64,000 bases of DNA from Betaproteobacteria bacterium (lineage in GTDB: Bacteria; Pseudomonadota; Gammaproteobacteria; Burkholderiales; Usitatibacteraceae), in NCBI GenBank assembly GCA_016791265.1, contig JAEUMY010000024.1, positions 62,001-126,000 on the forward strand, read 5' to 3'. The notes below the pieces were generated by a model that was not told where the DNA came from, did no database searches, and saw only the letters and a list, made by a program, of their open reading frames with translations. Shown piece by piece: positions 1-64,000 of this stretch (positions are counted from its first letter, which is position 1; each line of letters begins with the position of its first letter). Position numbers and translations under genes: made by a program.

Positions 1-1149
1 CCCATGTTTGAACCCATGCCCGGAACCGCCGCCAACGACCCAGACGTTGTCGAGGCCCGGGTGCCGGTCGATCACGAAGTCGCCGTTTGCACTGTTCTCG
101 TACTGGCACACCCGCGTTTCACTCAGCGGCGCCTTGGCCAGCGTCGGAAACCGTCGCGCGAGGAAAGCGCGCGCCGCCTCTTCGCCGGCAGCGCTCGCAC
201 GGCGGTCGCCGGTATCGGGGTCCATGCGCGGACCATGCGTATCGTTGGCCACCTTGAACCCGCGGCCTTCAAGGCTGGGCAGCCCGTAGAACGGCAGATC
301 CGCCCACACCGGCAGCGCGCCGGTGGCGCCAGCGTCCACCGAGAAGAAGAACACTTCCTGCCGGGTGACAAAAAGGCGGCGCGCCATGGCGTCGGGGCAG
401 ACCCGGTCCAACCAGGGGCCGCAGGCGAACACGAATTGTTCGGCCTCGATGCGCTCGCCGCTCTGGGTGGTGATGGCGCGCAATGCGCCTTGCTCGCCCT
501 GCTCCCGCCGGATCGGCGCGACGGTCCCTGACAGAAACGTGACGCCACTCGCGCGCAGTTCCGACGCCAGCGACTGAACGGCCCGCCGCGCCATCAGCGC
601 ACCGCCCGCCGGTTCCAGGAACCCGACCTCATTCGGCCCCACGCGCATGACCGGATAGCGCTGCCTCATCGCATCCGCGTCCAGCAAGCTGAACGGAATG
701 TTCTGCCGCTTCAACACGCGCGCACTCGCGGTCACCAGATCGCTGGGCGGCGTATGCACCCACAGCACGCCCAGCGGATGAAAGATCGGCAGCCCGGTGC
801 GCGCGGACAGCATCTGCCACTCGCTGATCGAGCGCCAGGCCCACTCCGAATAAAGTTCTTTGTCGCCGTAGCCGCAGCGGGTGACACGGCTTTCTCCGCC
901 GGACGAGGCGTTGCTGTGCGCCGGGCCGACCGCATCAATAACCGCCACGCGCCGGCCCGCCAGGTGAAGTTTGTATGCCGTCCAGATGCCGAAGACGCCT
1001 GCGCCGATGACGACCACGTCGAAGCCTTTGCGCGGCGGCGGGGCAAGCGTGGTGCAGCCGCTTGCCACCGTAGCTATAGCCAGCGTTCCGAGAGAGCCCA
1101 AGAGTTCACGTCGGCCGGTTTTCCAATGAATACCTTTATGCTGTGGCAA
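1..1149 (-). CDS. FAD-dependent oxidoreductase, DAO/sarcosine-oxidase type, exported (C-terminus cut by window edge)
   Basis: The frame is open from about 1149 to the left edge (383 codons) and has no stop in the window. After a TGRREL twin-arginine-like segment (residues 11-16) and a short hydrophobic stretch ending ASGC at Cys32 (lipobox-like), a Rossmann dinucleotide fold begins at about residue 44 with VVIGAGVFG. A GGESRVTR segment follows, as in the DAO family (sarcosine and N-methyl amino acid oxidases), and VVGGGSGHGFKHG lies near the cut end. It probably oxidises a secondary amine with FAD outside the cytoplasm; the substrate is unknown. The start is uncertain: TTG at 1149 is used because the nearby ATG (1162-1160) is separated from the frame by a run of nine A. 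Confidence 0.8.
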   Translation of the reverse strand, partial: MPQHKGIHWKTGRRELLGSLGTLAIATVASGCTTLAPPPRKGFDVVVIGAGVFGIWTAYKLHLAGRRVAVIDAVGPAHSNASSGGESRVTRCGYGDKELYSEWAWRSISEWQMLSARTGLPIFHPLGVLWVHTPPSDLVTASARVLKRQNIPFSLLDADAMRQRYPVMRVGPNEVGFLEPAGGALMARRAVQSLASELRASGVTFLSGTVAPIRREQGEQGALRAITTQSGERIEAEQFVFACGPWLDRVCPDAMARRLFVTRQEVFFFSVDAGATGALPVWADLPFYGLPSLEGRGFKVANDTHGPRMDPDTGDRRASAAGEEAARAFLARRFPTLAKAPLSETRVCQYENSANGDFVIDRHPGLDNVWVVGGGSGHGFKHG

Positions 1150-1150
1150 C

Positions 1151-1159
1151 TTTTTTTTT
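1151..1159 (-). other. A9 homopolymer at the oxidoreductase start
   Basis: On the minus strand ATG (1162-1160) is followed by nine A. As written this ATG gives MKKKVATA and then a stop. With eight A it would read straight into the oxidoreductase and its twin-arginine signal. This could be slippage-based switching or a homopolymer length error. Confidence 0.6.
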
Positions 1160-1169
1160 CATTGACGTA

Positions 1170-1315
1170 GTACTGAGAGGGTCTAGTGATTCAGGGCTCG
1201 AGCCAAATCGCGGAGCGGAAGAGACAATTCACCCTGGCCCCTTAAATTCGTCTATTTGCCACGATCCTGACGAACTAAAACAAATGCCTGGCCCTTAGAT
1301 ACAGGCCCCTTAGAT
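1170..1315. other. Intergenic gap, no gene seen
   Basis: About 150 bases between the oxidoreductase start and the 3' end of the DUF4062-like gene. It is AT-richer than its surroundings and holds two short similar stretches (around 1235 and 1305) containing GGCCCCTTA. No coding frame or strong hairpin was seen. Confidence 0.4.
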
Positions 1316-2227
1316 TCATTCCGCAGCGGATGCAAGCAGTTCTCTAGCCGCACCAAGATCGCCGAGAATGGCGTCTCCTTCCGTCCAGAATTCTCGCCAG
1401 GACACGCCTCCGTCTATGAACACCTCGTGACGCTGCAGCGCTTTTAGCCTCCGTAGGCAATCCGCAAGTTTGTCCGAGATGCCGCAACTATCGTTCGTGA
1501 TCATGCTTAGAAAATGCACTACCTCGTCGGCTGCTCTCGCCAGAATGTACTTTGCATCGTCAGTGCTATGAGGATCGCTATCCCTCTCAGCGCTCCATTC
1601 CGTGCCGGTGCGACGCAGGAAGGCATCGTAGTTCGCTAAGAATTGACTGAGGGCTGTGACTTGCGCATCTTCCGCGGCGTTGACCTTCTCTAGACTGAGT
1701 GGATTTCCGCCAGCCGCCTTGACAAGATCGATCATGTGTCCCGCGATGTGTCGCTGTAGAAGAGCTCGAAATTCCGCGAGTGACTCGTATCTGAAGTACA
1801 ACCCTTGGTCCTCTAAGCTCTTCCGATATTCAGTCAGCGCCGCGTATTGGGCGCTGTCCAGGCTCTCAGGAACCACTGGGGCGCCCGAAAAATAGAGAAG
1901 AACCGGCTTTCCGGCTTCTCGAAAGTGTTCAATTTCTTCAGCTGTTCCTGATAAAGCTTCTCCTGTTGGTGTACCGAGCCTCGTCCAAAAAGCACCGATT
2001 AGCAAATCGCAATTTGCTACGAGTTGCTCATTGATAACTTCCTGTGGTCGGCCAGCAAGATCGGGGCGTGAGTGCGTTTCCCAAAGCACGGGTTCGATTA
2101 CTGCCGCATTTGACATGGAATGAACGGCATTCCAATCAGCAATCACTTCCGGAATCAACTTTCGTTCATGCGTGCAGTCGCTCGGGGAAGCCACGAGGGC
2201 TCTAAAGATAAATCCACGTTGCGGCAT
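1316..2227 (-). CDS. DUF4062/TIR-like signalling or effector protein
   Basis: 303 residues. The N-terminus carries ASPSD (13-17) followed by ER, then EPVLWE (about 45-50), DLLIGAFWTRLGTPTG (about 74-89), GTAEEIEHF (about 94-102) and a KPVLLYF strand. This pattern belongs to the DUF4062 / TIR-related alpha-beta fold, in which an acidic residue after the central strands is the usual catalytic candidate (here E97/E98). The C-terminal half is helical and unassigned. It lies 78 bases downstream of the DUF6236-like gene on the same strand and is probably co-transcribed. Base composition is lower in GC than neighbours and no HIP-like palindrome is present, suggesting acquisition. A defence role is only an inference from the fold. 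Confidence 0.75.
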   Translation of the reverse strand: MPQRGFIFRALVASPSDCTHERKLIPEVIADWNAVHSMSNAAVIEPVLWETHSRPDLAGRPQEVINEQLVANCDLLIGAFWTRLGTPTGEALSGTAEEIEHFREAGKPVLLYFSGAPVVPESLDSAQYAALTEYRKSLEDQGLYFRYESLAEFRALLQRHIAGHMIDLVKAAGGNPLSLEKVNAAEDAQVTALSQFLANYDAFLRRTGTEWSAERDSDPHSTDDAKYILARAADEVVHFLSMITNDSCGISDKLADCLRRLKALQRHEVFIDGGVSWREFWTEGDAILGDLGAARELLASAAE

Positions 2228-2305
2228 ATCGCTCCTTCATGAAACCAGATGTTGAGAATCTTCAGTGGCGGTAGCCTGCCCGACGGGGAGAAGTTAGCTG
2301 ACAGC

Positions 2306-3406
2306 TCACCAGCGACGCTCCATCGAAAGTAAGTAGGAATACGGGCTCTCGATTCTTGCTCGACGTCGTTGATTTGCTAGCAGCACCGCTGATGCTGTAA
2401 GCGAAATCCCTGCGCCAGCAAGTAAGGCGACAGAACTAGGCATACCTGCGAGGATCGCCGCAGAGGTGGGAGCGGCGGTGAAAAAAGACACCTTCAATAG
2501 CCCATTGAGTCCTGCATCCCAACTTTGGGCTATCAGTGATTCTCGCAGGCTACGCATTGCTGGCAAAACATTTGCTTGGTACTGGTCTGAAACAGCCTGC
2601 CTTAGCGCTTCTACAGGCAAATCCCTAGGTAGGTCTGTTGTAAGGCGAGCTACTTCTCTACGGAAAACAGCCAGCTCTTCCTTATGGTCTGTTTTGAACC
2701 GGAGTATTTCCTTCACGGAAAGATGTTCCGGCAGAGAGACTCCTTGCACCATAAGATCAATAAGCAAGCTAGGCGCGACACTTGTTGGCAATGAACGCCT
2801 TGGCCCCGAGGCATCGAAATGGCGCCCAACTCGCCGGCCACCAAGTGCATCAAGCGGCTTTCCTTTACGCACTGCAATTGCCAACTGGTCCGCTGCGGAT
2901 GACTCAGTGACCAATCCCAAACCTAGTCTTTCGGCCAATTGAGATGCAAGCAGTGTCATGTAGAAGTTAGCAAAGCCAGGCCCCACAAAAAGCCAGCCGT
3001 CGTCGTTTGGACCGCGCTCAAGTTCTGAGCGAATGAGGTATGGCAACTTTTCTGGATGTATGGAGGCCAGTTTGCGCAATTCATGCGACATCTTTTCTGA
3101 GTGAATCCTGCGACTTGCGTGTCCGTCCGCATTTAGAATCACGCCTGCCGTGGCAGGGTCTGTAAGGAAGTCGAGAACTTTGTCAGTAAGTTCCTCAACC
3201 TCCTCCATGCCTGATGACACACGAACAGGTTCAAGCACTCCTGCTTCACAAAGCGCTCGTGCAAAATCACTTGAGTAGGGATCCCGGTGTGAAGCCGGGA
3301 CAATCGTTCGTATGGAGTCCCAGAACAACATAGCGCTTCGTAGCCAACGTTCATCCTTGATGTCGATATACGGGTAGTAAAGTGCTGAAGAGAACGCAGT
3401 GGGCAC
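2306..3406 (-). CDS. DUF6236-like protein
   Basis: 366 residues. The N-terminus reads ALYYPYIDIKDERWLRSAM, typical of DUF6236 proteins of unknown function. The middle is a mixed helical domain and the C-terminus (about 310-350) has two hydrophobic stretches rich in Ala, Gly and Leu that could be membrane segments, followed by a basic NQRRRARI. First gene of a likely two-gene operon with the DUF4062-like gene. Lower GC than its neighbours. The family assignment rests on the N-terminal motif from memory; no biochemical role is known to me. Confidence 0.65.
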   Translation of the reverse strand: MPTAFSSALYYPYIDIKDERWLRSAMLFWDSIRTIVPASHRDPYSSDFARALCEAGVLEPVRVSSGMEEVEELTDKVLDFLTDPATAGVILNADGHASRRIHSEKMSHELRKLASIHPEKLPYLIRSELERGPNDDGWLFVGPGFANFYMTLLASQLAERLGLGLVTESSAADQLAIAVRKGKPLDALGGRRVGRHFDASGPRRSLPTSVAPSLLIDLMVQGVSLPEHLSVKEILRFKTDHKEELAVFRREVARLTTDLPRDLPVEALRQAVSDQYQANVLPAMRSLRESLIAQSWDAGLNGLLKVSFFTAAPTSAAILAGMPSSVALLAGAGISLTASAVLLANQRRRARIESPYSYLLSMERRW

Positions 3407-3727
3407 GAGAATCTCCCCTCAAATTGTGCATTCCCACTCTGCCACATCCAATTGCAGACCGCCCCACCAACCTTGATAGGGAATGCGATCTTTTTGCATC
3501 TGAATCAGCCCACTTAGCCGTCCTGTCACACACCCACCCGCCCTTTTCCGGCATGCTAGTGGCCTATACCAGCGAAATCGGAAGTTGCTGCCCACGCGAT
3601 ACGAGGCACGCTGCTGCGTTACGAATGCTCGCGATGCCTACGGGCATCGCTGTGCTTCGCGCCTTGCGTCGCACCCCGTCTCGCGTGTTCCTCAACTCCC
3701 ATTTCGCTGTTACAGGCCACTCACCGC
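3407..3727. other. Divergent intergenic region
   Basis: 321 bases between two divergently transcribed genes, so both promoters should lie here. Positions 3462-3475 hold CCCCACCAACCTTG, the same 14-mer found at 39255-39268 beside the other lower-GC insert. From about 3590 composition turns GC-rich, with a small hairpin around ATGCCTACGGGCAT. No convincing gene. Confidence 0.4.
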
Positions 3728-5053
3728 ATGACCGCCGCCACCTCCCCCTCCCCCGCTTCATCTTCGTCCGCCCCGGGTTCAGCCTTGAACCCCGGCGTCC
3801 AAAAACGCGAACTCTTCGCCTGGGCGATGTACGACTTCGCCAACTCGGGCTACACGACGGTGGTGCTGACGGCGGTGTTCAACGCCTACTTCGTCTCCGT
3901 CATCGCGGGCAAGGCGCCGTGGGCGACGTTTGCCTGGACGGCCACACTCGCGGTGTCCTATGCGCTGGTGATGCTGGCGGGGCCGGTGATCGGGACGCAC
4001 GCGGACGCGAAGGCGGCCAAGAAGCGCTGGCTTTTCGTGATGACGGTGGGCTGCATCGCCTCGACCGCCGCGCTCTATTTCGCGGGGCCGGGGATGCTGG
4101 TCTACGCGATGATCTTCGTGATCATTTCCAACTTCTGCTACGCCATCGGGGAGAACCTGACGGCCGCGTTCCTGCCGGAGCTGGCGCGGCCAGAGGCGAT
4201 GGGCAAGGTGTCGGGCTGGGGCTGGAGCCTGGGTTATGTGGGCGGGCTGGTGGCGCTGGGGATTTCGCTGGCGTGGCTGATGACGGCGGAATCGCGCGGG
4301 AGCACAACGGGGGCCGCGGTGCCGGGGACGTTGCTCATCACGGCAGTCGTCTATGCAGTGGCGGCGAGTGCCACGTTTCTGTGGCTGAAGGAACGCGCGC
4401 AGCCCTCGAAGCCGCCGACGAGTTCATCCTGGTCGCAATTGAAGGCGGCCATCGCCGAGGCGTGGACGATGAAGGACCTGACGCGGGTGTGCTTCGTGGC
4501 GATCTGCTATCAGGCGGGCGTGGCGACCGTGATCGCGCTGGCGGCCATCTACGCGCAGGAGGTGATGGGCTTCACGACGCAGGACACGCTGGTGCTGGTG
4601 CTGCTGGTGAACATCACGGCGTGCATTGGTGCCTTCGCGTTCGGCTACGCGCAGGACAAGTTGGGCAAGGTGAATGCGCTCCGCGTCACCCTCTTCGGCT
4701 GGGTGGCGATGGTGGGCTTTGCGTGGTTCGCGACGGATCGCTCGCTTTTCTGGATCGCAGCTAACCTTGCCGGGCTGTGCATGGGCTCGTCGCAGTCGGC
4801 CGGGCGAGCGTTGATCGCGTACTTCGCCCCGCCGGCCAAGGCGGCGGAGATGTTCGGCGTGTTCGGGCTGGCCACGCGGCTCGCGGCCATCCTCGGGCCG
4901 ATCACCTACGGGATCGTGAGCTGGGTGTCGGGCGGCGACCACCGGCTGGCGATGTTGATCACCGGGGTGTTTTTCATTGCGGCCATCGTGTTGCTTTCGG
5001 CCGTGGACGAGGCGCGCGGGCGGCGGCATGCGGAAAGCGTTGCGGCGGGCTGA
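3728..5053 (+). CDS. MFS transporter, UMF1/Atg22-like
   Basis: 441 residues with about 12 hydrophobic segments. After a Ser/Pro-rich N-terminus the first helix starts ELFAWAMYDFANSGYT, the signature of the UMF1 (Atg22-like) branch of the major facilitator superfamily, proposed to export amino acids or similar small solutes. GENLTAAFLPELA and GKVSGWGWSLGYVGG fit the same family. The C-terminal tail is short and charged. It stands alone; the next gene begins 236 bases downstream. Substrate unknown. Confidence 0.85.
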   Translation: MTAATSPSPASSSSAPGSALNPGVQKRELFAWAMYDFANSGYTTVVLTAVFNAYFVSVIAGKAPWATFAWTATLAVSYALVMLAGPVIGTHADAKAAKKRWLFVMTVGCIASTAALYFAGPGMLVYAMIFVIISNFCYAIGENLTAAFLPELARPEAMGKVSGWGWSLGYVGGLVALGISLAWLMTAESRGSTTGAAVPGTLLITAVVYAVAASATFLWLKERAQPSKPPTSSSWSQLKAAIAEAWTMKDLTRVCFVAICYQAGVATVIALAAIYAQEVMGFTTQDTLVLVLLVNITACIGAFAFGYAQDKLGKVNALRVTLFGWVAMVGFAWFATDRSLFWIAANLAGLCMGSSQSAGRALIAYFAPPAKAAEMFGVFGLATRLAAILGPITYGIVSWVSGGDHRLAMLITGVFFIAAIVLLSAVDEARGRRHAESVAAG

Positions 5054-5160
5054 CGAGTGGCGTGACCGTTGGGGCGGGAGTTGCGGGATAATTCGCGCTT
5101 TGGTGCGAGTGAGTCCCGATGAAAGCGAAATGAAGGGAATTCGCCTTTGTCGCTAAGTCT

Positions 5161-5220
5161 CCACCCCCACCCCTGCCCTCCCCCCTCAAAGGGGAGGGAG
5201 TCGAATCGAGGGGGGAGGGA
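5161..5220. repeat. CT/GA-rich imperfect inverted repeat (REP-like)
   Basis: A C-rich run followed by CCCTCCCCCCTC, AAA, then GGGGAGGGAG and a second GA-rich copy. This dispersed intergenic hairpin type recurs in degenerate form at 25194-25274. Confidence 0.6.
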
Positions 5221-5234
5221 GCATAGCGAGGCTT

Positions 5235-5246
5235 GCGAATATTCGC
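5235..5246. repeat. HIP-like palindrome GCGAATATTCGC, intergenic
   Basis: Exact core within TGCGAATATTCGCA (5234-5247), 42 bases upstream of the J-like/trypsin gene and directly after the CT/GA-rich repeat. Confidence 0.95.
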
Positions 5247-5288
5247 ACTCAGCGCGCCGCACACCGACTACCAATTCAGACATTCGCC

Positions 5289-6611
5289 ATGCCCAACCCG
5301 ATCACCCATTACGACACCCTGGACATCTCGCGTTCCGCGACGCCAGACCAGATCAACTTCGCCTACCGCCGCGCGCTGGAGGCCCTGGCCCGCGAGGGCA
5401 AGGACGGCACGGCCGAGGCTGCGAATATTCGCAGGGCGTGGGAGACGCTCGCCAATCCACTGTCGCGCATGAGCTATGACGCGTCGCTGCAAAAGTCCGA
5501 ACCGGCGCCGCGCGGCACGGAGGACGTGTTGTCCGGCGGCGCCGATGGGCTCGCCAATGCGAAGCTGATCAAGATCGGCATCGGGCTTGTGGCGGTGCTG
5601 ATCAGCGCGTTCTGGATGCGGCAGTACGCGGCCAGCAAGCTGCCGCCCAAGGCGGTGGAGGTGGTCGCGGCGACCAAGGCGGCCGAAGCGACGGACCCCG
5701 GCAGCACGCCGCTCGGCGTGTTGCCGCGCACGCCGGACGAGATCTACACCGACGTCACCAACAGCGTGGCCAAGGTGATCGTCTCGGACTTCAACGGCAA
5801 CCCGGTCTCGACCGGCAGTGCGGTCGTGATCGCGCCCGGCATTCTCATCACCAACTGTCACGTGGTGAAGGATGGCCGCCAGATCCAGGTGAAGTTTCCC
5901 AAGGAGACGTTCAGCGCCTCCGTGCAAACGCGCAATGAAGAGCGCGACCTCTGCCATCTCTACGCGGGCAACATCACCGCGCGGCCGGTGCCGGTGTCCA
6001 GCGCCAACACGCTGAAGGTGGGGCAGAAGGTGTATGCCATCGGCTCGCCGCAGGGGCTGGAAAACACGCTCTCGGAGGGCCTGGTCTCGGCGTTGCGCGA
6101 GGTGGATGGCGGCAAGATCATCCAGACCAGCGCGGCCGTGTCGCCGGGCTCATCCGGCGGCGGCCTGTTCGACACGTTCGGCAACCTGGTGGGGGTGGTC
6201 ACGTTCCAGGCGAGACAGGGCCAGAACTTGAATTTCGCGCTGCCCGCCGACTGGATCGGCAACGTGCCCAAGGTCGCGGGCGGCCCGCGCATCGACTTCA
6301 GCGCGCCCGCCGGCACCGTGAACGCCGAGCCCGCCGCGCCACCCGAGCCCGTCGCCGGCGACTACTTCCCGGGCAAGTGGACCTGCACCGGCGAAGTGGA
6401 GGGCATGACCGGCAACTGGACGGTGACCCGCTCATCGGTCGAGATTTCACTGGGCGACAAGTCGAAGAAGAACAGCTACGCGCTGCAGTCGAACAACCTG
6501 ATGCTGTTCGACCCACGCGGCAACGTGAAGCTGAATGTGGACGAGATCACCGATTCGAAACTCGCGTTCAGCGATTTCAACGGGAAGAAGGTGAGTTGCA
6601 CGCGGCGGTAG
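5289..6611 (+). CDS. Membrane protein: degenerate J-domain fused to trypsin-like protease
   Basis: 440 residues. Residues 5-67 resemble a DnaJ J-domain (YDTLDISRSATPDQI, then RRAWETLANPLSRMSYD) but the HPD tripeptide between helices II and III is missing, so stimulation of Hsp70 is doubtful. A single membrane helix lies at about 93-111. The trypsin-like domain has the His motif ITNCHVV (H191), Asp in RDLCHL (D220) and the nucleophile in PGSSGGG (S289). A C-terminal domain of about 80 residues is unassigned. Orientation suggests a cytoplasmic J-like module with the protease in the periplasm. A HIP-like palindrome encodes ANIR (45-48) in J helix III. Confidence 0.85.
   Translation: MPNPITHYDTLDISRSATPDQINFAYRRALEALAREGKDGTAEAANIRRAWETLANPLSRMSYDASLQKSEPAPRGTEDVLSGGADGLANAKLIKIGIGLVAVLISAFWMRQYAASKLPPKAVEVVAATKAAEATDPGSTPLGVLPRTPDEIYTDVTNSVAKVIVSDFNGNPVSTGSAVVIAPGILITNCHVVKDGRQIQVKFPKETFSASVQTRNEERDLCHLYAGNITARPVPVSSANTLKVGQKVYAIGSPQGLENTLSEGLVSALREVDGGKIIQTSAAVSPGSSGGGLFDTFGNLVGVVTFQARQGQNLNFALPADWIGNVPKVAGGPRIDFSAPAGTVNAEPAAPPEPVAGDYFPGKWTCTGEVEGMTGNWTVTRSSVEISLGDKSKKNSYALQSNNLMLFDPRGNVKLNVDEITDSKLAFSDFNGKKVSCTRR
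5421..5432. repeat. HIP-like palindrome in J-like/trypsin gene (ANIR frame)
   Basis: Exact core, flanked T and A. Read as Ala-Asn-Ile-Arg in the J-like helix preceding RAWETL. Confidence 0.95.
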
Positions 6612-6727
6612 CCCTGCCGTTGCGACGAGCGACAGTCCGGGCGACGGTTCCTGGAGGCAGTTGCTGCAAGGGTGCGCCCGAAAAGCGGCTGGCGCGCGAA
6701 GTGACGAGCCCTCGCGCGCCACGCTCG

Positions 6728-7054
6728 TTACTTCTTTTCGCCCGTCTTCTCTTCCACCTTCACGTCCATCTGCATGCAGCCGTGCATGCCAGCCGCGTCG
6801 CGCTTGGCGCCGCCGTGCATGCAGCCCTTGCCGTTGCCGTGGCGCCCTTTGCCATGCGGGCCAGCGTGGTGCTTGCCGCCCTGGTGCTTGCCGGCATGCA
6901 TGGGGCAATCGGCCTTGTCCGACTCATGCATGCAGCCGTGGGCCGGGGCGTCCTTGTGCGTGGGCGTTGCACTGGCGCCGCCCTGCGCGGCTGCGCCCAG
7001 CGCCAACCCGGCGCCAACGAGAAGGGTTGCGAGTGCGAATGTCGTGCGTTTCAT
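6728..7054 (-). CDS. Small periplasmic His/Cys/Met-rich metal-binding protein
   Basis: 108 residues from ATG at 7054, chosen because AGGAGA lies 7-10 bases upstream and a clean signal peptide follows (MKRTTFALATLLVGAGLALG, cut after AAAQ). The mature part is dominated by His, Gly and Lys with repeated HGCMH / CPMH / GCMHGG / HGCMQM motifs, a composition expected for binding soft metals such as copper or nickel. No recognisable fold. Transcribed convergently with the J-like/trypsin gene. Metal identity is inferred only from composition. Confidence 0.75.
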   Translation of the reverse strand: MKRTTFALATLLVGAGLALGAAAQGGASATPTHKDAPAHGCMHESDKADCPMHAGKHQGGKHHAGPHGKGRHGNGKGCMHGGAKRDAAGMHGCMQMDVKVEEKTGEKK

Positions 7055-7315
7055 GATGATCTCCTGATGCGGTTCGAGGGGTGACGGGCCGACGCACGAA
7101 TTGCGCGCCAGCCATGCTGACGTGCTTTCGAGTGGCCGCGCTTTCAAGGGCGAATTCGCAACCAGTCATTTCAGCGCAGGGCCAAATGCAGCCGGTCTGA
7201 CGCCGCGCAAATCATCCGCCCGGCCGGAAACGAGTGGCCCCGCTCGCTCGCCATCCGCGCTGCACCGCACAATGCGTTCAGGGATAATCGCGTTTTCGCT
7301 TCTTCCGCACGCATC
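7055..7315. other. Divergent promoter region
   Basis: 261 bases between the His-rich gene and glnS. GGGATAAT about 35 bases before glnS is a possible -10 element. No gene seen. Confidence 0.4.
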
Positions 7316-9094
7316 ATGTCCAACGGTCCCGCCGCGCCGGCCAACGAAACCGCGCACATCACCAATTTCATTCGCAACGCCATCGACGCCGACCTGGCGA
7401 AGGGCAAGTATGCCCAGCGCACCTGGGGCGGCGCGCCCGGGCCGGCCGAGAAACACCTGAACCAGCCGCGGGACAGTGCGAATATTCGCACCCGCTTTCC
7501 GCCTGAGCCGAATGGCTATCTGCATTTCGGTCATGCGAAATCCATTCTGCTCAACTTTGGCCTGGCCAAGGACTACGGTGGGATTTGCCACCTTCGCTTT
7601 GACGACACCAATCCGGAAAAGGAAGAGCAGGAATTCGTAGACAGCATCATCGACGCCATGCTCTGGCTGGGCTGCGACTGGAACGCGAACGGCACCGAGC
7701 ACCTCTATTTCGCCAGCGACTATTTCGACTGGATGTACGACTTCGCCGAGACGCTGATCGAACATGGCGATGCCTACGTGGATTCGCAATCGGCCGAGGA
7801 GATGCGCGCCAATCGTGGCACGCTGACCGAGCCGGGCAAGAACTCGCCGTTCCGCGACCGCAGCGTGGACGAGAACCTGACGCTCTTCCGTGAAATGCGC
7901 GACGGCAAGCACGCCGAAGGCAGCCATGTGCTGCGCGCGAAGATCGACATGGCGTCGGGCAACATCAACCTGCGCGACCCCGCCATCTATCGCGTGAAGC
8001 ACGCGCATCATCACCGCGCCGGCGACAAGTGGCACATCTATCCGATGTACACCTATGCCCATCCCATCGAGGACGCGCTGGAGAACATCACCCACTCCAT
8101 CTGCACGCTGGAGTTCGAGGATCAGCGGCCGTTCTACGACTGGCTGCTGGAAAAGCTGGCGCAGCACGGCAAGTTGCAGCGTCCGCTGCCGCAACAGATC
8201 GAATTTTCGCGCCTCAACCTCACCTACATCATCACGAGCAAGCGTTATCTCAAGCAGCTGGTGGACGAGAAACATGTGGAAGGCTGGGACGATCCGCGCA
8301 TGCCCACGCTGGTCGGTGCGCGCCGGCGCGGCTACACGCCGGCCGGCTTCCAGTTGATGGCGGATCGCGTGGGAGTGTCCAAGCAGAACAGCTGGATCGA
8401 GTTCACCGTGCTGGAAGACTGCATGCGCGAGGTGATGAACGAGAGCTGCGAGCGCCGCGTCGCGGTGCTGGACCCGCTGAAGCTCATCGTCACCAACTAT
8501 CCGGAAGACCAGAGCGAGGAGTGTCTCGCGCCGAACCATCCGCTGAAAGCGGAGCTCGGCAAGCGCGCGATGCCATTCTCGCGTGAACTGTGGATCGAAC
8601 GCGAGGACTTCCAGGAAGTGCCGGCCAAGGGCTACTTCCGATTGTTCCCGGGCAACCAGGTGCGGCTGAAGTACGGCTTCGTGGTGAAGTGCACCGGCTG
8701 CGAAAAGGATGCGGCCGGCAACGTCATCGCCGTGCATTGCGAATATTCGCCGGACTCGAAGAGCGGCACGCCAGGTGCCGACAATTACAAGACCAAGGGC
8801 GTGATCCACTGGGTCAGCGCCGCGCATGCGTATACGTGCGAGGTGCGACTGTTTGATCGCCTGTTCAAGACGCCGCATCCGGGCAAGGAATCCGGCAACT
8901 ACCTCGCCGATCTCAACCCGAACTCCAAGCAGGTGATCACGGCCCAGCTTGAGCCCTCGCTGAAGTCGTCGAAGCCGGAAGACCGCTTCCAGTTCGAGCG
9001 TCACGGCTATTTTGTCGCTGATCGCAAGGATTCGAAGGACGGCGCGCCCGTGTTCAATCGAGCGGTGACGCTGAGGGATGCGTGGAAGGTGTAA
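7316..9094 (+). CDS. glnS: Glutaminyl-tRNA synthetase
   Basis: 592 residues. Class I synthetase that charges tRNA-Gln with glutamine in the cytoplasm. FPPEPNGYLHFGHAKS (61-76) holds the HIGH-type motif HFGH (70-73). TSKRYL near 306-311 is the KMSKR-loop equivalent, followed by HVEGWDDPRMPT. The loop between AKGKY and TRFPPEPNG is longer than in E. coli, as usual in betaproteobacteria. Two HIP-like palindromes lie inside: one gives SANIRTRFPP (residues 54-62), the other HCEYS (about 473-477), both replacing residues in register without indels. Single gene with its own promoter region. Confidence 0.97.
   Translation: MSNGPAAPANETAHITNFIRNAIDADLAKGKYAQRTWGGAPGPAEKHLNQPRDSANIRTRFPPEPNGYLHFGHAKSILLNFGLAKDYGGICHLRFDDTNPEKEEQEFVDSIIDAMLWLGCDWNANGTEHLYFASDYFDWMYDFAETLIEHGDAYVDSQSAEEMRANRGTLTEPGKNSPFRDRSVDENLTLFREMRDGKHAEGSHVLRAKIDMASGNINLRDPAIYRVKHAHHHRAGDKWHIYPMYTYAHPIEDALENITHSICTLEFEDQRPFYDWLLEKLAQHGKLQRPLPQQIEFSRLNLTYIITSKRYLKQLVDEKHVEGWDDPRMPTLVGARRRGYTPAGFQLMADRVGVSKQNSWIEFTVLEDCMREVMNESCERRVAVLDPLKLIVTNYPEDQSEECLAPNHPLKAELGKRAMPFSRELWIEREDFQEVPAKGYFRLFPGNQVRLKYGFVVKCTGCEKDAAGNVIAVHCEYSPDSKSGTPGADNYKTKGVIHWVSAAHAYTCEVRLFDRLFKTPHPGKESGNYLADLNPNSKQVITAQLEPSLKSSKPEDRFQFERHGYFVADRKDSKDGAPVFNRAVTLRDAWKV
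7478..7489. repeat. HIP-like palindrome in glnS, site 1 (ANIR frame)
   Basis: Full 14-mer at 7477-7490, codes Ala-Asn-Ile-Arg immediately before the conserved TRFPPEPNG block. Confidence 0.95.
8739..8750. repeat. HIP-like palindrome in glnS, site 2 (EYS frame)
   Basis: Core exact, right flank C instead of A. Codes Cys-Glu-Tyr-Ser in the C-terminal anticodon-binding region. Confidence 0.95.
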
Positions 9095-9116
9095 TGCCAA
9101 CAAGAAAGCTCGTCGC

Positions 9117-9207
9117 TCCGGCGAAAGCCGGAACCTAGTGTTGTTCCCTTTGCGTGATTCGACGAGCGCCATTGGGCCCCGGCCCGTCATTCCCGCGAAG
9201 GCGGGAA
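9117..9207. repeat. REP-like hairpins between glnS and the C13 peptidase
   Basis: Two extragenic hairpins: TCCGGC-GAAA-GCCGGA (9117-9132) and TTCCCGC-GAAG-GCGGGAA (9190-9207). The second is the common proteobacterial extragenic palindrome with the preceding GTCA. Related units sit at 21516-21586 and 41252-41276. Confidence 0.7.
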
Positions 9208-9235
9208 CGGGGCGACGGATTTCGCTTTGAACACG

Positions 9236-10609
9236 ATGCATACCGCTGGCAAATGGCGGCAATTCATCCGCGCGCTGAACGACGGCGCGCGGCTTGCCGT
9301 TTTCCGCCGTCCGCACGACGGCGCGTTGCATGCGCCGTGGTGGTTGATTGGCGTGATGGCGGCACTGTCGTTAGCAGCGCCGCCTGTGTTCAACTTTGTC
9401 CAGTTTGATTTCGCGGGCAGGTTTGAGTCATGGTCGTTGCCCAGCGCAATGGTTCACTTACCATTGCTAGCTCTGGGCACCGGCCTGGTCGCCTATCTCA
9501 CGCACACAGTCAGCCGCATGACAGAACTTCTACTGGCGGCGCTGCTCGTGTTTTTCTGGGTAGATGTAGCTATATATCTCACGTCGTGGCCCGTGAGCGA
9601 ATTTCTCCTGCCAATTCACGGCAGATGGGTGAACCACGCGTACCACTCTGTCATACCCGCCTGGCCCGCGCTTTGCATGGTGTTGCATGCGACACGCCTG
9701 TCTCCAAAGCCACATTCAATTGCCATACCGGCACTCGCAGCCGCGCTGGTTGCATGGATCATTCCATGGATTGCGATGCAACCAGAGCGCCAGCTGTGGT
9801 ATCCACCGACGTTGAAAGTTGCCGACACCGCCCCAACCACCACCCCCGCGGACGAAGTTCGCCTTTACGCGCATGGGACGCTGCTCAAGGACAGTCTTGC
9901 CGCGCTCAAACGCGAACGCCCCGGCGTGATCGATCTCTACAGCATCGCCGTGGCCGGCGACGCCAGCCAGGACGTGTTTCTGCGCGAAGCGCGCAAGGTC
10001 ACAGCGCTGATGGAATCGCGGTTCGACGCGAAGGGCCGCGCGCTGGCGCTCATCAACAGCCGTCACACACACGACAGCGTGCCGCTGGCCAGCGTGACCA
10101 GCGTGCGCGAGAGCCTGCTTGCGGTGGCAAACCGCATGAACAAGGACGAGGACATTCTGCTTATGTTCCTCACGTCGCACGGCAGCGCGGACCACAAGTT
10201 CCATCTGAACAACTGGCCGGTTCGGTTTGACGACTTCACGCCCCAGGTGCTGCGCGAAATGCTGGATCAGTCGGGTATCCGCCATCGCGTGCTCATCGTG
10301 TCGGCGTGCTATTCCGGCGGCTTCGTTGAGGCGTTGAAGAATGACGACACATTGATCCTCACCGCAGCGGCCATCGACCGCACCTCGTTTGGCTGCAGCA
10401 ACGAGGCGGAGTGGACGTATTTTGGCAAGGCGTATTTCGAGGATGCGCTGCCGAAGACGCATTCATTCATCGGCGCGTTTGAAGCGGCCAAACCAGAAAT
10501 TGAAAAGCGCGAGCGCGCGGAAAACCATGAGCCCAGCGGGCCGCAGATTCATATCGGTGCGAATATTCGCACCCAGCTCGCGGCGTTCGAAAGGCAGTTC
10601 AAACGCTAG
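9236..10609 (+). CDS. Membrane-anchored C13 (legumain-like) cysteine peptidase
   Basis: 457 residues from ATG 9236 (TTG 9227 is an alternative). The N-terminal 190 residues form about five membrane segments. The rest is a caspase/legumain fold: the His of TSHGS (about H315) and Cys of SACYSGG (about C358) are the expected dyad of peptidase family C13, and EVRLYAHG-type strands precede them. Bacterial members are poorly studied; in eukaryotes C13 enzymes cleave after Asn/Asp or act as GPI transamidase. A HIP-like palindrome codes ANIR near the C-terminus. No partner gene is evident: REP hairpins lie upstream and a glyoxalase-fold gene follows 33 bases downstream. Confidence 0.82.
   Translation: MHTAGKWRQFIRALNDGARLAVFRRPHDGALHAPWWLIGVMAALSLAAPPVFNFVQFDFAGRFESWSLPSAMVHLPLLALGTGLVAYLTHTVSRMTELLLAALLVFFWVDVAIYLTSWPVSEFLLPIHGRWVNHAYHSVIPAWPALCMVLHATRLSPKPHSIAIPALAAALVAWIIPWIAMQPERQLWYPPTLKVADTAPTTTPADEVRLYAHGTLLKDSLAALKRERPGVIDLYSIAVAGDASQDVFLREARKVTALMESRFDAKGRALALINSRHTHDSVPLASVTSVRESLLAVANRMNKDEDILLMFLTSHGSADHKFHLNNWPVRFDDFTPQVLREMLDQSGIRHRVLIVSACYSGGFVEALKNDDTLILTAAAIDRTSFGCSNEAEWTYFGKAYFEDALPKTHSFIGAFEAAKPEIEKRERAENHEPSGPQIHIGANIRTQLAAFERQFKR
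10559..10570. repeat. HIP-like palindrome in C13 peptidase (ANIR frame)
   Basis: Full 14-mer at 10558-10571, giving Gly-Ala-Asn-Ile-Arg-Thr about 15 codons before the stop. Confidence 0.95.
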
Positions 10610-10621
10610 CAAGCCGCTACT

Positions 10622-10633
10622 GCGAATGTTCGC
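10622..10633. repeat. HIP-like palindrome, one-base variant, intergenic
   Basis: GCGAATGTTCGC, one mismatch to the core, in the 33-base gap before the glyoxalase-fold gene and 52 bases after the previous exact copy. Confidence 0.75.
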
Positions 10634-10642
10634 GATAACCCC

Positions 10643-11026
10643 ATGCCCGTCACCGGACTCGATCACTACAACCTGCGCGCGTCTCGCGACATGCTGGAGA
10701 CGCTGAAGGATTTCTACTGCGACGTGGTCGGCCTGACCCTGGGCACGCGACCGCCCTTTGCGAGCTTCGGGTACTGGCTCTATGCAGGTGACGCGCCGAT
10801 CCTGCATCTGTCCGAAACTCGCGTAGGCGAGGTTCGCCCGGCTCACACGGCGAACACCTTCGACCATGCGGCATTCCGCTGCGAAGAATTCGACGCAACC
10901 TTAGCGCGCCTTGATGCTGCGAATATTCGCTACAAGGTGCAGACCGTGCCGGGCACGCGAGTGCGGCAGATTTTCTTCGCCGATCCGGCGGGCAACGGGG
11001 TCGAGCTCAACTTCGACGGCGATTGA
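10643..11026 (+). CDS. VOC/glyoxalase-fold protein
   Basis: 127 residues, one vicinal-oxygen-chelate unit made of two beta-alpha-beta-beta-beta modules. GLDHYNL (His8) begins the first, FDHAAFRC the second, and GVELNF ends it; these His and Glu positions are the usual metal ligands of glyoxalase and dioxygenase relatives. Reaction unknown. Follows the C13 peptidase by 33 bases and might share its transcript. A HIP-like palindrome codes ANIR in the second half. Confidence 0.85.
   Translation: MPVTGLDHYNLRASRDMLETLKDFYCDVVGLTLGTRPPFASFGYWLYAGDAPILHLSETRVGEVRPAHTANTFDHAAFRCEEFDATLARLDAANIRYKVQTVPGTRVRQIFFADPAGNGVELNFDGD
10919..10930. repeat. HIP-like palindrome in VOC gene (ANIR frame)
   Basis: Core exact, right flank T. 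Codes Ala-Ala-Asn-Ile-Arg-Tyr in the strand turn after LARLD. Confidence 0.95.
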
Positions 11027-11087
11027 GGCCGCCCTGCGCCGCGAATGTGCCGCGGCGCAGAACAAGCTGGCGATTCAAGGAAAGAAC

Positions 11088-11639
11088 TCAGCGACGCGGG
11101 TCGTAGGGCCGGCGGTCCCAGCGATCCGGGCGACCATCATTGTCCCGGTCGTACGGATAGGGGTCACGATGGTTGGGGATGCCATCGCGGTCACTGTCGA
11201 TGCCGCGCCGTCCGTGGCGATGACCATGATGACGACCCGGGTCGTGATAGGCGTACGGCCGGCCATAGGGATTGGGATCGCGATAGTTGGGAATGCCATC
11301 GCGGTCGCTGTCGCGATAGTCTCTGCCGTGGTAATGCACACGCTCCCAGCGGCCAGGCTGGTGATACCAGCCGCGATCACCGCGCACCCATTGCGGCGCG
11401 TACCAGTTGTGGCCAGGGCGCTCCTGCACATAGCTGCCGCCGATCCAGACGTAACTATTGCCGCGCCAGTCCCAATAACCCGGTGTCCAGATGAACCCGA
11501 CGCGGGGCGACGGCACCGGCTCGTACCGCAGGGCCGGCGGGCCGAAGTTGAGAAACACATCGACATTCGGACGGGCCGCCGTCGGCAGCGTGGCAAACGC
11601 GGTGAGACCGGCGGCGATGAGCACGGAAATTCGTTTCAT
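11088..11639 (-). CDS. Exported YXWQ/WXXGXW-repeat protein with Ca-binding-like DxDxDG repeats
   Basis: 183 residues from ATG 11639 (GAGGAG upstream, then a signal peptide ending TAARP). The first half has Trp/Tyr-rich units such as WTPGYWDW, GYYHQPGRW-like and WVRGDRGWYH, typical of small proteobacterial envelope proteins with YXWQ repeats. The second half carries two copies of DSDRDGIPN(Y/H)RDP and DRDNDGRPDRWD, the calcium-binding thrombospondin-type-3 pattern. Likely periplasmic or surface associated. Divergent from the next gene across a strong inverted repeat. Confidence 0.75.
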   Translation of the reverse strand: MKRISVLIAAGLTAFATLPTAARPNVDVFLNFGPPALRYEPVPSPRVGFIWTPGYWDWRGNSYVWIGGSYVQERPGHNWYAPQWVRGDRGWYHQPGRWERVHYHGRDYRDSDRDGIPNYRDPNPYGRPYAYHDPGRHHGHRHGRRGIDSDRDGIPNHRDPYPYDRDNDGRPDRWDRRPYDPRR

Positions 11640-11686
11640 GCATGACTCCTCAAAGGAATGCTCCCTGTTTTGTTCACGCCTTGTTG

Positions 11687-11723
11687 TGTCCACCCAACGC
11701 GCGAGCATCGCGTTGGGTGGACA
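11687..11723. repeat. Perfect 15-bp inverted repeat between divergent genes
   Basis: Arms TGTCCACCCAACGCG (11687-11701) and CGCGTTGGGTGGACA (11709-11723) with a 7-base loop. It lies 48 bases before one start and 28 before the other. It could be a shared operator or a REP-type hairpin. Confidence 0.8.
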
Positions 11724-11751
11724 ATGCAGCGTCAACGTCCGGGAGCCACTC

Positions 11752-12513
11752 ATGCGCGCACTGAAATTGGTTTCGCCGTTCCTTGTCGTTCTGTCCCTGT
11801 CCTTGGCACTGGCGCCGGGCGTGGCGGGCGCCCAATCCGCGCAGGAGCGCGCGATGGCGCAAGTGCTGATTCAGATCGAACAGAAGACGGGCTTGAAGTC
11901 CGTGGAGATTCCCGAGGCGGACGGCGCCTGGCTCGGCAAGACGCATCGTGGCTATCAGGTGCTCTACACGGCGAAGGCGGGCAACGTGTGGGGCCGCTAC
12001 GCCGCGCGGCTCACGATGGGCGAGATCGGCCGCGAGGTCGGCGGCGTGCTGGGCTGGCTCACCGGACAAAAACGACATCTCGGCGGCACGGTGGTCGGCT
12101 CGCCGCTGGATCAGTTGCTCGCCGCGCAGATCGGCCAGCCTCTCTCCGTGACCGTCGTTCTCAGACACGGCAAGCCCAACGCGCCGCGACTGGACGTGCT
12201 GTCGGGCTACGCCAAGGTGAAGCCCGACGTCATGCTGGCCGAGCGCGGCAAGGTGGGCCACAACGCGGGCTCGATCCATGCCGATGATGCCGCCTTCGCG
12301 GCGAAAGTGGCGGCCAATGAGACGCTGATGAAGCGCATGAAGAATCTGCGCACCCAATACATCCGGGTGGACGGCGAGACGGTGACGTTCTTCTTCTCCG
12401 GCAGCGAGACCGACTACAGCGGCATGATTCGCGATCACGGCGACTACTTCAAGATGCTGAACGACGTCATGGACAACCTCGCCGATCTCGCCGACGCGAT
12501 TCCCGCCAAGTAG
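11752..12513 (+). CDS. Exported protein of unknown function
   Basis: 253 residues from ATG 11752 with a clear signal peptide (MRALKLVSPFLVVLSLSLAL, cut near AGAQS). The mature protein has alternating helices and strands with TQYIRVDGETVTFFFSG near the C-terminus; I do not recognise a family. The leader CCGGGAGCCACTC before the start closely resembles CCGGAGCCACTC before the next gene's start, so the two may share a translation leader. The next gene follows 79 bases downstream on the same strand. Confidence 0.65.
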   Translation: MRALKLVSPFLVVLSLSLALAPGVAGAQSAQERAMAQVLIQIEQKTGLKSVEIPEADGAWLGKTHRGYQVLYTAKAGNVWGRYAARLTMGEIGREVGGVLGWLTGQKRHLGGTVVGSPLDQLLAAQIGQPLSVTVVLRHGKPNAPRLDVLSGYAKVKPDVMLAERGKVGHNAGSIHADDAAFAAKVAANETLMKRMKNLRTQYIRVDGETVTFFFSGSETDYSGMIRDHGDYFKMLNDVMDNLADLADAIPAK

Positions 12514-12592
12514 CGTGCGCGAGGGCTTGCCAGGTCGGTTGCGGTCGCCTCCACCGGCGGCGACAATGTGGCGTCCCCATCCGGAGCCACTC

Positions 12593-14239
12593 ATGTCCCG
12601 AACTCACTTGCTGGGCGCGCTCGCCCTGGCCGCCCTCCTTTCCGCCTGCGCCACCACGGACTCCAAGTCCACGGTCAAGGCCGAAACCCGCACCCAGCCC
12701 AGACTTGTCGTGCTGCTGGTGATCGATGGTTTGCCTCAGTGGCAAGTCACGGCTTATCGCGATCAGCTGGCGCCCGACGGCTTTCGCCGCTTTCTGGATC
12801 GCGGCACCTGGTTTTCAAGCGCGCACTACAGCCACGCGCACACGGTGACGGCGGTGGGTCACGCCACCTTCCTCACCGGCGCACACCCGTCCGCCACCGG
12901 CATGCTATCCAACGAGTGGCGCGACCCTGCGACGGGCGCGTCGATCTACTGCACGCAGGACGAGGCGCACAGCTACATCGGCCACAAGACCAAAAAGCAG
13001 GACGGAACCAGCCCGAAGAATTTGCGCGCCGAATCGCTGGGCGATGTGTTGAAGCGCGTGTCGCCCGCGTCGAAAGTCATCGCGATGTCGGCCAAGGATC
13101 GCGGCGCCATCCTGCCGGCGGGCAAAGTCGGCACGGCCTACATGTACATGAGCGAGACCGGCCACTTCGCCAGCAGCACGTATTACATGAAGGATCATCC
13201 CGCATGGGTGACGGCGTTCAATGACGCGAGGCCCGCCGACAAATACTTCAAGGCGGTGTGGAAACCGCTGCTGGCCGAAGCCGCCTACAAGCAGTCCGTG
13301 CCGGATGGACAGCCTTGGTACTCCGGTGCGGGCAAACTGCCCATGACCATCGGCGCGGGCGATGCGCCCGGCGCCAACTTCTACGGCAGCCTCATCGGCA
13401 GCCCGTTCAGCGACGTGCTGACGCTGGACTTCGCGCGCGCCGCCATCGCGGGCGAGGCGCTGGGCCAGGACGACGCGCCGGACATTCTCGCCGTGAGTCT
13501 CTCCGGCCACGATTACGTCAACCACAGTCACGGCGCGGAGTCGCGCATCTCGCACGATCACACGCTGCACCTCGACCGCGCGCTGCAGGCGTTCTTCGCG
13601 CATCTTGATGAGAAGATCGGCAAGGGCCGCTATGTGGTGGCGCTCTCGGCCGATCACGGCTTCATGCCCGTACCCGAATATTCGCAAAGCCGCGGCCAGG
13701 GTGGCGGGCGACAAAACCCCGCGCAACTGATGGCGCGCATCAACGCCGAACTCTCGAAAACGTTCGGCGATGGCGCATGGCTGCGCGGCAGCTCGGGCAA
13801 CGGCAGCCTCATCAACCATGCGCTGGTGAAAGAGAAAAACGTCAGCGCAGCCGCCCTCGCGGTGGCGGCGCGCGATTTGTTCAGGAAGGAACCCGCCATC
13901 GCGCACGCATGGCTGAAGACCGAGGTGAAGGCCGGGCTGCCCGCTGGCACGCCGTTCGCGGAGTTGCTCAAGAACCACTACATCGACGATCTCTCGCCGG
14001 ACATCATCATCGTGCCTTCGCGCAATTGGCTCATCAGTTCCTGGGTCGGCGGCACCACCCACGGGACACCTTACGACTACGACACGCATGTGCCCATCAT
14101 GTTCTATGCGCCCGGCTATGAGACGGGGCGCGTGGACACGCGAGTCAGCGTGATCGACATCGCGCCGACGCTGGCGAAGATGTTGGGCATTCCCGCGCCG
14201 GCGCAGTCGGTGGGCAACGCATTGCCAAAACTGCGCTGA
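12593..14239 (+). CDS. PafA-like alkaline phosphatase lipoprotein
   Basis: 548 residues from ATG 12593; signal peptide with lipobox LLSAC (Cys19). The alkaline-phosphatase superfamily core is complete: Asp45 in VIDGL, nucleophile Thr86 in HTVTAVGHATFLTG, SNEW (Asn107), KDRGAILPAG (Lys168, Arg170), GHDYVNHSHG, SADHGF and HGTPYDYDTHVP. The Asn plus Lys-x-Arg set is characteristic of the PafA group of phosphomonoesterases, so it probably releases phosphate from organic esters at the cell envelope using two zinc ions. A near copy of the HIP-like palindrome codes PEYS just after the ADHGF motif. Confidence 0.85.
   Translation: MSRTHLLGALALAALLSACATTDSKSTVKAETRTQPRLVVLLVIDGLPQWQVTAYRDQLAPDGFRRFLDRGTWFSSAHYSHAHTVTAVGHATFLTGAHPSATGMLSNEWRDPATGASIYCTQDEAHSYIGHKTKKQDGTSPKNLRAESLGDVLKRVSPASKVIAMSAKDRGAILPAGKVGTAYMYMSETGHFASSTYYMKDHPAWVTAFNDARPADKYFKAVWKPLLAEAAYKQSVPDGQPWYSGAGKLPMTIGAGDAPGANFYGSLIGSPFSDVLTLDFARAAIAGEALGQDDAPDILAVSLSGHDYVNHSHGAESRISHDHTLHLDRALQAFFAHLDEKIGKGRYVVALSADHGFMPVPEYSQSRGQGGGRQNPAQLMARINAELSKTFGDGAWLRGSSGNGSLINHALVKEKNVSAAALAVAARDLFRKEPAIAHAWLKTEVKAGLPAGTPFAELLKNHYIDDLSPDIIIVPSRNWLISSWVGGTTHGTPYDYDTHVPIMFYAPGYETGRVDTRVSVIDIAPTLAKMLGIPAPAQSVGNALPKLR
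13675..13684. repeat. HIP-like palindrome, shortened variant (EYS frame)
   Basis: CGAATATTCG followed by CA; the left flank is CC rather than GC. It codes Pro-Glu-Tyr-Ser within the PafA-like gene. Confidence 0.7.
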
Positions 14240-14268
14240 TGCGACCAAGGCGGATCGAGGGGCTCGCC

Positions 14269-14297
14269 TTGGATGCCGAAGGCAGTCCCGAAGGGTG
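14269..14297 (+). repeat. 30-bp dispersed repeat, copy 1
   Basis: TTGGATGCCGAAGGCAGTCC then CGAAGGGTG. Copies 2 (17798-17827) and 3 (30271-30300, minus) differ at a few positions. Copy 1 lies between the PafA-like gene and the zinc protease gene. Confidence 0.75.
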
Positions 14298-14369
14298 CGG
14301 CAATGGTCCTGAACGATGGACGCACGACATTCGCGACACGACGACTGGGCAACGACGGGGACTCCACAC

Positions 14370-15236
14370 ATGAAACTCGACGACGAACGCGAAAGCAGCA
14401 ACTTTGAAGACCGGCGCGGTGGAGGCGGTGTGCGTGGCAAGGGCGGGCTCGGGATCGGGGCGGTGGTGGTGATCCTGATCGTGAGCTACTTCCTCGACAT
14501 CAACCCGTCCACGTTGATGGGGGTCGCGGAGCAGGTGCAGTCCGGCGCGCCTTCGCAAGCGGCCAGACCCCTAGACCCCGCCAACGATCCCCAGCGTGAA
14601 ATGGTGAGCGAGTTGCGCAAGGTGCTTTCGAAAACCGAAGACACCTGGCAGAAGATCTTTGAAGCAGGCGGCGCGCAGTACCGAGAACCCAAGCTGGTCG
14701 TCTTCACCGGATCAACCCCCACCGCCTGCGGCACCGGCGACACGGCCAGCGGCCCGTTCTACTGCCCGGCCGACGAGAAGATGTATCTTGATCTCGCCTT
14801 CTTCACCGAACTCGAACGCCGCTATCGCGCGGCAGGGGACTTCGCTCGCGCATACGTGATCGCCCACGAGGTCGGCCATCACGTGCAGAAGCTGACCGGC
14901 GTGTCGCAGAAGACGGCGAAGCTCCGCCAACAGCTCTCAGCGAAAGACTACAACAAGGTGTCGGTGCGGGTGGAACTGCAAGCGGACTGCTACGCCGGCG
15001 TATGGGCGCATCATGCCCACAAGGCCAAACCCTTCATTGAACCGGGCGATATCGAGGAGGCTCTGCGCGCCGCGACAGCCATCGGGGACGACGCTTTGCA
15101 GCGCGCCGCATCAGGCCGGGTGGTGCCGGACTCGTTCACGCACGGCTCGTCCGAACAGCGGGTTCGCTGGTTCAAGACCGGATTCGAGGGCGGCAGCTTG
15201 AAGGCTTGCGACACGTTTTCGGCCGGAAGCGTCTGA
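14370..15236 (+). CDS. ypfJ: YpfJ-like neutral zinc metallopeptidase
   Basis: 288 residues. An N-terminal charged stretch (ERESSNFEDRRGGGG) precedes one membrane helix (about 28-45). The zinc motif is AHEVGHHVQ (HEVGH, about 166-170) and ELQADCYAGVWAHH supplies the downstream ligand; FYCPADEKMYLDL is the conserved block of the neutral zinc metallopeptidase (YpfJ) family. Probably anchored in the inner membrane with the domain outside; substrate unknown. Start at ATG 14370 preserves the family's charged N-terminus. A strong terminator follows. Confidence 0.88.
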   Translation: MKLDDERESSNFEDRRGGGGVRGKGGLGIGAVVVILIVSYFLDINPSTLMGVAEQVQSGAPSQAARPLDPANDPQREMVSELRKVLSKTEDTWQKIFEAGGAQYREPKLVVFTGSTPTACGTGDTASGPFYCPADEKMYLDLAFFTELERRYRAAGDFARAYVIAHEVGHHVQKLTGVSQKTAKLRQQLSAKDYNKVSVRVELQADCYAGVWAHHAHKAKPFIEPGDIEEALRAATAIGDDALQRAASGRVVPDSFTHGSSEQRVRWFKTGFEGGSLKACDTFSAGSV

Positions 15237-15372
15237 AAAATCCCACTGTGACGCAACAGGTGTCGTAAAAGTGGAGGTTGTCGTGTTTCAGAGACAGCCC
15301 CCGCCCCATACGAATCAATGAGTTGAGCTTTTTCGGCCCTTAAAAGTGTCGCAATCTGGCGACACAAAATGA

Positions 15373-15398
15373 GAAAACCCGCCTTGCGGCGGGTTTTC
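15373..15398 (+). terminator. Rho-independent terminator
   Basis: GAAAACCCGCC-TTGC-GGCGGGTTTTC with 11-bp arms, followed by CTTGTGGTTTTA. It lies 136 bases after ypfJ and before a convergent gene, so it may serve both strands. Confidence 0.8.
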
Positions 15399-15469
15399 CT
15401 TGTGGTTTTAGAGGCGCTGAAACTTGGAACTGCGTGTACCGCAACTCAACTTACAGGAACAACACGGCT

Positions 15470-15835
15470 TCACTCCGTCGGCTGAAAGTCGATCCCACCG
15501 ACCAGGATGAATTGCTGCATCTGGATGTCATCCAGCATGGCGCGGTAGGCCGCGTCATCCATGGCGTCATCCATGAAAAATCCGTCCGGTGTCGCGACCG
15601 GAACATGCGTGGCAATCGCTGCGGGTTTGGCTGAAACTGTCTCATCCAAGGGCAGCACCACGCCGGCCACATACCCAGAAAACGCAATATCTTCAGTCAC
15701 TTGGAAATCCTCCATCGGCTCCGCGCGTACCGCTGTGGCAGCCGTCAGACCAAACAAGGTCGAACCCAGAATCGCGCTCAAGACACGTTTCATCGGGCGC
15801 TGGTGAATCTGGATCGGCAGGGCGGTGGCAGTCAT
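15470..15835 (-). CDS. Small exported protein of unknown function
   Basis: 121 residues. ATG 15835 is preceded by GGAG at 6-base spacing; an inner ATG at 15793 starts the signal peptide proper (MKRVLSAILGSTLFG, cut near VRAEP). The mature part is acidic, with MDDAMDDAAYRAMLDD, and no known domain. Single gene, convergent with ypfJ. Function unknown. Confidence 0.6.
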   Translation of the reverse strand: MTATALPIQIHQRPMKRVLSAILGSTLFGLTAATAVRAEPMEDFQVTEDIAFSGYVAGVVLPLDETVSAKPAAIATHVPVATPDGFFMDDAMDDAAYRAMLDDIQMQQFILVGGIDFQPTE

Positions 15836-16001
15836 GGGATGCTCCGGATTGGGGAAGTGCTGAGGTTCGATAAAGCTGTGGTGGACGCCTACCCTTCTGC
15901 ACGGACCGTGCCAACTCGACCAGCGTTGACGCGTTGAATTGAAGGGCGCTGGCGCGCGCCAGCGCCGCCATGCCGGACTTCCGTGGGTTGTGATACTTTA
16001 C

Positions 16002-16013
16002 GTGCATATGCAC
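16002..16013. promoter_or_regulatory. Palindromic operator candidate over the MarR start codon
   Basis: GTGCATATGCAC is a perfect 12-bp palindrome with the ATG of the MarR gene inside it. A -10-like GATACT sits at 15992-15997. The position suits autorepression by the MarR protein. Confidence 0.5.
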
Positions 16014-16514
16014 ATACCTTCCCCCACCCCGGACTCGCCCGCCGCGCCGCCTTTCAGTCCAGCGGCCCTGGCTGCGACCGGCGAGCCGCTGCCATGCACC
16101 GGCGGCCGGGTGAGAAAGCTCATGCGCCGCATGACCGTGTTTTATGAGTCGCACTTGCGCGCGGCAGGCGTGAAGCTCAGCCAGTACTCCCTCCTCGCCA
16201 ATCTCTCCGACACGCCGCAGTCGGTGCTAGACCTCGCGAACCGACTAGAGATGGATCGCACCACGCTCACGCGCAATCTCAATCCGCTGCTCGCGGCCGG
16301 CTGGGTTGAGAGTTGCACCTGCCACGACGCGAGAAAGCGCGAATACAAACTGACCGCCGATGGAAACGCCGCCTTCGCCCGCGCGCGCGCCGAATGGGCC
16401 AAGGCGCAGTTGGCACTCGAAGCCCAGTTGGGGCGCGACTACGTGGCGCGTCTCAACCTCGATCTGGAAAACACGCTCGCGCAGCTGAAGCCCGCACTGC
16501 CCGACGACAACTGA
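16008..16514 (+). CDS. MarR-family transcriptional regulator
   Basis: 168 residues from ATG 16008. After a Pro-rich N-terminus, RMTVFYESHLRAAGVKLSQYSLL leads into the winged helix; LANRLEMDRTTLTRNLNPL is the recognition region and DARKREYKLTADG the wing, both typical of MarR. The MFS transporter gene begins 21 bases after its stop, so the two form an operon in which the regulator probably controls export of, and responds to, a small aromatic or organic acid. Confidence 0.88.
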   Translation: MHIPSPTPDSPAAPPFSPAALAATGEPLPCTGGRVRKLMRRMTVFYESHLRAAGVKLSQYSLLANLSDTPQSVLDLANRLEMDRTTLTRNLNPLLAAGWVESCTCHDARKREYKLTADGNAAFARARAEWAKAQLALEAQLGRDYVARLNLDLENTLAQLKPALPDDN

Positions 16515-16535
16515 ACCCGCCGCCGAGGAATTCGC

Positions 16536-17756
16536 ATGACCCAAGAACGCCCCCAACAAGCCTGGTGGATCGTCACGCTCATCGCCGCCGCCATTCTCAT
16601 GGTCACCATGGGCGCGCGACAGTCGCTGGGCTTGTTCGTGTCGCCGCTCAACACGTCCACCGGGCTCGGCCTTGCGGCCATCAGTTTCGCCATCGCGGTG
16701 GGCCAGTTCACCTGGGGCGCCGTCCAGCCCATCGCCGGCGCCATTGCCGACAAGTACGGCCCGGCGCGAGTGCTGGCGGCTGGAATGATCATTCTGGCGG
16801 TCGGCAGTGCGATCACGCCGTTCATGGATTCAACCTGGGGGCTGGTGTTTTCCCTCGGCTTGCTTTCCGCCATCGGCTCTGGCGCGGGCAGCTTCTCGGT
16901 GCTCATCGGCGCCGCTGCGCAGCGTTTGCCGGCGGAGAAACGCGGCATGTCGTCCGGCATGATCAACGCAGGGGGCTCATTTGGCCAGTTCGTGTTCGCG
17001 CCGCTCTTGCAGAAGTTGATATCGGCCTTCGGCTGGATGGGCGCCATGTGGTCGCTGGCGGTCATTACCCTTGCCGCGCTGCCACTGACGCTGGGGCTGA
17101 AGCGGGCGGACGCCACCCAAACCGCGGCAGCCACCGCGGCACCGGAGCAATCGCTCGGCGACGCGGTCAAGCAGGCCCTGAAAGACCCGAGCTATCTCCT
17201 CTTGCACGCGGGTTTTTTCACTTGCGGGTTCCACATCGCATTTCTAGTGACGCATTTGCCCGGTGAGATTCAGCTCTGCGGCTTGCCGGCGAATGTCGCG
17301 AGCTGGTCACTCGCGATCATCGGACTGGCCAACATCGTCGGCAGCCTCGCCGCCGGCTGGGCGGTGGGCCGGTGGCGCAGCAAGTACATTCTGTTCTGGA
17401 TGTACGCCTCGCGCGCGCTGCTCATCGGCACCTATCTGTTGGCGCCAAAGACGGCCCTGACGTTTTATCTCTTCGCGGCCGGACTCGGCCTCACCTGGCT
17501 GGCCACCGTGCCGCCGACGGCGGGGGTGGTGGGCAAGCTCTTTGGCACGCGCTACCTCGCCACGCTGTTCGGCCTCACGCTGCTGTCGCACCAGGTGGGC
17601 GGCTTCTTCGGCGCGTGGCTGGGTGGGCTCGCCATGGAAAGCTTCAGCAACTACAACCTGATGTGGTACGCGGACATGGCGCTGGCGGCCGCAGCGGCGG
17701 TGGTGAACCTGCCCATCCGCGAGGCGCGGATCGAGCCGAAAATGCAGACGGCTTGA
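16536..17756 (+). CDS. MFS transporter (monocarboxylate/OFA-like)
   Basis: 406 residues with about 12 membrane segments. RQSLGLFVSPL and the loop GAIADKYGPARVL (after helix 2) match the major facilitator superfamily, closest in style to oxalate/formate and monocarboxylate transporters. Co-transcribed with the MarR gene 21 bases upstream. Cargo not evident. It ends just before copy 2 of the 30-bp dispersed repeat. Confidence 0.85.
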   Translation: MTQERPQQAWWIVTLIAAAILMVTMGARQSLGLFVSPLNTSTGLGLAAISFAIAVGQFTWGAVQPIAGAIADKYGPARVLAAGMIILAVGSAITPFMDSTWGLVFSLGLLSAIGSGAGSFSVLIGAAAQRLPAEKRGMSSGMINAGGSFGQFVFAPLLQKLISAFGWMGAMWSLAVITLAALPLTLGLKRADATQTAAATAAPEQSLGDAVKQALKDPSYLLLHAGFFTCGFHIAFLVTHLPGEIQLCGLPANVASWSLAIIGLANIVGSLAAGWAVGRWRSKYILFWMYASRALLIGTYLLAPKTALTFYLFAAGLGLTWLATVPPTAGVVGKLFGTRYLATLFGLTLLSHQVGGFFGAWLGGLAMESFSNYNLMWYADMALAAAAAVVNLPIREARIEPKMQTA

Positions 17757-17797
17757 TTCGCAATCTGCGACCAGCGTTGGCGCCACAGCAAAAGACG

Positions 17798-17827
17798 TTG
17801 GACGCCGAAGGCGGTCCCGAAAGGATG
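17798..17827 (+). repeat. 30-bp dispersed repeat, copy 2
   Basis: TTGGACGCCGAAGGCGGTCC then CGAAAGGATG, between the MFS gene and the AraC-type gene. Confidence 0.75.
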
Positions 17828-17865
17828 GCTTGATCGCACAGGTGATCAGGGCACACTATTCGCAA

Positions 17866-18672
17866 ATGCGCTACGCCGAATATCCCGCCCCGCAAGACTT
17901 GAACGACAGCATTCGTTGCGTCTGGATCTTCGAGGCCAGCTTCGACGATGCGCACGACGAGCGAATCGTGCCGGACGGTTGCCCCGAGATCATCCTGCAC
18001 TTCGGTGCGCCCTACCGGCAGTTCGTCAGCACCGGCCGCTGGCGCAATCAGCCGCCGCTACTGCTCGCGGGCAATCTCACCCGCCCGCTGGTCCTGCGCG
18101 CCGAGGGCAAGGTGGGCGTGCTGGGCATTCGCCTCTGGCCGCATGCGGTGTCGCGCTTCACCGGGAATGATCCTGTCGAGGCGCTGGACAGCCGGCTGCC
18201 GCTACGCCATCGCGACATCCATTTCTGGCGCAAGCGCCTCGCCCACGCGTCCGACGCGGAGCGGCTGCAAGTCGTGCCGGCTATTGTGAGCAGCCTGTCA
18301 CGCGAGCCATTCGCCCCGGACAACGCCGTCGCGTGGGCGGTGGCGGAGGTTTTCGCGAGCAGAGGCCAGGTGGATCCGGCGAGATTGGCGCAAGGCACGC
18401 AGCTATCCCTGCGCCAGCTCGAACGGCGCATGAAGGTCGCCACCGGCCTCAGTCTCAAGCTCTTGGCGTCGCTGGTGCGCTTTCGCGCGGTGTTCGATGA
18501 GCTCAAGGCCGAGGTGCCCAGCCCGTGGCTGACAGCAGCGCTGGGCGCGGGCTACTTCGACCAGGCGCACATGATCCGCGACTTCAAACGCTTCGCCGGC
18601 CAGCCGCCGCGCGCCTTCCTGGCGAACGCCGGACCGTTGTCCACCTCCATCGTGTCGGCCGTGACGCGATAG
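17866..18672 (+). CDS. AraC-family transcriptional regulator
   Basis: 268 residues from ATG 17866 (MRYAEYPAP). The N-terminal half (CVWIFEAS, IVPDGCPEIILHFG) is the DUF6597-type sensor found in this AraC group. The C-terminal half has two helix-turn-helix motifs: LSLRQLERRMKVATGLS, and WLTAALGAGYFDQAHMIRDFKRFAG. Target genes are not indicated; the downstream DUF6265 gene is 90 bases away on the same strand. Confidence 0.87.
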   Translation: MRYAEYPAPQDLNDSIRCVWIFEASFDDAHDERIVPDGCPEIILHFGAPYRQFVSTGRWRNQPPLLLAGNLTRPLVLRAEGKVGVLGIRLWPHAVSRFTGNDPVEALDSRLPLRHRDIHFWRKRLAHASDAERLQVVPAIVSSLSREPFAPDNAVAWAVAEVFASRGQVDPARLAQGTQLSLRQLERRMKVATGLSLKLLASLVRFRAVFDELKAEVPSPWLTAALGAGYFDQAHMIRDFKRFAGQPPRAFLANAGPLSTSIVSAVTR

Positions 18673-18762
18673 GTTGATGTGGCTGTCGTTTTCGTACAAG
18701 CCAGCCGCGCGTCAGATGACTAGCATTCGGTCATTCATCCATTCACTCAAAGGAAAAACAAC

Positions 18763-19215
18763 ATGACCGCACGCCTGCTTCTGACTGCCGCGACCACGCT
18801 TCTCTGTACGTTCGCCCAAGCGCAGGACATCGCTGCCGCCGGCTTCCTCGCCGGCAACTGGGTGGAGAAGACCGAGCGCGGCGAAACCCAGGAAATGTGG
18901 GCCGCCCCCCGCGGCGACATGATGGCCGCGGTGAATTCGTCACTGAGAGGCACGCGCGCCGGCTTCGAATTTCTGCGCATCGTGAAGCGTGATGGCAAAT
19001 TGATCTATCTCGCCAGCCCCGGCGGGCGTACGCCGCCCACCGAATTCCCGCTGAAGGAAAATGGTGAAAACCGCCTGGTGTTCGAAAACCCGACCCACGA
19101 TTTCCCGACCCGCATCCTCTATACCCGCGATGGCGACACGCTCATCGCGCGCATCGAGGGCACGATGGGCGGCAAGGAGCGGGCGATGGAGTGGCGGTTC
19201 AAGCGAGCGTCCTAG
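18763..19215 (+). CDS. DUF6265 exported protein
   Basis: 150 residues; signal peptide ending FAQAQ. FLAGNWVE, GETQEMWAAPRGDMM and ENPTHDFPTRILY are the conserved blocks of DUF6265, small periplasmic lipocalin-like proteins of unknown role. AAAGGA precedes the ATG. Its TAG stop shares the tetranucleotide CTAG with the convergent acyltransferase gene, leaving no spacer between the two. Confidence 0.8.
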   Translation: MTARLLLTAATTLLCTFAQAQDIAAAGFLAGNWVEKTERGETQEMWAAPRGDMMAAVNSSLRGTRAGFEFLRIVKRDGKLIYLASPGGRTPPTEFPLKENGENRLVFENPTHDFPTRILYTRDGDTLIARIEGTMGGKERAMEWRFKRAS

Positions 19216-20423
19216 GGCGCATCTGATCGAATGGTCGCGCTCGCGCCGACACTGCGAATATTCGCAGTGTCGGATCGCAGTGCTTGCGCCGGCTTCATGC
19301 CGAAACACATTCGCAACCATCCCACCCTGCGGATGACGCCCACATGCAGCGCCCAGCAAGCCGCCACCGTGCCCGCGATGACGAGGAGGGGCTCGACCAC
19401 CGGACCCAGCTTCAGCGGCAGCAGCCAGTACGCCAGCAGCACAATGACGCTCTGATGCAGGATGTACCAGGGGTACACGGCCTCGTTGGCGAAGGGCAGC
19501 CAGCGGAAGGGGCGATTGAGCAGCGCATGCGCCCAGCCCAAGATGGCGGCCAGCGCCAGCCAGAGGTATAGGTTGCGCAGGAGCCAGATGGGTGGGAGCC
19601 ACGCATACGGCGCAGGGTTGGGCGCGATCTCAATGAGCAGATAGTAAAGAGCAAACACGAGCAGGGCTGCCGCCAGAGCCACCTTGCGCAGCCGTAACAG
19701 CTCCGCCCACAGCACATCCGATCGCGCCAGCCAGAACCCGATGAGAAACATTGAGAAGTAGCGCAGATGGAAATACCAGTCTTTCACGAGGTTGTGCGTC
19801 TGGGGAAAGAAAATCTGCAGAGACAGAGTGAGGCCGAAGAACAACACCGCCGGATAAACCAGCAGGCGCCAGCCGCGCAGGGATTCGAAGCGCTGCCGCA
19901 GTGCCTTGCCCGCGCGTGAATTCAGCACCGGCATCAAAGCCGCCAACAGAAAGGTATAGACCAGCAGATAAACCAGATACCAGAGGTGGTTCCAGGTGAA
20001 GCTGGACTTCCAGCCGTCAAAGGCGTCCTTGGGCCAGTCGTAGCCGACGAAGTAGCGGATCAGAAACTGCCCGAATCCCGGCTCCACCAAACCGTTGGCC
20101 ACACCCTGGGCATACGGCTGGATGGGCACTACGAACAGCACACCGAAAAGCAGGGGAATGAAGAGTTTCGGTACGCGGTGCTTCAAGAAACTTCCCGCTG
20201 AGCGGTCCGCAAACAGGAAGGCCGTCGCGAGACCACTGACGAGAAAGATCAAATCCATGCGCCAGCGGTTCACGAACAGCATGGGCAGATGCAGCACCTC
20301 GGTCGTGTGCGGACTCTTGAGATGCCAGCCCCATTCGGCCACGTACAGCATGGCGAAGTGGTACAGGATGAGCAGCGAAAAGGCGATGGCGCGGAGCGCG
20401 TCGATGTCGTGGCGGCGGGTCAT
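19212..20423 (-). CDS. Acyltransferase family 3 membrane protein
   Basis: 403 residues from ATG 20423 (MTRRHDIDALRAIAFSLLIL). This opening, the RMDLIFLVSGLATAFL block and about ten membrane helices are typical of acyltransferase-3 proteins (OpgC, OafA relatives) that transfer acyl groups to periplasmic glucans, O-antigens or lipids. WYILHQSVIVLL is the late conserved helix. The last 25 residues after GMKPAQ look non-conserved and include the 28-bp palindrome reading TANIRS. Convergent with the DUF6265 gene, overlapping at CTAG. Confidence 0.85.
   Translation of the reverse strand: MTRRHDIDALRAIAFSLLILYHFAMLYVAEWGWHLKSPHTTEVLHLPMLFVNRWRMDLIFLVSGLATAFLFADRSAGSFLKHRVPKLFIPLLFGVLFVVPIQPYAQGVANGLVEPGFGQFLIRYFVGYDWPKDAFDGWKSSFTWNHLWYLVYLLVYTFLLAALMPVLNSRAGKALRQRFESLRGWRLLVYPAVLFFGLTLSLQIFFPQTHNLVKDWYFHLRYFSMFLIGFWLARSDVLWAELLRLRKVALAAALLVFALYYLLIEIAPNPAPYAWLPPIWLLRNLYLWLALAAILGWAHALLNRPFRWLPFANEAVYPWYILHQSVIVLLAYWLLPLKLGPVVEPLLVIAGTVAACWALHVGVIRRVGWLRMCFGMKPAQALRSDTANIRSVGASATIRSDAP
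19246..19273. repeat. HIP-like palindrome extended to a perfect 28-bp palindrome
   Basis: Exact core at 19254-19265; symmetry continues outward for eight more bases each side (CCGACACT left, AGTGTCGG right). Lies in the last codons of the acyltransferase gene, just past the convergent DUF6265 stop. Longest symmetric copy in the window. Confidence 0.95.
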
Positions 20424-20581
20424 ACGGGCGGCGATGCCTGGCGTGAAAGATGGACGCAGCCTGCTACTGAGATCGCTCGAAAAGCGAAAAATGGGTTGAA
20501 AATTCGGGACTTGGTGACGAGCGGTGGATGGCAGGGACGAATTTCGCCGCATTTGAAACCGCCGAACGTACAATCCGGCGC

Positions 20582-21481
20582 ATGCAAGAATCGACCAGCC
20601 AGTCGTATCCCCCCGCTCGCGACCCGCGCGACTTCCTCACCCGCTACCAACCCTGGCGCCCGTTCGTGGAGATCGGGTTCTGGGTGTTCTTCTTCAGCCT
20701 GCATGCCACGTTCAACACCATCACGGTGATGATCGACGTCGATCGCCTGAAGCTGGGCTTTGCCGCCTGGGAACCCGCTGTCTGGGAATGGACCAGCAAC
20801 CTCACCTTCGTCTGCCTGGTCCCGGCCATCATCGCGTTCGAGCGCCGCTTCCCGCTTTACATCGGCGTGATGCGCAAGCACCTGCCTTGGCACGTACTGG
20901 CCAGCATCGTCGTGTCGGTCGTGCATGTGGTCGTCATGGTGGCGTTGCGCAAGGCGATCTACGCCACGCAGGGCGCCAGCTACGACTTCGGCAACTGGCC
21001 GAAGGAGCTGGTCTACGAATATCTCAAGGACGGTCGCGGCTACGCCCTGGTCCTGGTGATTGTCAGCCTGTACCGTCTATTCATTCTGCGCCTGCAGGGC
21101 GAAGCGCGGTTGCTGGATGCGCCGGACGATGGCCCGGCCGTGGAGCCTGTCGAGCGGCCGGAACGCTTTCTGGTGAAAAAACTGGGCAAGGAGTTCCTGC
21201 TCCCCGCGCAGGAAATCGAGTGGCTGCAGGCCTGGGGCAATTATGTGAATTTGCGCGTGCGCGGGCATGACTATCCGCTGCGCTCCACCATGGCCGCCAT
21301 CGAGGAACGGCTAGACCCACAGCGCTTCGTGAGGGTGCATCGCAGCTTCATCGTGAACGTGGCGGAAATCGTGGAAATCGAGCCGCTGGAAGCGGGAGAC
21401 GCGCGCATCAAACTGAAGGACGGCGCGACGGTGCCGTGCAGCCGGCGGTATCGGGATGGGCTGCGACAGTTGGCGGCGTAG
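20582..21481 (+). CDS. Membrane-bound LytTR-family transcriptional regulator
   Basis: 299 residues from ATG 20582. Residues about 25-165 hold four hydrophobic helices. From about 195 a LytTR DNA-binding domain follows: FLVKKLGKEFLLPAQEIEWL, NYVNLRVRG, RSTMAAIEERLDPQRFVRVHRSFIVN and a final SRRY. It is an uncommon one-component layout with sensing in the membrane and LytTR binding at direct repeats. Divergent from the acyltransferase gene. Targets unknown. Confidence 0.87.
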   Translation: MQESTSQSYPPARDPRDFLTRYQPWRPFVEIGFWVFFFSLHATFNTITVMIDVDRLKLGFAAWEPAVWEWTSNLTFVCLVPAIIAFERRFPLYIGVMRKHLPWHVLASIVVSVVHVVVMVALRKAIYATQGASYDFGNWPKELVYEYLKDGRGYALVLVIVSLYRLFILRLQGEARLLDAPDDGPAVEPVERPERFLVKKLGKEFLLPAQEIEWLQAWGNYVNLRVRGHDYPLRSTMAAIEERLDPQRFVRVHRSFIVNVAEIVEIEPLEAGDARIKLKDGATVPCSRRYRDGLRQLAA

Positions 21482-21493
21482 CGAATCCTGCTT

Positions 21494-21505
21494 GCGAGTA
21501 TTCGC
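21494..21505. repeat. HIP-like palindrome, one-base variant, intergenic
   Basis: GCGAGTATTCGC, one mismatch, just after the LytTR stop. Confidence 0.7.
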
Positions 21506-21515
21506 CGTACTCGTC

Positions 21516-21586
21516 GTCCCGGCGCAAGCCGGGACCCAAATTCGTCCGAATTGAGCAACCGCACCTTAGGCCCGGCCTTCGCCGGG
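21516..21586. repeat. REP-like hairpin pair between convergent genes
   Basis: GTCCCGGC-GCAA-GCCGGGAC (21516-21535) and CCCGGC-CTTC-GCCGGG (21571-21586), in the gap between the LytTR gene and orn. Confidence 0.75.
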
Positions 21587-21598
21587 GCGACGGCCCTC

Positions 21599-22147
21599 CT
21601 ACTCCATCCGCAAAAAGTGCTCGCGGTAGTACTTCAACTCGTCGATGGATTCGTATATGTCGGCAAGCGCCTCATGCTTGCCATGCTTGGTGAGCCCCGC
21701 GAGCAACGTGGGCCGCCAGCGCTTGGCCAGCTCTTTCAGGGTGGACACATCGAGGTTGCGATAGTGGAAATAGGCTTCCAGCTGGGGCATCCAGCGAGCG
21801 AGGAAGCGGCGGTCCTGGCAGATCGAGTTGCCGCACATCGGCGAAGTATTGGCCGGCACATGCTGCTTCAGGAACTCGAGCATCTGCTTCTCGACATCGG
21901 CATCACTGAACTTCGACGCTTTGACTTTGTCGATGAGGCCGGACTTGCCGTGAGTGCCCTTGTTCCAGCTATCCATGGCGTCGAGCACGCTGTCGGGCTG
22001 ATGCACCACCATCACCGGGGCTTCGGCCACGGTTTCCAGCTTCGCATTGGTGACGACGATGGCGACCTCGATGATGCGGTCGCGGTCCGGAACCAGTCCG
22101 GTCATTTCCATGTCAATCCACACGAGATTGTTCTGATCCTGCGGCAT
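21599..22147 (-). CDS. orn: Oligoribonuclease
   Basis: 182 residues. DEDDh-type 3'-5' exoribonuclease that degrades 2-5 nt RNAs and pGpG, the c-di-GMP breakdown product. WIDMEMTGL gives the first Asp/Glu pair, [12 protein letters not shown] the second Asp region, and [14 protein letters not shown] the final His and Asp. Length and order match E. coli Orn. Two GGDEF proteins in the window make its pGpG role relevant. Divergent from the M48 peptidase gene, an order usual in betaproteobacteria. Confidence 0.97.
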
Positions 22148-22264
22148 CCGTCTGCTCCCCAGATTTCATGCTTATTTTGATGGCGCATTCTCGCACAAGG
22201 TCCCGCCTGCGGAACCGCCGCTATCGCCGGAAACGCTTCTGGCCGCCCCCCTCTCCCCTGTAGA

Positions 22265-23554
22265 ATGATGGACGTGAACACATTTACCTATGTCTTGGCG
22301 GGCTTCGTCGCCCTGGTGCTGATGTCCCGACTCTGGCTCGCGTTGCGGCAGCTGCGTCATGTCGCTCGGCATCGTGACTGCGTGCCCGAGGCGTTCGCCG
22401 CGCACATCGAGCTCGCCGCGCATCAAAAGGCCGCCGACTACACGCGTGACAAGACTCGGCTCTCCATGAAAGAGTCGGTGGCCGACATGGGCCTGCTGCT
22501 GCTCTTCACACTGGGTGGCGGCATCGCGCTGGTCGACCATCTTTCAGCCAGCGTGTTCGGAGGCGCCATCTGGCGCGACGTCGCCACCGTTCTAGCCGTC
22601 ATGGCGATTTCCGGCCTCGTGATGATGCCGTTCGATATCATCCGCACCTTCGTCATCGAAGCGCGCTACGGATTCAACAAGCTCACCTGGAAGCTGTTCA
22701 TCCTCGACGGCATCAAGGGCATGCTGCTCGGCCTCGCCATCGGCGTGCCGCTCCTGCTCATCACGTTCTGGCTGATGGCCCGCATGGGCGACTTCTGGTG
22801 GTTGTACGTCTGGCTGGTCTGGCTGGGCTTCAGCCTCACCATGATGGTGGCCTACCCGAAGTGGATCGCGCCGCTCTTCAACAAATTCACGCCTCTGGCC
22901 GACGAAGCTCTCAAGGCCCGCATCGAGGCGCTCATGCGGCGATGCGGCTTCCAGTCGCAGGGCTTGTTCGTGATGGATGGCTCCAAGCGGTCCAGCCACG
23001 GCAACGCCTACTTCACCGGCTTCGGACGCACCAAGCGCATCGTGTTCTTCGACACCTTGATCGAGCGCCTGTCACCCGAGGAGATCGAAGCGGTGCTGGC
23101 ACACGAGCTGGGCCACTTCAAGCTGGGCCACATCCCGAAAATGATGGTCGCGCATTTTGGCATCGCGCTCCTCGTGCTGGCCGCGATGGGCTGGGTGATC
23201 GACAAGGCCTGGTTCTATCAGGGCCTGGGCTTTGCCGGCGTGCAATCCACCGGCGTCGCGCTGCTGCTGTTCTTCATGCTGCTGCCGGTGTTCACATTCC
23301 CGCTGTCCCCGCTCGCCAGCGTTCTCTCGCGCAAGCACGAGTTCGAGGCCGATGCCTTCGCGGCCGGCGAAACGCGCTCGCAGCATCTGGTCAGCGCGCT
23401 GGTCAAGCTGTATCGCGACAACGCGTCCACGCTGACACCCGACCCCGTGCATTCGATGATGTACGACTCCCACCCGCCCGCGTCGCTGCGCGTGGCCCAC
23501 CTCGAACAACTCCACCCCCACACCGATTCCGATGCAAGCCTCCGACCTGCTTAA
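22265..23554 (+). CDS. M48-family membrane metalloprotease (Ste24/CAAX protease 1-like)
   Basis: 429 residues with about seven membrane segments. The zinc site is LAHELGHFKLGH (His280, Glu281, His284), with the third ligand in KHEFEADAFA. PLFNKFTPL and SSHGNAYFTGFG are conserved in bacterial Ste24 homologues. Probably acts in inner-membrane quality control. ATG 22265 is used; ATG 22268 is equally possible. It overlaps phhB by 23 bases, indicating co-translation in an operon with phhB and rsgA. Confidence 0.9.
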   Translation: MMDVNTFTYVLAGFVALVLMSRLWLALRQLRHVARHRDCVPEAFAAHIELAAHQKAADYTRDKTRLSMKESVADMGLLLLFTLGGGIALVDHLSASVFGGAIWRDVATVLAVMAISGLVMMPFDIIRTFVIEARYGFNKLTWKLFILDGIKGMLLGLAIGVPLLLITFWLMARMGDFWWLYVWLVWLGFSLTMMVAYPKWIAPLFNKFTPLADEALKARIEALMRRCGFQSQGLFVMDGSKRSSHGNAYFTGFGRTKRIVFFDTLIERLSPEEIEAVLAHELGHFKLGHIPKMMVAHFGIALLVLAAMGWVIDKAWFYQGLGFAGVQSTGVALLLFFMLLPVFTFPLSPLASVLSRKHEFEADAFAAGETRSQHLVSALVKLYRDNASTLTPDPVHSMMYDSHPPASLRVAHLEQLHPHTDSDASLRPA

Positions 23555-23867
23555 TGAACGCTGCGCCCCTGGGCGCTCGAAACTGCCTGATGCCGATGCG
23601 GGTGTACTGATGAAGTGCCTGCCGGATTGGGAGATCAAGGGCATCGAGCTCACCAAGACGTTCCGTTTCGACAATTACCACGAGACGATGGCCTTCGTGA
23701 ACGCCTTGGCCTACATCGCGCATCGCGAGGATCATCACCCCGATCTCTCCGTTCACTTCAACCGCTGCGTGGTGAATTGGTCCACGCACGACGCGGGCGG
23801 GCTGACGCTGAACGACTTCATCTGCGCCGCCAAGACCGAAGCGTTGGTCGCTTCCGCCACGCCTTGA
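23532..23867 (+). CDS. phhB: Pterin-4a-carbinolamine dehydratase
   Basis: 111 residues. Dehydrates 4a-hydroxytetrahydrobiopterin and so regenerates the pterin cofactor used by phenylalanine hydroxylase. The active-site motif HREDHHPDLSVHFNRCVV is present, preceded by FRFDNYHETMAFVN. It overlaps the M48 gene by 23 bases at its start, and its TGA stop overlaps the TTG start of rsgA. No phhA in the window. Confidence 0.93.
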   Translation: MQASDLLNERCAPGRSKLPDADAGVLMKCLPDWEIKGIELTKTFRFDNYHETMAFVNALAYIAHREDHHPDLSVHFNRCVVNWSTHDAGGLTLNDFICAAKTEALVASATP

Positions 23868-24802
23868 AATACAGCGTCATTCAAGGCACCGTCATCGGCG
23901 ACTTCGGTCGCGAGTTTCTGGTCGAACTCCAGAACACCAGCGAATATTCGCACATGACCTGCTCCCGGAAGGGCAGGAAACAGGATGTGGCCTGCGGCGA
24001 CCTCGTTGACGTGGTGCCCACCTCGCTGACCCAGGCGCGCATCGAGAAAATCCATCCGCGCAAGAATGTGCTGTACCGCTCCGACGCGTGGCGGGAGAAG
24101 ACGCTGGCGGCGAACGTGGATCAGGCCATCATCATCATCGCGCCCAAGCCCACGTTCAGCGAGACCTTCCTCAATCTCTGCCTCGTGGCCTGCGAGGCAG
24201 CCGGCATCCATCCCATCATCATGCTGAACAAGATGGACATGGCCGAAGAGCATGCGGCGGCGAGGAAGCAGATCAGCTATCTCGACCCGTTGGGTTACAC
24301 GATCCTGCCGATGTCGGCCAAGTTCGACATTGCGCCGCTGAAGCCGCATCTGGAACACAAGGTGAGCCTGCTGGTGGGCCAGAGCGGCATGGGCAAATCG
24401 CGCACGGTGAATGCGCTGGTGCTGAATGAAGTCACCAAGGTGGCCGATTATTCGGAGACGCTGGATTCTGGCAAGCACACGACCACCTTCACGCGCATGT
24501 ATCGCCTCTCCCGCGAAATGGGACGTGACACCGCCATCATCGATTCACCCGGCCTTCAGTCGTTCGGGCTGTTTCATCTGTCGGATCAGGACATCGCGCA
24601 TGCCATGCCCGAGTTCCGCCCGCACATTGGCCGCTGCAAGTTCAACGACTGCACGCATACGAACGAGCCGCATTGCGCCGTGATCGCCGCCGCCGAAGCC
24701 GGCAAGATCAGCACTGCGCGCCTGGGCTTTTATCAGGCCCTCATCGAGCAACTGCAAGATTTGCACGCCGCGCATCCGGAGTGGAAGCGCGGTTCCACCT
24801 GA
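23864..24802 (+). CDS. rsgA: Ribosome small-subunit GTPase RsgA
   Basis: 312 residues from TTG 23864, chosen because it overlaps the phhB stop and gives the family's usual N-terminal OB fold. Circularly permuted GTPase that helps mature the 30S subunit: NKMD (122-125, G4) comes before GQSGMGKS (172-179, G1) and DSPGLQSF (G3). The zinc finger is C258-x4-C263-x-H265-x5-C271. The residues after G1 are RTVNAL where most homologues have SLINAL. A HIP-like palindrome codes SEYSH in the OB region. Confidence 0.94.
   Translation: MKYSVIQGTVIGDFGREFLVELQNTSEYSHMTCSRKGRKQDVACGDLVDVVPTSLTQARIEKIHPRKNVLYRSDAWREKTLAANVDQAIIIIAPKPTFSETFLNLCLVACEAAGIHPIIMLNKMDMAEEHAAARKQISYLDPLGYTILPMSAKFDIAPLKPHLEHKVSLLVGQSGMGKSRTVNALVLNEVTKVADYSETLDSGKHTTTFTRMYRLSREMGRDTAIIDSPGLQSFGLFHLSDQDIAHAMPEFRPHIGRCKFNDCTHTNEPHCAVIAAAEAGKISTARLGFYQALIEQLQDLHAAHPEWKRGST
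23940..23951. repeat. HIP-like palindrome in rsgA (EYS frame)
   Basis: Core exact, left flank A, right flank A. Codes Ser-Glu-Tyr-Ser-His in the N-terminal domain. Confidence 0.95.
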
Positions 24803-24813
24803 AAGGAGAGGCC

Positions 24814-25182
24814 GTGAAGACCGCAAACGCACTGTTCACCGCGCTCATCGCATGCGGCGTCGCCTCGCTCCTGCAAGCGCCGCACGCCGCGGCCCATCAC
24901 GGCTGGAGCGAATACGACGCCACCAAAACGCTCAAGGAAACCGGCACCATCAAAGAATCCGGGTACGAACATCCGCACGGTTTCGTGAAACTCGACACCG
25001 GCGCCAAGACCTGGCTCATCATCCTGGCCCCACCCTCGCGCATGGAAGCGCGCGGCCTGCCCAAGGATGCGCTGAAGGTGGGCAACAAGGTCACCATCGA
25101 GGGCTATGTGAAGCGGAGCGACGCCAACGAAATTCGCGCCGAGCGCATCACGGCGGGGAACAAGACGGTGGAGTTGCGCTGA
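24814..25182 (+). CDS. DUF6152 exported protein
   Basis: 122 residues from GTG 24814, supported by AAAGGAGAG just upstream and a signal peptide ending HAAAHHG. HHGWSEYDATKTLKETGTI, NPHG-like EHPHGFVKLD and a C-terminal OB-like strand pattern fit DUF6152, small periplasmic proteins of unknown role. Next on the same strand is a DUF6644 membrane protein; such pairs recur in proteobacteria. 11 bases after rsgA. Confidence 0.78.
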   Translation: MKTANALFTALIACGVASLLQAPHAAAHHGWSEYDATKTLKETGTIKESGYEHPHGFVKLDTGAKTWLIILAPPSRMEARGLPKDALKVGNKVTIEGYVKRSDANEIRAERITAGNKTVELR

Positions 25183-25193
25183 TTGGTTCGCGT

Positions 25194-25274
25194 CCCCTTT
25201 TGCAAAAAGGGCGAATCGAGGGGAATTTTCTTCGTCAAGTTGCATTGTGAAATACCCCTTTTTCAAAAGGGGGA
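25194..25274. repeat. Two CCCCTTTT/AAAAGGGG hairpins
   Basis: CCCCTTTTGCAAAAAGGG (25194-25211) and CCCCTTTTTCAAAAGGGG (from 25255) lie in the gap between the DUF6152 and DUF6644 genes. They are REP-like or attenuating, related in style to 5161-5220. Confidence 0.6.
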
Positions 25275-25304
25275 GAAAAAACCACGAGCCGCCGACAGGT
25301 CGCC

Positions 25305-25757
25305 ATGAACCCCATCACCACCCTCATGAAAGGTTCGACCTGGCTCTTCCCGGCCGTCGAGACCTTTCACATTCTCGGGTTCGCGCTCTTGGCGGGCAGC
25401 ATCGCCATCCTCGACATTCGCGTGCTGGGGGCCAGCCGCACGCTGCCGGTCACGACGCTCGCGAAGCACATCCTGCCCTGGACGCTCATCGGCGCGCTGG
25501 TGGCGGTCACGTCAGGCGCCCTGCTCTTCGCCGCGCAGATCGACGAGATGTTCGCCAATCGCCTCTTCATCATCAAGATGGGGCTCTTGGCGCTGGCTGC
25601 CTGCAACGCGGCCTACTTTCACAGCGTGCCGTGGACGCGCGTGAGCGGCTGGGACACGAACACGCCCGCCCCCACGGACGCGCGCGTGAGCGCGGCGATT
25701 TCGCTGCTCCTCTGGATCAGCATCATTTTCTGCGGGCGCTTCATCGCCTACGTTTGA
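25305..25757 (+). CDS. DUF6644-like membrane protein
   Basis: 150 residues with four membrane helices: FPAVETFHILGFALLAGSI, a second around LPWTLIGALVAV, a third around IIKMGLLALAACN, and a fourth near the C-terminus. The conserved His in the first helix (ETFHILG) and the overall plan match DUF6644, often encoded beside DUF6152. It may be a small cytochrome-b-like or copper-handling membrane unit; that is a guess. Confidence 0.72.
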   Translation: MNPITTLMKGSTWLFPAVETFHILGFALLAGSIAILDIRVLGASRTLPVTTLAKHILPWTLIGALVAVTSGALLFAAQIDEMFANRLFIIKMGLLALAACNAAYFHSVPWTRVSGWDTNTPAPTDARVSAAISLLLWISIIFCGRFIAYV

Positions 25758-25770
25758 ATCGGCCTGACAG

Positions 25771-25794
25771 CTCCTGACAGGAAGTTGTCAGGAG
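25771..25794. terminator. Hairpin after DUF6644 gene
   Basis: CTCCTGACA-GGAAGT-TGTCAGGAG, 9-bp arms, 14 bases after the stop. No T run, so termination would be weak. Confidence 0.45.
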
Positions 25795-25846
25795 ACCCGG
25801 CGCACGATGCCGTCACTCGCCCATCGCGAGGAAAGGACGACACCCC

Positions 25847-26185
25847 GTGCTACATTGGTTCATGCCCGCCGCCTCACGCATCACTCCTGTTCCCCCCGTT
25901 GCCCGCGACGCCGCGCCCAGGCGCAGACCGCGGGCGAAGTCGCCACTGGAAGTCATCCCCGGCATCGGCCCCTCCATCGCGGCGGACCTCAACCGCATCG
26001 GCATCCACGAGGTCGCGGAGCTCAAGGGAGAAAGCCCGCAGCGCCTGTACGACGACCTTTGCGCGCACGACGACGTGAAGCACGACCGCTGCGTGCTCTA
26101 CGCATTTCGCTGCGCGGTGTACTACGCCTCCCGACGCAAGCACGATCCGGAAAAATTGAAGTGGTGGAACTGGGCGGACCGATAG
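25847..26185 (+). CDS. Helix-hairpin-helix protein, Cdd1 / pathogenicity-locus family
   Basis: 112 residues. After a basic Pro/Arg-rich N-terminus comes LEVIPGIGPSIAADLNRIGI, a helix-hairpin-helix, then DDLCAHDDVKHDRCVLYAFRCAVYYA and the ending DPEKLKWWNWAD, the full signature of the Cdd1 (pathogenicity locus) family. The HHH suggests DNA or protein binding; role unknown. The WYL regulator starts 10 bases downstream on the same strand, so the two may be co-transcribed. Confidence 0.85.
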   Translation: MLHWFMPAASRITPVPPVARDAAPRRRPRAKSPLEVIPGIGPSIAADLNRIGIHEVAELKGESPQRLYDDLCAHDDVKHDRCVLYAFRCAVYYASRRKHDPEKLKWWNWADR

Positions 26186-26195
26186 CCCGATCGCC

Positions 26196-26912
26196 ATGCG
26201 CCGCGCCGACCGCCTTTTCCAAATCGTTCAGGTGCTGCGCTCGCGCAGGCTGACCACCGCTCGCCACCTCTCGGAGCGGCTGGAAGTGTCCGAGCGCACC
26301 ATTTACCGCGATATCCGCGACCTCTCGCTCTCCGGCGTGCCGGTGATGGGTGAAGCGGGTGTGGGTTATGCACTGAAAAAGGGCTACGACCTGCCTCCCG
26401 TCATGTTCGACTTCGATGAGATCGAGGCGCTCGTGGTGGGGGCGCGCATGGCGGCCGCGTGGGGTTCAAAGCCGCTCGCGAAGGCCGCCAACGAGGCGCT
26501 GGAGAAAATCGCCGCGGTGCTGCCTGAGCCCAAGCGCGGCGTCATCGAGACCACGCGAATATTCGCACCGGACTATGCCATGACCGCCGACATGGCGGAG
26601 GCGTTCGAGGTGATCCGCCAGGCGGTGCGCCAGAAGCGCGTGGTGGCGTTCCGCTACACGGACGTGGCGGGCAGCGAGACCGAGCGCGCCATTCGTCCGC
26701 TCGGTCTGTACTTCTTCGGGCAGGGCTGGATGCTGGCGTCGTGGTGCGAGCTGCGTGATGACTTCCGCAATTTTCGCCTGGACCGCATTGCGAATATTCG
26801 CACTACGGACCGAAGCTACCGTGACGAACCGGGCAAGACGCTGGATGACTTCATTCGCATCGAGGAAGCCAAGTACGCTTCATGCGACAAGAATGGGCCG
26901 CATCGCGGCTAG
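26196..26912 (+). CDS. YafY-type HTH/WYL-domain regulator
   Basis: 238 residues. N-terminal DeoR-like helix-turn-helix (LTTARHLSERLEVSERTIYRDIRDL) followed by a WYL domain (VVAFRYTDVAG, AIRPLGLYFFGQGWMLASWCELRDDFRNFRLDRI). WYL proteins sense ligands or nucleic acids and often repress transcription. Two HIP-like palindromes lie in the gene, one in each of two different frames (TRIFAP in the linker, ANIRTT after the WYL core). Its stop shares CTAG with the convergent gene downstream. Confidence 0.88.
   Translation: MRRADRLFQIVQVLRSRRLTTARHLSERLEVSERTIYRDIRDLSLSGVPVMGEAGVGYALKKGYDLPPVMFDFDEIEALVVGARMAAAWGSKPLAKAANEALEKIAAVLPEPKRGVIETTRIFAPDYAMTADMAEAFEVIRQAVRQKRVVAFRYTDVAGSETERAIRPLGLYFFGQGWMLASWCELRDDFRNFRLDRIANIRTTDRSYRDEPGKTLDDFIRIEEAKYASCDKNGPHRG
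26555..26566. repeat. HIP-like palindrome in WYL gene, site 1 (RIFA frame)
   Basis: Core exact, left flank C, right flank A. Codes Thr-Arg-Ile-Phe-Ala-Pro between HTH and WYL domains. Confidence 0.95.
26790..26801. repeat. HIP-like palindrome in WYL gene, site 2 (ANIR frame)
   Basis: Full 14-mer at 26789-26802; codes Ile-Ala-Asn-Ile-Arg-Thr. Confidence 0.95.
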
Positions 26913-27307
26913 GCCGCCTCTTCCGCGCCGAAGTCGGTCTGGGTCGGCAAGCCCAGCCACGCGCGCGCGGCCTTGATGTCGGTCGTGACGAAGGTCGACT
27001 GACTCTGGATCATGCGCATCAGTTGCAAGGCGCTTCTCAGCTCCACCGGCAATTGCTGCGCTGTCACGATGGCGCGGCGCGCACCAGGACGCATCAGGCC
27101 CTCGTAGGCGAGTTTCCAGATGGTGAATGCCGAAAAGCTCAGCGACTCGAGCCCGCGCACGTCATACAGTCGAAGCTCCGTGGCGGCGTAGCCCGGATTG
27201 GCATAGATGCACTCACGCAGATTGAAGAAATCAGCGTCGACCACCTGCCCCTCGATCTCGACGACGAGCAGTTTCCAGTCGGGGAAAATGGAGTAGCGGG
27301 CGGGCAT
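26909..27307 (-). CDS. Hypothetical protein, possibly STAS/SpoIIAA-like
   Basis: 132 residues from ATG 27307. Alternating strands and helices (WKLLVVEIEGQVVDADFF, LRLYDVRGLESL, RRAIVTAQQLP, STFVTTDIKAARAWLG) resemble the small SpoIIAA/STAS-like proteins encoded singly in many proteobacteria. No catalytic motif. Convergent with the WYL gene, sharing CTAG for both stops. It begins 23 bases from the end of lrgB on the same strand and may be the last gene of that transcript. Confidence 0.6.
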   Translation of the reverse strand: MPARYSIFPDWKLLVVEIEGQVVDADFFNLRECIYANPGYAATELRLYDVRGLESLSFSAFTIWKLAYEGLMRPGARRAIVTAQQLPVELRSALQLMRMIQSQSTFVTTDIKAARAWLGLPTQTDFGAEEAA

Positions 27308-27329
27308 GGCGGTCGGTTGAAGCGTGATT

Positions 27330-28070
27330 TTACGCGACGAAGCCGATGACCCACTTGCCAACGTACGGCAGGAGCAGCGCACCCAAAATGCCGTGCAGCC
27401 CCATCGCGAGGCTCGCGTAGGCGCCGGCGCGCGGATGCACCGACCACGCCCGCGCCGTGCCCATGCCGTGGGCCGCCACCCCGACCGCGTACCCGCGCGC
27501 AGACCAGTCCTTCATGCCCAGCGCATTCAAGAGCGGCGTCGCCATCAACGCGCCGCAGATGCCGGTCATCAACGTGAACACAGCCGCCAGCGTGGGCGAG
27601 CCGCCGATCTGCTCGGCGATGCCCATGGCGATGGGCGCGGTGACGCTCTTGGTCGCGAGCGAGGCCACGAACACCGGCGACGCGCCCAGCAGGGTGGCCG
27701 TGCCGACCGCGAGCAATACCGACGCGGCACCGCCAAGCGCCACTGCGCAAAGCAGCGGCAATGCGCGCGCCTTCAGCTCGCTCCACAAGCGCGCCAGCGG
27801 CACCGCCAGCGCCACGGTCGCCGTGCCCAGCAGGAAATGCACGAACTGCGCCCCCTCGAAATACGTTTGATACGGCACACCCGACAGCGTCAGCACCGCG
27901 ACGACCCCAGACACCGAAATCAGCACCGGGTTGGCGAAAGGATGCTTGTCGAACTTCTGATACAGCGCATCGGCAGCGACGTAGGCCACCAGCGTCAGCG
28001 TGAGACCGAAGAGCGGCGTGGCGGCGAGATAGACCCAGATTTCGGCGAGATTGGGCAAGCCGGGCTTCAT
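27330..28070 (-). CDS. lrgB: LrgB/CidB-family membrane protein
   Basis: 246 residues from ATG 28070, with about seven membrane helices. SLATKSVTAPIAMGIAEQIGG and GYAVGVAAHGMGTARA are the hallmark blocks of the LrgB family, which works with LrgA in a holin-like system affecting autolysis, or as a pyruvate/glycolate-type transporter in some species. Start overlaps the lrgA stop by ATGA, so translation is coupled. Confidence 0.93.
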   Translation of the reverse strand: MKPGLPNLAEIWVYLAATPLFGLTLTLVAYVAADALYQKFDKHPFANPVLISVSGVVAVLTLSGVPYQTYFEGAQFVHFLLGTATVALAVPLARLWSELKARALPLLCAVALGGAASVLLAVGTATLLGASPVFVASLATKSVTAPIAMGIAEQIGGSPTLAAVFTLMTGICGALMATPLLNALGMKDWSARGYAVGVAAHGMGTARAWSVHPRAGAYASLAMGLHGILGALLLPYVGKWVIGFVA

Positions 28071-28456
28071 CGCCGGGTGCCTTCGCTTGATGTCGCGGAT
28101 TCGCCGCGAGGTGTGTCGGGCTGATTGCCCAGCCAGCGTTTCAGGAGCAGCGCAGGCAGCAGCATCGCGCCCAGCGTGCTCACGACGATTGCCGCGAACC
28201 ACGCGAGCCCCTGCTCCGCCAACGGCTTGGCATAGAGCATCACGCCCACGGCCGCCGGGATGTAGAAGATCGCCAGATGCGACAGCAGCCCATCGGCGGC
28301 TTGCACCAGCGACTCGGGCGGGTTCTTGCGCGCCACCAGAAACACGAACAAGAGGACCATGCCCACCACCGGCCCCGGCACGACGGTGCCGGTCGCGCGC
28401 ACCGCGACTTCGCCGAGCGACTGGAACACCAGCAACAATGCGAGGCCGCGCAGCAT
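28067..28456 (-). CDS. lrgA: LrgA/CidA-family membrane protein
   Basis: 129 residues from ATG 28456 (MLRGLALLLVFQSLGEV), with four membrane helices. VVPGPVVGMVLLF and LLSHLAIFYIPAAVGVM are the conserved LrgA/CidA motifs. Holin-like partner of LrgB, whose gene it overlaps by four bases. No strong ribosome site is visible upstream, so the start is approximate. Divergent from the S10 peptidase gene. Confidence 0.9.
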   Translation of the reverse strand: MLRGLALLLVFQSLGEVAVRATGTVVPGPVVGMVLLFVFLVARKNPPESLVQAADGLLSHLAIFYIPAAVGVMLYAKPLAEQGLAWFAAIVVSTLGAMLLPALLLKRWLGNQPDTPRGESATSSEGTRR

Positions 28457-28647
28457 GTCTAGGGGGCGGGCGAGAAGCGGATGGTGGACGCATTCATGGC
28501 CCAAGGATAACAAGAAGCGCGCAGCCACAATCTGGCACACACCGGCGCACAGCCGCCACCTAACATGACGGCATGAAAGTGGAACCGGCGCGGACACCGA
28601 TGTGGAAATCCCGCGCCATTGGATTCCGCTCAACGAGGGACGACAAC

Positions 28648-30216
28648 ATGAATCACATTCAGCTCAGGTCATGGCGGGCGGGCGTGCTTGCGGCGGCGCT
28701 GGCCCTGGCCGCCTGCGGCGGCGGAGGCGGCGGCGGTGACGGCGGCGGCGTCACGACACCCCCGCCCGCCGCGACGTTCACCGACCCCAACACCTATTCC
28801 AGCGCGGCCAGCGCTTCGCTCTCGACACCGAACGAAAACGTGTCGGTGACCCAGCACACGATCACGCTGAATGGCGTCGCATTGAGCTACACCGCCACTG
28901 CGGGGCATCTCACGGCGCGCACCCTCGGGGCTGCCGCCGGCGCCGCGCAAGCATCGTTCTTCTACGTCGCCTACACCCTGAATGGCCGCGATCCAGCCAC
29001 ACGGCCGATCACGTTCTTTTACAACGGCGGCCCCGGCTCCGCGTCGGTGTGGCTGCACCTGGGCTCGTTCGGGCCGAAGCGGCTCGTGACGGGCATCCCG
29101 GCGACGACGGCAGCGGCGCCCTTCCCGCTGGTGGACAACACCGACTCGCTGCTCGACGTGAGCGACCTCGTGTTCGTCGATGCGGTCGGCAGCGGCTACT
29201 CCATGGCCATCGCGCCCAACACCAATCAATCCTTCTGGGGCGTGGACGCGGACGCGACCGTGTTCCGCGATTTCGTGATGCGCTACACCGCCGCGTTCAA
29301 TCGCGGCACGTCGCCCAAGTTTCTGTACGGCGAATCGTACGGCGGCCCGCGCGCGGCGTTGATGGCGATGCTGCTGGAATCGGCCGGCACGCGTCTTGCC
29401 GGCGTCGTGCTGCAATCGCCCGCCATGGACTACAACGCCAACTGCGGCGTGGTGGCCACGCCCAACATCAGTTGCGCGCCCTACCTGCCAAGCTATGCCG
29501 CCAGCGGCGCGTGGCACAACGTCGCCACGCCCAGTCCCGCGCCCGCCGGCATCCCGGCGCACATGGTCGAGATGCGCCAACTCGCCACCACGCAATATCA
29601 GCCCGCCGTGCAGGCATTTTTGGCTGGCAGCACACCGTCGCTACCGCTGGTGAATCAGCTGGTGAGCGCCACGGGGCTCAGCCAGGCAAGCTGGCTCGCC
29701 CGATTCAACATGACCGCGCCTTTCTTCCGCACCAATCTCGTGAACGGGCAATTGCTGGGCCGCTACGACGCGCGGGTCATCGCCACCTCGACCAGCGCGC
29801 TCGCGAGCGAAGGCGACCCGTCGCAAACCTTCATCAACAGCTCTTTCGCCGCGGGCATCGGCAATCACCTCACCAACACCTTGCGCTTCACCACGCCGTC
29901 GGCCTATGTCATGTCCAGCGGCGCGATCAACACGTGGAACTTCTCCCACAATGGCCGCCCGGTGCCCGACACCATTCCCGATCTCGCCGCCGCCATCGCC
30001 CTCAATCCGCGCTTGAAAGTGCTGGCCGTCGGCGGCTATCACGACCTCGCCACCCCCTTCTTCATCACCGAACAGGACCTTGCCCGCCTCGGCAACAGCC
30101 CGAACGTGCAGGTGAAAACCTACATGGGCGGCCACATGACATTTCTGGATGACGGATCGCGCGTGGCCCAGCGGGCGGATCTCGTCCAGTTCTACCAATC
30201 CGCCCTGGCGCAATGA
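28648..30216 (+). CDS. S10-family serine carboxypeptidase lipoprotein
   Basis: 522 residues from ATG 28648. Lipobox LALAAC, then a Gly-rich GGGGGGGDGGG linker. The alpha/beta-hydrolase domain has the oxyanion block FFYNGGPGSAS, nucleophile Ser in GESYGGPR, Asp in GGYHDLATPF and His in YMGGHMTFL, the S10 triad. It should trim C-terminal residues from peptides at the cell surface or periplasm. The EF-hand gene starts 11 bases after its stop and is probably co-transcribed. Confidence 0.9.
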   Translation: MNHIQLRSWRAGVLAAALALAACGGGGGGGDGGGVTTPPPAATFTDPNTYSSAASASLSTPNENVSVTQHTITLNGVALSYTATAGHLTARTLGAAAGAAQASFFYVAYTLNGRDPATRPITFFYNGGPGSASVWLHLGSFGPKRLVTGIPATTAAAPFPLVDNTDSLLDVSDLVFVDAVGSGYSMAIAPNTNQSFWGVDADATVFRDFVMRYTAAFNRGTSPKFLYGESYGGPRAALMAMLLESAGTRLAGVVLQSPAMDYNANCGVVATPNISCAPYLPSYAASGAWHNVATPSPAPAGIPAHMVEMRQLATTQYQPAVQAFLAGSTPSLPLVNQLVSATGLSQASWLARFNMTAPFFRTNLVNGQLLGRYDARVIATSTSALASEGDPSQTFINSSFAAGIGNHLTNTLRFTTPSAYVMSSGAINTWNFSHNGRPVPDTIPDLAAAIALNPRLKVLAVGGYHDLATPFFITEQDLARLGNSPNVQVKTYMGGHMTFLDDGSRVAQRADLVQFYQSALAQ

Positions 30217-30227
30217 GGAACACAACC

Positions 30228-30701
30228 ATGAATGCGAATATTGTCGTGCAATCGCTTAGAGCGATTACACGATCCCTTCGGGACCACCTTCGGTGTCCAA
30301 GCGGCGTCCACCGGACCCCGCTTAGTCGCACGCTCGGCACGATCATCGCGGCCACATTGCTGTGCTTCACCACCGGCGCCACCGCGCAAGTGACGCCGCC
30401 CCCTGTGTTCGAAACACAGCCCTGCGATCCCTGCGTGCCCGAGAGCGTGCGGCAGAAGGCGATGGCCGCGACGCCGCTGCCCACTCAAAGCGTGGCGGAA
30501 GCGGTGACCCGGCGGTTGAAGGCGCGGTTTGATGCGGCGGATGCGAATCGCACCGGCGCCCTCACCCGCGCGCAGGCAGAGGCGGGTGGGTTTGGATTCA
30601 TCGCGCAGAACTTCGAGGCCATCGACCGCAAACGCGCGGGCGCGGTGACCTTCGAGGATGTGAAGGGGTTTCTGCTGGCGCGGGGAGCGAAGCTGGATTA
30701 G
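30228..30701 (+). CDS. EF-hand protein with repeat-derived N-terminal extension
   Basis: 157 residues from ATG 30228 (GAGGAA 8 bases upstream; ATG 30213 overlapping the S10 stop is the alternative). A normal signal core (GTIIAATLLCFTTGATAQ) starts only at about residue 37, behind a basic extension that includes codons from copy 3 of the 30-bp dispersed repeat (about residues 15-25). The mature part has CDPCVPE and two EF-hand-like segments, FDAADANRTGALTRAQAEA and IDRKRAGAVTFEDV. Calcium binding is plausible for the first; the second loop is degenerate. Confidence 0.72.
   Translation: MNANIVVQSLRAITRSLRDHLRCPSGVHRTPLSRTLGTIIAATLLCFTTGATAQVTPPPVFETQPCDPCVPESVRQKAMAATPLPTQSVAEAVTRRLKARFDAADANRTGALTRAQAEAGGFGFIAQNFEAIDRKRAGAVTFEDVKGFLLARGAKLD
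30271..30300 (-). repeat. 30-bp dispersed repeat, copy 3, inside a gene
   Basis: Minus strand reads TTGGACACCGAAGGTGGTCC then CGAAGGGATC. It lies in the 5' part of the EF-hand gene, ahead of the signal-peptide core. A small hairpin, ATCGCTTAGAGCGAT, is next to it. Confidence 0.75.
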
Positions 30702-30709
30702 CGCCCACC

Positions 30710-31849
30710 TCAACGATTGACGTGCGCTGCCGGAATGCGCAGCAGGCGGTAAGGCCGATGGGCGGCGATCCGTTCCAAGGAAGGCGGCCTGGCCAATTGA
30801 TCGATGTAGGCGGGAATGGCGCTGTCGGTGAAGAGCAAAGCGCCCTCTGGCGCGCGAACGACTCCATCAGCCCATATGACCTTGGGGTCGCTCACCAGTG
30901 TTTCGAGCCGGCCATCGTCAAGCCGGCGCATCAAACCTCCGTGCTCAACATCGGTCAATATCACGCGACCCGCGGCATCCAGTGTGATGCCATCGGAGAG
31001 CGGCTTGATTCCCCGGTCTTCGACCAGTTTCCCAAGCGCAACTTCGTCAATGGCCGGGTCGCTCAACGCCGCGAGCGGGACCCTGTACAAACGCTGATGG
31101 CTCATGGCCGCGTAGTACAACCATTTTTCGTCCTGGGATAGTTCAATGCCGTCCACACCGACGGCAAAGTTGACCAATCCGTATCCCAGCTTGTGGTAGC
31201 CGAACGGCGTGGCAATGGTCCAGTCCTGAGGTTGCGTGCTGGGATGCCGATCCAGTCTTTGCAGCAGTCGCCCCGTGCCAGGTTCAAACACGGCAATGGA
31301 AGGACGGGTGAATTTGAACAAGCCCGTGTCGGCAAGGATGACGCGGTGGCCGTCGGCAGTGACCCGCAGGTCTTGGGCGAAGGGCAGCACGCCTTTGGCA
31401 AACGAATGTTCAAAGACCTTCACATTGCTCGCAAGATCCCAGGCGGTCAGGCGAGTTCGATCATGGTCGAGTCCGGCGGGCTCGATCAACCAAAGTCGCT
31501 GCTGGGCGTCCACGGTCATACCAAACACGCCTTGCCAGTCCTTTTGCGCCTGCACGCTGGGCCATGGAACCAGGCGCCCGTCCAAGACCTCAAACATTGT
31601 CGGGCCAAACCGTTCCGCCTTTGCGAACGGGTGGTAATTGACAAACGTGCGGCCATCGGCGGCGACAGCGACGTTGCCGGGCGGGAAATCCAATGTCGCG
31701 ACGGTTTCCATCGCGCTTGCCGGAATGGTTGGCTTGGTGGCGGCACTCGGATAGGGGCGCCCCCCGCCGTGGACGACCTTCAGCCAAAGCAGCCCAACTG
31801 CCAGAATCGCTATCAGAAGCGCGCCGATTCTCAATGTCCAGGTCTTCAT
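30710..31849 (-). CDS. Beta-propeller protein, major-royal-jelly/SMP-30-like
   Basis: 379 residues with an N-terminal membrane anchor (about 7-25). Repeated blade-like strands (VAVAADGRTFVNYH, GMTVDAQQRLWLIE, LRVTADGHRVILADTG, DGITLDAAGRVILTDVEHG) fit the MRJP/yellow and SMP-30 six-bladed propeller families, which include lactonases. No lactonase metal site can be assigned with certainty. Third gene of an arsR-SDR-propeller set on the minus strand, 18 bases after the SDR gene. Confidence 0.75.
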   Translation of the reverse strand: MKTWTLRIGALLIAILAVGLLWLKVVHGGGRPYPSAATKPTIPASAMETVATLDFPPGNVAVAADGRTFVNYHPFAKAERFGPTMFEVLDGRLVPWPSVQAQKDWQGVFGMTVDAQQRLWLIEPAGLDHDRTRLTAWDLASNVKVFEHSFAKGVLPFAQDLRVTADGHRVILADTGLFKFTRPSIAVFEPGTGRLLQRLDRHPSTQPQDWTIATPFGYHKLGYGLVNFAVGVDGIELSQDEKWLYYAAMSHQRLYRVPLAALSDPAIDEVALGKLVEDRGIKPLSDGITLDAAGRVILTDVEHGGLMRRLDDGRLETLVSDPKVIWADGVVRAPEGALLFTDSAIPAYIDQLARPPSLERIAAHRPYRLLRIPAAHVNR

Positions 31850-31867
31850 GTTCTTTGCCTCCGATCC

Positions 31868-32659
31868 TCACGCAGCCGTCGGCCTTGACAGTTGCGCAAC
31901 CAGCGCCGTGACGACTCCGCGTGGCGTAAAGCGCACGCTTTGCGCCATAACCCAATTCATGCAACCCGGGATGTAAACCCGTTGCCCGCGATTCAGCGCG
32001 CGATAGCCCTTGGCAGCGACTGCTTCGGAACTGGGCAGCTTCTTCCCCTTCACCAAAGCGGATGCGTGCATGTCGGCCTTGTCTTGAAACCCGCTGGCGG
32101 TCGGGCCGGGGCACAGCGCAGTCACTGACACGCCGTGGGGCGCCAGCTCGGCGGCTATGGCTTCCGAAAAACTCAGCACGAACGCCTTGGTGGCGTAGTA
32201 CACGGCCATGTAGGGACCGGGTTGGAAAGCCGCTGTGGAGGCGGTGTTGAGCACCTTGCCGCGAGTGGCGATCAGATCGGGCAAGAACAATCTGGTGAGC
32301 GCGACCACGGTGTTCATGTTGAGTTGCATCATGGCCAACGCGGGCGCTAGCGCCGAATCCTTGAACTCACCGAAGGTACCGTAGCCGGCGTTGTTGGCGA
32401 GCGCATTGATGGTGATGCCGCGAGCTTTGATGTCAGCATGCAACTTCTGCGCACCATCACTGGTCTCCAGGTCGGCGCCGATGACGGTGGCCGTGATCTT
32501 GTGGCGCCGCTGCAAATCGTCGGCCAGCGCCTGCATCTGCGCCACGCCACGGGCAGCCAACACGAGGTTGTAGCCGTCTTTGGCAAATTCGCCGGCCAAC
32601 GCCTTGCCAATGCCGGAGGACGCGCCGGTGATCAGGGCAGTCTTGTTCATGGTGTTCAC
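31868..32659 (-). CDS. Short-chain dehydrogenase/reductase
   Basis: 263 residues from ATG 32659. Classical SDR: TGASSGIG (nucleotide motif), NNAGYGTFG (NAG motif), catalytic Ser in NTASTAAF, and YYATKAFV holding Tyr-x-x-x-Lys. It probably reduces or oxidises a carbonyl using NAD(P)H. Situated between the arsR-type regulator (90 bases upstream) and the beta-propeller gene, so a small detoxification or lactone/ketone pathway under that regulator is plausible. Confidence 0.9.
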   Translation of the reverse strand: MNTMNKTALITGASSGIGKALAGEFAKDGYNLVLAARGVAQMQALADDLQRRHKITATVIGADLETSDGAQKLHADIKARGITINALANNAGYGTFGEFKDSALAPALAMMQLNMNTVVALTRLFLPDLIATRGKVLNTASTAAFQPGPYMAVYYATKAFVLSFSEAIAAELAPHGVSVTALCPGPTASGFQDKADMHASALVKGKKLPSSEAVAAKGYRALNRGQRVYIPGCMNWVMAQSVRFTPRGVVTALVAQLSRPTAA

Positions 32660-32749
32660 TTTTCTAAAATCCTATTGGTTTAATCCATTCGACGGATTGA
32701 GGTTGAAAAAAGGCACCGCGGTGCCCGGGGGGGTGCTTGCTCGCTCAAC

Positions 32750-33091
32750 TCAGGTGCAGGACACCTCAGCCTGTTCCACCAGCTTGCGCAGGTCAGCCAG
32801 GGCCGTATCCAAGGACAAGCTGTAGAAGTTTTCGCGCGACACTCGCTCCAATGTGATCAGGTTCGCCTGCATCAGCACTTTGAGGTGGTGTGAAATGGCG
32901 GGACGCGAGAGTGGCATGCGCTCGGCAATCTGGTTCACATTGAGGCGCTCATCCTGCGCCAGCAGCATCACAATGTCCTGGCGGAACTTGTCGCCCAGGG
33001 CATTGAACACCGGTGCACAAGCCCGAAAGCTCACTAGAACATCTTCCAGCGTCACGGCATTGGCACGTCGCTTCAAGATTATTGCGTCCAT
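32750..33091 (-). CDS. ArsR-family winged-helix regulator
   Basis: 113 residues from ATG 33091. FNALGDKFRQDIVMLLAQDERLNVNQIAERMPLSRPAISHHLKVLM is a standard ArsR winged helix with ISHHLKVL as recognition helix. No CxC metal motif is visible, so it may sense something other than a metal. Likely controls itself and the SDR and beta-propeller genes that follow. A dyad lies over its start. Confidence 0.88.
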   Translation of the reverse strand: MDAIILKRRANAVTLEDVLVSFRACAPVFNALGDKFRQDIVMLLAQDERLNVNQIAERMPLSRPAISHHLKVLMQANLITLERVSRENFYSLSLDTALADLRKLVEQAEVSCT

Positions 33092-33107
33092 ATGTTTAAA
33101 TTTATGG
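33088..33107. promoter_or_regulatory. Operator candidate for the ArsR-type regulator
   Basis: CCATATGTTTAAATTTATGG: 16 of 20 positions are symmetric, with CCATA/TATGG arms around TTTAAA. It overlaps the regulator start codon and is strikingly AT-rich. Confidence 0.5.
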
Positions 33108-33145
33108 ACGAATGATAGCGTATCGATTTGCTTGCGGCAAGAGGC

Positions 33146-33173
33146 AGCGGACATGAAGCAGATCATGTCCGCT
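33146..33173. repeat. Inverted repeat, 11-bp arms
   Basis: AGCGGACATGA-AGCAGA-TCATGTCCGCT between the arsR upstream region and the ssrA terminator. It could be an operator or a hairpin. Confidence 0.65.
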
Positions 33174-33198
33174 GTCCACACTCGTCCCACGTCCGTAC

Positions 33199-33220
33199 CG
33201 GACGCGGGTTCAAATCCCGC
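33199..33220 (+). repeat. Inverted partial copy of the tmRNA T-arm
   Basis: Matches the tmRNA T-arm (minus strand, 33305-33284) at 21 of 22 positions but on the plus strand. With the terminator hairpin between, both pairs share the same centre near 33252, making one large quasi-palindrome. No tRNA can be folded around it. Confidence 0.75.
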
Positions 33221-33230
33221 AAACCGCAAT

Positions 33231-33274
33231 CAACCAACACAAAGGCCACCCGAAAGTGGCCTTTGTGTTGGTTG
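33231..33274 (-). terminator. ssrA terminator hairpin
   Basis: 19-bp perfect arms (33231-33249 and 33256-33274) around a 6-base loop. The upstream arm on the minus strand begins within the tmRNA 3' CCA region. Confidence 0.8.
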
Positions 33275-33634
33275 GTGGAGGCGGCGGGAATTGAACCCGC
33301 GTCCGCAAGCCCTCTACAGACAGTTCTACATACTTAGCCTGGTTATTTGATTTAACGCCTCACCCGCCAACTGGCAGGCTGGTGAAACGCGAGTCACCTA
33401 TTGTTTAGCCCCGTGCAAAGTAACCCTGCATGGAACGAGCCTTCTAAATGGCTCTGCTGTGGTTGCCCACCCGGCCCGAAGGCTGACCGGTGCAGAGTCC
33501 AGCCGGGATTAAGCGGCTAGAGCGTAGCTGTCGTCGTTTGCGACTATTGCGTTTTCGGTTGTATTTACGAGGTGTACCGACCCTCGGTATGCCCTGCGCT
33601 GCTTTGCAACCCACGTCGAAACCAGGTCGCCCCC
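33273..33634 (-). ncRNA. ssrA: Transfer-messenger RNA (tmRNA)
   Basis: About 362 nt in one piece. The 5' GGGGGCG pairs with 3' CGCCUCC before ACCA to form the acceptor stem; the T-arm near the 3' end is GCGGGTTCAATTCCCGC. The tag reading frame resumes at GCA and encodes ANDDSYALAA then TAA, ending in the degradation signal ALAA. It rescues stalled ribosomes with SmpB; smpB is not in this window. ssrA is a frequent integration site for islands, but no integrase is seen here. Confidence 0.97.
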
Positions 33635-33724
33635 ATGTGAAATCGGTGTCAGCTCCGGAATTATCCCATACATGGGGATGGCGGCTCCGGATTTCAATGC
33701 CTGAATGACGGACCGACGCGCACC

Positions 33725-33730
33725 TATAAT
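33725..33730 (+). promoter_or_regulatory. Consensus -10 element close to the EamA gene start
   Basis: TATAAT, six bases before the ATG at 33737. Transcription would begin at or next to the start codon, implying a leaderless mRNA. The -35 region is weak (CTGAAT at 33701). Confidence 0.55.
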
Positions 33731-33736
33731 CCAGTC

Positions 33737-34675
33737 ATGTCCCAAAGCCTGATCCAACGTGCGTGGCACGCGCCCTTTCTGCTGCTCACGCTCACGGCGC
33801 TCTTCTGGTCGGGCAACTGGATCATCGGGCGCGCCACGGTGGGTGAGGTGCCGCCGATCGCGCTGGCCTGGTGGCGCTGGGTGCTGGCGGTGCTGTTCAT
33901 GCTGCCGCTGGCGCTGCCACAGATTCGCGCCTCATGGCCCGCCATCCGCCGCGACTGGAAGAAGTTGGCGGGCTTGGGCATCCTCGGCATGGGCTACCAC
34001 AACATGTTTTCGTATCTCGGCCTGCAGTACACCACCGCCACCAACGGCGTGATGCTGAACTCGGCCATTCCGGTGTTCATCATGATCCTCGGCGTGCTGT
34101 TCTTCGGCCAGAAGCTGCGCTGGCTGCAGGTGACGGGTGTGGTGATCTCGCTCGCGGGCGTCATCGCGATCCTCTCGCGTGGCGACCTGGCCGTACTGGC
34201 GCGGCTGCAGCTCAACGTCGGCGACATCATCCTCTTGGCGTCGATGGTGCAATGGGCCTTCTACACGCTGGCGTTGAAGTGGAAGCCCGCCGATGTGCCG
34301 CCACTGGCGTTTCTCTGCGTGTGCGCGACGGTCGGTGTCATCGCGATGACGCCCGCCTATCTCGTCGCAATGGCGTTGGGCAGCGAGATCAAGTGGTCGT
34401 GGCCGGTGGTGGGCGCGCTGGTCTATGTGAGTTTCGTGCCGTCCTTCATCGGCTACATTTTCTGGAACCGCGGCGTGGAGCTGGCAGGCGCGGAAGTCGC
34501 GGGCATGTTCATCCACCTGATGCCGGTGTTCGGCAGCATGCTGGCGTGGCTTTTTCTGTCGGAACGGCTATACGGTTTTCATCTGCTGGGCATCGCGCTC
34601 ATCCTCACCGGGATTTTCGTCGCCTCCAGACGGGAATCCACGAAGCCGCCCGCCCCGGCAGCGCCTGCGGATTAG
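33737..34675 (+). CDS. EamA/DMT-family transporter
   Basis: 312 residues, ten membrane helices in two EamA repeats: FWSGNWIIGRATVGEVPPIALAWWRW opens the first and QWAFYTLALKW the second. VGALVYVSFVPSFIGYIFWNRGVE and SERLYGFHLLGIALILTG complete it. Probably exports metabolites or amino acids. No Shine-Dalgarno is visible, in line with the -10 box lying six bases before the start. Confidence 0.9.
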   Translation: MSQSLIQRAWHAPFLLLTLTALFWSGNWIIGRATVGEVPPIALAWWRWVLAVLFMLPLALPQIRASWPAIRRDWKKLAGLGILGMGYHNMFSYLGLQYTTATNGVMLNSAIPVFIMILGVLFFGQKLRWLQVTGVVISLAGVIAILSRGDLAVLARLQLNVGDIILLASMVQWAFYTLALKWKPADVPPLAFLCVCATVGVIAMTPAYLVAMALGSEIKWSWPVVGALVYVSFVPSFIGYIFWNRGVELAGAEVAGMFIHLMPVFGSMLAWLFLSERLYGFHLLGIALILTGIFVASRRESTKPPAPAAPAD

Positions 34676-34809
34676 AGCCACGCCGCTGGAAGCGGGCCGC
34701 CTTGAAATATGACAAATATGACAATCGCTTTCCGCGCCGCAGCATGCTCTAATGCCCGGCGTTGAAAAATTCACTTTCAATGCATCGACGTGAATCGAAG
34801 GGGATGTCA

Positions 34810-35271
34810 ATGGAATTGATTTTGTGGCGTCACGCCGACGCCGAGCCGGGACGCGACGACGCGAAGCGCGCGCTGACCGACAAGGGCAAGAAGCAGGCGG
34901 CGAAAGTCGCGAAGTGGCTGAAGCCGCGCATCGATGACAAGTGGCTCATCCTCGCGAGCCCAACGGTGCGCACGCGGGAAACGGTGGACGCACTCGGCAT
35001 GAAGTACGAGACCAGGCTGACGCTCGGCCCCGACTCCAGCGCGAGCGCCATTCTCCGAGAGGCCCATTGGCCCGACGGCGACCAGAACGTGGTGGTGGTG
35101 AGCCACCAACCCATCCTCGGCCACATCGCATCGCGCCTCATCACCGGCCACCCTGGCGACATGAACATCCGCAAAGGCTCGGTGTGGTGGTTTTCGACCA
35201 GAATGGTGGACGACGACGAAGCCGGCATCATCCTCCGCGCGATGATCGGCGCGGATTTGGTGGACGATTAG
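34810..35271 (+). CDS. sixA: Phosphohistidine phosphatase SixA
   Basis: 153 residues from ATG 34810 (GGGG six bases upstream; ATG 34804 also in frame). Histidine phosphatase fold: LWRHADAEPG holds the catalytic RHA motif and VVVSHQP the second His; ASPTVRTRET carries the conserved Arg. It removes phosphate from His residues, e.g. of phosphotransfer domains. Converges with ppx, whose stop overlaps its own by four bases. Confidence 0.92.
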   Translation: MELILWRHADAEPGRDDAKRALTDKGKKQAAKVAKWLKPRIDDKWLILASPTVRTRETVDALGMKYETRLTLGPDSSASAILREAHWPDGDQNVVVVSHQPILGHIASRLITGHPGDMNIRKGSVWWFSTRMVDDDEAGIILRAMIGADLVDD

Positions 35272-36764
35272 CCGCTTATTTCAAAGGCGATGCCGCACGC
35301 GCGCCACTCGTCGGCCTCGGCACGCAAGCCATACTCCGTGAGGCCGTGCTCGGCGAGCCAGCCGCTCGCGATGCCAAGCACGTAGCCGCCGGTCTCGCGG
35401 CGCACGCTGAAGAGTTTGGTCTCCAGCGCGCGCCGGCTGCGAAAAAGCAGCACGGCGAGCCTGAGGCAGCACACCAGGTCGCGAAAGTCGCGGTCATCCT
35501 GCAAGAGCGCCGCGACCTTGTTCAACTTTCCCCGCTGCGCCAGCACAAGCTGCGACAGCTCCGCCTGCTCCGACCGGGAAAATCCCGGCATGTCGGCGTT
35601 GGCGAGGATGTACGCGGAGTGCTTGTGGAACGCGCTCTGCGCGATGGATGTCCCGATCTCGTGCAGACGCGCGGCCCATTCCAGATCGCGCAGCAGGCGA
35701 TAGTCATTGTCATCGCGTTTGGGGTCGAGGCCGGGCCGCATCTGGTGGAGAAACCTGAGGGCCAGTTCACGCACCCTTCCCGCCTGCACGGCATCGGCGT
35801 GATAGCGCTTGGCGAACTGCTCCACCGTCGCATCGCGCACGTCAGTGTGGTGCGCGCGACCCATGAGATCGTAGAGCACACCGGTGCGAAGCGCGGTGTC
35901 CGCCACCTGCATGCGCTTCAACCCCAGCTCCTCGAAAATGGCCGTCATGATGGCGAGGCCGCCCGGCAACACCGGCACACGCTCAGGCCGCACGCCCGGC
36001 AGCTCGAGATGGGCGAAGCCACCCGCCTTGCTGGCCTGGTTGCGCAACCACTCCAACCCGCCCGGCGTGATGGCGCCGTCGCTTTGGCCGTTCTCGTGCA
36101 GGATGGCGGCGAGCGCCTTGGCCGTGCCGGATGAGCCGATGGTCTCCTTCCAGCCGACCTTTTGAAAGCGCGTGGTGATGGTTTCGATCTCGCGCCGCGC
36201 AGCCAGCTCGGCCTGCTTGAACGCCTTCTTGTCGGCCCGGCCATCAGGAAAGAAGCGATTGCTGAACGACACGCAGCCCATGTAGAGGCTTTCCGTCAGC
36301 TTGGGCTTCAGCGCGTGGCCGATGATGAATTCGGTGGAGCCGCCGCCGATATCGATCACCAGCCGGTTGTGCGGCACGGCAGGCAGGCTGTGCGCGACGC
36401 CGAGATAGATGAGGCGCGCCTCTTCCCGGCCGGCGATGATCTCGATGGGAAACCCCAGCGTGGCCTCGGCCTCGCGGATGAAGTCCTTCGCGTTCAGCGC
36501 CATGCGGAGCGCATTCGTGCCGACCACGCGCACCGCCTCGGGCGGCAGACCGCGCAGCCGCTCGGCGAAAAGCCTGAGCGCGTCGAGCGCTCGCGCGGCG
36601 GTCTTGGCTTCGATACGCTTGTCCGCCGTCACGCCGCCGCCGAGACGCACCGTCTGCTTGTGCGCATCCAGCGGGTAAAGATGATCATCGACGACGCGGG
36701 CGATTTCCAGGTGGAAGCTGTTGGAGCCCAGATCGACGGCGGCGAGAATTTGTGGGGCGGTCAT
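35268..36764 (-). CDS. ppx: Exopolyphosphatase (Ppx/GppA)
   Basis: 498 residues from ATG 36764. ILAAVDLGSNSFHLEIARV is the N-terminal phosphate loop of the ASKHA fold, VIDIGGGSTEFI the second, and SSGTAKALA follows. The C-terminal part has the HD-like HEIGTSIAQSAFHKHSAYIL. It hydrolyses inorganic polyphosphate from the end. Divergent from ppk, the synthetic enzyme, with a HIP-like palindrome and a possible Pho box between. Confidence 0.95.
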   Translation of the reverse strand: MTAPQILAAVDLGSNSFHLEIARVVDDHLYPLDAHKQTVRLGGGVTADKRIEAKTAARALDALRLFAERLRGLPPEAVRVVGTNALRMALNAKDFIREAEATLGFPIEIIAGREEARLIYLGVAHSLPAVPHNRLVIDIGGGSTEFIIGHALKPKLTESLYMGCVSFSNRFFPDGRADKKAFKQAELAARREIETITTRFQKVGWKETIGSSGTAKALAAILHENGQSDGAITPGGLEWLRNQASKAGGFAHLELPGVRPERVPVLPGGLAIMTAIFEELGLKRMQVADTALRTGVLYDLMGRAHHTDVRDATVEQFAKRYHADAVQAGRVRELALRFLHQMRPGLDPKRDDNDYRLLRDLEWAARLHEIGTSIAQSAFHKHSAYILANADMPGFSRSEQAELSQLVLAQRGKLNKVAALLQDDRDFRDLVCCLRLAVLLFRSRRALETKLFSVRRETGGYVLGIASGWLAEHGLTEYGLRAEADEWRACGIAFEISG

Positions 36765-36824
36765 TGTTGTTCTGTGGTCGTGTTGCGGGTGGCAGGGCGT
36801 GAGCGTAGCACCGGCCGCGGCCTT

Positions 36825-36836
36825 GCGAATATTCGC
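36825..36836. repeat. HIP-like palindrome between ppx and ppk
   Basis: Full 14-mer at 36824-36837, 60 bases upstream of the ppx start and about 53 bases from the Pho-box candidate. Confidence 0.95.
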
Positions 36837-36889
36837 ATCCGCAGGCGACGGACCCTGGTCATGCACCCAAGCGGCGCTTCCAACCGGCA

Positions 36890-36907
36890 CTGTCTCAAAA
36901 CCGTAAT
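36890..36907 (+). promoter_or_regulatory. Candidate Pho box upstream of ppk
   Basis: CTGTCTCAAAACCGTAAT matches the PhoB consensus (two CTGTCAT heptamers 11 apart with AWAW between) at 14 of 18 positions. TAGATT at 36918-36923 is placed as a -10 would be in a PhoB-dependent promoter. Confidence 0.5.
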
Positions 36908-36940
36908 ATTGTGCCGATAGATTGCGACAACTTCCTGACA

Positions 36941-39040
36941 GTGAAAAGAACAAAGTCCTTGAGCGCACACGCTGATCGCTTTCTCAACCGCGAGCTGATG
37001 GCGCTCGCCTTCAATCGGCGGGTGCTGGCCCAGGCGGAGGACGTGACCGTTCCCCTGCTTGAGCGTTTGAAATACCTGTCCATCGTCTCGTCGAACCTGG
37101 ACGAATTCTTCGAAATCCGCTTCGCCGGACTGAAGGAGCAAGTCAAGGCGGGCTCGACCACCACCGGCCCGGACGGACTCGCGCCGGGTGAAGCCATCCA
37201 GCGCATCGCGACCGAGGCGCACGCCATCGTGGAGCGGCAGTATCAGCTCTTCAACGACGAGCTGATTCCCGCCATGGCGGCGGAAGGCATCCGCTTTTTG
37301 CGCCGCGCCAGCTGGAACGCGAAGCAGCAGACCTGGATTCGCGACTATTTCCTGCGCGAAATGATGCCGGTGCTGACACCCATCGGCCTGGACCCGGCGC
37401 ATCCGTTTCCGCGCCTGTTCAACAAATCGCTCAACTTCACCGTCGAATTGACCGGCCTGGACGCGTTCGGGCGCAACTCGGGGGCTGCCATCGTGCAGGC
37501 CCCACGCCTCCTGCCGCGCGTGATCAAGCTGCCAAAAGGCATCGCCGACGGGCCGAACGACTTCATCTTTCTGTCCTCGGTGTTGCACCAGCATGTGGGC
37601 GAGCTCTTCGCCGGCATGGATGTGCTGGGTTGCTATCAATTCCGCGTGACCCGCAACAGCGACCTCTTCGTCGACGAGGAAGAAGTGAAGAACCTGCGCA
37701 CCGCGCTGCAAGGCGAACTGCCTCAGCGGCACTTCGGCGATGCGGTGCGGCTGGAGGTCGCCGACAACTGCTCGGAATCGATGGTCAAGTTCCTCTTGCA
37801 GCAGTTCGAGTTGCAGCCGGACGATCTCTACAAGGTCAACGGACCGGTCAATCTGGTGCGGCTCATCAACGTGCCCGACCAAGTGGACAGACCCGACCTC
37901 AAGTTCGGCCCATTCACACCGGGACTGCCGAAGTCGCTCGCGCGCGCGTCGGACACTTTCGAGACGCTGCGCAAGGGCGACGTGCTGCTGCATCATCCGT
38001 TCCAGTCCTTCGCGCCGGTGATCGAGTTCATTCGCTCCGCCGCCGTCGACCCGCAGGTGGTGGCGATCAAGCAGACGGTGTACCGCACCGGCACGGACTC
38101 GGTGATCATGGAAGCGCTGATCGAGGCGGCCAAGCGCGGCAAGGAAGTCACGGCCGTGGTGGAACTCATGGCCCGCTTCGACGAGGAAGCCAACATCAAC
38201 TGGGCGCAGCAGCTGGAGGCGGTCGGCGCGCACGTGGTGTACGGCGTGGTGGGCCACAAGACCCACGCGAAGATGGCGATGATCGTGCGGCGCGAAGAAA
38301 TGGAAGGCAAACGCGGCAAGTTCACGCTGCGCCGCTACGTCCACCTCGGCACCGGCAACTATCACCCCCGCACGGCGCGGCTTTACACCGATTTTGGCCT
38401 CATGACCTGTCACGAGGGCATTTGCGCCGACGTGAACGAAGTCTTTCAGCAACTCACCGGGTTGGGCAAGGCGTCAAAGCTGGCGCACGTGCTGCAATCG
38501 CCCTTCACGCTGCACGACGGGATTCTCAAGGCGATCGAGCATGAAATTCGCAACGCCAAGTCCGGCAAGGCCGCGGCGATCATCGCCAAGATGAATTCGC
38601 TGGTGGAACCGCAGGTGATCGAAGCGCTGTACAAGGCATCCAAAGCCGGCGTGAAAGTCGATCTCATCGTGCGCGGCGTGTGCGCGCTGAAGCCCGGTGT
38701 GCCGGGGCTCTCGGACAACGTTCGCGTGCGTTCGGTGATCGGCCGCCTGCTGGAACATCACCGCATCTTCTACTTCCGCGCCGGCGGCCACGAGACCGTG
38801 TGGCTCGCCAGCGCGGACTGGATGGAGCGCAACTTCTTTCGCCGCATCGAGCTCTGCTTTCCGATCCGGGATGAGAAGCTGAAAAAGCGCGTCATCAAGG
38901 AAGGCCTGAAAGCCTATCTCGCCGACAACACGCAAGCGTGGGACATGGGGCCGGACGGCACCTACGTCCGCCGAAAGCGGGGCCGGGGCGCGCGCCACTG
39001 CGCGCAGGATGAATTGCTGGCGCTGCTGAGCGAGCGCTGA
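36941..39040 (+). CDS. ppk1: Polyphosphate kinase 1
   Basis: 699 residues from GTG 36941; GTG 36911 is in frame but would precede the inferred transcription start. RFLNRELMALAFNRRVLAQA and SNLDEFFEIRFAGLKEQ form the N-domain; the catalytic core has VGHKTHAKMAMI with the autophosphorylated His, HLGTGNYHPRTARLYTDFGLMT, and GVKVDLIVRGVCALKPG. It makes polyphosphate from ATP reversibly. Divergent from ppx, as in many proteobacteria. No ATG exists at a sensible start. Confidence 0.96.
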   Translation: MKRTKSLSAHADRFLNRELMALAFNRRVLAQAEDVTVPLLERLKYLSIVSSNLDEFFEIRFAGLKEQVKAGSTTTGPDGLAPGEAIQRIATEAHAIVERQYQLFNDELIPAMAAEGIRFLRRASWNAKQQTWIRDYFLREMMPVLTPIGLDPAHPFPRLFNKSLNFTVELTGLDAFGRNSGAAIVQAPRLLPRVIKLPKGIADGPNDFIFLSSVLHQHVGELFAGMDVLGCYQFRVTRNSDLFVDEEEVKNLRTALQGELPQRHFGDAVRLEVADNCSESMVKFLLQQFELQPDDLYKVNGPVNLVRLINVPDQVDRPDLKFGPFTPGLPKSLARASDTFETLRKGDVLLHHPFQSFAPVIEFIRSAAVDPQVVAIKQTVYRTGTDSVIMEALIEAAKRGKEVTAVVELMARFDEEANINWAQQLEAVGAHVVYGVVGHKTHAKMAMIVRREEMEGKRGKFTLRRYVHLGTGNYHPRTARLYTDFGLMTCHEGICADVNEVFQQLTGLGKASKLAHVLQSPFTLHDGILKAIEHEIRNAKSGKAAAIIAKMNSLVEPQVIEALYKASKAGVKVDLIVRGVCALKPGVPGLSDNVRVRSVIGRLLEHHRIFYFRAGGHETVWLASADWMERNFFRRIELCFPIRDEKLKKRVIKEGLKAYLADNTQAWDMGPDGTYVRRKRGRGARHCAQDELLALLSER

Positions 39041-39356
39041 GGCCTCATCACCCAGTGTAGCGCTGAAACCCGCGAAGTCTGCTGTGCCAACTGATTCCAG
39101 CTACCTCGTGAACAGACGCCTCGAACTGGAATCCCTCGCGTTCGATACCGATCTCTCGCTGCAGCCAGAGATCGGCGAAGTCGCCCATCACCGAACGCCA
39201 AGATCAAGCCTGGACGCGCAGCAATACGTCTGCCGAGAGTATTTGTACCTCAAACCCCACCAACCTTGGTGGGGATATCATTTGCGCAATCTGGGAGAAT
39301 CCGAATAGTTCAGCTTGGCTGTTTGACGGTCCAAACTCAGCTTGGGGGGGGGCAGC
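39041..39356. other. Transition into a lower-GC insert, no confident gene
   Basis: 316 bases. GC falls after about 39080. A hairpin CCCCACCAA-CC-TTGGTGGGG lies at 39255-39274; its first 14 bases recur at 3462-3475. A nine-G run (39344-39352) sits four bases before the next start. A 74-codon frame at 39084-39308 lacks support. Confidence 0.5.
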
Positions 39357-40451
39357 ATGCATATCAATGAGTTCTTGAATGCACGCCAGCGGGGGAGCTG
39401 TTGCACTCCTGTACGCTGGGGTCGAGTCGCAATTCTGCTTTGCGGCCTGTTGTTACTGCCTTTTTCAAGTGCAGGCTTTCCTAGCAAGCCGATCACTCTA
39501 GTGGTGCCATATCCGCCTGGTGGCCCCGCCGACGCAATTGCGCGCGTAGTTGCTCCCGAGCTTTCCATGCACCTGAAACGCGAAGTACTGGTTGAGAATC
39601 GTGGCGGAAGTAGCGGTTTGATTGGAGCGGAGTCAGTTTCGAAGGCGGCGCCTGATGGGCATACTTTACTTCTCCTGAGTACAGGCTTGGTAACGGCTTC
39701 CGAGCTTCCAAGTAACGCGACTGCCACTCCTTTCAGGCTGAAGCCAAAGCTACTGGGCTATGTTGGTTCAATCGCGACAACCCCTTACCTTCTGATTGCG
39801 GCTGAAAAGCCAAAGGTCAGGGCATTGGCTGATCTGCCAAAGCGAGATGGCAACGTGATCCTGGCCTATCCGGGAGAAGGCACACCATCAAAGCACAATG
39901 TGGATGTACTCACACGTACATTGCGCGAGAAGTGGACTGCCGTTCCCTATAGGGGACTGGGGCCTGCAATCAATGATCTTGAAAGTGGTCATGTTGCGGC
40001 AGTATTCTCCACATACTGGAATGCTGCACACAAGCTAAGGGAGGGCAAGCTGCATGCCATCGCCGTAGCGAGCGATTCTCGGCAACCTGCTCTGCCCGAT
40101 GTTCCGACGCTCCGAGAGCGAGGGCACGCTGGCAACTACATCGAAGAGTGGTATGGCTTGGCTGTTGCTGCGGACACGCCGCCTGAGCTGATCAAAGCGC
40201 TGTCAGCAGCATTGGAGAGGGCCCTGAAGTCCGAGACTGTCAACAAGGCGCTCAAAGAAAACCGTGTCACGCCATGGAGTCTCGGCGGAGAGAAATTTTC
40301 GGAGTTTGTGGCGGGTGAGTTTCAAAAAGTAGCTCGCCCCCAACACAGTACTGGCGGCGGCGGAGGTGGAAGTACGTGCTCTGACGATTCGAAGTGCTAC
40401 TGCGAAAGGCGGAGGGAGTGCCAGAACAAGCCATGTACGAATTGCAGCTAG
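39357..40451 (+). CDS. Bug/TctC-type substrate-binding protein with Cys-rich tail
   Basis: 364 residues from ATG 39357. A signal/anchor helix (about 23-40) precedes the Bug fold: PSKPITLVVPYPPGGPAD, VENRGGSSGLIGAESVSKAAPDGHTLLL and the late WYGLAVAADTPPELIKAL are standard for tripartite tricarboxylate binding proteins. Unlike normal members, about 30 extra residues follow the fold: GGGGGGSTC and then seven more Cys ending KPCTNCS. Lower GC and no HIP-like site suggest acquisition. No tctAB genes nearby; the partner is the membrane protein 12 bases downstream. Confidence 0.8.
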   Translation: MHINEFLNARQRGSCCTPVRWGRVAILLCGLLLLPFSSAGFPSKPITLVVPYPPGGPADAIARVVAPELSMHLKREVLVENRGGSSGLIGAESVSKAAPDGHTLLLLSTGLVTASELPSNATATPFRLKPKLLGYVGSIATTPYLLIAAEKPKVRALADLPKRDGNVILAYPGEGTPSKHNVDVLTRTLREKWTAVPYRGLGPAINDLESGHVAAVFSTYWNAAHKLREGKLHAIAVASDSRQPALPDVPTLRERGHAGNYIEEWYGLAVAADTPPELIKALSAALERALKSETVNKALKENRVTPWSLGGEKFSEFVAGEFQKVARPQHSTGGGGGGSTCSDDSKCYCERRRECQNKPCTNCS

Positions 40452-40463
40452 TGAGACGCAGAC

Positions 40464-41234
40464 ATGTTCAAACTTCCTGACAAGCCCGATGAGGTCATTC
40501 GGTATGTGCTGCTATTTCTTCCCGGCTTCGTTGTTGTTGGCTTGATCACGCATATCACTGACCGCCAACTATCTGACTTTGCATTCATCTACAGCTCCGT
40601 CGCGATATCAATCGCCACCTACATTTCGACAGGCTGGCTGCTACAACTGTTGAGGCGGACGCCACGTCTACGTGGAGCGATTCTCGATAGCATCAGCGCA
40701 CTCTTTGTCGCCATTGTTGCGCTCTCGACATGCATAGTGACTATCAGCGTGACGGCTATTGAGCGAGATTGGGCACTAGGCGTCTTACCTATGTCTGTCG
40801 AGAAGCGCAGCTCGCGTGATTTGATTCCTTATTACTTCTCGCAAGACCGCCGCACGCGCATGGCAATGCTGGATGAAAGACCGACCAGATTGCGGGCAAT
40901 GTGTGCTGTCGACAAGCAAAAGTGCGAAGGCTATGACTACAACCTCTATGTGCGTGTGAAGATAGACAATCTCCACTTTGAGGGCAGGCCATACTTTTAC
41001 AACATGGCTGCTGGCTCAGGTGGGTTTCCTTTTTCACTGTCCCCAGCATGCCGAATTGACGAATCAGGTGGCTTCGAAAAAGTAAGCCTGGTTCCAGGCC
41101 CGGCCTTGGTCGTGTTCAATAAGAAGCTTGACTACCTAGAATTCATAGAAATGTGTGCAAGTTCCTGTTATCGGCACATAAATCCTGATGAGTGCAAGAG
41201 TTCTGTGCCAGTGAAACCAGATAGAGAAAGATAG
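40464..41234 (+). CDS. Membrane protein, possibly DUF6338-like
   Basis: 256 residues. Three hydrophobic helices: IRYVLLFLPGFVVVGLI, a second around FAIYSSVAISIATYI, and a third around ALFVAIVALSTCIVTI. A C-terminal soluble domain follows, with several Cys (CAVDKQKC, CRID, CASSCYRHINPDEC). The first helix with LPGF resembles DUF6338, but I am not sure. It probably forms one transcript with the Cys-tailed Bug protein; both have unusual Cys content. AT-richer than the surroundings. Confidence 0.6.
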   Translation: MFKLPDKPDEVIRYVLLFLPGFVVVGLITHITDRQLSDFAFIYSSVAISIATYISTGWLLQLLRRTPRLRGAILDSISALFVAIVALSTCIVTISVTAIERDWALGVLPMSVEKRSSRDLIPYYFSQDRRTRMAMLDERPTRLRAMCAVDKQKCEGYDYNLYVRVKIDNLHFEGRPYFYNMAAGSGGFPFSLSPACRIDESGGFEKVSLVPGPALVVFNKKLDYLEFIEMCASSCYRHINPDECKSSVPVKPDRER

Positions 41235-41251
41235 CGGCATGAAAGTGCAAA

Positions 41252-41276
41252 GTCCCCGGGGCTTCGTCGGGGCGAC
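41252..41276. repeat. REP-like hairpin
   Basis: GTCCCCGGGGCTTCGTCGGG followed by GCGAC: CCCCG/CGGGG arms, related to the hairpins at 9117-9207 and 21516-21586. It marks the return to high GC after the insert. Confidence 0.6.
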
Positions 41277-41298
41277 CGGCGCGGATTTCGCGTATCGC

Positions 41299-41310
41299 GC
41301 GAATATTCGC
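41299..41310. repeat. HIP-like palindrome, intergenic
   Basis: Core exact, left flank C, right flank A; first copy after the lower-GC insert, downstream of the convergent crystallin gene. Confidence 0.95.
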
Positions 41311-41369
41311 AGTGCAAAGGCCCGCCCCTGCGGTGGGTTCACATTGGGCTGGATTGTTGCCGCAAGCAC

Positions 41370-42281
41370 CTACCGCCGATACGCCGAGGACACGCTGTTC
41401 CGCAATCCGCCGGGCAGGATCGGATACTGGCCTGGTCTGAATGTCTGGCAATTGCCTTGACCATTGGCGTCCGAACAGAGCCGCCACTCGCCGCCTTCCA
41501 CGATCATGGACTCGGCCTTGTCATTGAAGTTGATCTGCTCGAAATTGTCGATGGCGTCGCGCAGCCAGATGGAGCGACCGCCGAAGTTGGGGTACTCGAA
41601 AAGCCGAATGCGCGGCGCGCCGCCGGATGAGCCGCCGCCCCAGCCGCCGCCCGGAATGCCGCCGCTTGAGCCGCCGCTGCCCCAGCCGCCCGAAACGGGC
41701 CTTGCGGAGGAGTACTTGTCATCCTGTCCGCCCCAGATTTGAGCGTACTCGCCAGGGCTGTAGACACGACAGTTGTTGCGATAGTTGGCATCGGTGCAGA
41801 ACTCCCAGGTGCCGCGTCGGATGATGAGCGACGCCACGCGGTCGTTCAGCCCCAGCGGCTCGAAGTTGGGCGTCGGGCCACGTAACGTGCCGATGCGGCC
41901 CTGGAAATTCTGGCCGTCGTACAGCTCGGCCTCGGCCGCGCCGGGCGACCAGCCATCGCCGTCACCCCCGCCACCCCCACTGCGCACCGGGCGCACCGAC
42001 GAGATGCGATTCTGCTGCCCGCCCAGCGACCGGTACTCACCCGGCGAGTAGACGCGGCAATTGCCCTGAAAATAAGGCTGGGTGCAAAACTCCCAGGTGC
42101 CTTCAAGAACGTACACCGACGAAGCGCGGTTCTCGAAGCCCTGATACGCGAGATTCGGCTGCTGCCGATCCACGGTCAGGCTGCGGCCGCTGAAATTCTG
42201 CCGATCGTAAAGAACGATCTGGTTGGCGGCCGCCGGCAAGGCGATGACCAGCGCGAGTGCGGTGAGCAGGGGTGAACGCAT
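41370..42281 (-). CDS. Exported triple beta/gamma-crystallin protein
   Basis: 303 residues from ATG 42281 with a signal peptide ending PAAANQ. Three crystallin-like domains each start with a strand like IVLYDRQNFSGRS, AELYDGQNFQGRIG, IRLFEYPNFGGRS and end with the pair WEFCTxxxxxxNCRVYSPGEY, which holds two Cys likely to form a disulfide. Gly-rich linkers separate them (SGGGGGDGDG; GGWGSGGSSGGIPGGGWGGG). Such proteins bind calcium and stabilise the envelope or exopolymer. Divergent from the GST gene. Confidence 0.88.
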   Translation of the reverse strand: MRSPLLTALALVIALPAAANQIVLYDRQNFSGRSLTVDRQQPNLAYQGFENRASSVYVLEGTWEFCTQPYFQGNCRVYSPGEYRSLGGQQNRISSVRPVRSGGGGGDGDGWSPGAAEAELYDGQNFQGRIGTLRGPTPNFEPLGLNDRVASLIIRRGTWEFCTDANYRNNCRVYSPGEYAQIWGGQDDKYSSARPVSGGWGSGGSSGGIPGGGWGGGSSGGAPRIRLFEYPNFGGRSIWLRDAIDNFEQINFNDKAESMIVEGGEWRLCSDANGQGNCQTFRPGQYPILPGGLRNSVSSAYRR

Positions 42282-42366
42282 TGCGGACTCCAGGTTGGGG
42301 GATGCGGGTTCAACGCATGGTGTGGCGCGCAAGATGACGTGTCAATCGGACTTTCCCCGACGGCTT

Positions 42367-42378
42367 GCGAATATTCGC
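42367..42378. repeat. HIP-like palindrome extended to 20 bp, upstream of GST gene
   Basis: GCTTGCGAATATTCGCAAGC (42363-42382) is fully symmetric; 82 bases before the GST start. Centre is 59 bases from the next copy. Confidence 0.95.
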
Positions 42379-42425
42379 AAGCTGGCGAAAGGCTTGCGGC
42401 GTTCGGCAGACTCACCCCGCGCAGT

Positions 42426-42437
42426 GCGAATATTCGC
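42426..42437. repeat. HIP-like palindrome, second copy upstream of GST gene
   Basis: Full 14-mer at 42425-42438, 23 bases before the GST start codon, within the likely leader or core promoter. Confidence 0.95.
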
Positions 42438-42460
42438 AATCCAACACCGGAGAATTTTCC

Positions 42461-43084
42461 ATGCCCAACCCGCACGTCAAACTCATCGGCTACGCCCCCT
42501 CCCGCGCCATGCGGACCCTCTGGATGCTCACCGAACTCGGCATCCCTTACGAGCACGACCCCATCGCCGCCGCGGCGCCCGAGCTGAAAGCGCCGCCCTA
42601 CACCGACTGGAATCCCAGCGGCCGCGTGCCCATCGTGATCGTTGACGGCTTCCCGATCTGGGAATCGCTGGCGATCAATCTCTACCTCGACCGGAAGTTC
42701 CCCTCGGCCATCAGCCTCGTCACGCTGGAAGAGCAGGCGCAAGGCATGCAGTGGGCACTGTGGGTGATGAGCGACGTCGAGATGAACACCTTCGACTGGT
42801 ACCTGAACAGCATCGGCAAGCCCGAGGCCGAGCGTGATGCGGCACTGGCCGCCAAGGCGTGGGAGAAACTGCAGAAGCCGCTGGGCGTCCTGGAGGCCTC
42901 GCTCGCCAATGGCCATCTCGTGGGCAATCGCTTCACCGTGGCCGATCTCAACACCGCCGCCGTGATGTATCGCGCGCGCTGGATGCCGCTCGACCACTGG
43001 CCACGCGTGAAGGCGTGGCTGGACCGCTGCTGGTCACGCGAAGGCGGGCTGGCGGCCCGGCGGGCGCGCGGCGAGCAGGTCTAG
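42461..43084 (+). CDS. Glutathione S-transferase family protein
   Basis: 207 residues from ATG 42461 (GGAGAA upstream). Thioredoxin-like N-domain: VKLIGYAPSRAMRTLWMLTELGIPYE, with Ser9-type position in PSRAMR, cis-Pro in RVPIVIVDG, and WESLAINLYL for gamma-glutamyl binding. C-terminal helical domain with FTVADLNTAAVMYRARWM. Conjugates or reduces with glutathione in the cytoplasm; substrate unknown. The gene is flanked by a 12-bp inverted repeat CGGACTTTCCCC (42347-42358 and 43110-43121). Confidence 0.9.
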   Translation: MPNPHVKLIGYAPSRAMRTLWMLTELGIPYEHDPIAAAAPELKAPPYTDWNPSGRVPIVIVDGFPIWESLAINLYLDRKFPSAISLVTLEEQAQGMQWALWVMSDVEMNTFDWYLNSIGKPEAERDAALAAKAWEKLQKPLGVLEASLANGHLVGNRFTVADLNTAAVMYRARWMPLDHWPRVKAWLDRCWSREGGLAARRARGEQV

Positions 43085-43249
43085 GGCCCAATCGGACATT
43101 TCGCGAATAGGGGAAAGTCCGAGTGGGTGTTGTTGTAGCATCAATGAGCGGCAGAAAATCGCCGCATCCACAACAATTGCAACAGCAGCACCCACAACAG
43201 CGACACCAGAACAACGTTTGTCCGCCAACCACAGGGAGGTTTAGCAGTC

Positions 43250-45664
43250 ATGAAATTGCGACCCATTGTCAAAGCGTTACTCCTCGTCATTCCTTCGGGA
43301 CTGGTCCTGGGCGCAGCCGGCTTCACCCACGCCCGGCAATCCCCCGCACCCGCGAAGCCCGCCACCGAGCAACCGGCCAAGCCGGGCTCGCAAGCGGTGG
43401 AACGCATCGTCGTGACCGCCACCAAGCGCGAGACACCTCTTCAGGACGTGCCGTTCTCGATCAACGCGCAGACCGAGGAGGACATCCGCAAGTCCGGCGC
43501 GGTCACGCTGGAAGACCTTTCGCGCAACGTCGCCGGTCTCGCGATCCAGAACCTTGGGCCGGGGCAGAGCCAAGTGTCCATCCGGGGGGTGTCCTCCGGG
43601 CAGATCGTTCGCGACCAACCCGGTGTGAAGGAACAGGTCGGTGTCTATCTCGATGAAACCGCGATCTCGATGTCGCTCTTCACGCCCGACCTCGATCTGT
43701 TCGACCTGAATCGGGTCGAGACGCTGCGCGGCCCGCAGGGCACGCTGTACGGCGCGGGCAACATCGGCGGAACGATCCGCTACATCACCAACGAGGCGAA
43801 GCTGCGCATCCAGGAAGGCGTGGTCGAAACCAATCTCAACAAGCTCGCGCACGGCAGCGCCGGCGGCGGCATCAAGGCGGCGGTCAACGTGCCGCTGGGC
43901 GACACGGCCGCCATGCGCCTCGTCGGCTATTCCACACACATGGGCGGCTGGATCGACGCGCTCGGCCCGGCCGAAGGCAAGGATGTCAACAAGGGCACGC
44001 GCCAAGGCGGGCGCATCGCGCTCACCTTTCAGCCGAGCGCGGACCTGACCATCACGCCGAGACTGATCTCGCAAAAGGTGACGGCCGACGGCTTCAACCG
44101 GCAGGAGGCCTACAACCTCTACGCCAATCGGTTCACCACGACGGTGCCGCCGGTCACGTTTCAGGATCATCAGCAATACCTGCTGCAGCGCGAGAAGTTC
44201 GAGGACAAGACCACCATCGCCGACCTCGTGGTCAATGCCGTGTTCGGAAGTTGGGACCTGACCTCCGTCACGACGCACACCGAGCGCGACATACTGGTGA
44301 GCCGCGACGCCAGCGCGCTGACGGGCTCGGTGTCCGTCGATCTGGGCTTCCCCGCCGCCGGCGTGCTGCTGCCGTCCCGCCTCAACGACACCACCGATCT
44401 GAAGAGCTTCACGCAGGAGCTGCGTCTTTCGTCCAAGAGCAAGGGGCCGCTGCAATGGGTGGTCGGCGCCTTCTTCGCCGACACCGACCGCAAGTACGCC
44501 CAGCGCCTGCCCACTCCCGGCTATGACGGCTTCACCGACACGGTGCTGGGCGCGGGCACGTCGGCGGCGGTCGCCAATGGCTACGGCGCCAACTCGCCGT
44601 ACAACGCCGACCTGCCCTACAACCTGAAGCAGAACGCGATCTTCGGCGAGATGAGCTACGAATTGTCCAAGCAGCTCACCGCGACCGTCGGCGGCCGCTA
44701 CTACGACTACGAGGAGGAACGCCGTTTCCGCTCCGGCGGCCTGTTCTCGGATGGCAACAACAACTTCGACAAGACCAGCTCGGACGGTTTCAACCCGCGC
44801 GTGTTGCTGGCGTACAAAGCGTCGGACAGCGTGACCGTGAACGCGCAGGCGGCGAAGGGCTTCCGCCTCGGTGGCGTGAACGATCCGCTGAACGTGCCGC
44901 TTTGCACGGCGCAAGACCGCGCCATCTTCGGCGGCTATCAGCGGTTCAGCGACGAATCGTTGTGGAACTACGAGGTCGGCGTGAAGATGCAGAAGCCGGG
45001 ACTGTCGATCAATGCGGCGGCGTTCTACACGAAGATGACGGACTTGCAGGTCACGCTGGATGCCGGCTCGTGCTCGTCGCGCGTCGTGTTCAACGTGCCC
45101 AAGGCGCACTCGTCCGGCGTCGAACTGGAGATCATCGCCCGGCCCACCAACGATCTCGAACTGGCCTTCGCCGGCTCCGCGGTCAATGCGGTATTCGATT
45201 CAACCGTTCGCGATGGCACCGGCGCCGTGCTGGGCGGCATTCGCGACGGCAACCGCCTGCCCTCGGTGCCCAAGGTGCAGTTGACCGCCAGCATGACCTA
45301 CAACTTCACGCTGGCCGGGCGCGACACCTACGTCACCGCCACCGCGCAGCACGTGGGCAGCCGCTTCACCCAGCCCTCGGACCAGGAGAACAACCCGCGC
45401 ACGTTCACGCATCGGCTGCCGTTCCAGGGCGCGCCCGCGACCGCGGCCACGACGCTGGACCTGGAACTGCCGAAGTACAACCTGCTCAACCTGAGTGCGG
45501 GCATGGACTTCAAGCAGGGGCTCTCCGCCGTCATTTACGTCAACAACGTGACCGACGAGAAGGCCCTGCTGTCGTTCGACCGGGAACGCGGCGGGCGCGC
45601 GCGACTGGGCTACGCGACCAATCAGCCTCGCACCATCGGCGTGACCATCCGCAAGACGTTCTAA
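43250..45664 (+). CDS. TonB-dependent receptor
   Basis: 804 residues. Signal peptide ending HARQS, then a TonB box-like VERIVVTATKRETPLQDVPFSI and a plug domain (VEVLRGPQGTLYGAG-type motif VETLRGPQGTLYGAGNIGG). A 22-strand barrel follows and ends GVTIRKTF with terminal Phe for outer-membrane assembly. It imports an unknown ligand using TonB energy; this plug style is common in receptors for plant-derived or xenobiotic compounds as well as siderophores. AGGGAGG precedes the start. Strong terminator after it. Confidence 0.94.
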   Translation: MKLRPIVKALLLVIPSGLVLGAAGFTHARQSPAPAKPATEQPAKPGSQAVERIVVTATKRETPLQDVPFSINAQTEEDIRKSGAVTLEDLSRNVAGLAIQNLGPGQSQVSIRGVSSGQIVRDQPGVKEQVGVYLDETAISMSLFTPDLDLFDLNRVETLRGPQGTLYGAGNIGGTIRYITNEAKLRIQEGVVETNLNKLAHGSAGGGIKAAVNVPLGDTAAMRLVGYSTHMGGWIDALGPAEGKDVNKGTRQGGRIALTFQPSADLTITPRLISQKVTADGFNRQEAYNLYANRFTTTVPPVTFQDHQQYLLQREKFEDKTTIADLVVNAVFGSWDLTSVTTHTERDILVSRDASALTGSVSVDLGFPAAGVLLPSRLNDTTDLKSFTQELRLSSKSKGPLQWVVGAFFADTDRKYAQRLPTPGYDGFTDTVLGAGTSAAVANGYGANSPYNADLPYNLKQNAIFGEMSYELSKQLTATVGGRYYDYEEERRFRSGGLFSDGNNNFDKTSSDGFNPRVLLAYKASDSVTVNAQAAKGFRLGGVNDPLNVPLCTAQDRAIFGGYQRFSDESLWNYEVGVKMQKPGLSINAAAFYTKMTDLQVTLDAGSCSSRVVFNVPKAHSSGVELEIIARPTNDLELAFAGSAVNAVFDSTVRDGTGAVLGGIRDGNRLPSVPKVQLTASMTYNFTLAGRDTYVTATAQHVGSRFTQPSDQENNPRTFTHRLPFQGAPATAATTLDLELPKYNLLNLSAGMDFKQGLSAVIYVNNVTDEKALLSFDRERGGRARLGYATNQPRTIGVTIRKTF

Positions 45665-45697
45665 GCCAGTCACGGCGCACCATCGGCGATTCGCCGG

Positions 45698-45731
45698 AAG
45701 AACGCCGCAGGCAGCCGCCTGCGGCGTTCTT
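45698..45731 (+). terminator. Terminator after TonB receptor gene
   Basis: AAGAACGCCGCAGGC-AGCC-GCCTGCGGCGTTCTT, 15-bp perfect arms, followed by GTTTTCG. Confidence 0.85.
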
Positions 45732-45750
45732 GTTTTCGCCGGCCGGCATT

Positions 45751-45762
45751 GCGAATATTCGC
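45751..45762. repeat. HIP-like palindrome after the TonB terminator
   Basis: Full 14-mer at 45750-45763, 19 bases past the terminator and 42 before the next start. Confidence 0.95.
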
Positions 45763-45804
45763 AAGCTCGCCGGTCGCCTCGCATCCACTACAATCCGAGC
45801 CATC

Positions 45805-47208
45805 ATGATCGCTCTCGCCCGGCTCTGCATCCCGGCCCTTGTGGCCACCGTCTTTTTCGCATTGCTTCCCACCGTGTCAGCCAGCGCGCAGACGCGCGCA
45901 CCGGTGAAGGCGTCCACCACGGCGGATTCACGCCCCCCCGTATCCTCCATCGCCGAGGCCGTCTACGCGCGGTCCAAATCACGCATCCTGCAAATCCGCA
46001 CGCTGCTCAACAGCGCAGGCGGGAAGTCCACCATCGGCTCCGGCTTCCAGGTGAGCGCGGATGGACTCGCGGTGACCAACTACCACGTCATCGCGCAATA
46101 CGCGCTGGAACCAAAGACCTATCGGCTGGAATACGCGGCCCCCGACGGCGGCAAGGGCGGAATGACGCTGCTCGCCATCGATGTCGCCAATGATCTCGCC
46201 GTGGTGCGGCTGGATCGACTCGGGCGGCCCGACGACGCCGAGCCGCCCCACTTTGAATTCGACAGCCGCGCACTGGCCGACGCGCTGCCCAAGGGCGAGC
46301 GTATCTATGCGATGGGGAACCCGTTGGACATCGGCTTCACCATCGTCGAAGGCACCTACAACGGACTGGTCGACAAGAGCTACGACGAGCGCATCCACCT
46401 TTCCGGCGCCATCAATCCCGGCATGAGCGGCGGGCCGGTCACCAATGCGGAAGGCCGCGTGGTCGGCATCAACGTCGCCAAACGCACTGACGCGGAACAG
46501 GTCGGCTTCCTCGTGCCGGCCAAGTTCGCGGCGCGCCTGGTGGAGTCGGCAAAGACGAACAAGCCGCTCGATGTCGGCCAGACACGTGCCGAGATCAGCC
46601 GGCAACTCGCCGCGTGGCAGGCGGGGTTTTACACCGAACTCGCTAAGCAGGGTTTCAAGAACGCCACGTTCGGTCCGTATCTGGGTCTGGAGAGTGCCGC
46701 GCGTTGGATGAATTGCTGGGCCAACACCAATGCCAACGCCGTGCCCCGGCCGCGCCACCTGCAAAGCTCGACCCGCTGCGACAGCCAGACCGGACTCTAC
46801 GTGTCGAACCAGATCTACACCGGGCGGCTGACGCTCGACCTCACGCTGTACCAGGCCACCGATCTCAATGCGTTCCAGTTCGCGAATCTTCTGTCAGGGC
46901 GTGGCGCCAGCGGCACGCGCGGCAACCGGCGCATGACCGAACAGATCTGCCGCCACGATTTCGTGGCCGGTGACGAGAGCCGTCCGCGCCTGCGCGCCAC
47001 CTGGTGCGCGCGCGCCTATCGCGAGTTCGAGGGCCTGTACGACGTGACCGTGATCGCGTTGACCCAGGACCGCGATCGCGAGGCGCTGCATGCGCGGCTC
47101 AGCATGCGCGGGGTGGGCTGGGACAACGCCAATGCGCTTGCCAAGCGCTTTCTCGAGAGCCTCCGCTTCACCACGGCGGCCGCCGACCCGCGCGGAGCCT
47201 TGAAATGA
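45805..47208 (+). CDS. Periplasmic trypsin-like serine protease (S1C-like)
   Basis: 467 residues from ATG 45805; signal peptide ending ASAQT. The protease domain has TNYHVIAQY (His), DVANDLAVVRL (Asp) and NPGMSGGPVTNAEGRVVG (Ser), the DegP-type arrangement, but no PDZ domain follows. Instead the last 190 residues form a Cys-containing domain (MNCWAN, TRCDSQTGLY, EQICRHDF, ATWCARAY). Its stop overlaps the FHA gene start (ATGA), pointing to a functional pair. Second trypsin-like protease of the window after the J-like fusion. Confidence 0.87.
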   Translation: MIALARLCIPALVATVFFALLPTVSASAQTRAPVKASTTADSRPPVSSIAEAVYARSKSRILQIRTLLNSAGGKSTIGSGFQVSADGLAVTNYHVIAQYALEPKTYRLEYAAPDGGKGGMTLLAIDVANDLAVVRLDRLGRPDDAEPPHFEFDSRALADALPKGERIYAMGNPLDIGFTIVEGTYNGLVDKSYDERIHLSGAINPGMSGGPVTNAEGRVVGINVAKRTDAEQVGFLVPAKFAARLVESAKTNKPLDVGQTRAEISRQLAAWQAGFYTELAKQGFKNATFGPYLGLESAARWMNCWANTNANAVPRPRHLQSSTRCDSQTGLYVSNQIYTGRLTLDLTLYQATDLNAFQFANLLSGRGASGTRGNRRMTEQICRHDFVAGDESRPRLRATWCARAYREFEGLYDVTVIALTQDRDREALHARLSMRGVGWDNANALAKRFLESLRFTTAAADPRGALK

Positions 47209-48191
47209 GCGGCGCGCTGATGTGGGTGGAGGTGCTGGACCGCCACGGGGAAGTCGCGGCGCGGCATCGCTTCGACGACATCGCGCGCTGGCCGGTGCGG
47301 GTCGGCCGTGCGCCGGACAACGACATCGTGCTCGACGATCCGTACGTCGCACCCCATCACGCCGTCATCAGCATGGACCGCGACGGCCATCTCTTCATTG
47401 ATGACGAAGGCACGTTGAATGGCCTCGTCAACGAGTCGACCCGCCAGCGCCAGGCCCGCGTCGCCTGCGCGATCGCGCCGCTGGTGCGTGTGGGCCGCAC
47501 GCGGCTTCGTATCCGGGATGGCCGCGAACCGGTCGCGCCGGAGCGCGCCCTGCCTGGCGAGGCCGGCGGCGCTTGGGTGGCGCTCGGTCTCACCATCGCG
47601 CTGCTGGCCGCGTCGCTGCTTGACCTGTGGCTGGGCTACACCGGCAACACGCCGACCAGCCACTTCGTCATGCCGATGATGCTGCTGGCGATGCTCACCT
47701 TGATCTGGACATCCGGCTGGGCCGTGATATCGCGAATATTCGCAGGACAAGCCTGGTACACGCGGCACCTCGTGACCGCGCTCGCCGCCCTGCTGGTCGC
47801 CATTTTCTGGCACGAACTCGCCGAATGGCTGGCCTACACGCTCGCGTGGCCAGCGTTCAATGAACGCGACATCGCGAGCCTGTGGGTCATCGCGGCGCTC
47901 GCTTGCTACGGGCATCTGCGCATCATCGCCGTGCGCCACCTGCGGCAGGCGGTCGCACTGCTCGTCGTCGCGGCGGCGGCCGGCATCGGCATGCAGTGGG
48001 CGTCGCAGCACGAGGGCCGCAAGTGGCACGGCGACAGCGCATCGCTCGGCAAGCTGAAGCCGCCCCTGTTCGCCGTGTCGCGGGGCGTGGAATTGCCGGC
48101 ATTCATCGACACCGACGGCGGCATCAAGGCCCGACTGGATGCCGCGCGGAAGAAAACGCCTGACGATGGCGAGGACGATTCGTACGATTGA
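47205..48191 (+). CDS. Membrane FHA-domain protein
   Basis: 328 residues. An N-terminal FHA domain (VRVGRAPDNDIVLDDPYVAPHHAVI with the conserved Gly-Arg, then His; LNGLVNE for the Asn-Gly loop) reads phosphothreonine. About five membrane helices follow (about 125-265), then a C-terminal segment ending in the acidic tail DDGEDDSYD. Overlaps the protease gene by ATGA. With FHA in the cytoplasm and the protease outside, it could pass a kinase signal across the membrane; no kinase gene is nearby. A HIP-like palindrome codes SRIFAG in the membrane region. Confidence 0.82.
   Translation: MSGALMWVEVLDRHGEVAARHRFDDIARWPVRVGRAPDNDIVLDDPYVAPHHAVISMDRDGHLFIDDEGTLNGLVNESTRQRQARVACAIAPLVRVGRTRLRIRDGREPVAPERALPGEAGGAWVALGLTIALLAASLLDLWLGYTGNTPTSHFVMPMMLLAMLTLIWTSGWAVISRIFAGQAWYTRHLVTALAALLVAIFWHELAEWLAYTLAWPAFNERDIASLWVIAALACYGHLRIIAVRHLRQAVALLVVAAAAGIGMQWASQHEGRKWHGDSASLGKLKPPLFAVSRGVELPAFIDTDGGIKARLDAARKKTPDDGEDDSYD
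47732..47743. repeat. HIP-like palindrome in FHA gene (RIFA frame)
   Basis: Core exact, left flank C. Codes Ser-Arg-Ile-Phe-Ala-Gly at a membrane-helix boundary. Confidence 0.95.
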
Positions 48192-48236
48192 TCGCCCGGG
48201 CCGCGCGGCGCGCCCGCGGCAGGTCGGAATGCGCTT

Positions 48237-48248
48237 GCGAATATTCGC
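48237..48248. repeat. HIP-like palindrome beside a terminator
   Basis: Full 14-mer at 48236-48249, 8 bases from the T run of the minus-strand terminator at 48258-48286. Confidence 0.95.
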
Positions 48249-48257
48249 AGCAGAAAA

Positions 48258-48286
48258 AAGCCCGACGGCTATGCACCGTCGGGCTT
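48258..48286 (-). terminator. Terminator of the small minus-strand gene
   Basis: AAGCCCGACGG-TGCATAG-CCGTCGGGCTT read on the minus strand, followed by TTTTTCTG. It ends the 73-residue gene at 48360-48581. Confidence 0.85.
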
Positions 48287-48359
48287 GAACCATGCCAAGG
48301 TTGGCACGGGGAGGAGAGGGTGAAACGCGCCGCCAGCCGAGCAGGCTGACGGCACGGAA

Positions 48360-48581
48360 TCAGTGAGCGGCGTGGGCGGCGGCCACGGTGCGGCGGCGGC
48401 GATGCTCGTCCATGCCGGCCTTGGCCCCTTGCAGCGCGGCGTTCAGGTCACCGATCGTGGATACGGCGCGCGTCCAAGCGGCGGCCAGCGCGTTGCCGAG
48501 GAGCGCGCCCAGATACGCGCTTCGCTCAAGTTGGGCGCGGCGGATGTGATCTTCAATGGCGAGAAAGTCTTCGTGTTTCAT
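48360..48581 (-). CDS. Small hypothetical protein
   Basis: 73 residues from ATG 48581; GGAGG lies five bases upstream, better spaced than for ATG 48584. The protein is helical: KHEDFLAIEDHIRRAQLERSA, then an Ala/Leu-rich middle with LGNALAAAWTRAV, and a basic His-rich end (MDEHRRRRTVAAAHAAH). No family recognised. It has its own strong terminator, so it is probably a real single-gene unit. Divergent from the LysR gene. Confidence 0.65.
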   Translation of the reverse strand: MKHEDFLAIEDHIRRAQLERSAYLGALLGNALAAAWTRAVSTIGDLNAALQGAKAGMDEHRRRRTVAAAHAAH

Positions 48582-48719
48582 CATGCCCTCCTGTCGGGGC
48601 GGGTAAGTGGGCCGGCAACCAGGATCACCGACCGTCGTGCTGCGATGCACAAGCTGAAGATAGTGCCTTTGCACGCCAACTTCCAATCGTTTGTTTGGAT
48701 TCCTGCCATCAAATAAATT

Positions 48720-48725
48720 TATACT
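48720..48725 (+). promoter_or_regulatory. -10 element candidate for the LysR-type gene
   Basis: TATACT inside an AT-rich stretch 63 bases before the start, with TTGGAT at 48695-48700 as a weak -35 (19-base spacer). Confidence 0.4.
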
Positions 48726-48787
48726 GACGGGACTCATGCTGCGCCGCAGCATCCGCACCCGCCGAGTACCGGCGGAGGACCCCGTCA

Positions 48788-49774
48788 ATGGAGCTTTATC
48801 AACTGCGCAGTTTCGTGGCCATCGCCGAGGCGGGGCGGCTCACGCGCGCCGCGGATGCCTTGCACGTGAGTCAGCCGGCGTTGTCAGCGCAGTTGCGAGC
48901 GCTGGAGGATGAGCTGGGACTGACGCTCTTTCGGCGCGGCCACGAAGGCATGCACCTCACCGAAGCCGGGCGACATCTGCTGGCGCGCGCGGAGAAAGTG
49001 CTTTCCGCCGCGCAAGCGCTGAAGGACGAGGCGGCGACGTTGAAAGGAAAGCTGGCCGGGACGGCGCGCATTGGCACGCTGTCCGATCCCGCGTTCACGC
49101 GTGTGGGCGAATTCATCAGCGCATCGCTCGGCCGCTATCCGCTCCTGAAAATCGAACTGCATCAGGGCATCACCGGCGAGTTGCTGGCACAGGTGCGCGA
49201 TGGCGATCTTGACGGGGCGTTCTTCTACGGCGAACTCCACCAACCGATGGTGACGGGCCTGGCGCTGCGCCGATTCACCTATCGCGTCGTTGGTCCGCGC
49301 GACTGGGAGGCCGAGCTTCGCGATGCCGACTGGCCGCGACTCGCCGCGAAGCCTTGGATCATCACGCCACCGATCAGCTCGCAGCATGAATGGGTGACGC
49401 AGCTGCTCAAGTCGCACGGCGTGAAGCCGGCGAAGGTGGTGGAATCGGACAGCGAAACCGTCATCGCGACACTCGTGGTGTCGGGCGTGGGCATGGCGCT
49501 GATGCGCGAGGACCTGGCTCATGACCGCGAGGCGCGCGGCGAAGTCTTCATCTGGTCCGACGTGCGCCACGAGACGACGCTGTGGTTCGTGCATGCGCGC
49601 GACCGCGAACGCGATCCGACGCTGCGCGCGCTGCTCGATGTGTTGAAAGACCTCTGGGCGCTCCGTCGCGAGGCGCCCAAGCAGGTCTCGAGGCGCCGAG
49701 CCGGTGAGCCGGCCGGCGGCGACAAGACGGCAGGCGAGCATGGCCGATTTGCACCTCGCCGCCGGTCACAGTAG
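48788..49774 (+). CDS. LysR-family transcriptional regulator
   Basis: 328 residues. N-terminal helix-turn-helix MELYQLRSFVAIAEAGRLTRAADALHVSQPALSAQLRALEDELG-type (GRLTRAADALHVSQPALSAQ is the HTH). The effector domain starts at about 90 (ARIGTLSDPAF) and continues to about 300; the last 25 residues are a basic, likely disordered tail (SRRRAGEPAGG). Targets are usually divergent, here the small 73-residue gene. No function can be assigned. Confidence 0.92.
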   Translation: MELYQLRSFVAIAEAGRLTRAADALHVSQPALSAQLRALEDELGLTLFRRGHEGMHLTEAGRHLLARAEKVLSAAQALKDEAATLKGKLAGTARIGTLSDPAFTRVGEFISASLGRYPLLKIELHQGITGELLAQVRDGDLDGAFFYGELHQPMVTGLALRRFTYRVVGPRDWEAELRDADWPRLAAKPWIITPPISSQHEWVTQLLKSHGVKPAKVVESDSETVIATLVVSGVGMALMREDLAHDREARGEVFIWSDVRHETTLWFVHARDRERDPTLRALLDVLKDLWALRREAPKQVSRRRAGEPAGGDKTAGEHGRFAPRRRSQ

Positions 49775-49784
49775 GCTCCGACCC

Positions 49785-51683
49785 ATGAACGACTCGCAAC
49801 TTCCGGGCTGGATGCGTTCGCTGCTCCTTTGCCTCGCCATCGCCTTGCACGCCGACACGGCGTCGGCCCTCATTGAAGTCCGCGAACCGACACAGAAGCT
49901 CCTGCGAACCGACGTGTACGTGCTCGATGACCGCAACCGCGCCCTGGATGCCGAAGCGGCGTTCAATGCCTGGCGCGAAGGTCGCTTCAGCGCATCGAAG
50001 GACGGCTCGAGCGACATCAACTTCGGTTATTCGGCTTCCGCGTTCTGGGTCATGCTGCCGCTCGCGTGGCGCGGCGACCGCGAGGTTGAATATCTGCTGG
50101 AGATCGGCCATCCGCCGCTCGACCGCGCGGAACTCTTCGTGCCGCGCGGACGGGAAGGCGAGAACGGCGCCGAGCGCGGGTTTGTGCGCATGGTCGCAGG
50201 CGACGTGTTGCCGTTCGCAAGCCGACCCTTCGCTCATCGCAACCTGGTGTTTCCGGTCGCGCTGAAGCCGGGCGAAGAGAACCTGCTGCTGCTTCGCATC
50301 ACGTCCGAAGGCTCACTCACGCTGCCGCTGGCGCTGTGGACCCCGAAGGCGCTGGCCGCGCACGACCAAAAGGTGTACGCACTGGTCAGCCTCTACTACG
50401 GCATTCTGCTGGCGCTGTTCCTGTACAACATCATGGTCTGGGTCGCCATCCGCGATCCGCTCTACCTCGTCTACGTCGGCTGCGTGATGTTCATGGGCAT
50501 CGGCCAAGCGGCGCTGAACGGCTTGGGCAACCAGTTCCTCTGGCCCGGCGTGCCGGCATGGGGCAACGTGTCGCTGCCGGTCGCGATGTCGGCGAGCGGC
50601 CTCTTGGGCGCGCAGTTCGTGCGCATGTTCCTCACCACACCGCGCGCGTTTCCGCGGCTCGACCGCGCGCTGGTCACCTGCATCGTCAGTTTCGCGCTCG
50701 CCATCGTGTGTTCCGCCGTGATCGACTATCGCGTTGGCGCGATCCTCACCTCGCTCGCCGGCATCCTGTTCGCGGTGACCGCGTTCGGCGTGGGCGTGTA
50801 TTGCCAGATCAAGGGCCATCGCACGGTGCGCTATCTGCTGCTGGCGTGGTTCGTGCTGCTGGTCGGTGTGGCGATCCAGGCCATGCGCAACCTCGGCTGG
50901 GTGCCGACCAATCTCTTCACCCAATACGCGATGCAGGCGGGCTCGTCGCTCGATCTGTTGTTGCTCTCTTTCGCGCTTGCGGATCGCATCAACCTGCTCC
51001 GCCGCGACAAGGAAGAGTCCGATGCGGCGCTGATCGCGAGCAAGCAGGAGCTGGTCACCGCGCTGCGCAAGAACGAGGCGGAATTGGAGGCCAGGGTGGC
51101 TGAGCGCACGCGCGACCTGCAGATGGCCAACGAGCGTCTCGTCGAAAAGGAGCGCCAGCTTGAGTACATGGCGCGGCATGACTCGCTGACCGGTCTCGCC
51201 AACCGCAGCCTGCTCGCCATCCGCATGGAACACACGCTGGCGCGGGCGCGGCGGTCCGGGCGGCTCGCCGCCGTGCTGCTGGTCGACGTGGACAACTTCA
51301 AGCAGATCAACGACCGCGAGGGCCATCTCGTCGGCGATCAGGTGCTGGTGAAGCTCGCCTCGCGATTCTCGGACACCGTGCGCATGACCGACACCGTGGC
51401 ACGCTATGGCGGCGACGAGTACGTCGTGGTGCTGGAAGAGGCGGCGTCGGAAGACGTGGTGCGCCAGGTGGTGCGCAAGCTGATCGACGCCTCGGCCGAA
51501 CCGGTGATGATGCCTTCGGGCAAGTCGATCACGGCGACGGTCAGCATAGGCGTGGCGCTCTTCCCGGCCGACGGCGACAACGCCGAGGAGTTGTTGCGCA
51601 AGGCCGACAACGCCATGTTCGGCGCCAAATCGGCCGGCCGCAATCGCTGGCTCGCGGCCGGCCCGCTCGGCCAACCCGGCTGA
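49785..51683 (+). CDS. Membrane diguanylate cyclase with 7TMR-DISM sensor
   Basis: 632 residues from ATG 49785; signal peptide ending ASALIE. A periplasmic 7TMR-DISM extracellular domain (to about 190) precedes seven membrane helices (about 195-405), a coiled coil (SKQELVTALRKNEAELEARV) and a GGDEF domain (about 465-625). The signature is RYGGDEYVVV, with Tyr for the usual Phe; LVDVDNFKQINDREGH and the A-site look active. It makes c-di-GMP in response to an extracytoplasmic cue. Starts 10 bases after the LysR stop. Confidence 0.92.
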   Translation: MNDSQLPGWMRSLLLCLAIALHADTASALIEVREPTQKLLRTDVYVLDDRNRALDAEAAFNAWREGRFSASKDGSSDINFGYSASAFWVMLPLAWRGDREVEYLLEIGHPPLDRAELFVPRGREGENGAERGFVRMVAGDVLPFASRPFAHRNLVFPVALKPGEENLLLLRITSEGSLTLPLALWTPKALAAHDQKVYALVSLYYGILLALFLYNIMVWVAIRDPLYLVYVGCVMFMGIGQAALNGLGNQFLWPGVPAWGNVSLPVAMSASGLLGAQFVRMFLTTPRAFPRLDRALVTCIVSFALAIVCSAVIDYRVGAILTSLAGILFAVTAFGVGVYCQIKGHRTVRYLLLAWFVLLVGVAIQAMRNLGWVPTNLFTQYAMQAGSSLDLLLLSFALADRINLLRRDKEESDAALIASKQELVTALRKNEAELEARVAERTRDLQMANERLVEKERQLEYMARHDSLTGLANRSLLAIRMEHTLARARRSGRLAAVLLVDVDNFKQINDREGHLVGDQVLVKLASRFSDTVRMTDTVARYGGDEYVVVLEEAASEDVVRQVVRKLIDASAEPVMMPSGKSITATVSIGVALFPADGDNAEELLRKADNAMFGAKSAGRNRWLAAGPLGQPG

Positions 51684-51701
51684 TCGCGTAGACTGGCAGC
51701 C

Positions 51702-52538
51702 ATGGACGCGAGCATCCAATCCCCCATCCCCGTCACCTGTGACGGCAATCTGGTCGAAATCCGCGACCTGCACTTCGCCTACGGCAAGCACACCATCTTT
51801 CGCGGCATCAATCTCGACCTGCCGCGCGAAAAGGTTGTCGCCATCCTCGGCCCCTCGGGGTGCGGCAAGAGCACCTTGCTGGGTCTGATTGGCGGACAGT
51901 TGAAACCGGCGCGCGGCACGGTCACGGTGTGCGGCCGCAACGTGCATGCGCTGGAGACGGAAGACCTGTACGCGCTACGCCGCGAAATGGGCATGATGTT
52001 CCAGCAAGGCGGATTGTTCAGCGATCTGACCGTGTTCGAGAACATCGCGTTTCCGCTGCGCGAACATACCAAGTTGCCGGAAGACATCATTCGCGACATC
52101 GTGCTGATGAAGCTGAACGCCGTGGGTCTGCGCGGCGCGCATCCCATGCGCACCGGCGACCTTTCCGGCGGCATGTCGCGCCGTGTGGCGCTGGCGCGGG
52201 CCATCGCGATGGACCCGCAGCTCATCATGTACGACGAACCCTTCGCGGGGCTGGACCCGATTTCGCTCAACGTGGTGGCGCATCTCATCCGCACATTGAA
52301 TGACGCATTGAATGCGTCCTCGATCATCGTGACCTACGACGTGCCGGAAGCGATGAAGTCGGCGGAGTATGTCTATCTCATCAACGAAGGCGTGGTCGCG
52401 GCGGAAGGCACGCCGGAATCACTGCGCGCGTCGACCGATCCATTCGTGGTGCAGTTCCTGAATGCGCAGCCCGATGGTCCCGTCGGATTCCACTGGCCGG
52501 CGCCGCCGATCGAGAAGGACTTGCGGCTGGCGTCGTAG
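51702..52538 (+). CDS. MlaF-like ABC ATPase, orphan, with H-loop substitution
   Basis: 278 residues. Walker A GPSGCGKST (50-58), Q-loop MMFQQGGLF, signature LSGGM (154-158), Walker B LIMYDEPFAGLDP. FSDLTVFENIAFPLREHTKLPEDIIRDIVLMKL-type segments place it with MlaF, the ATPase of the phospholipid transport system MlaFEDB. The switch (H-loop) residue, His in VSHD, is Tyr212 here (IVTYDVPEA; codon TAC, one base from CAC). No mlaE, mlaD or mlaB follows: the next gene is convergent. ATP hydrolysis may be impaired, or partners are elsewhere. Confidence 0.85.
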   Translation: MDASIQSPIPVTCDGNLVEIRDLHFAYGKHTIFRGINLDLPREKVVAILGPSGCGKSTLLGLIGGQLKPARGTVTVCGRNVHALETEDLYALRREMGMMFQQGGLFSDLTVFENIAFPLREHTKLPEDIIRDIVLMKLNAVGLRGAHPMRTGDLSGGMSRRVALARAIAMDPQLIMYDEPFAGLDPISLNVVAHLIRTLNDALNASSIIVTYDVPEAMKSAEYVYLINEGVVAAEGTPESLRASTDPFVVQFLNAQPDGPVGFHWPAPPIEKDLRLAS

Positions 52539-52540
52539 TT

Positions 52541-52552
52541 GCGAATATTCGC
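52541..52552. repeat. HIP-like palindrome after the mlaF-like gene
   Basis: Core within TTGCGAATATTCGCAA (52539-52554), directly after the stop codon TAG at 52536-52538, in the gap between convergent genes. Confidence 0.95.
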
Positions 52553-52660
52553 AATCAGCGGGGTCACGAACACGACCTAGCGAATCGACAATCGGAGCAA
52601 CGCCCACACACCGGGGTCGCATCCCCGCGAGCGGGGCACCTGCTCTTCCCTTGGCGGGCG

Positions 52661-54325
52661 TTACTTCAACGCTTTGTAGCGCAACCGATGCGGCGCAGCA
52701 CCTTCTTCGCCGAGGCGGCGCTTCTTGTCGTCCTCGTATTCGCGATAGTTGCCGTTGTAGAACACCCACTGCGAGTCGCCTTCGCAGGCGAGGATGTGGG
52801 TCGCGATGCGATCCAGGAACCAGCGGTCGTGCGAGATCACCATGACGCAGCCGGCGAACTCCAGCAGCGCATCTTCCAGGGCGCGGAGCGTTTCCACGTC
52901 AAGGTCGTTGGAGGGTTCGTCCAGCAGCAGCACGTTGCCGCCCTTCAGCAGCGTGATGGCCAGATGCAGACGACCGCGTTCACCGCCGGACAAGGCACCC
53001 ACAAGCTTCTGCTGGTCACCGCCCTTGAAGTTGAAGCGGCCGATGTAGGCGCGCGACTGCATCTCGAATCGGCCGACGGTGAGAATGTCCTGTCCATTGG
53101 AGACGGCTTCCCACACGTTCTTGTCGTTGGGCAGCTTGTCGCGGGTCTGGTCGACAAAGGCGAGATTGACTGTCGGGCCGATGACCACTTCGCCGGCGTC
53201 CGGTTTCTCGCTGCCGTTGATCATGCGGAACAGCGTGGACTTGCCCGCGCCGTTGGGGCCGATGATGCCGACGATGGCACCGGGCGGAATCTTCATCGAC
53301 AGGTTGTCGATGAGCACGCGGTCGCCGAAGGACTTGGTGACGTTCTTGAACTCGATGACCTCGTTGCCCAGGCGCTCGCCCACGGGGATGAAGATTTCCT
53401 GGGTTTCGTTGCGCTTCTGGTATTCGTAGCTGGACAGTTCCTCGAAGCGGGTGAGGCGGGCCTTGCTCTTGGCCTGGCGGCCCTTGGCGTTCTGGCGCAC
53501 CCATTCCAGTTCCTTCTTCAAGGCCTTCTGGCGCGCGGATTCGCCCGACTCTTCCTGCTTCAGGCGCTTTTCCTTCTGGTCCAGCCAGTCGGAGTAGTTG
53601 CCCTTCCACGGAATGCCCGCACCGCGGTCGAGTTCCAGGATCCACTCGGCGGCGTTGTCAAGAAAGTAGCGGTCATGGGTCACGGCAACCACCGTACCGG
53701 GGTAGCGGGTCAGGAATTGCTCCAGCCAATCCACCGACTCGGCATCCAGGTGGTTGGTGGGTTCGTCCAGCAGCAGCATGTCCGGCTTGGACAGCAGCAG
53801 GCGGCAGAGCGCCACCCGGCGCTTCTCGCCGCCCGAGAGATTTTTGATGACCGCATCCCAGGGCGGCAGGCGCAGCGCGTCGGCGGCGATTTCAAGCTGG
53901 GTCTCGGTGTTGTCGCCGCCACCGGCCGCGATGATGGCTTCCAGCTCGGCCTGCTCGGCGGCCAACTTGTCGAAATCGGCGTCCGGCTCGGCATACGCCG
54001 CGTAGACGGCGTCCAGACGGGCCTTGGCCTGCAGCACGCCACCGATACCCTCTTCCACCGCCTCCCGCACGGTCTGCTCGGGGTTCAGCTGCGGCTCCTG
54101 CTTGAGGTAGCCGATCTTGAGATCGGGCATGGGCAACGCTTCGCCCTCGATCTCCTTGTCCTCGCCGGACATGATTTTCAGCAGCGTGGACTTGCCGGCG
54201 CCGTTCAGTCCCAGCACGCCGATCTTGGCGCCGGGGAAGAAGGACAGCGAAATGTCTTTGAGAATCTGGCGCTTGGGCGGAACAATCTTGCCCACGCGGT
54301 TCATCGTGAATACGTACTGAGCCAT
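52661..54325 (-). CDS. ettA: Energy-dependent translational throttle protein EttA
   Basis: 554 residues. Duplicated ABC-F ATPase without membrane domains: GLNGAGKST and GPNGAGKST Walker A motifs, LSGGEKRRVAL and LSGGERGRLHL signatures, and LLLDEPTNHLD / LLLDEPSNDLD Walker B motifs. The arm and linker regions match EttA, which binds the ribosomal E site and gates early elongation according to ATP/ADP. Start ATG 54325 (MAQYVFTMNRVGKIVPPKRQ) is the family start. Confidence 0.97.
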   Translation of the reverse strand: MAQYVFTMNRVGKIVPPKRQILKDISLSFFPGAKIGVLGLNGAGKSTLLKIMSGEDKEIEGEALPMPDLKIGYLKQEPQLNPEQTVREAVEEGIGGVLQAKARLDAVYAAYAEPDADFDKLAAEQAELEAIIAAGGGDNTETQLEIAADALRLPPWDAVIKNLSGGEKRRVALCRLLLSKPDMLLLDEPTNHLDAESVDWLEQFLTRYPGTVVAVTHDRYFLDNAAEWILELDRGAGIPWKGNYSDWLDQKEKRLKQEESGESARQKALKKELEWVRQNAKGRQAKSKARLTRFEELSSYEYQKRNETQEIFIPVGERLGNEVIEFKNVTKSFGDRVLIDNLSMKIPPGAIVGIIGPNGAGKSTLFRMINGSEKPDAGEVVIGPTVNLAFVDQTRDKLPNDKNVWEAVSNGQDILTVGRFEMQSRAYIGRFNFKGGDQQKLVGALSGGERGRLHLAITLLKGGNVLLLDEPSNDLDVETLRALEDALLEFAGCVMVISHDRWFLDRIATHILACEGDSQWVFYNGNYREYEDDKKRRLGEEGAAPHRLRYKALK

Positions 54326-54468
54326 GAGGATTTCTTCTGGGAAAACAGGGGTGGAACGGAACTGACGGAAACGCGGATCCGCAGGAAGACGCGAAGCTTA
54401 CCGGAATTGGCGTCCGGCCTCCCGCTTATCAGCCCTATTCGCAGGCCGTCGCCAGCATTGGCTTGTCA

Positions 54469-54487
54469 TCACATTGCAACAATGTGA
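54469..54487. promoter_or_regulatory. Inverted repeat operator candidate
   Basis: TCACATTG-CAA-CAATGTGA, 8-bp perfect arms, 61 bases before the next start and 144 bases from the ettA start. AT-rich sequence follows (TATTTTTCCCCACAATAAAT), suitable for a promoter. Confidence 0.5.
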
Positions 54488-54547
54488 CGGTATTTTTCCC
54501 CACAATAAATAGAAAAAGATCACAACAACAAGAAGAAAGGAAAAACC

Positions 54548-55237
54548 ATGAAATACCTCAACATCCTTATCCCCGTCGCTCTCCTCCTCGTCGTCATCCT
54601 TGCGGTGATGGCGGCGGCCTGGTGGTACCGCGTGAAAGCGCGGCGCCGCACCTTCATCGAGCAATACCGGTTCCCCGCCCTGCTCCGCTCGAAAATCCTG
54701 TTCAAGCATCCCGACCTCTCCGAGAACCAGATGTTTCACGTGCTGGAAGGGCTGCGCCAGTTCTTCCTCATCTGTGCCATCGCCAACGCGGTGCAGCGCA
54801 AACGCAGCTTCGGCATGCCCTCGCAGATCGTCGACGACGCCTGGCACGAGTTCATCCTCATGTCCCGCGAATATTCGCGGTTCTGCGACCAGGCCTTCGG
54901 CGGCTACCTGCATCACACGCCGGCCGGCGCCGGTGACGAGCCGCCTGAAAAGGGTCTGCTGCGCACACTGCACCAGCTCAAGTCCGAGCATGCCAATCAC
55001 GCAGGCTGGGCCATGCTGGGCGGCATTCCCCTGCTCTTCGCGCTCGACAAGGCGATGGCGGTCGAAGGCGGGCAACACTACGACCAGGCCGCGATGAACG
55101 AACTGGAGCAGAAACGCCAGCAGTGGCTGCAGGCCGGCGGTGACGTCAGCATCGAACTGGGCGGTCTGCACGGCGATGGCGACGGCTGCAGCGGCGGCGA
55201 TGGTGGCGGGGGCTGCGGCGGCGGTTGCGGGAGCTAG
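54548..55237 (+). CDS. Membrane-anchored glycine-rich-domain-like protein with Gly/Cys tail
   Basis: 229 residues from ATG 54548 (AAAGGAAAAA upstream). One N-terminal membrane helix (about 5-25). The central region has IVDDAWHEFILMSREYSRFC and FGGYLHHTP, like the GRDP (glycine-rich domain) family in which DxxWHxxIL and HHxP motifs recur. The end is CSGGDGGGGCGGGCGS, a flexible tail with Cys. Function unknown. A HIP-like palindrome codes REYSR right in the conserved helix. Confidence 0.72.
   Translation: MKYLNILIPVALLLVVILAVMAAAWWYRVKARRRTFIEQYRFPALLRSKILFKHPDLSENQMFHVLEGLRQFFLICAIANAVQRKRSFGMPSQIVDDAWHEFILMSREYSRFCDQAFGGYLHHTPAGAGDEPPEKGLLRTLHQLKSEHANHAGWAMLGGIPLLFALDKAMAVEGGQHYDQAAMNELEQKRQQWLQAGGDVSIELGGLHGDGDGCSGGDGGGGCGGGCGS
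54867..54878. repeat. HIP-like palindrome in GRDP-like gene (EYS frame)
   Basis: Core within CCGCGAATATTCGCGG (54865-54880), symmetric over 16 bp. Codes Arg-Glu-Tyr-Ser-Arg. Confidence 0.95.
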
Positions 55238-55261
55238 GCGAGGGCCTGTTAGGATTCGGCC

Positions 55262-55286
55262 TGCGCCGCGACGCATGTGCGGCGCA
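55262..55286. repeat. Inverted repeat upstream of phnD
   Basis: TGCGCCGC and GCGGCGCA arms around nine bases, 56 bases before the phnD start. No T run; possibly regulatory or a weak terminator of the preceding gene. Confidence 0.5.
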
Positions 55287-55341
55287 TCCGAGGTATCAAG
55301 GGGTGCGTAAGCATTCCGAACCGTCCACAACCGGAGCACCC

Positions 55342-56211
55342 ATGCCACATCGTTTTCTTGTTGCCGCATTCACCCTTGCCATTGCCCTTGCCGGTCTGTC
55401 CGCAAACGCTCAGACGCTGCGCTTTGGTGTCGGCCTTTTCCAGCCGGACAAGGAAAAGAATGACGCCACCTACAAGCCGCTGGCGGACTACCTTGCGAAG
55501 AAGTTGGGCCGCGAGGTCAAGCTCTACACGGTGGATAGCTGGGAAGGTCTCGCCAAATCGCTGGCCGCCGGCGAAACCGACATTGCGCTGATGGGCCCGT
55601 GGGGCTATGTGCTGGCCAATCATCAGGCCGGGGCTGAGGCCGTCTCAACCATCCTCTACGAAGGCAAGCCCGAGTACTTCGCCATCATGATCACGCACCC
55701 CAAGTCGGGCATCAACAAGATCGAGGACATGAAGGGCAGGACGTTCGCGTTCGGTGACAAGGGCTCGACCTCGGGCTATCTCATCCCCTTCCACGAGTTC
55801 CAGAAGCGCGGCATTGATCCGGAGAAATTCTTTTCCAAGGTGCTGCACACCAAGCACCAGGCCATCGAGACCCAGGTCACGCGCGGCGAGCTGGATGCCG
55901 GCGCGGACTACAACCGCAATCGCGATGCCATGATTGATCAAGGCCTCATCAAGGCGGCCGACTCGAAAATCATCTGGACCTCCGCGCCGCTGCCGAATGA
56001 TGCCGTGGCCGTGAGTGCGGACCTCTACAAGGACAAGGCCTTCGTCGCCAAGCTGCAAGCCGCGCTGGCCAGCGTGGGCGAGGCATTGAAGACGCAGCCC
56101 AATCTCCTGCCGAAGAGCTACACCGGCTTCGTCACCCAGGACAACCGCTTCTACGCACCCATCCGTGACGCCGGCCTCGCGACGGGCAAGCTGACACCGG
56201 CCAAGCGCTGA
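55342..56211 (+). CDS. phnD: Phosphonate/phosphite ABC transporter substrate-binding protein
   Basis: 289 residues from ATG 55342 (GGAG upstream); signal peptide ending SANAQ. TLRFGVGLFQPDKEKNDATYKPLADYL, LAAGETDIALMGPWGYVLA, FAFGDKGSTSGYLIP and LDAGADYN are typical of PhnD/PtxB proteins that capture phosphonates or phosphite. Permease phnE follows 50 bases downstream, but the ATPase phnC that normally joins them is absent from this locus. Confidence 0.9.
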   Translation: MPHRFLVAAFTLAIALAGLSANAQTLRFGVGLFQPDKEKNDATYKPLADYLAKKLGREVKLYTVDSWEGLAKSLAAGETDIALMGPWGYVLANHQAGAEAVSTILYEGKPEYFAIMITHPKSGINKIEDMKGRTFAFGDKGSTSGYLIPFHEFQKRGIDPEKFFSKVLHTKHQAIETQVTRGELDAGADYNRNRDAMIDQGLIKAADSKIIWTSAPLPNDAVAVSADLYKDKAFVAKLQAALASVGEALKTQPNLLPKSYTGFVTQDNRFYAPIRDAGLATGKLTPAKR

Positions 56212-56220
56212 AGCGGTAGC

Positions 56221-56232
56221 GCGAATATTCGC
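56221..56232. repeat. HIP-like palindrome between phnD and phnE
   Basis: Core exact, left flank C, right flank A; 9 bases after the phnD stop and 29 before the phnE start. Confidence 0.95.
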
Positions 56233-56261
56233 AACGCCCAGCGTCGCCTCAGCACCAAGCA

Positions 56262-57119
56262 ATGACCTCTTCCCGGCGGCGCCTCTACCTGGCCGCCTAC
56301 GCCCTGCTCCTCATCGCGTGCATGTGGAGCCTCGTCGCGGCGGGCGATCTCTCGCTGGGGCGCAAGCCCTGGGAGAACTTCGCCCGAACCGCGAGCGAGC
56401 TGTCGCGCCCGAGCTTCGTGGACCTCTGGTTCGGCAATCCGGCGCTGGAGTTCAAGTCCGATGACGGCCGCGTGCTGCGCGTGGAAAATCAGCAGGAGAG
56501 CGAAGCGCGTTTTCTGAAAGGCCTCGCCCGCGCCGTGTGGGACACGCTGAAGATCGCCACACTCGGCTCGCTCCTCGCCGCGCTGATGGCCGTGCCCTTC
56601 GGCATCGCGCTCGCGCGCAACATGAAGGCGCCGCGACCCGTGGCCATCGTCGCCAAGTTCATCCTGGACGTATGCCGCTCGATCCACTCGCTGGTGTTTG
56701 GTCTCATCTTCGTCGGCATCGTGGGCCTGGGGCCGACCGCCGGCATTCTCGCCATCGCGGTTCACTCCATGGGCACCTACGGCAAGCTCTATGCGGAAGC
56801 CATCGAGACCATGGACCAGACGCTTTACGAAGCCGGACTCGCCATGGGTGCGACCCCCATGCAGGCGCTGACCGGCGCGCTGTGGCCGGCCGTGTTGCCG
56901 CAGTGGCTGTCGTCGCATCTCTACATCTGGGAATACAACGTGCGCGATTCCACCGTGCTGGGCCTCATCGGTGCGGGCGGGCTGGGCTTGCTGGTGAGCG
57001 AAGCCGTGTCGCTCTTCCAGTGGGGACGGCTCGCGACCATTCTCATCGCCATCGTCGCCATGGTCATCGCCTTTGACGCGCTTTCTCGCCGTCTGCGACG
57101 CGACCTGCTGGGACGGTAA
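56262..57119 (+). CDS. phnE: Phosphonate/phosphite ABC transporter permease
   Basis: 285 residues with about six membrane helices. Binding-protein-dependent permease: the EAA-type loop is EAIETMDQTLYEAGLAMGATPMQALTGALWPAVLPQW-like, and NVRDSTVLGLIGAGGLG is the PhnE block. It forms the channel for the PhnD ligand; the matching ATPase must be encoded elsewhere or has been lost. The MBL hydrolase gene starts 26 bases after its stop. Confidence 0.9.
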   Translation: MTSSRRRLYLAAYALLLIACMWSLVAAGDLSLGRKPWENFARTASELSRPSFVDLWFGNPALEFKSDDGRVLRVENQQESEARFLKGLARAVWDTLKIATLGSLLAALMAVPFGIALARNMKAPRPVAIVAKFILDVCRSIHSLVFGLIFVGIVGLGPTAGILAIAVHSMGTYGKLYAEAIETMDQTLYEAGLAMGATPMQALTGALWPAVLPQWLSSHLYIWEYNVRDSTVLGLIGAGGLGLLVSEAVSLFQWGRLATILIAIVAMVIAFDALSRRLRRDLLGR

Positions 57120-57145
57120 ACTACGCATTCAACAGGAGAAAACCC

Positions 57146-58042
57146 ATGGCGAATATTCGCAAAGTACTCTTTCCTCTGCTGCTGTCTCTCGCTCTGCCAG
57201 CCGCTGCCCAACTGGACTTCTCCAAAATTGAAGTCAAAACCACCAAGCTCAACGACACCACCTACATGCTGATCGGCGAGGGTGGCAATCTCGGCCTCTC
57301 GGTCGGCCCGGATGCCGTCTTCCTGATCGACGACCAGTACGCGCCGATGACCCCCAAGATCACCGCCGCAATCAAGGCCATCACCGACAAACCGGTCAAA
57401 TTCGTGGTCAATACCCACTGGCACGGTGACCACACCGGCGGCAACGAGAATTTCGGCAAGGCCGGCGCCATCATCGTGGCCCATGACAATGTGAGGAAGC
57501 GCATGAGCACGCAACAGGTGCTGGCCTTTTTCAACATGACGGTTCCGCCCTCCCCCAAGGAGGCGCTGCCCGTCATCACCTTTGGTCTGGACACGACTTT
57601 CCACCTCAATGGCGACGAGATCAATGTCTTTCATGTTCCCAACGCCCACACCGATGGCGACGCCATCGTGCATTTCCGCAAGGGCAATATCATTCACATG
57701 GGTGACCTCTACTTCAACGGCCTGTATCCCTTCATCGACTCGGCCAGCGGCGGCAAGATCGACGGCGTGATCGCGGCGGCGGACCGCGCCCTGGCGCTGG
57801 CCAATGATCAAACCAAGATCATCCCTGGCCACGGCCCGCTGTCCACCAAGGCGGAACTGAAGGCCTATCGCGACATGCTGGCCACGGTGGCCGGCCGGGT
57901 GAAGGCGCAGATCGCCGCCGGCAAGAAGTTGGAAGAGATCATCGCCGCCAAACCCACCGCCGACTACGACCCCCAATGGGGCGGCGGCTTCATCAAACCC
58001 GACAAGTGGACGGAGCTGGTGGCGCGCAACCTGCTTCCTTGA
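57146..58042 (+). CDS. Metallo-beta-lactamase-fold hydrolase, exported
   Basis: 298 residues from ATG 57146; AGGAG lies eight bases upstream. Signal peptide (KVLFPLLLSLALPAAAQ). The zinc motif is NTHWHGDHTGG; VPNAHTDGD, MGDLYFNG and IPGHGPLS supply further ligands, as in periplasmic MBL-fold proteins of the QueF-unrelated, lactamase B-like class. It might act on phosphoesters or lactones; the link with phnDE is position only. Codons 2-5 (ANIR) are a HIP-like palindrome. Confidence 0.88.
   Translation: MANIRKVLFPLLLSLALPAAAQLDFSKIEVKTTKLNDTTYMLIGEGGNLGLSVGPDAVFLIDDQYAPMTPKITAAIKAITDKPVKFVVNTHWHGDHTGGNENFGKAGAIIVAHDNVRKRMSTQQVLAFFNMTVPPSPKEALPVITFGLDTTFHLNGDEINVFHVPNAHTDGDAIVHFRKGNIIHMGDLYFNGLYPFIDSASGGKIDGVIAAADRALALANDQTKIIPGHGPLSTKAELKAYRDMLATVAGRVKAQIAAGKKLEEIIAAKPTADYDPQWGGGFIKPDKWTELVARNLLP
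57149..57160. repeat. HIP-like palindrome at codons 2-5 of the MBL gene (ANIR frame)
   Basis: Core exact and directly after ATG: the protein begins Met-Ala-Asn-Ile-Arg. It lies within the ribosome-binding footprint. Confidence 0.95.
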
Positions 58043-58148
58043 GCGCTCCACCCTTTCGCCTTCGAGCACGCGATCGCGGCCCGCTTCGAGCGGGTCGCCG
58101 CATTTCAGGGATGCCGCGCTCGGCCCAATTGCGGTAAGGTTTTCTCCC

Positions 58149-59351
58149 ATGGATACCCTGCCCCTGCTGGACGTCCGCACGCTGTTTTTCGTCCTGATCA
58201 TGCTGTCGCTGGTGTTGGCGCTGTCGCTCTGGATCGGCGTCGGTCATCGTTTTCGCGCCGGGCTGGGCTTGTGGGTCATTTCGCTGCTGCTGCAATGCGT
58301 CGTCTTCGCGCTCTTCGCCTTGCGCGGCCGCATCGGCGAGCTGTGGACGGTCATCCTGCCCAACGGTCTCTTTCTTGTTTGCATCACCCTGAAGGCCGCG
58401 GCCATCATGCAGTTCTACGGCCAGCGCATGGCGCGGAGTTGGCACGTGTTGCCGCCGCTGGTGCTGATGCTGCTCTTCGCGCTCCTGCTGAATCACATCG
58501 GCCCGCGCGTGCTGATCGGCAGCATCGCCTACTCCGCCGCGCAATTCGCGCTGGCGTGGCTCTCGCTGCACCTCGCCACGCCGGCCACCGTGCAGGCCAC
58601 GCGGCTCATGGTGATCGGGCTTGTCATTGGCGCGCTGGCCTTCTTCGCCCGCGCGATGATGGCGCTTCTGAGCCCGCAAGAAGTGAACGACTTGCTGGGG
58701 CCAAGCCAGATCCAGGCGGTGAGCTTTCTCCTCGGGCTCTCGGTGATCCTGATGACCTCCATCGGCTTTTTGCTGCTCTACAAAGAACGCGCGGAGGACG
58801 ACGCCCAGCGCCAGGCCGCCACCGATCCGCTCACCGACACCTTCAACCGCCGCATGTTCCTCGAACTCGGGTCGAAGGAAGTCGCGCGAAGCCGCCGCTC
58901 GCTGGTGCCGCTCTCGCTCATCATGATGGACCTGGACCACTTCAAGAAGGTCAACGACAAGTATGGCCACGCGGCTGGCGACGACGTGCTGCGCCGCTTC
59001 GTCGATGTCACCAACATCTGCCTGCGCCGCGAGGACATGCTGGTCCGCTACGGCGGCGAGGAATTCTGCGTGCTCCTGCCCGAGGTCTCGGACCTGCAGG
59101 CCGAGGCGCTGGCCGAACGCATTCGCTACGCGGTCGAGCACGCCATGTTTCGCTGGCGCGATCAAGCGATTCCCGTGACCGTGAGCATCGGCGTCGCCAG
59201 CCTGCGCGGCGAGGAGGATGAAACCCTGGCGGAGCTCCTGCAACGCGCCGACGAGGCCCTGTACGCCGCCAAGAACGGCGGTCGCAACCGCGTGGTGGTG
59301 TGCCCGGAGAACTCGACGCTCGCCATGCTCATGCGGAGCCGCGCGGAGTGA
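58149..59351 (+). CDS. Membrane diguanylate cyclase (GGDEF)
   Basis: 400 residues. Six or seven membrane helices (about 10-215) precede a GGDEF domain: TDPLTDTFNRRMF, LIMMDLDHFKKVNDKYGHAAGD, and the active-site loop RYGGEEFCVLLPE (GGEEF, canonical). No clear RxxD I-site is seen five residues upstream. It makes c-di-GMP; the sensory range is unknown. The GNAT gene start GTG overlaps its stop. Confidence 0.93.
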   Translation: MDTLPLLDVRTLFFVLIMLSLVLALSLWIGVGHRFRAGLGLWVISLLLQCVVFALFALRGRIGELWTVILPNGLFLVCITLKAAAIMQFYGQRMARSWHVLPPLVLMLLFALLLNHIGPRVLIGSIAYSAAQFALAWLSLHLATPATVQATRLMVIGLVIGALAFFARAMMALLSPQEVNDLLGPSQIQAVSFLLGLSVILMTSIGFLLLYKERAEDDAQRQAATDPLTDTFNRRMFLELGSKEVARSRRSLVPLSLIMMDLDHFKKVNDKYGHAAGDDVLRRFVDVTNICLRREDMLVRYGGEEFCVLLPEVSDLQAEALAERIRYAVEHAMFRWRDQAIPVTVSIGVASLRGEEDETLAELLQRADEALYAAKNGGRNRVVVCPENSTLAMLMRSRAE

Positions 59352-59887
59352 GCAATCCGCTGACCTTGCGCGAAGGCGGCGTCGCCGATATCGATGCCGT
59401 CGCCGAACTGCACGCCCGCTCTTGGCGGAAGACCTATCGCGGACTATTCTCCGACGCGTTCCTCGATGGCCCCGTGTTCGCCGAACGACGCGATCTTTGG
59501 ACCCGACGGTTGCGCGGCTGGGATCGCGAACGCAACGCCGTGCTGCTGGCGGAGTCGCAAGGCGCCCTCGCCGGCTTCGCGGCGATCATGCTCGACACCG
59601 AGCCCGAGTGGGGCGCCAGGCTGGACAACCTGCATGTCGATCCCGACGGCCAGGGACGCGGTGTGGGGCGGTTGCTCATGCAGGCGGCCGGTCGCTGGAC
59701 GGTCGGCAAGGCGCCCCGGCTGCATCTCATGGTGTTCGACGGCAACGCCGCCGCGCGCGGCTTCTACGACGAGATGCAAGGCGAGTGCGTGGAACGCCGC
59801 GACGTCACCGTGGAAGACGGCACGCGGCTCGTCGAACTTCGCTATCTGTGGCGGGACTTGAAAGTGCTGACCAACACCCGACGCTGA
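59348..59887 (+). CDS. GNAT-family N-acetyltransferase
   Basis: 179 residues from GTG 59348, overlapping the GGDEF stop (GTGA). LTLREGGVADIDAVAELHARSW begins the fold; LDNLHVDPDGQGRGVGRLLMQ is motif A with the acetyl-CoA-binding Q-x-x-G-x-G/A, and NAAARGFYDEMQGECV the motif B. Transfers acetyl from acetyl-CoA to an unknown amine. Translationally coupled to the diguanylate cyclase gene. Confidence 0.9.
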   Translation: MSNPLTLREGGVADIDAVAELHARSWRKTYRGLFSDAFLDGPVFAERRDLWTRRLRGWDRERNAVLLAESQGALAGFAAIMLDTEPEWGARLDNLHVDPDGQGRGVGRLLMQAAGRWTVGKAPRLHLMVFDGNAAARGFYDEMQGECVERRDVTVEDGTRLVELRYLWRDLKVLTNTRR

Positions 59888-59895
59888 GCGTGGCT

Positions 59896-59907
59896 GCGAA
59901 TATCCGC
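59896..59907. repeat. HIP-like palindrome, one-base variant, between convergent genes
   Basis: GCGAATATCCGC, one mismatch, in the 22-base gap after the GNAT stop. Confidence 0.7.
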
Positions 59908-59909
59908 GA

Positions 59910-60956
59910 CTACCTCGCCAGAAACGCCCGCACCGCCGGATACTGGGTCGCCGTGGAACACGCGGGCAGGCCGTGGTCGCACTCGGGAATATGCAAGACC
60001 TCCGCGTTCGCCAGCTTCGCGAACTCACGCGCGGGCTGCGGCGTGACGATGTTGTCCAGACCTCCCGTCACCACCAGCATCCGCCCCCGCACCCGCTTCG
60101 CCGCGGCGGCGAGGTCGCCCGCGTCATCACGCGCGACATCGAGGTCGATCATCGCCTTCAGTTGCAGATTGCTGTTGAACGCCTGATCGCGATTGAGCTT
60201 CTGGTTGGCGATGTTGGCGCGCACCTGATCGAGTTTCTCGCGCGGCGCGTTCCGGGCCTGCCACTCTGGGCCGCGCAACAGAAAGCGCAGACCCGCCAGC
60301 ACCTCCAGCGGCCGCTGACATTGGCAGTCGAGATATTCCTGATGCAGCTTGACCTGCGTTTCCCACAGCACGATGTCGTACGGCGCCAGACGCGGTGAGG
60401 CGGCAATGGCGACGTAGCGTCCCGCGAGTTCCGGATACGCCACCGCCGCGGCGAAGGTCTGCATGCCGCCCATCGAAATCCCGGCCATGGCGTGCAGTCG
60501 CGTGATGCCGAATTCCTTCTCAAGCAACCGGCGATAGGCGGCGACCATGTCCAGCAATGCGGGCTGCGGAAACTGCGCCGCCGGTTGCTTCCGGCTATTC
60601 GACGGCGAAGACGACACCCCATTGCCGAAGCTGTCCGCCAACACGATGAAAAATCGATTCGAGTCGAACAGCTTGTCCGGCCCGACATAGCGCAGCAAGT
60701 CCGCGCTGCGTCCACCCAGCCACGTCGGAACGAGAATGGCGTTGGTCTTGTCGGCATTCAGCGTGCCCACGGTGAGGTAGCCCACCCGGCAGTCTTCAAT
60801 GACCTGGCCGCTCGCCAGCGGACAGGTCACGAGATCGGCGATACGCGGCTCGTTGGCTCGTGCGACGAGTGCAACGAAGGCGAACGACAATAGTGCGAAT
60901 ATTCGCAACAGCGTTCCCACCAGCGTTCCCACCAGCGTTCCCACCAGCGCTCCCAT
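59910..60956 (-). CDS. Exported alpha/beta hydrolase, homoserine O-acetyltransferase-like
   Basis: 348 residues from ATG 60956. MetX-like fold: NAILVPTWLGGRSAD, nucleophile Ser in AMAGISMGGMQTF, Asp in GGLDNIVTP and His in PECDHGLPAC. The signal peptide at its front (ending VARANE) makes it a periplasmic relative rather than a true MetX. The signal core is built from a 12-bp tandem repeat (LVGT LVGT LVGT) followed by LRIFAL encoded by a HIP-like palindrome. Five bases after the 2OG oxygenase stop, so one operon. Confidence 0.85.
   Translation of the reverse strand: MGALVGTLVGTLVGTLLRIFALLSFAFVALVARANEPRIADLVTCPLASGQVIEDCRVGYLTVGTLNADKTNAILVPTWLGGRSADLLRYVGPDKLFDSNRFFIVLADSFGNGVSSSPSNSRKQPAAQFPQPALLDMVAAYRRLLEKEFGITRLHAMAGISMGGMQTFAAAVAYPELAGRYVAIAASPRLAPYDIVLWETQVKLHQEYLDCQCQRPLEVLAGLRFLLRGPEWQARNAPREKLDQVRANIANQKLNRDQAFNSNLQLKAMIDLDVARDDAGDLAAAAKRVRGRMLVVTGGLDNIVTPQPAREFAKLANAEVLHIPECDHGLPACSTATQYPAVRAFLAR
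60895..60906. repeat. HIP-like palindrome in signal peptide (RIFA frame)
   Basis: Full 14-mer at 60894-60907; adjoins the tandem repeat. Codes Leu-Arg-Ile-Phe-Ala-Leu. Confidence 0.95.
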
Positions 60957-60957
60957 C
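60908..60957. repeat. 12-bp tandem repeat in a signal peptide
   Basis: About four units of CAGCGTTCCCAC, the last diverged (CAGCGCTCCCAT). On the minus strand they code repeated Leu-Val-Gly-Thr/Ala, so copy-number change would lengthen the hydrophobic core by four residues per unit in frame. Confidence 0.9.
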
Positions 60958-60961
60958 AGCT

Positions 60962-61900
60962 TCAAAGCAGCTTGATCTCGCGCAGTCGCTCCTGCAAATA
61001 GTCCCACGCCGTGATCGGCTGCGGATAGCGGCTGGGATTGTCCGGCGTCACGCAGCTCGGCAGCACGTCGATCAGAAAATCCGGATTGGGATGGAGGAAA
61101 AACGGCACGGAATAGCGCGGCTTCCGCGCGTTCTCGTTGTTAGGGTTCACCACGCGATGCGTCGTCGATGGATACACGTGATTGGTGAGCCGTTGCAGCA
61201 TGTCGCCGATGTTCACCACGATCACATCACCCTGGGTGGTGATGGGCAGCCACTCGCCGTCGCGACGCAGAAGCTGCAAGCCTTCCGCGCTGGCGCCCAC
61301 GAGCAACGTGATGAGATTGATGTCTTCATGGGCGCCAGCGCGCACGTTGGGCACATCGCCGTTCAGGATCGGCGGATAGTGGATCGGCCGCAAGATGGAG
61401 CTGCCAAAGTCGGTCTTGTCCACAAAGTAGTCGGCCGGCAGATTGATATGCAGCGCCAGCGCGGAGAGCACGCGAGAGCCCAGGTCGTCCAACGCCTGGT
61501 ACAACGCGTAGCCGTGCTCGTGAAACGCCGGCACTTCCGCGGGCCAAAGATTCTCCGGCGTTTGCGGCGCATAACGCGAATCACGTGGAATCTCCCGCCC
61601 GATATGCCAGAACTCCTTCAGGTCAGGGTGCTTCGAGTCCTTGGCCGTCTCGACCTTGAACGGCGTGTAGCCGCGCGCGCCGCCCGTGCCCGGCAGGTGG
61701 TACTTCATCTTGACCTCGGTGGGCAGCGCGAAGAACTTCTCGAACGCGGCATAGGCACGGCTGATCAGCGCTGGATCAATGCCGTGCCCGCTGATGCCGG
61801 CGAAGCCGAATTCGCGATAGGCGGCACCGAGGTCGGCGACAAACTGGTCGCGGTCAGTGTCGAAGCGGCGGATATCGAGAGTGGGGACGTGGGCGGTCAT
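60962..61900 (-). CDS. 2-oxoglutarate/Fe(II) oxygenase, isopenicillin-N-synthase-like
   Basis: 312 residues. Double-stranded beta-helix: HEDINLITLL supplies His-x-Asp, TTHRVVNP the distal His, and KPRYSVPFF the Arg-x-Ser for 2-oxoglutarate. The N-terminal region FGFAGISGHGID is the DIOX_N domain. It hydroxylates or desaturates a small molecule. Operon with the downstream exported hydrolase (five-base gap). Confidence 0.92.
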   Translation of the reverse strand: MTAHVPTLDIRRFDTDRDQFVADLGAAYREFGFAGISGHGIDPALISRAYAAFEKFFALPTEVKMKYHLPGTGGARGYTPFKVETAKDSKHPDLKEFWHIGREIPRDSRYAPQTPENLWPAEVPAFHEHGYALYQALDDLGSRVLSALALHINLPADYFVDKTDFGSSILRPIHYPPILNGDVPNVRAGAHEDINLITLLVGASAEGLQLLRRDGEWLPITTQGDVIVVNIGDMLQRLTNHVYPSTTHRVVNPNNENARKPRYSVPFFLHPNPDFLIDVLPSCVTPDNPSRYPQPITAWDYLQERLREIKLL

Positions 61901-62026
61901 GTTCAGTCTCCAGGCGCGGGGTCGCGCGGCGAGTCATTGCGAAGTTCGAAAGCATACGGCAAGTGGCACACCGGGAGATGATCCCGATCAAGGCCCGAGC
62001 GAGCGGGCGTGGCCGGTGGGTTCACC

Positions 62027-62038
62027 GCGAATATTCGC
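62027..62038. repeat. HIP-like palindrome beside a terminator
   Basis: Core within CCGCGAATATTCGCGG (62025-62040), 13 bases beyond the T run of the terminator at 62057-62080. Same layout as 48237-48248. Confidence 0.95.
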
Positions 62039-62056
62039 GGATGGTCCCAGGCGAAA

Positions 62057-62080
62057 AAAAGCCGCCCTGAGGCGGCTTTT
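62057..62080 (-). terminator. Terminator of the small basic protein gene
   Basis: AAAAGCCGCC-TCAG-GGCGGCTTTT on the minus strand with a T7 tail continuing into CGC. Confidence 0.9.
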
Positions 62081-62098
62081 CTGGCGGCGGAAAACCAA

Positions 62099-62227
62099 TC
62101 AGATCTTCTTGATCGTTTCCAGCATCTTGAACACGCGCTTCGGCGAGCCGATGAAAAGGCGCTTGAAGCTCTTGCCAAGACAGCGGCGCTCAAGGGTGTT
62201 GCGGCGGGTGCGGGACCGTTCGGCCAT
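62099..62227 (-). CDS. Small basic protein (42 residues), unknown function
   Basis: 42 residues from ATG 62227, with GGAG seven bases upstream and a strong terminator 19 bases downstream. The sequence opens MAERSRTRRNTLERRC and ends KRVFKMLETIKKI; about a third of residues are Arg or Lys, with one Cys. Such a charged micro-protein with its own transcription signals could bind RNA or the ribosome; that is inference. Too short for usual gene finders. Confidence 0.7.
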   Translation of the reverse strand: MAERSRTRRNTLERRCLGKSFKRLFIGSPKRVFKMLETIKKI

Positions 62228-62305
62228 GGTGATTCTCCAATGAGTGGGTGGGGTTCAAATTCGGGAGCGCGGATTATAGCTTAGGAACCCATTGATTTGA
62301 TTGAT

Positions 62306-62725
62306 CTAGACGGCGCCCTTCCGCACCTTCGCCTGCACCCGCTCATCAAACTTCGCGACATTGACCACCACACGCTCATGCGTGCCGGCGCCGATGATGT
62401 CCTGCTCGTCACGCGCGACGACCTCGAAGCGGATGTTGCGCCCTTCCACCGCCGTCACCTTGACCGTCGCGGTGACTTGCATGCCGACCGGCGTGGCCGC
62501 GACATGGCTCACGTCGAGATGCGTGCCAAGGCTTTGGTGACCCGCGGGCAGCAGATGCTCGACCGCCGCCAGCGCGGCCGCCTCGATGACATTGATCATC
62601 ACCGGCGTGGCGAGCACACCGACGCGTCCACTGCCGACGCGGGACGCCGTGTGCTCCTCGCCCACGACGAGCTTCGATTCGCCGGTCTGACTCAGCGGAA
62701 TGTCCAACACGAGCGGCACAGTCAC
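62306..62725 (-). CDS. Hotdog-fold thioesterase (FlK-like)
   Basis: 139 residues. ASRVGSGRVGVLATPVMINVIEAAALAAVEHLLP and GTHLDVSHVAATPVGMQVTAT are the pattern of the fluoroacetyl-CoA thioesterase-like family; the Thr/Glu pair (ATP...IEAAA) and His in DVSHVA mark the active site. It hydrolyses a short acyl-CoA. Start overlaps the stop of the MORN gene by ATGA. Confidence 0.87.
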   Translation of the reverse strand: MTVPLVLDIPLSQTGESKLVVGEEHTASRVGSGRVGVLATPVMINVIEAAALAAVEHLLPAGHQSLGTHLDVSHVAATPVGMQVTATVKVTAVEGRNIRFEVVARDEQDIIGAGTHERVVVNVAKFDERVQAKVRKGAV

Positions 62726-64000
62726 CCTTTCACGAACTTGACTTCGCTGTCGACCATTTCAGCGTCGCTCTTCTTGCCGTCCTTGTCGATATAGGCGCCC
62801 TTGGCGCGCTTCATGCCGTCTTCAAACACGCCTTCGAAGCGGGCGTTGCCGTCACCGAACCAGAAGGTGCCCTTGCCCTGCGGCCTGCCGGCGACCATGT
62901 CGCCTTCGTACTTGGCGCCGCTCTTGTGGAAGTACACCCCGCGTCCGGTGAGCGAACCGTTCTGCATCTCGCCCTGATAGCGGTCGCCGTTGGTGAAGTG
63001 GTACACGCCGCCGACGGGCTTGCCGTCGACGAAATCGCCTTCGATGCGGTCGCCGTTGGCGGCGAAATAGACGCCCTTGCCGGTCAGCTTGCCTTGCACC
63101 ATCTCGCCTTCGTAGCGGTCGCCGGAAACAAATTTGTAGACACCCTTGCCGGTCGCCTTGGCCTCGATGAAGGTGCCGTCGATGGTGTCACCGGCCTTGG
63201 TGGTGAAGAGGCCTCGCCCGTTGATGACACCCGCCTTCATTTCGCCGATGTAGCTGTCGCCGTTGGCGAATTTGTAGACACCTTTTCCGTGCGGCCGGTT
63301 GTCGGCGAACTCGCCTTCATAGTTGTCGCCGGACGCGAACGTGAGGTTGCCCTTGCCGTGCATGTTGCCGTCCTGGTATTCGCCCCGGTACTTGAAACCG
63401 AGCGCCTTGGATTCGTACTCGCCCGAGCCGTGCAGACGCGTGCCGCGCAAGCCGCCGCGATAGATGCTGCCGTCGTCGTAGGTCACCTCGCGCACGCCGG
63501 GCGCGATCTCGCGGCCGGGCGTGAGGTCGACCGGTGGGCGCACGACCACAGTGGGCGGCACCGGAGCCGCCGTCGGTGCGGCAGTGGCCGGCGCCGCGCT
63601 GGCCGGCGCGAGCGCCGCTTTAGGCGCGCCATCGGCTTTGACGGCGGGCGCGGATGCGGGAGCCGATGTCGTGGTCACGGCGGGCGACGCGGGCGTGCCC
63701 GTCGTTGCCGCTGAGGGAACAACCGGGCTGGCGGACGCCGGCGACCCGGCGACCGCAGCGGGGCGAGCTGTGGAGGCCGGCGCGGGACGCGGTTCAGCCT
63801 TGGCCACGACATCCGGCTTGGTTTCGGCCGGGCGCGTCGCGGGCGGCGAGGCTGCGGTCGTTGCCGGGGCCGGCGCTGCCGAGGCAGGCGGGGGCACGAC
63901 TGCGGTCGCGGGCGTGGCGCCGGCGGGCGTCGCAACCGCTGTCGCGGGCTCCGCTGGCGGCGGCTCGGCCTCCTGACGCGCCTCCGGCCGGCGGCCAGGG
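62722..64000 (-). CDS. MORN-repeat protein with Ala/Pro-rich N-terminus (cut by window edge)
   Basis: 426 codons visible and open at the right edge; the true start lies outside. The upstream third is Ala/Pro/Thr-rich, low complexity. From about the middle, roughly nine MORN repeats follow (YRGEYQDGNMHGKGNLTF, YEGEFADNRPHGKGVYKF, YIGEMKAGVINGRGLF, YEGEMVQGKLTGKGVYF and so on). MORN sheets bind lipids or proteins; in bacteria they are often surface or envelope proteins. The thioesterase gene overlaps its stop. Confidence 0.85.
   Translation of the reverse strand, partial: PGRRPEARQEAEPPPAEPATAVATPAGATPATAVVPPPASAAPAPATTAASPPATRPAETKPDVVAKAEPRPAPASTARPAAVAGSPASASPVVPSAATTGTPASPAVTTTSAPASAPAVKADGAPKAALAPASAAPATAAPTAAPVPPTVVVRPPVDLTPGREIAPGVREVTYDDGSIYRGGLRGTRLHGSGEYESKALGFKYRGEYQDGNMHGKGNLTFASGDNYEGEFADNRPHGKGVYKFANGDSYIGEMKAGVINGRGLFTTKAGDTIDGTFIEAKATGKGVYKFVSGDRYEGEMVQGKLTGKGVYFAANGDRIEGDFVDGKPVGGVYHFTNGDRYQGEMQNGSLTGRGVYFHKSGAKYEGDMVAGRPQGKGTFWFGDGNARFEGVFEDGMKRAKGAYIDKDGKKSDAEMVDSEVKFVKG

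Follow-up and report, generated by a model that had tools for sequence, protein, structure and literature searches.

In the 64,000-nucleotide stretch of a betaproteobacterial genome analysed here (family Usitatibacteraceae; hereafter the window), a 12-nt unit is repeated in tandem over the beginning of a hydrolase gene with a signal peptide. The question that arises is whether a change in the number of units could tune export of the enzyme, or whether the repeat belongs to the translation start and leaves the export signal as it is. A preliminary description of the window had proposed the former, with about four in-frame units inside the signal peptide, each of them extending the hydrophobic core. 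The repeat itself is confirmed, as Tandem Repeats Finder (TRF) reported it at 60909-60960 with period 12, 4.3 copies, 95% matches and a score of 90, the top score among the 45 TRF rows of the window, tied only with its own period-24 form and followed by a runner-up at 71. On the coding strand it reads CTG-ATG-GGA-GCG, then three times CTG-GTG-GGA-ACG and a last CTG, after which the gene continues with TTG CGA ATA TTC GCA. Three units are identical and the outermost one differs from them at 2 of 12 bases. The array begins one codon ahead of ATG 60956 and keeps the frame of the minus-strand ORF 61007..59910, its unit being a multiple of three and free of stops in the coding frame. Exact matches at period 12 run on for 29 nt (a perfect repeat of 41 nt, 60909-60949). 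In 200 windows simulated with an order-1 Markov model, the longest run never exceeded 15 for any period from 4 to 30, or 13 for period 12, and 29 nt was reached in 0/200, so the array is not a product of chance. The features discussed below are collected in the table.

Table. Coordinates in the window of the tandem array, the candidate start codons and the neighbouring features.
Feature	Coordinates	Strand	Basis
12-nt tandem array, about 4.3 copies	60909..60960	-	TRF, repeat finder, sequence
Alpha/beta-hydrolase gene (Abhydrolase_1; MetX/E22-like)	59910..60956	-	profile matches, solved relatives, alignment
2OG-Fe(II) dioxygenase gene	60962..61900	-	profile match
Self-sufficient signal peptide LRIFALLSFAFVALVARA, core IFALLSFAFVALVA, cleavage motif ARA before NEP	60855..60908	-	sequence; hydropathy; A-x-A rule
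First in-frame ATG, 348-aa form; no Shine-Dalgarno-like match; 5 nt after upstream stop	60954..60956	-	
In-frame GTG, GGGAG 5 nt upstream; sole Shine-Dalgarno core among the five candidates	60942..60944	-	
In-frame GTG, array unit 3, GGGAA upstream	60930..60932	-	
In-frame GTG, array unit 4, GGGAA upstream	60918..60920	-	
In-frame TTG just past the array; gives M-R-I-F..., 18-residue signal peptide	60906..60908	-	
Palindrome GCGAATATTCGC, 2 nt from the array; its CGA-ATA-TTC encodes signal-peptide residues R-I-F	60895..60906	.	

The array stands alone in the genome. A 24-mer search allowing up to three mismatches found no second copy in the 3.94-Mb genome, since all three hits are the array 60909-60960 itself. 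In a sample of 587,576 bases, made up of the window and 27 other stretches, only 10 arrays had a match run of at least 18 nt (period 6-40). Two of them, poly-G runs at a contig start, were left out of the ORF-context check, which covered the other eight. In this check, the sole other array lying soon after an ORF start was found 51 nt into its ORF (L094 10228-10265); its GCCAAGAAGCCGGCC units encode a lysine-rich repeat and no signal peptide. At the RNA level, predicted structure at 60870-60990 was barely better than that of shuffled sequences (z -0.68; 50/200 at least as stable), and no Rfam family matched within 60500-62400.

The longest ATG form of the protein begins MGALVGTLVGTLVGTLLRIFALLSFAFVALVARANEP... 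and matches PF00561 (Abhydrolase_1) at 50.4 bits, above the cut-off. NCBIfam models match as well, below their cut-offs; NF005757 gave 177.5 bits under its 332-bit cut-off and for this reason we name the protein only MetX/E22-like. Among solved structures, homoserine O-acetyltransferases rank best and the esterase E22 comes lower in the list. Ser161, Asp301 and His328 are invariant in an alignment of five sequences, from which we infer that they form the catalytic Ser-Asp-His. The 5-nt gap between the dioxygenase stop codon and ATG 60956 suggests an operon, both genes likely being carried on one transcript. Relatives are few: at E<=1e-40 the hydrolase has a match in 2/28 family genomes and 1/399 order genomes, and at E<=1e-35 in 2/398 genomes of the phylum sample and 2/369 of the class sample, its own genome being counted every time. 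The nearest relative shares 47% identity (L083) and another 41% (L001), and in plasmid records all relatives fall under 60% identity and none reaches 80% query coverage. The dioxygenase found its own genome alone among the 28 family genomes at E<=1e-60, and tblastn against loci L001-L083 returned only L081, the window's own locus; conservation of the gene pair and synteny are therefore uninformative. The dioxygenase thus has no match at this threshold in the 27 other family genomes, and the hydrolase comes close to it in rarity; the genus is represented by one genome. The pair may be an acquisition from beyond the family.

The order of elements along the N-terminus bears directly on the question of export. 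Numbered from ATG 60956, the hydrophobic core comprises residues 19-32, and Arg18, whose codon directly follows the array, is the only charge ahead of it. The ARA that comes after the core is a plausible cleavage site, which we take to be that of signal peptidase I under the A-x-A rule. The residues encoded by the array (GALV/GTLV) are uncharged and only moderately hydrophobic, with a mean Kyte-Doolittle value of 1.73 for the GTLV segment against 2.79 for residues 19-32. The array units are located before the n/h boundary of the signal peptide. Because Arg18, the core and ARA all come after the array, the latter lengthens the leader ahead of the core and not the core itself. In this sense, the earlier picture holds in that 4.3 copies stand at the head of a hydrolase bearing a signal peptide, and fails in that the units lie ahead of the hydrophobic core and do not extend it.

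Five in-frame NTG codons are candidates for the translation start and occur at 12-nt spacing, four in the array and the fifth, a TTG, directly after it. Starting at ATG 60956, GTG 60944, GTG 60932, GTG 60920 or TTG 60908, the signal peptide would measure 34, 30, 26, 22 or 18 residues and its first positive residue would be number 18, 14, 10, 6 or 2, respectively. In five exported relatives, the first Lys/Arg is found at residue 4 (L083), 4 (L001), 2 (L002), 3 (L112) and, depending on the start chosen, 2 or 4 (L003); L113 matches the start region of L001 letter for letter over a shared 100-nt stretch and was not counted as a separate relative. The N-termini of these relatives resemble the form that starts at TTG 60908, MRIFALLSFAFVALVARA, which is by its sequence an ordinary signal peptide. 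Among 71 signal-peptide-like ORFs of the 587,576-base sample, the first Lys/Arg had appeared by residue 6 in 47 and came at residue 18 or later in 11, a late class into which the crude filter may let membrane proteins and wrong starts. Shine-Dalgarno pairing at GTG 60944 was estimated at -6.5 kcal/mol (the 10th percentile of random positions is -5.9). We give little weight to this criterion here, because Shine-Dalgarno cores were present at 7/36 single-start ORFs of the sample versus 7% of random positions. On balance the observations lean towards a translation start inside or after the array. The preliminary description had held that an invariant repeat number together with a start downstream of the repeat would speak against its proposal; TTG 60908 offers the second of these, a downstream start with a complete signal peptide and N-termini alike in relatives, as a candidate.

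The array is probably a recent product of slippage that amplified the start region, is near-neutral and multiplies alternative starts. Replication slippage would have multiplied 12 nt around the translation start of the exported alpha/beta-hydrolase, and the present four copies could have grown in this way from a pair of similar start segments. The identity of the three innermost copies, compared with two changed bases in the outermost, suggests that the expansion is recent. A unit comprises four codons, one of them an NTG start codon, and its purine-rich GGGA[A/G] tract falls about 5 nt ahead of the NTG that follows. Every further copy thus adds to the candidate starts (ATG, three GTG, TTG) that precede the invariant signal peptide (M/L)RIFALLSFAFVALVARA. 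Export would be carried by this downstream, self-sufficient signal peptide. With each unit gained or lost, four residues and one potential start would be gained or lost before the n-region arginine, with the core keeping its length. Since the core and the cleavage site lie downstream and stay as they are, copy number should have no influence on export by way of core length. The effects left over would concern initiation, through more starts and a greater separation from the stop codon upstream, and the length of the n-region; we expect copy number to be neutral or to change translation initiation mildly. Near-neutrality is the most likely state of the array, and we assume it here. Several points count against this explanation. 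ATG 60956, 5 nt after a stop codon, is well placed for coupled initiation, and the whole array would then be translated. Also, TTG is a weak start codon, the GGGAA ahead of it makes a poor Shine-Dalgarno site, and the hydrolase has few relatives, the nearest at 47% identity.

If translation did start at ATG 60956, the array would fall within a 34-residue signal peptide, and slippage could alter its hydrophobic length and so tune export. The position of this codon just past the dioxygenase stop agrees with such a role, as does an array that is in frame and fully uncharged. We nevertheless regard it as unlikely, since the units precede the core, the ATG has no Shine-Dalgarno match, and the five relatives, with their first Lys/Arg at residue 2-4, do not resemble a protein with 17 uncharged N-terminal residues ahead of an Arg and the core. 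Conversely, the array could be an untranslated spacer, a neutral intergenic minisatellite with TTG 60908 as the sole start, which would give M-R-I-F and a charge where the relatives carry theirs; a period divisible by three, the lack of an in-frame stop and the ATG/GTG codons upstream in the same frame make this quite unlikely. We find it very doubtful that the unit is a module of ribosome-binding site and start codon whose copy number sets the initiation rate and the N-terminal length. Five in-frame NTG codons at exact 12-nt spacing, the last four each after GGGA[G/A]CGCTG, and the pairing energy of GGGAG at GTG 60944 would suit such a tandem array of start sites, but the spacing is automatic for an in-frame 12-nt repeat containing a GTG codon, and in three of the four modules the purine tract is GGGAA, which contains no Shine-Dalgarno core. 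That the array is, beyond this, prone to slippage and built of complete modules, each unit adding a start and staggering the N-terminus by four residues, is highly unlikely; if true, copy number would set the initiation rate or the length of the n-region while the export core stays fixed.

In-frame coding minisatellites and short tandem duplications arise by replication slippage. The array shares with them a short unit, a period that is a multiple of three, near-identical copies and the absence of a frameshift, and differs in sitting exactly over a start codon and signal-peptide leader and in being known here from one genome. An insertion/deletion polymorphism has been reported in the signal peptide of human APOB and is likewise an in-frame change of length (PMC5737435; PMC4365815). 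Unlike the array, which precedes the core and is known here from one genome, it is a eukaryotic population polymorphism. The APOB polymorphism reportedly repeats part of the hydrophobic core of the signal peptide. In bifidobacteria, slippage has been proposed to drive the ON/OFF switch of a pilus and so, as we propose for the array, to alter a bacterial gene (PMC9187656). There expression is turned ON or OFF, whereas the 12-nt unit changes length in frame only. In the titles and abstract openings examined on repeats, duplications and length change in signal peptides, no bacterial tandem repeat varying a signal peptide appears. The array is a genuine in-frame repeat of unusual appearance, placed over the start codon and leader, with a small chance of being a functional tandem start-site array. 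If its copy number varied, it would represent a frame-preserving route by which slippage adjusts how the gene of a secreted enzyme begins. As matters stand it serves mainly as a caution that the functional signal may begin only after a repeat which annotation places within the signal peptide, and that calls of gene starts in such arrays are ambiguous.

The palindrome adjoining the array, which the preliminary description had rightly called iterated, is more remarkable than the array and merits study of its own. The 12-mer GCGAATATTCGC is present in 1624 copies in the 3.94-Mb genome, where its reversed control has 0, and in 23 copies in the window, where 0 are expected (others lie, e.g., at 62027-62038 and 57149-57160). 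Each of 27 family members holds 0-4 copies, and each of 398 other genomes of the order 0-9. In the 587,576-base sample, 254 of the 302 AATATT sites fall within the exact 12-mer, and of only 37 one-mismatch forms, 21 carry the mismatch at the outermost position. Coding ORFs contain 178/254 of the copies, a slight under-representation (70% vs 81% ORF coverage). These counts suggest a highly iterated palindrome specific to this lineage and similar in kind to HIP1, for which a link with a methyltransferase has been proposed. As HIP1 does in cyanobacteria, it combines a short perfect palindrome with genome-wide dispersal (PMC4390886). It differs from HIP1 in its sequence (GCGAATATTCGC, 12 nt), and it adjoins the array and takes no part in the array mechanism. 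A link between arrays and palindrome was considered and not retained: 1/10 sampled arrays lies within 2 nt of a copy and 2/10 within 50 nt, where 0.028 and 0.068 are expected per array, and no link emerged from these counts.

Other repeats of the sample deserve a brief record. At L086 11567-11614, about 7 copies of the 7-nt unit GGCGGGA form a tandem array that overlaps two opposed GC3-supported ORFs and lies 38 nt from a copy of the palindrome. The beginnings of contigs C9, C10 and C16 (L096 1-209, L097 28-60 and L103 119-210) carry poly-G and GGGGCTG/GCCCCCA-type repeats, which probably arose as artefacts of assembly or sequencing where the contigs break off.
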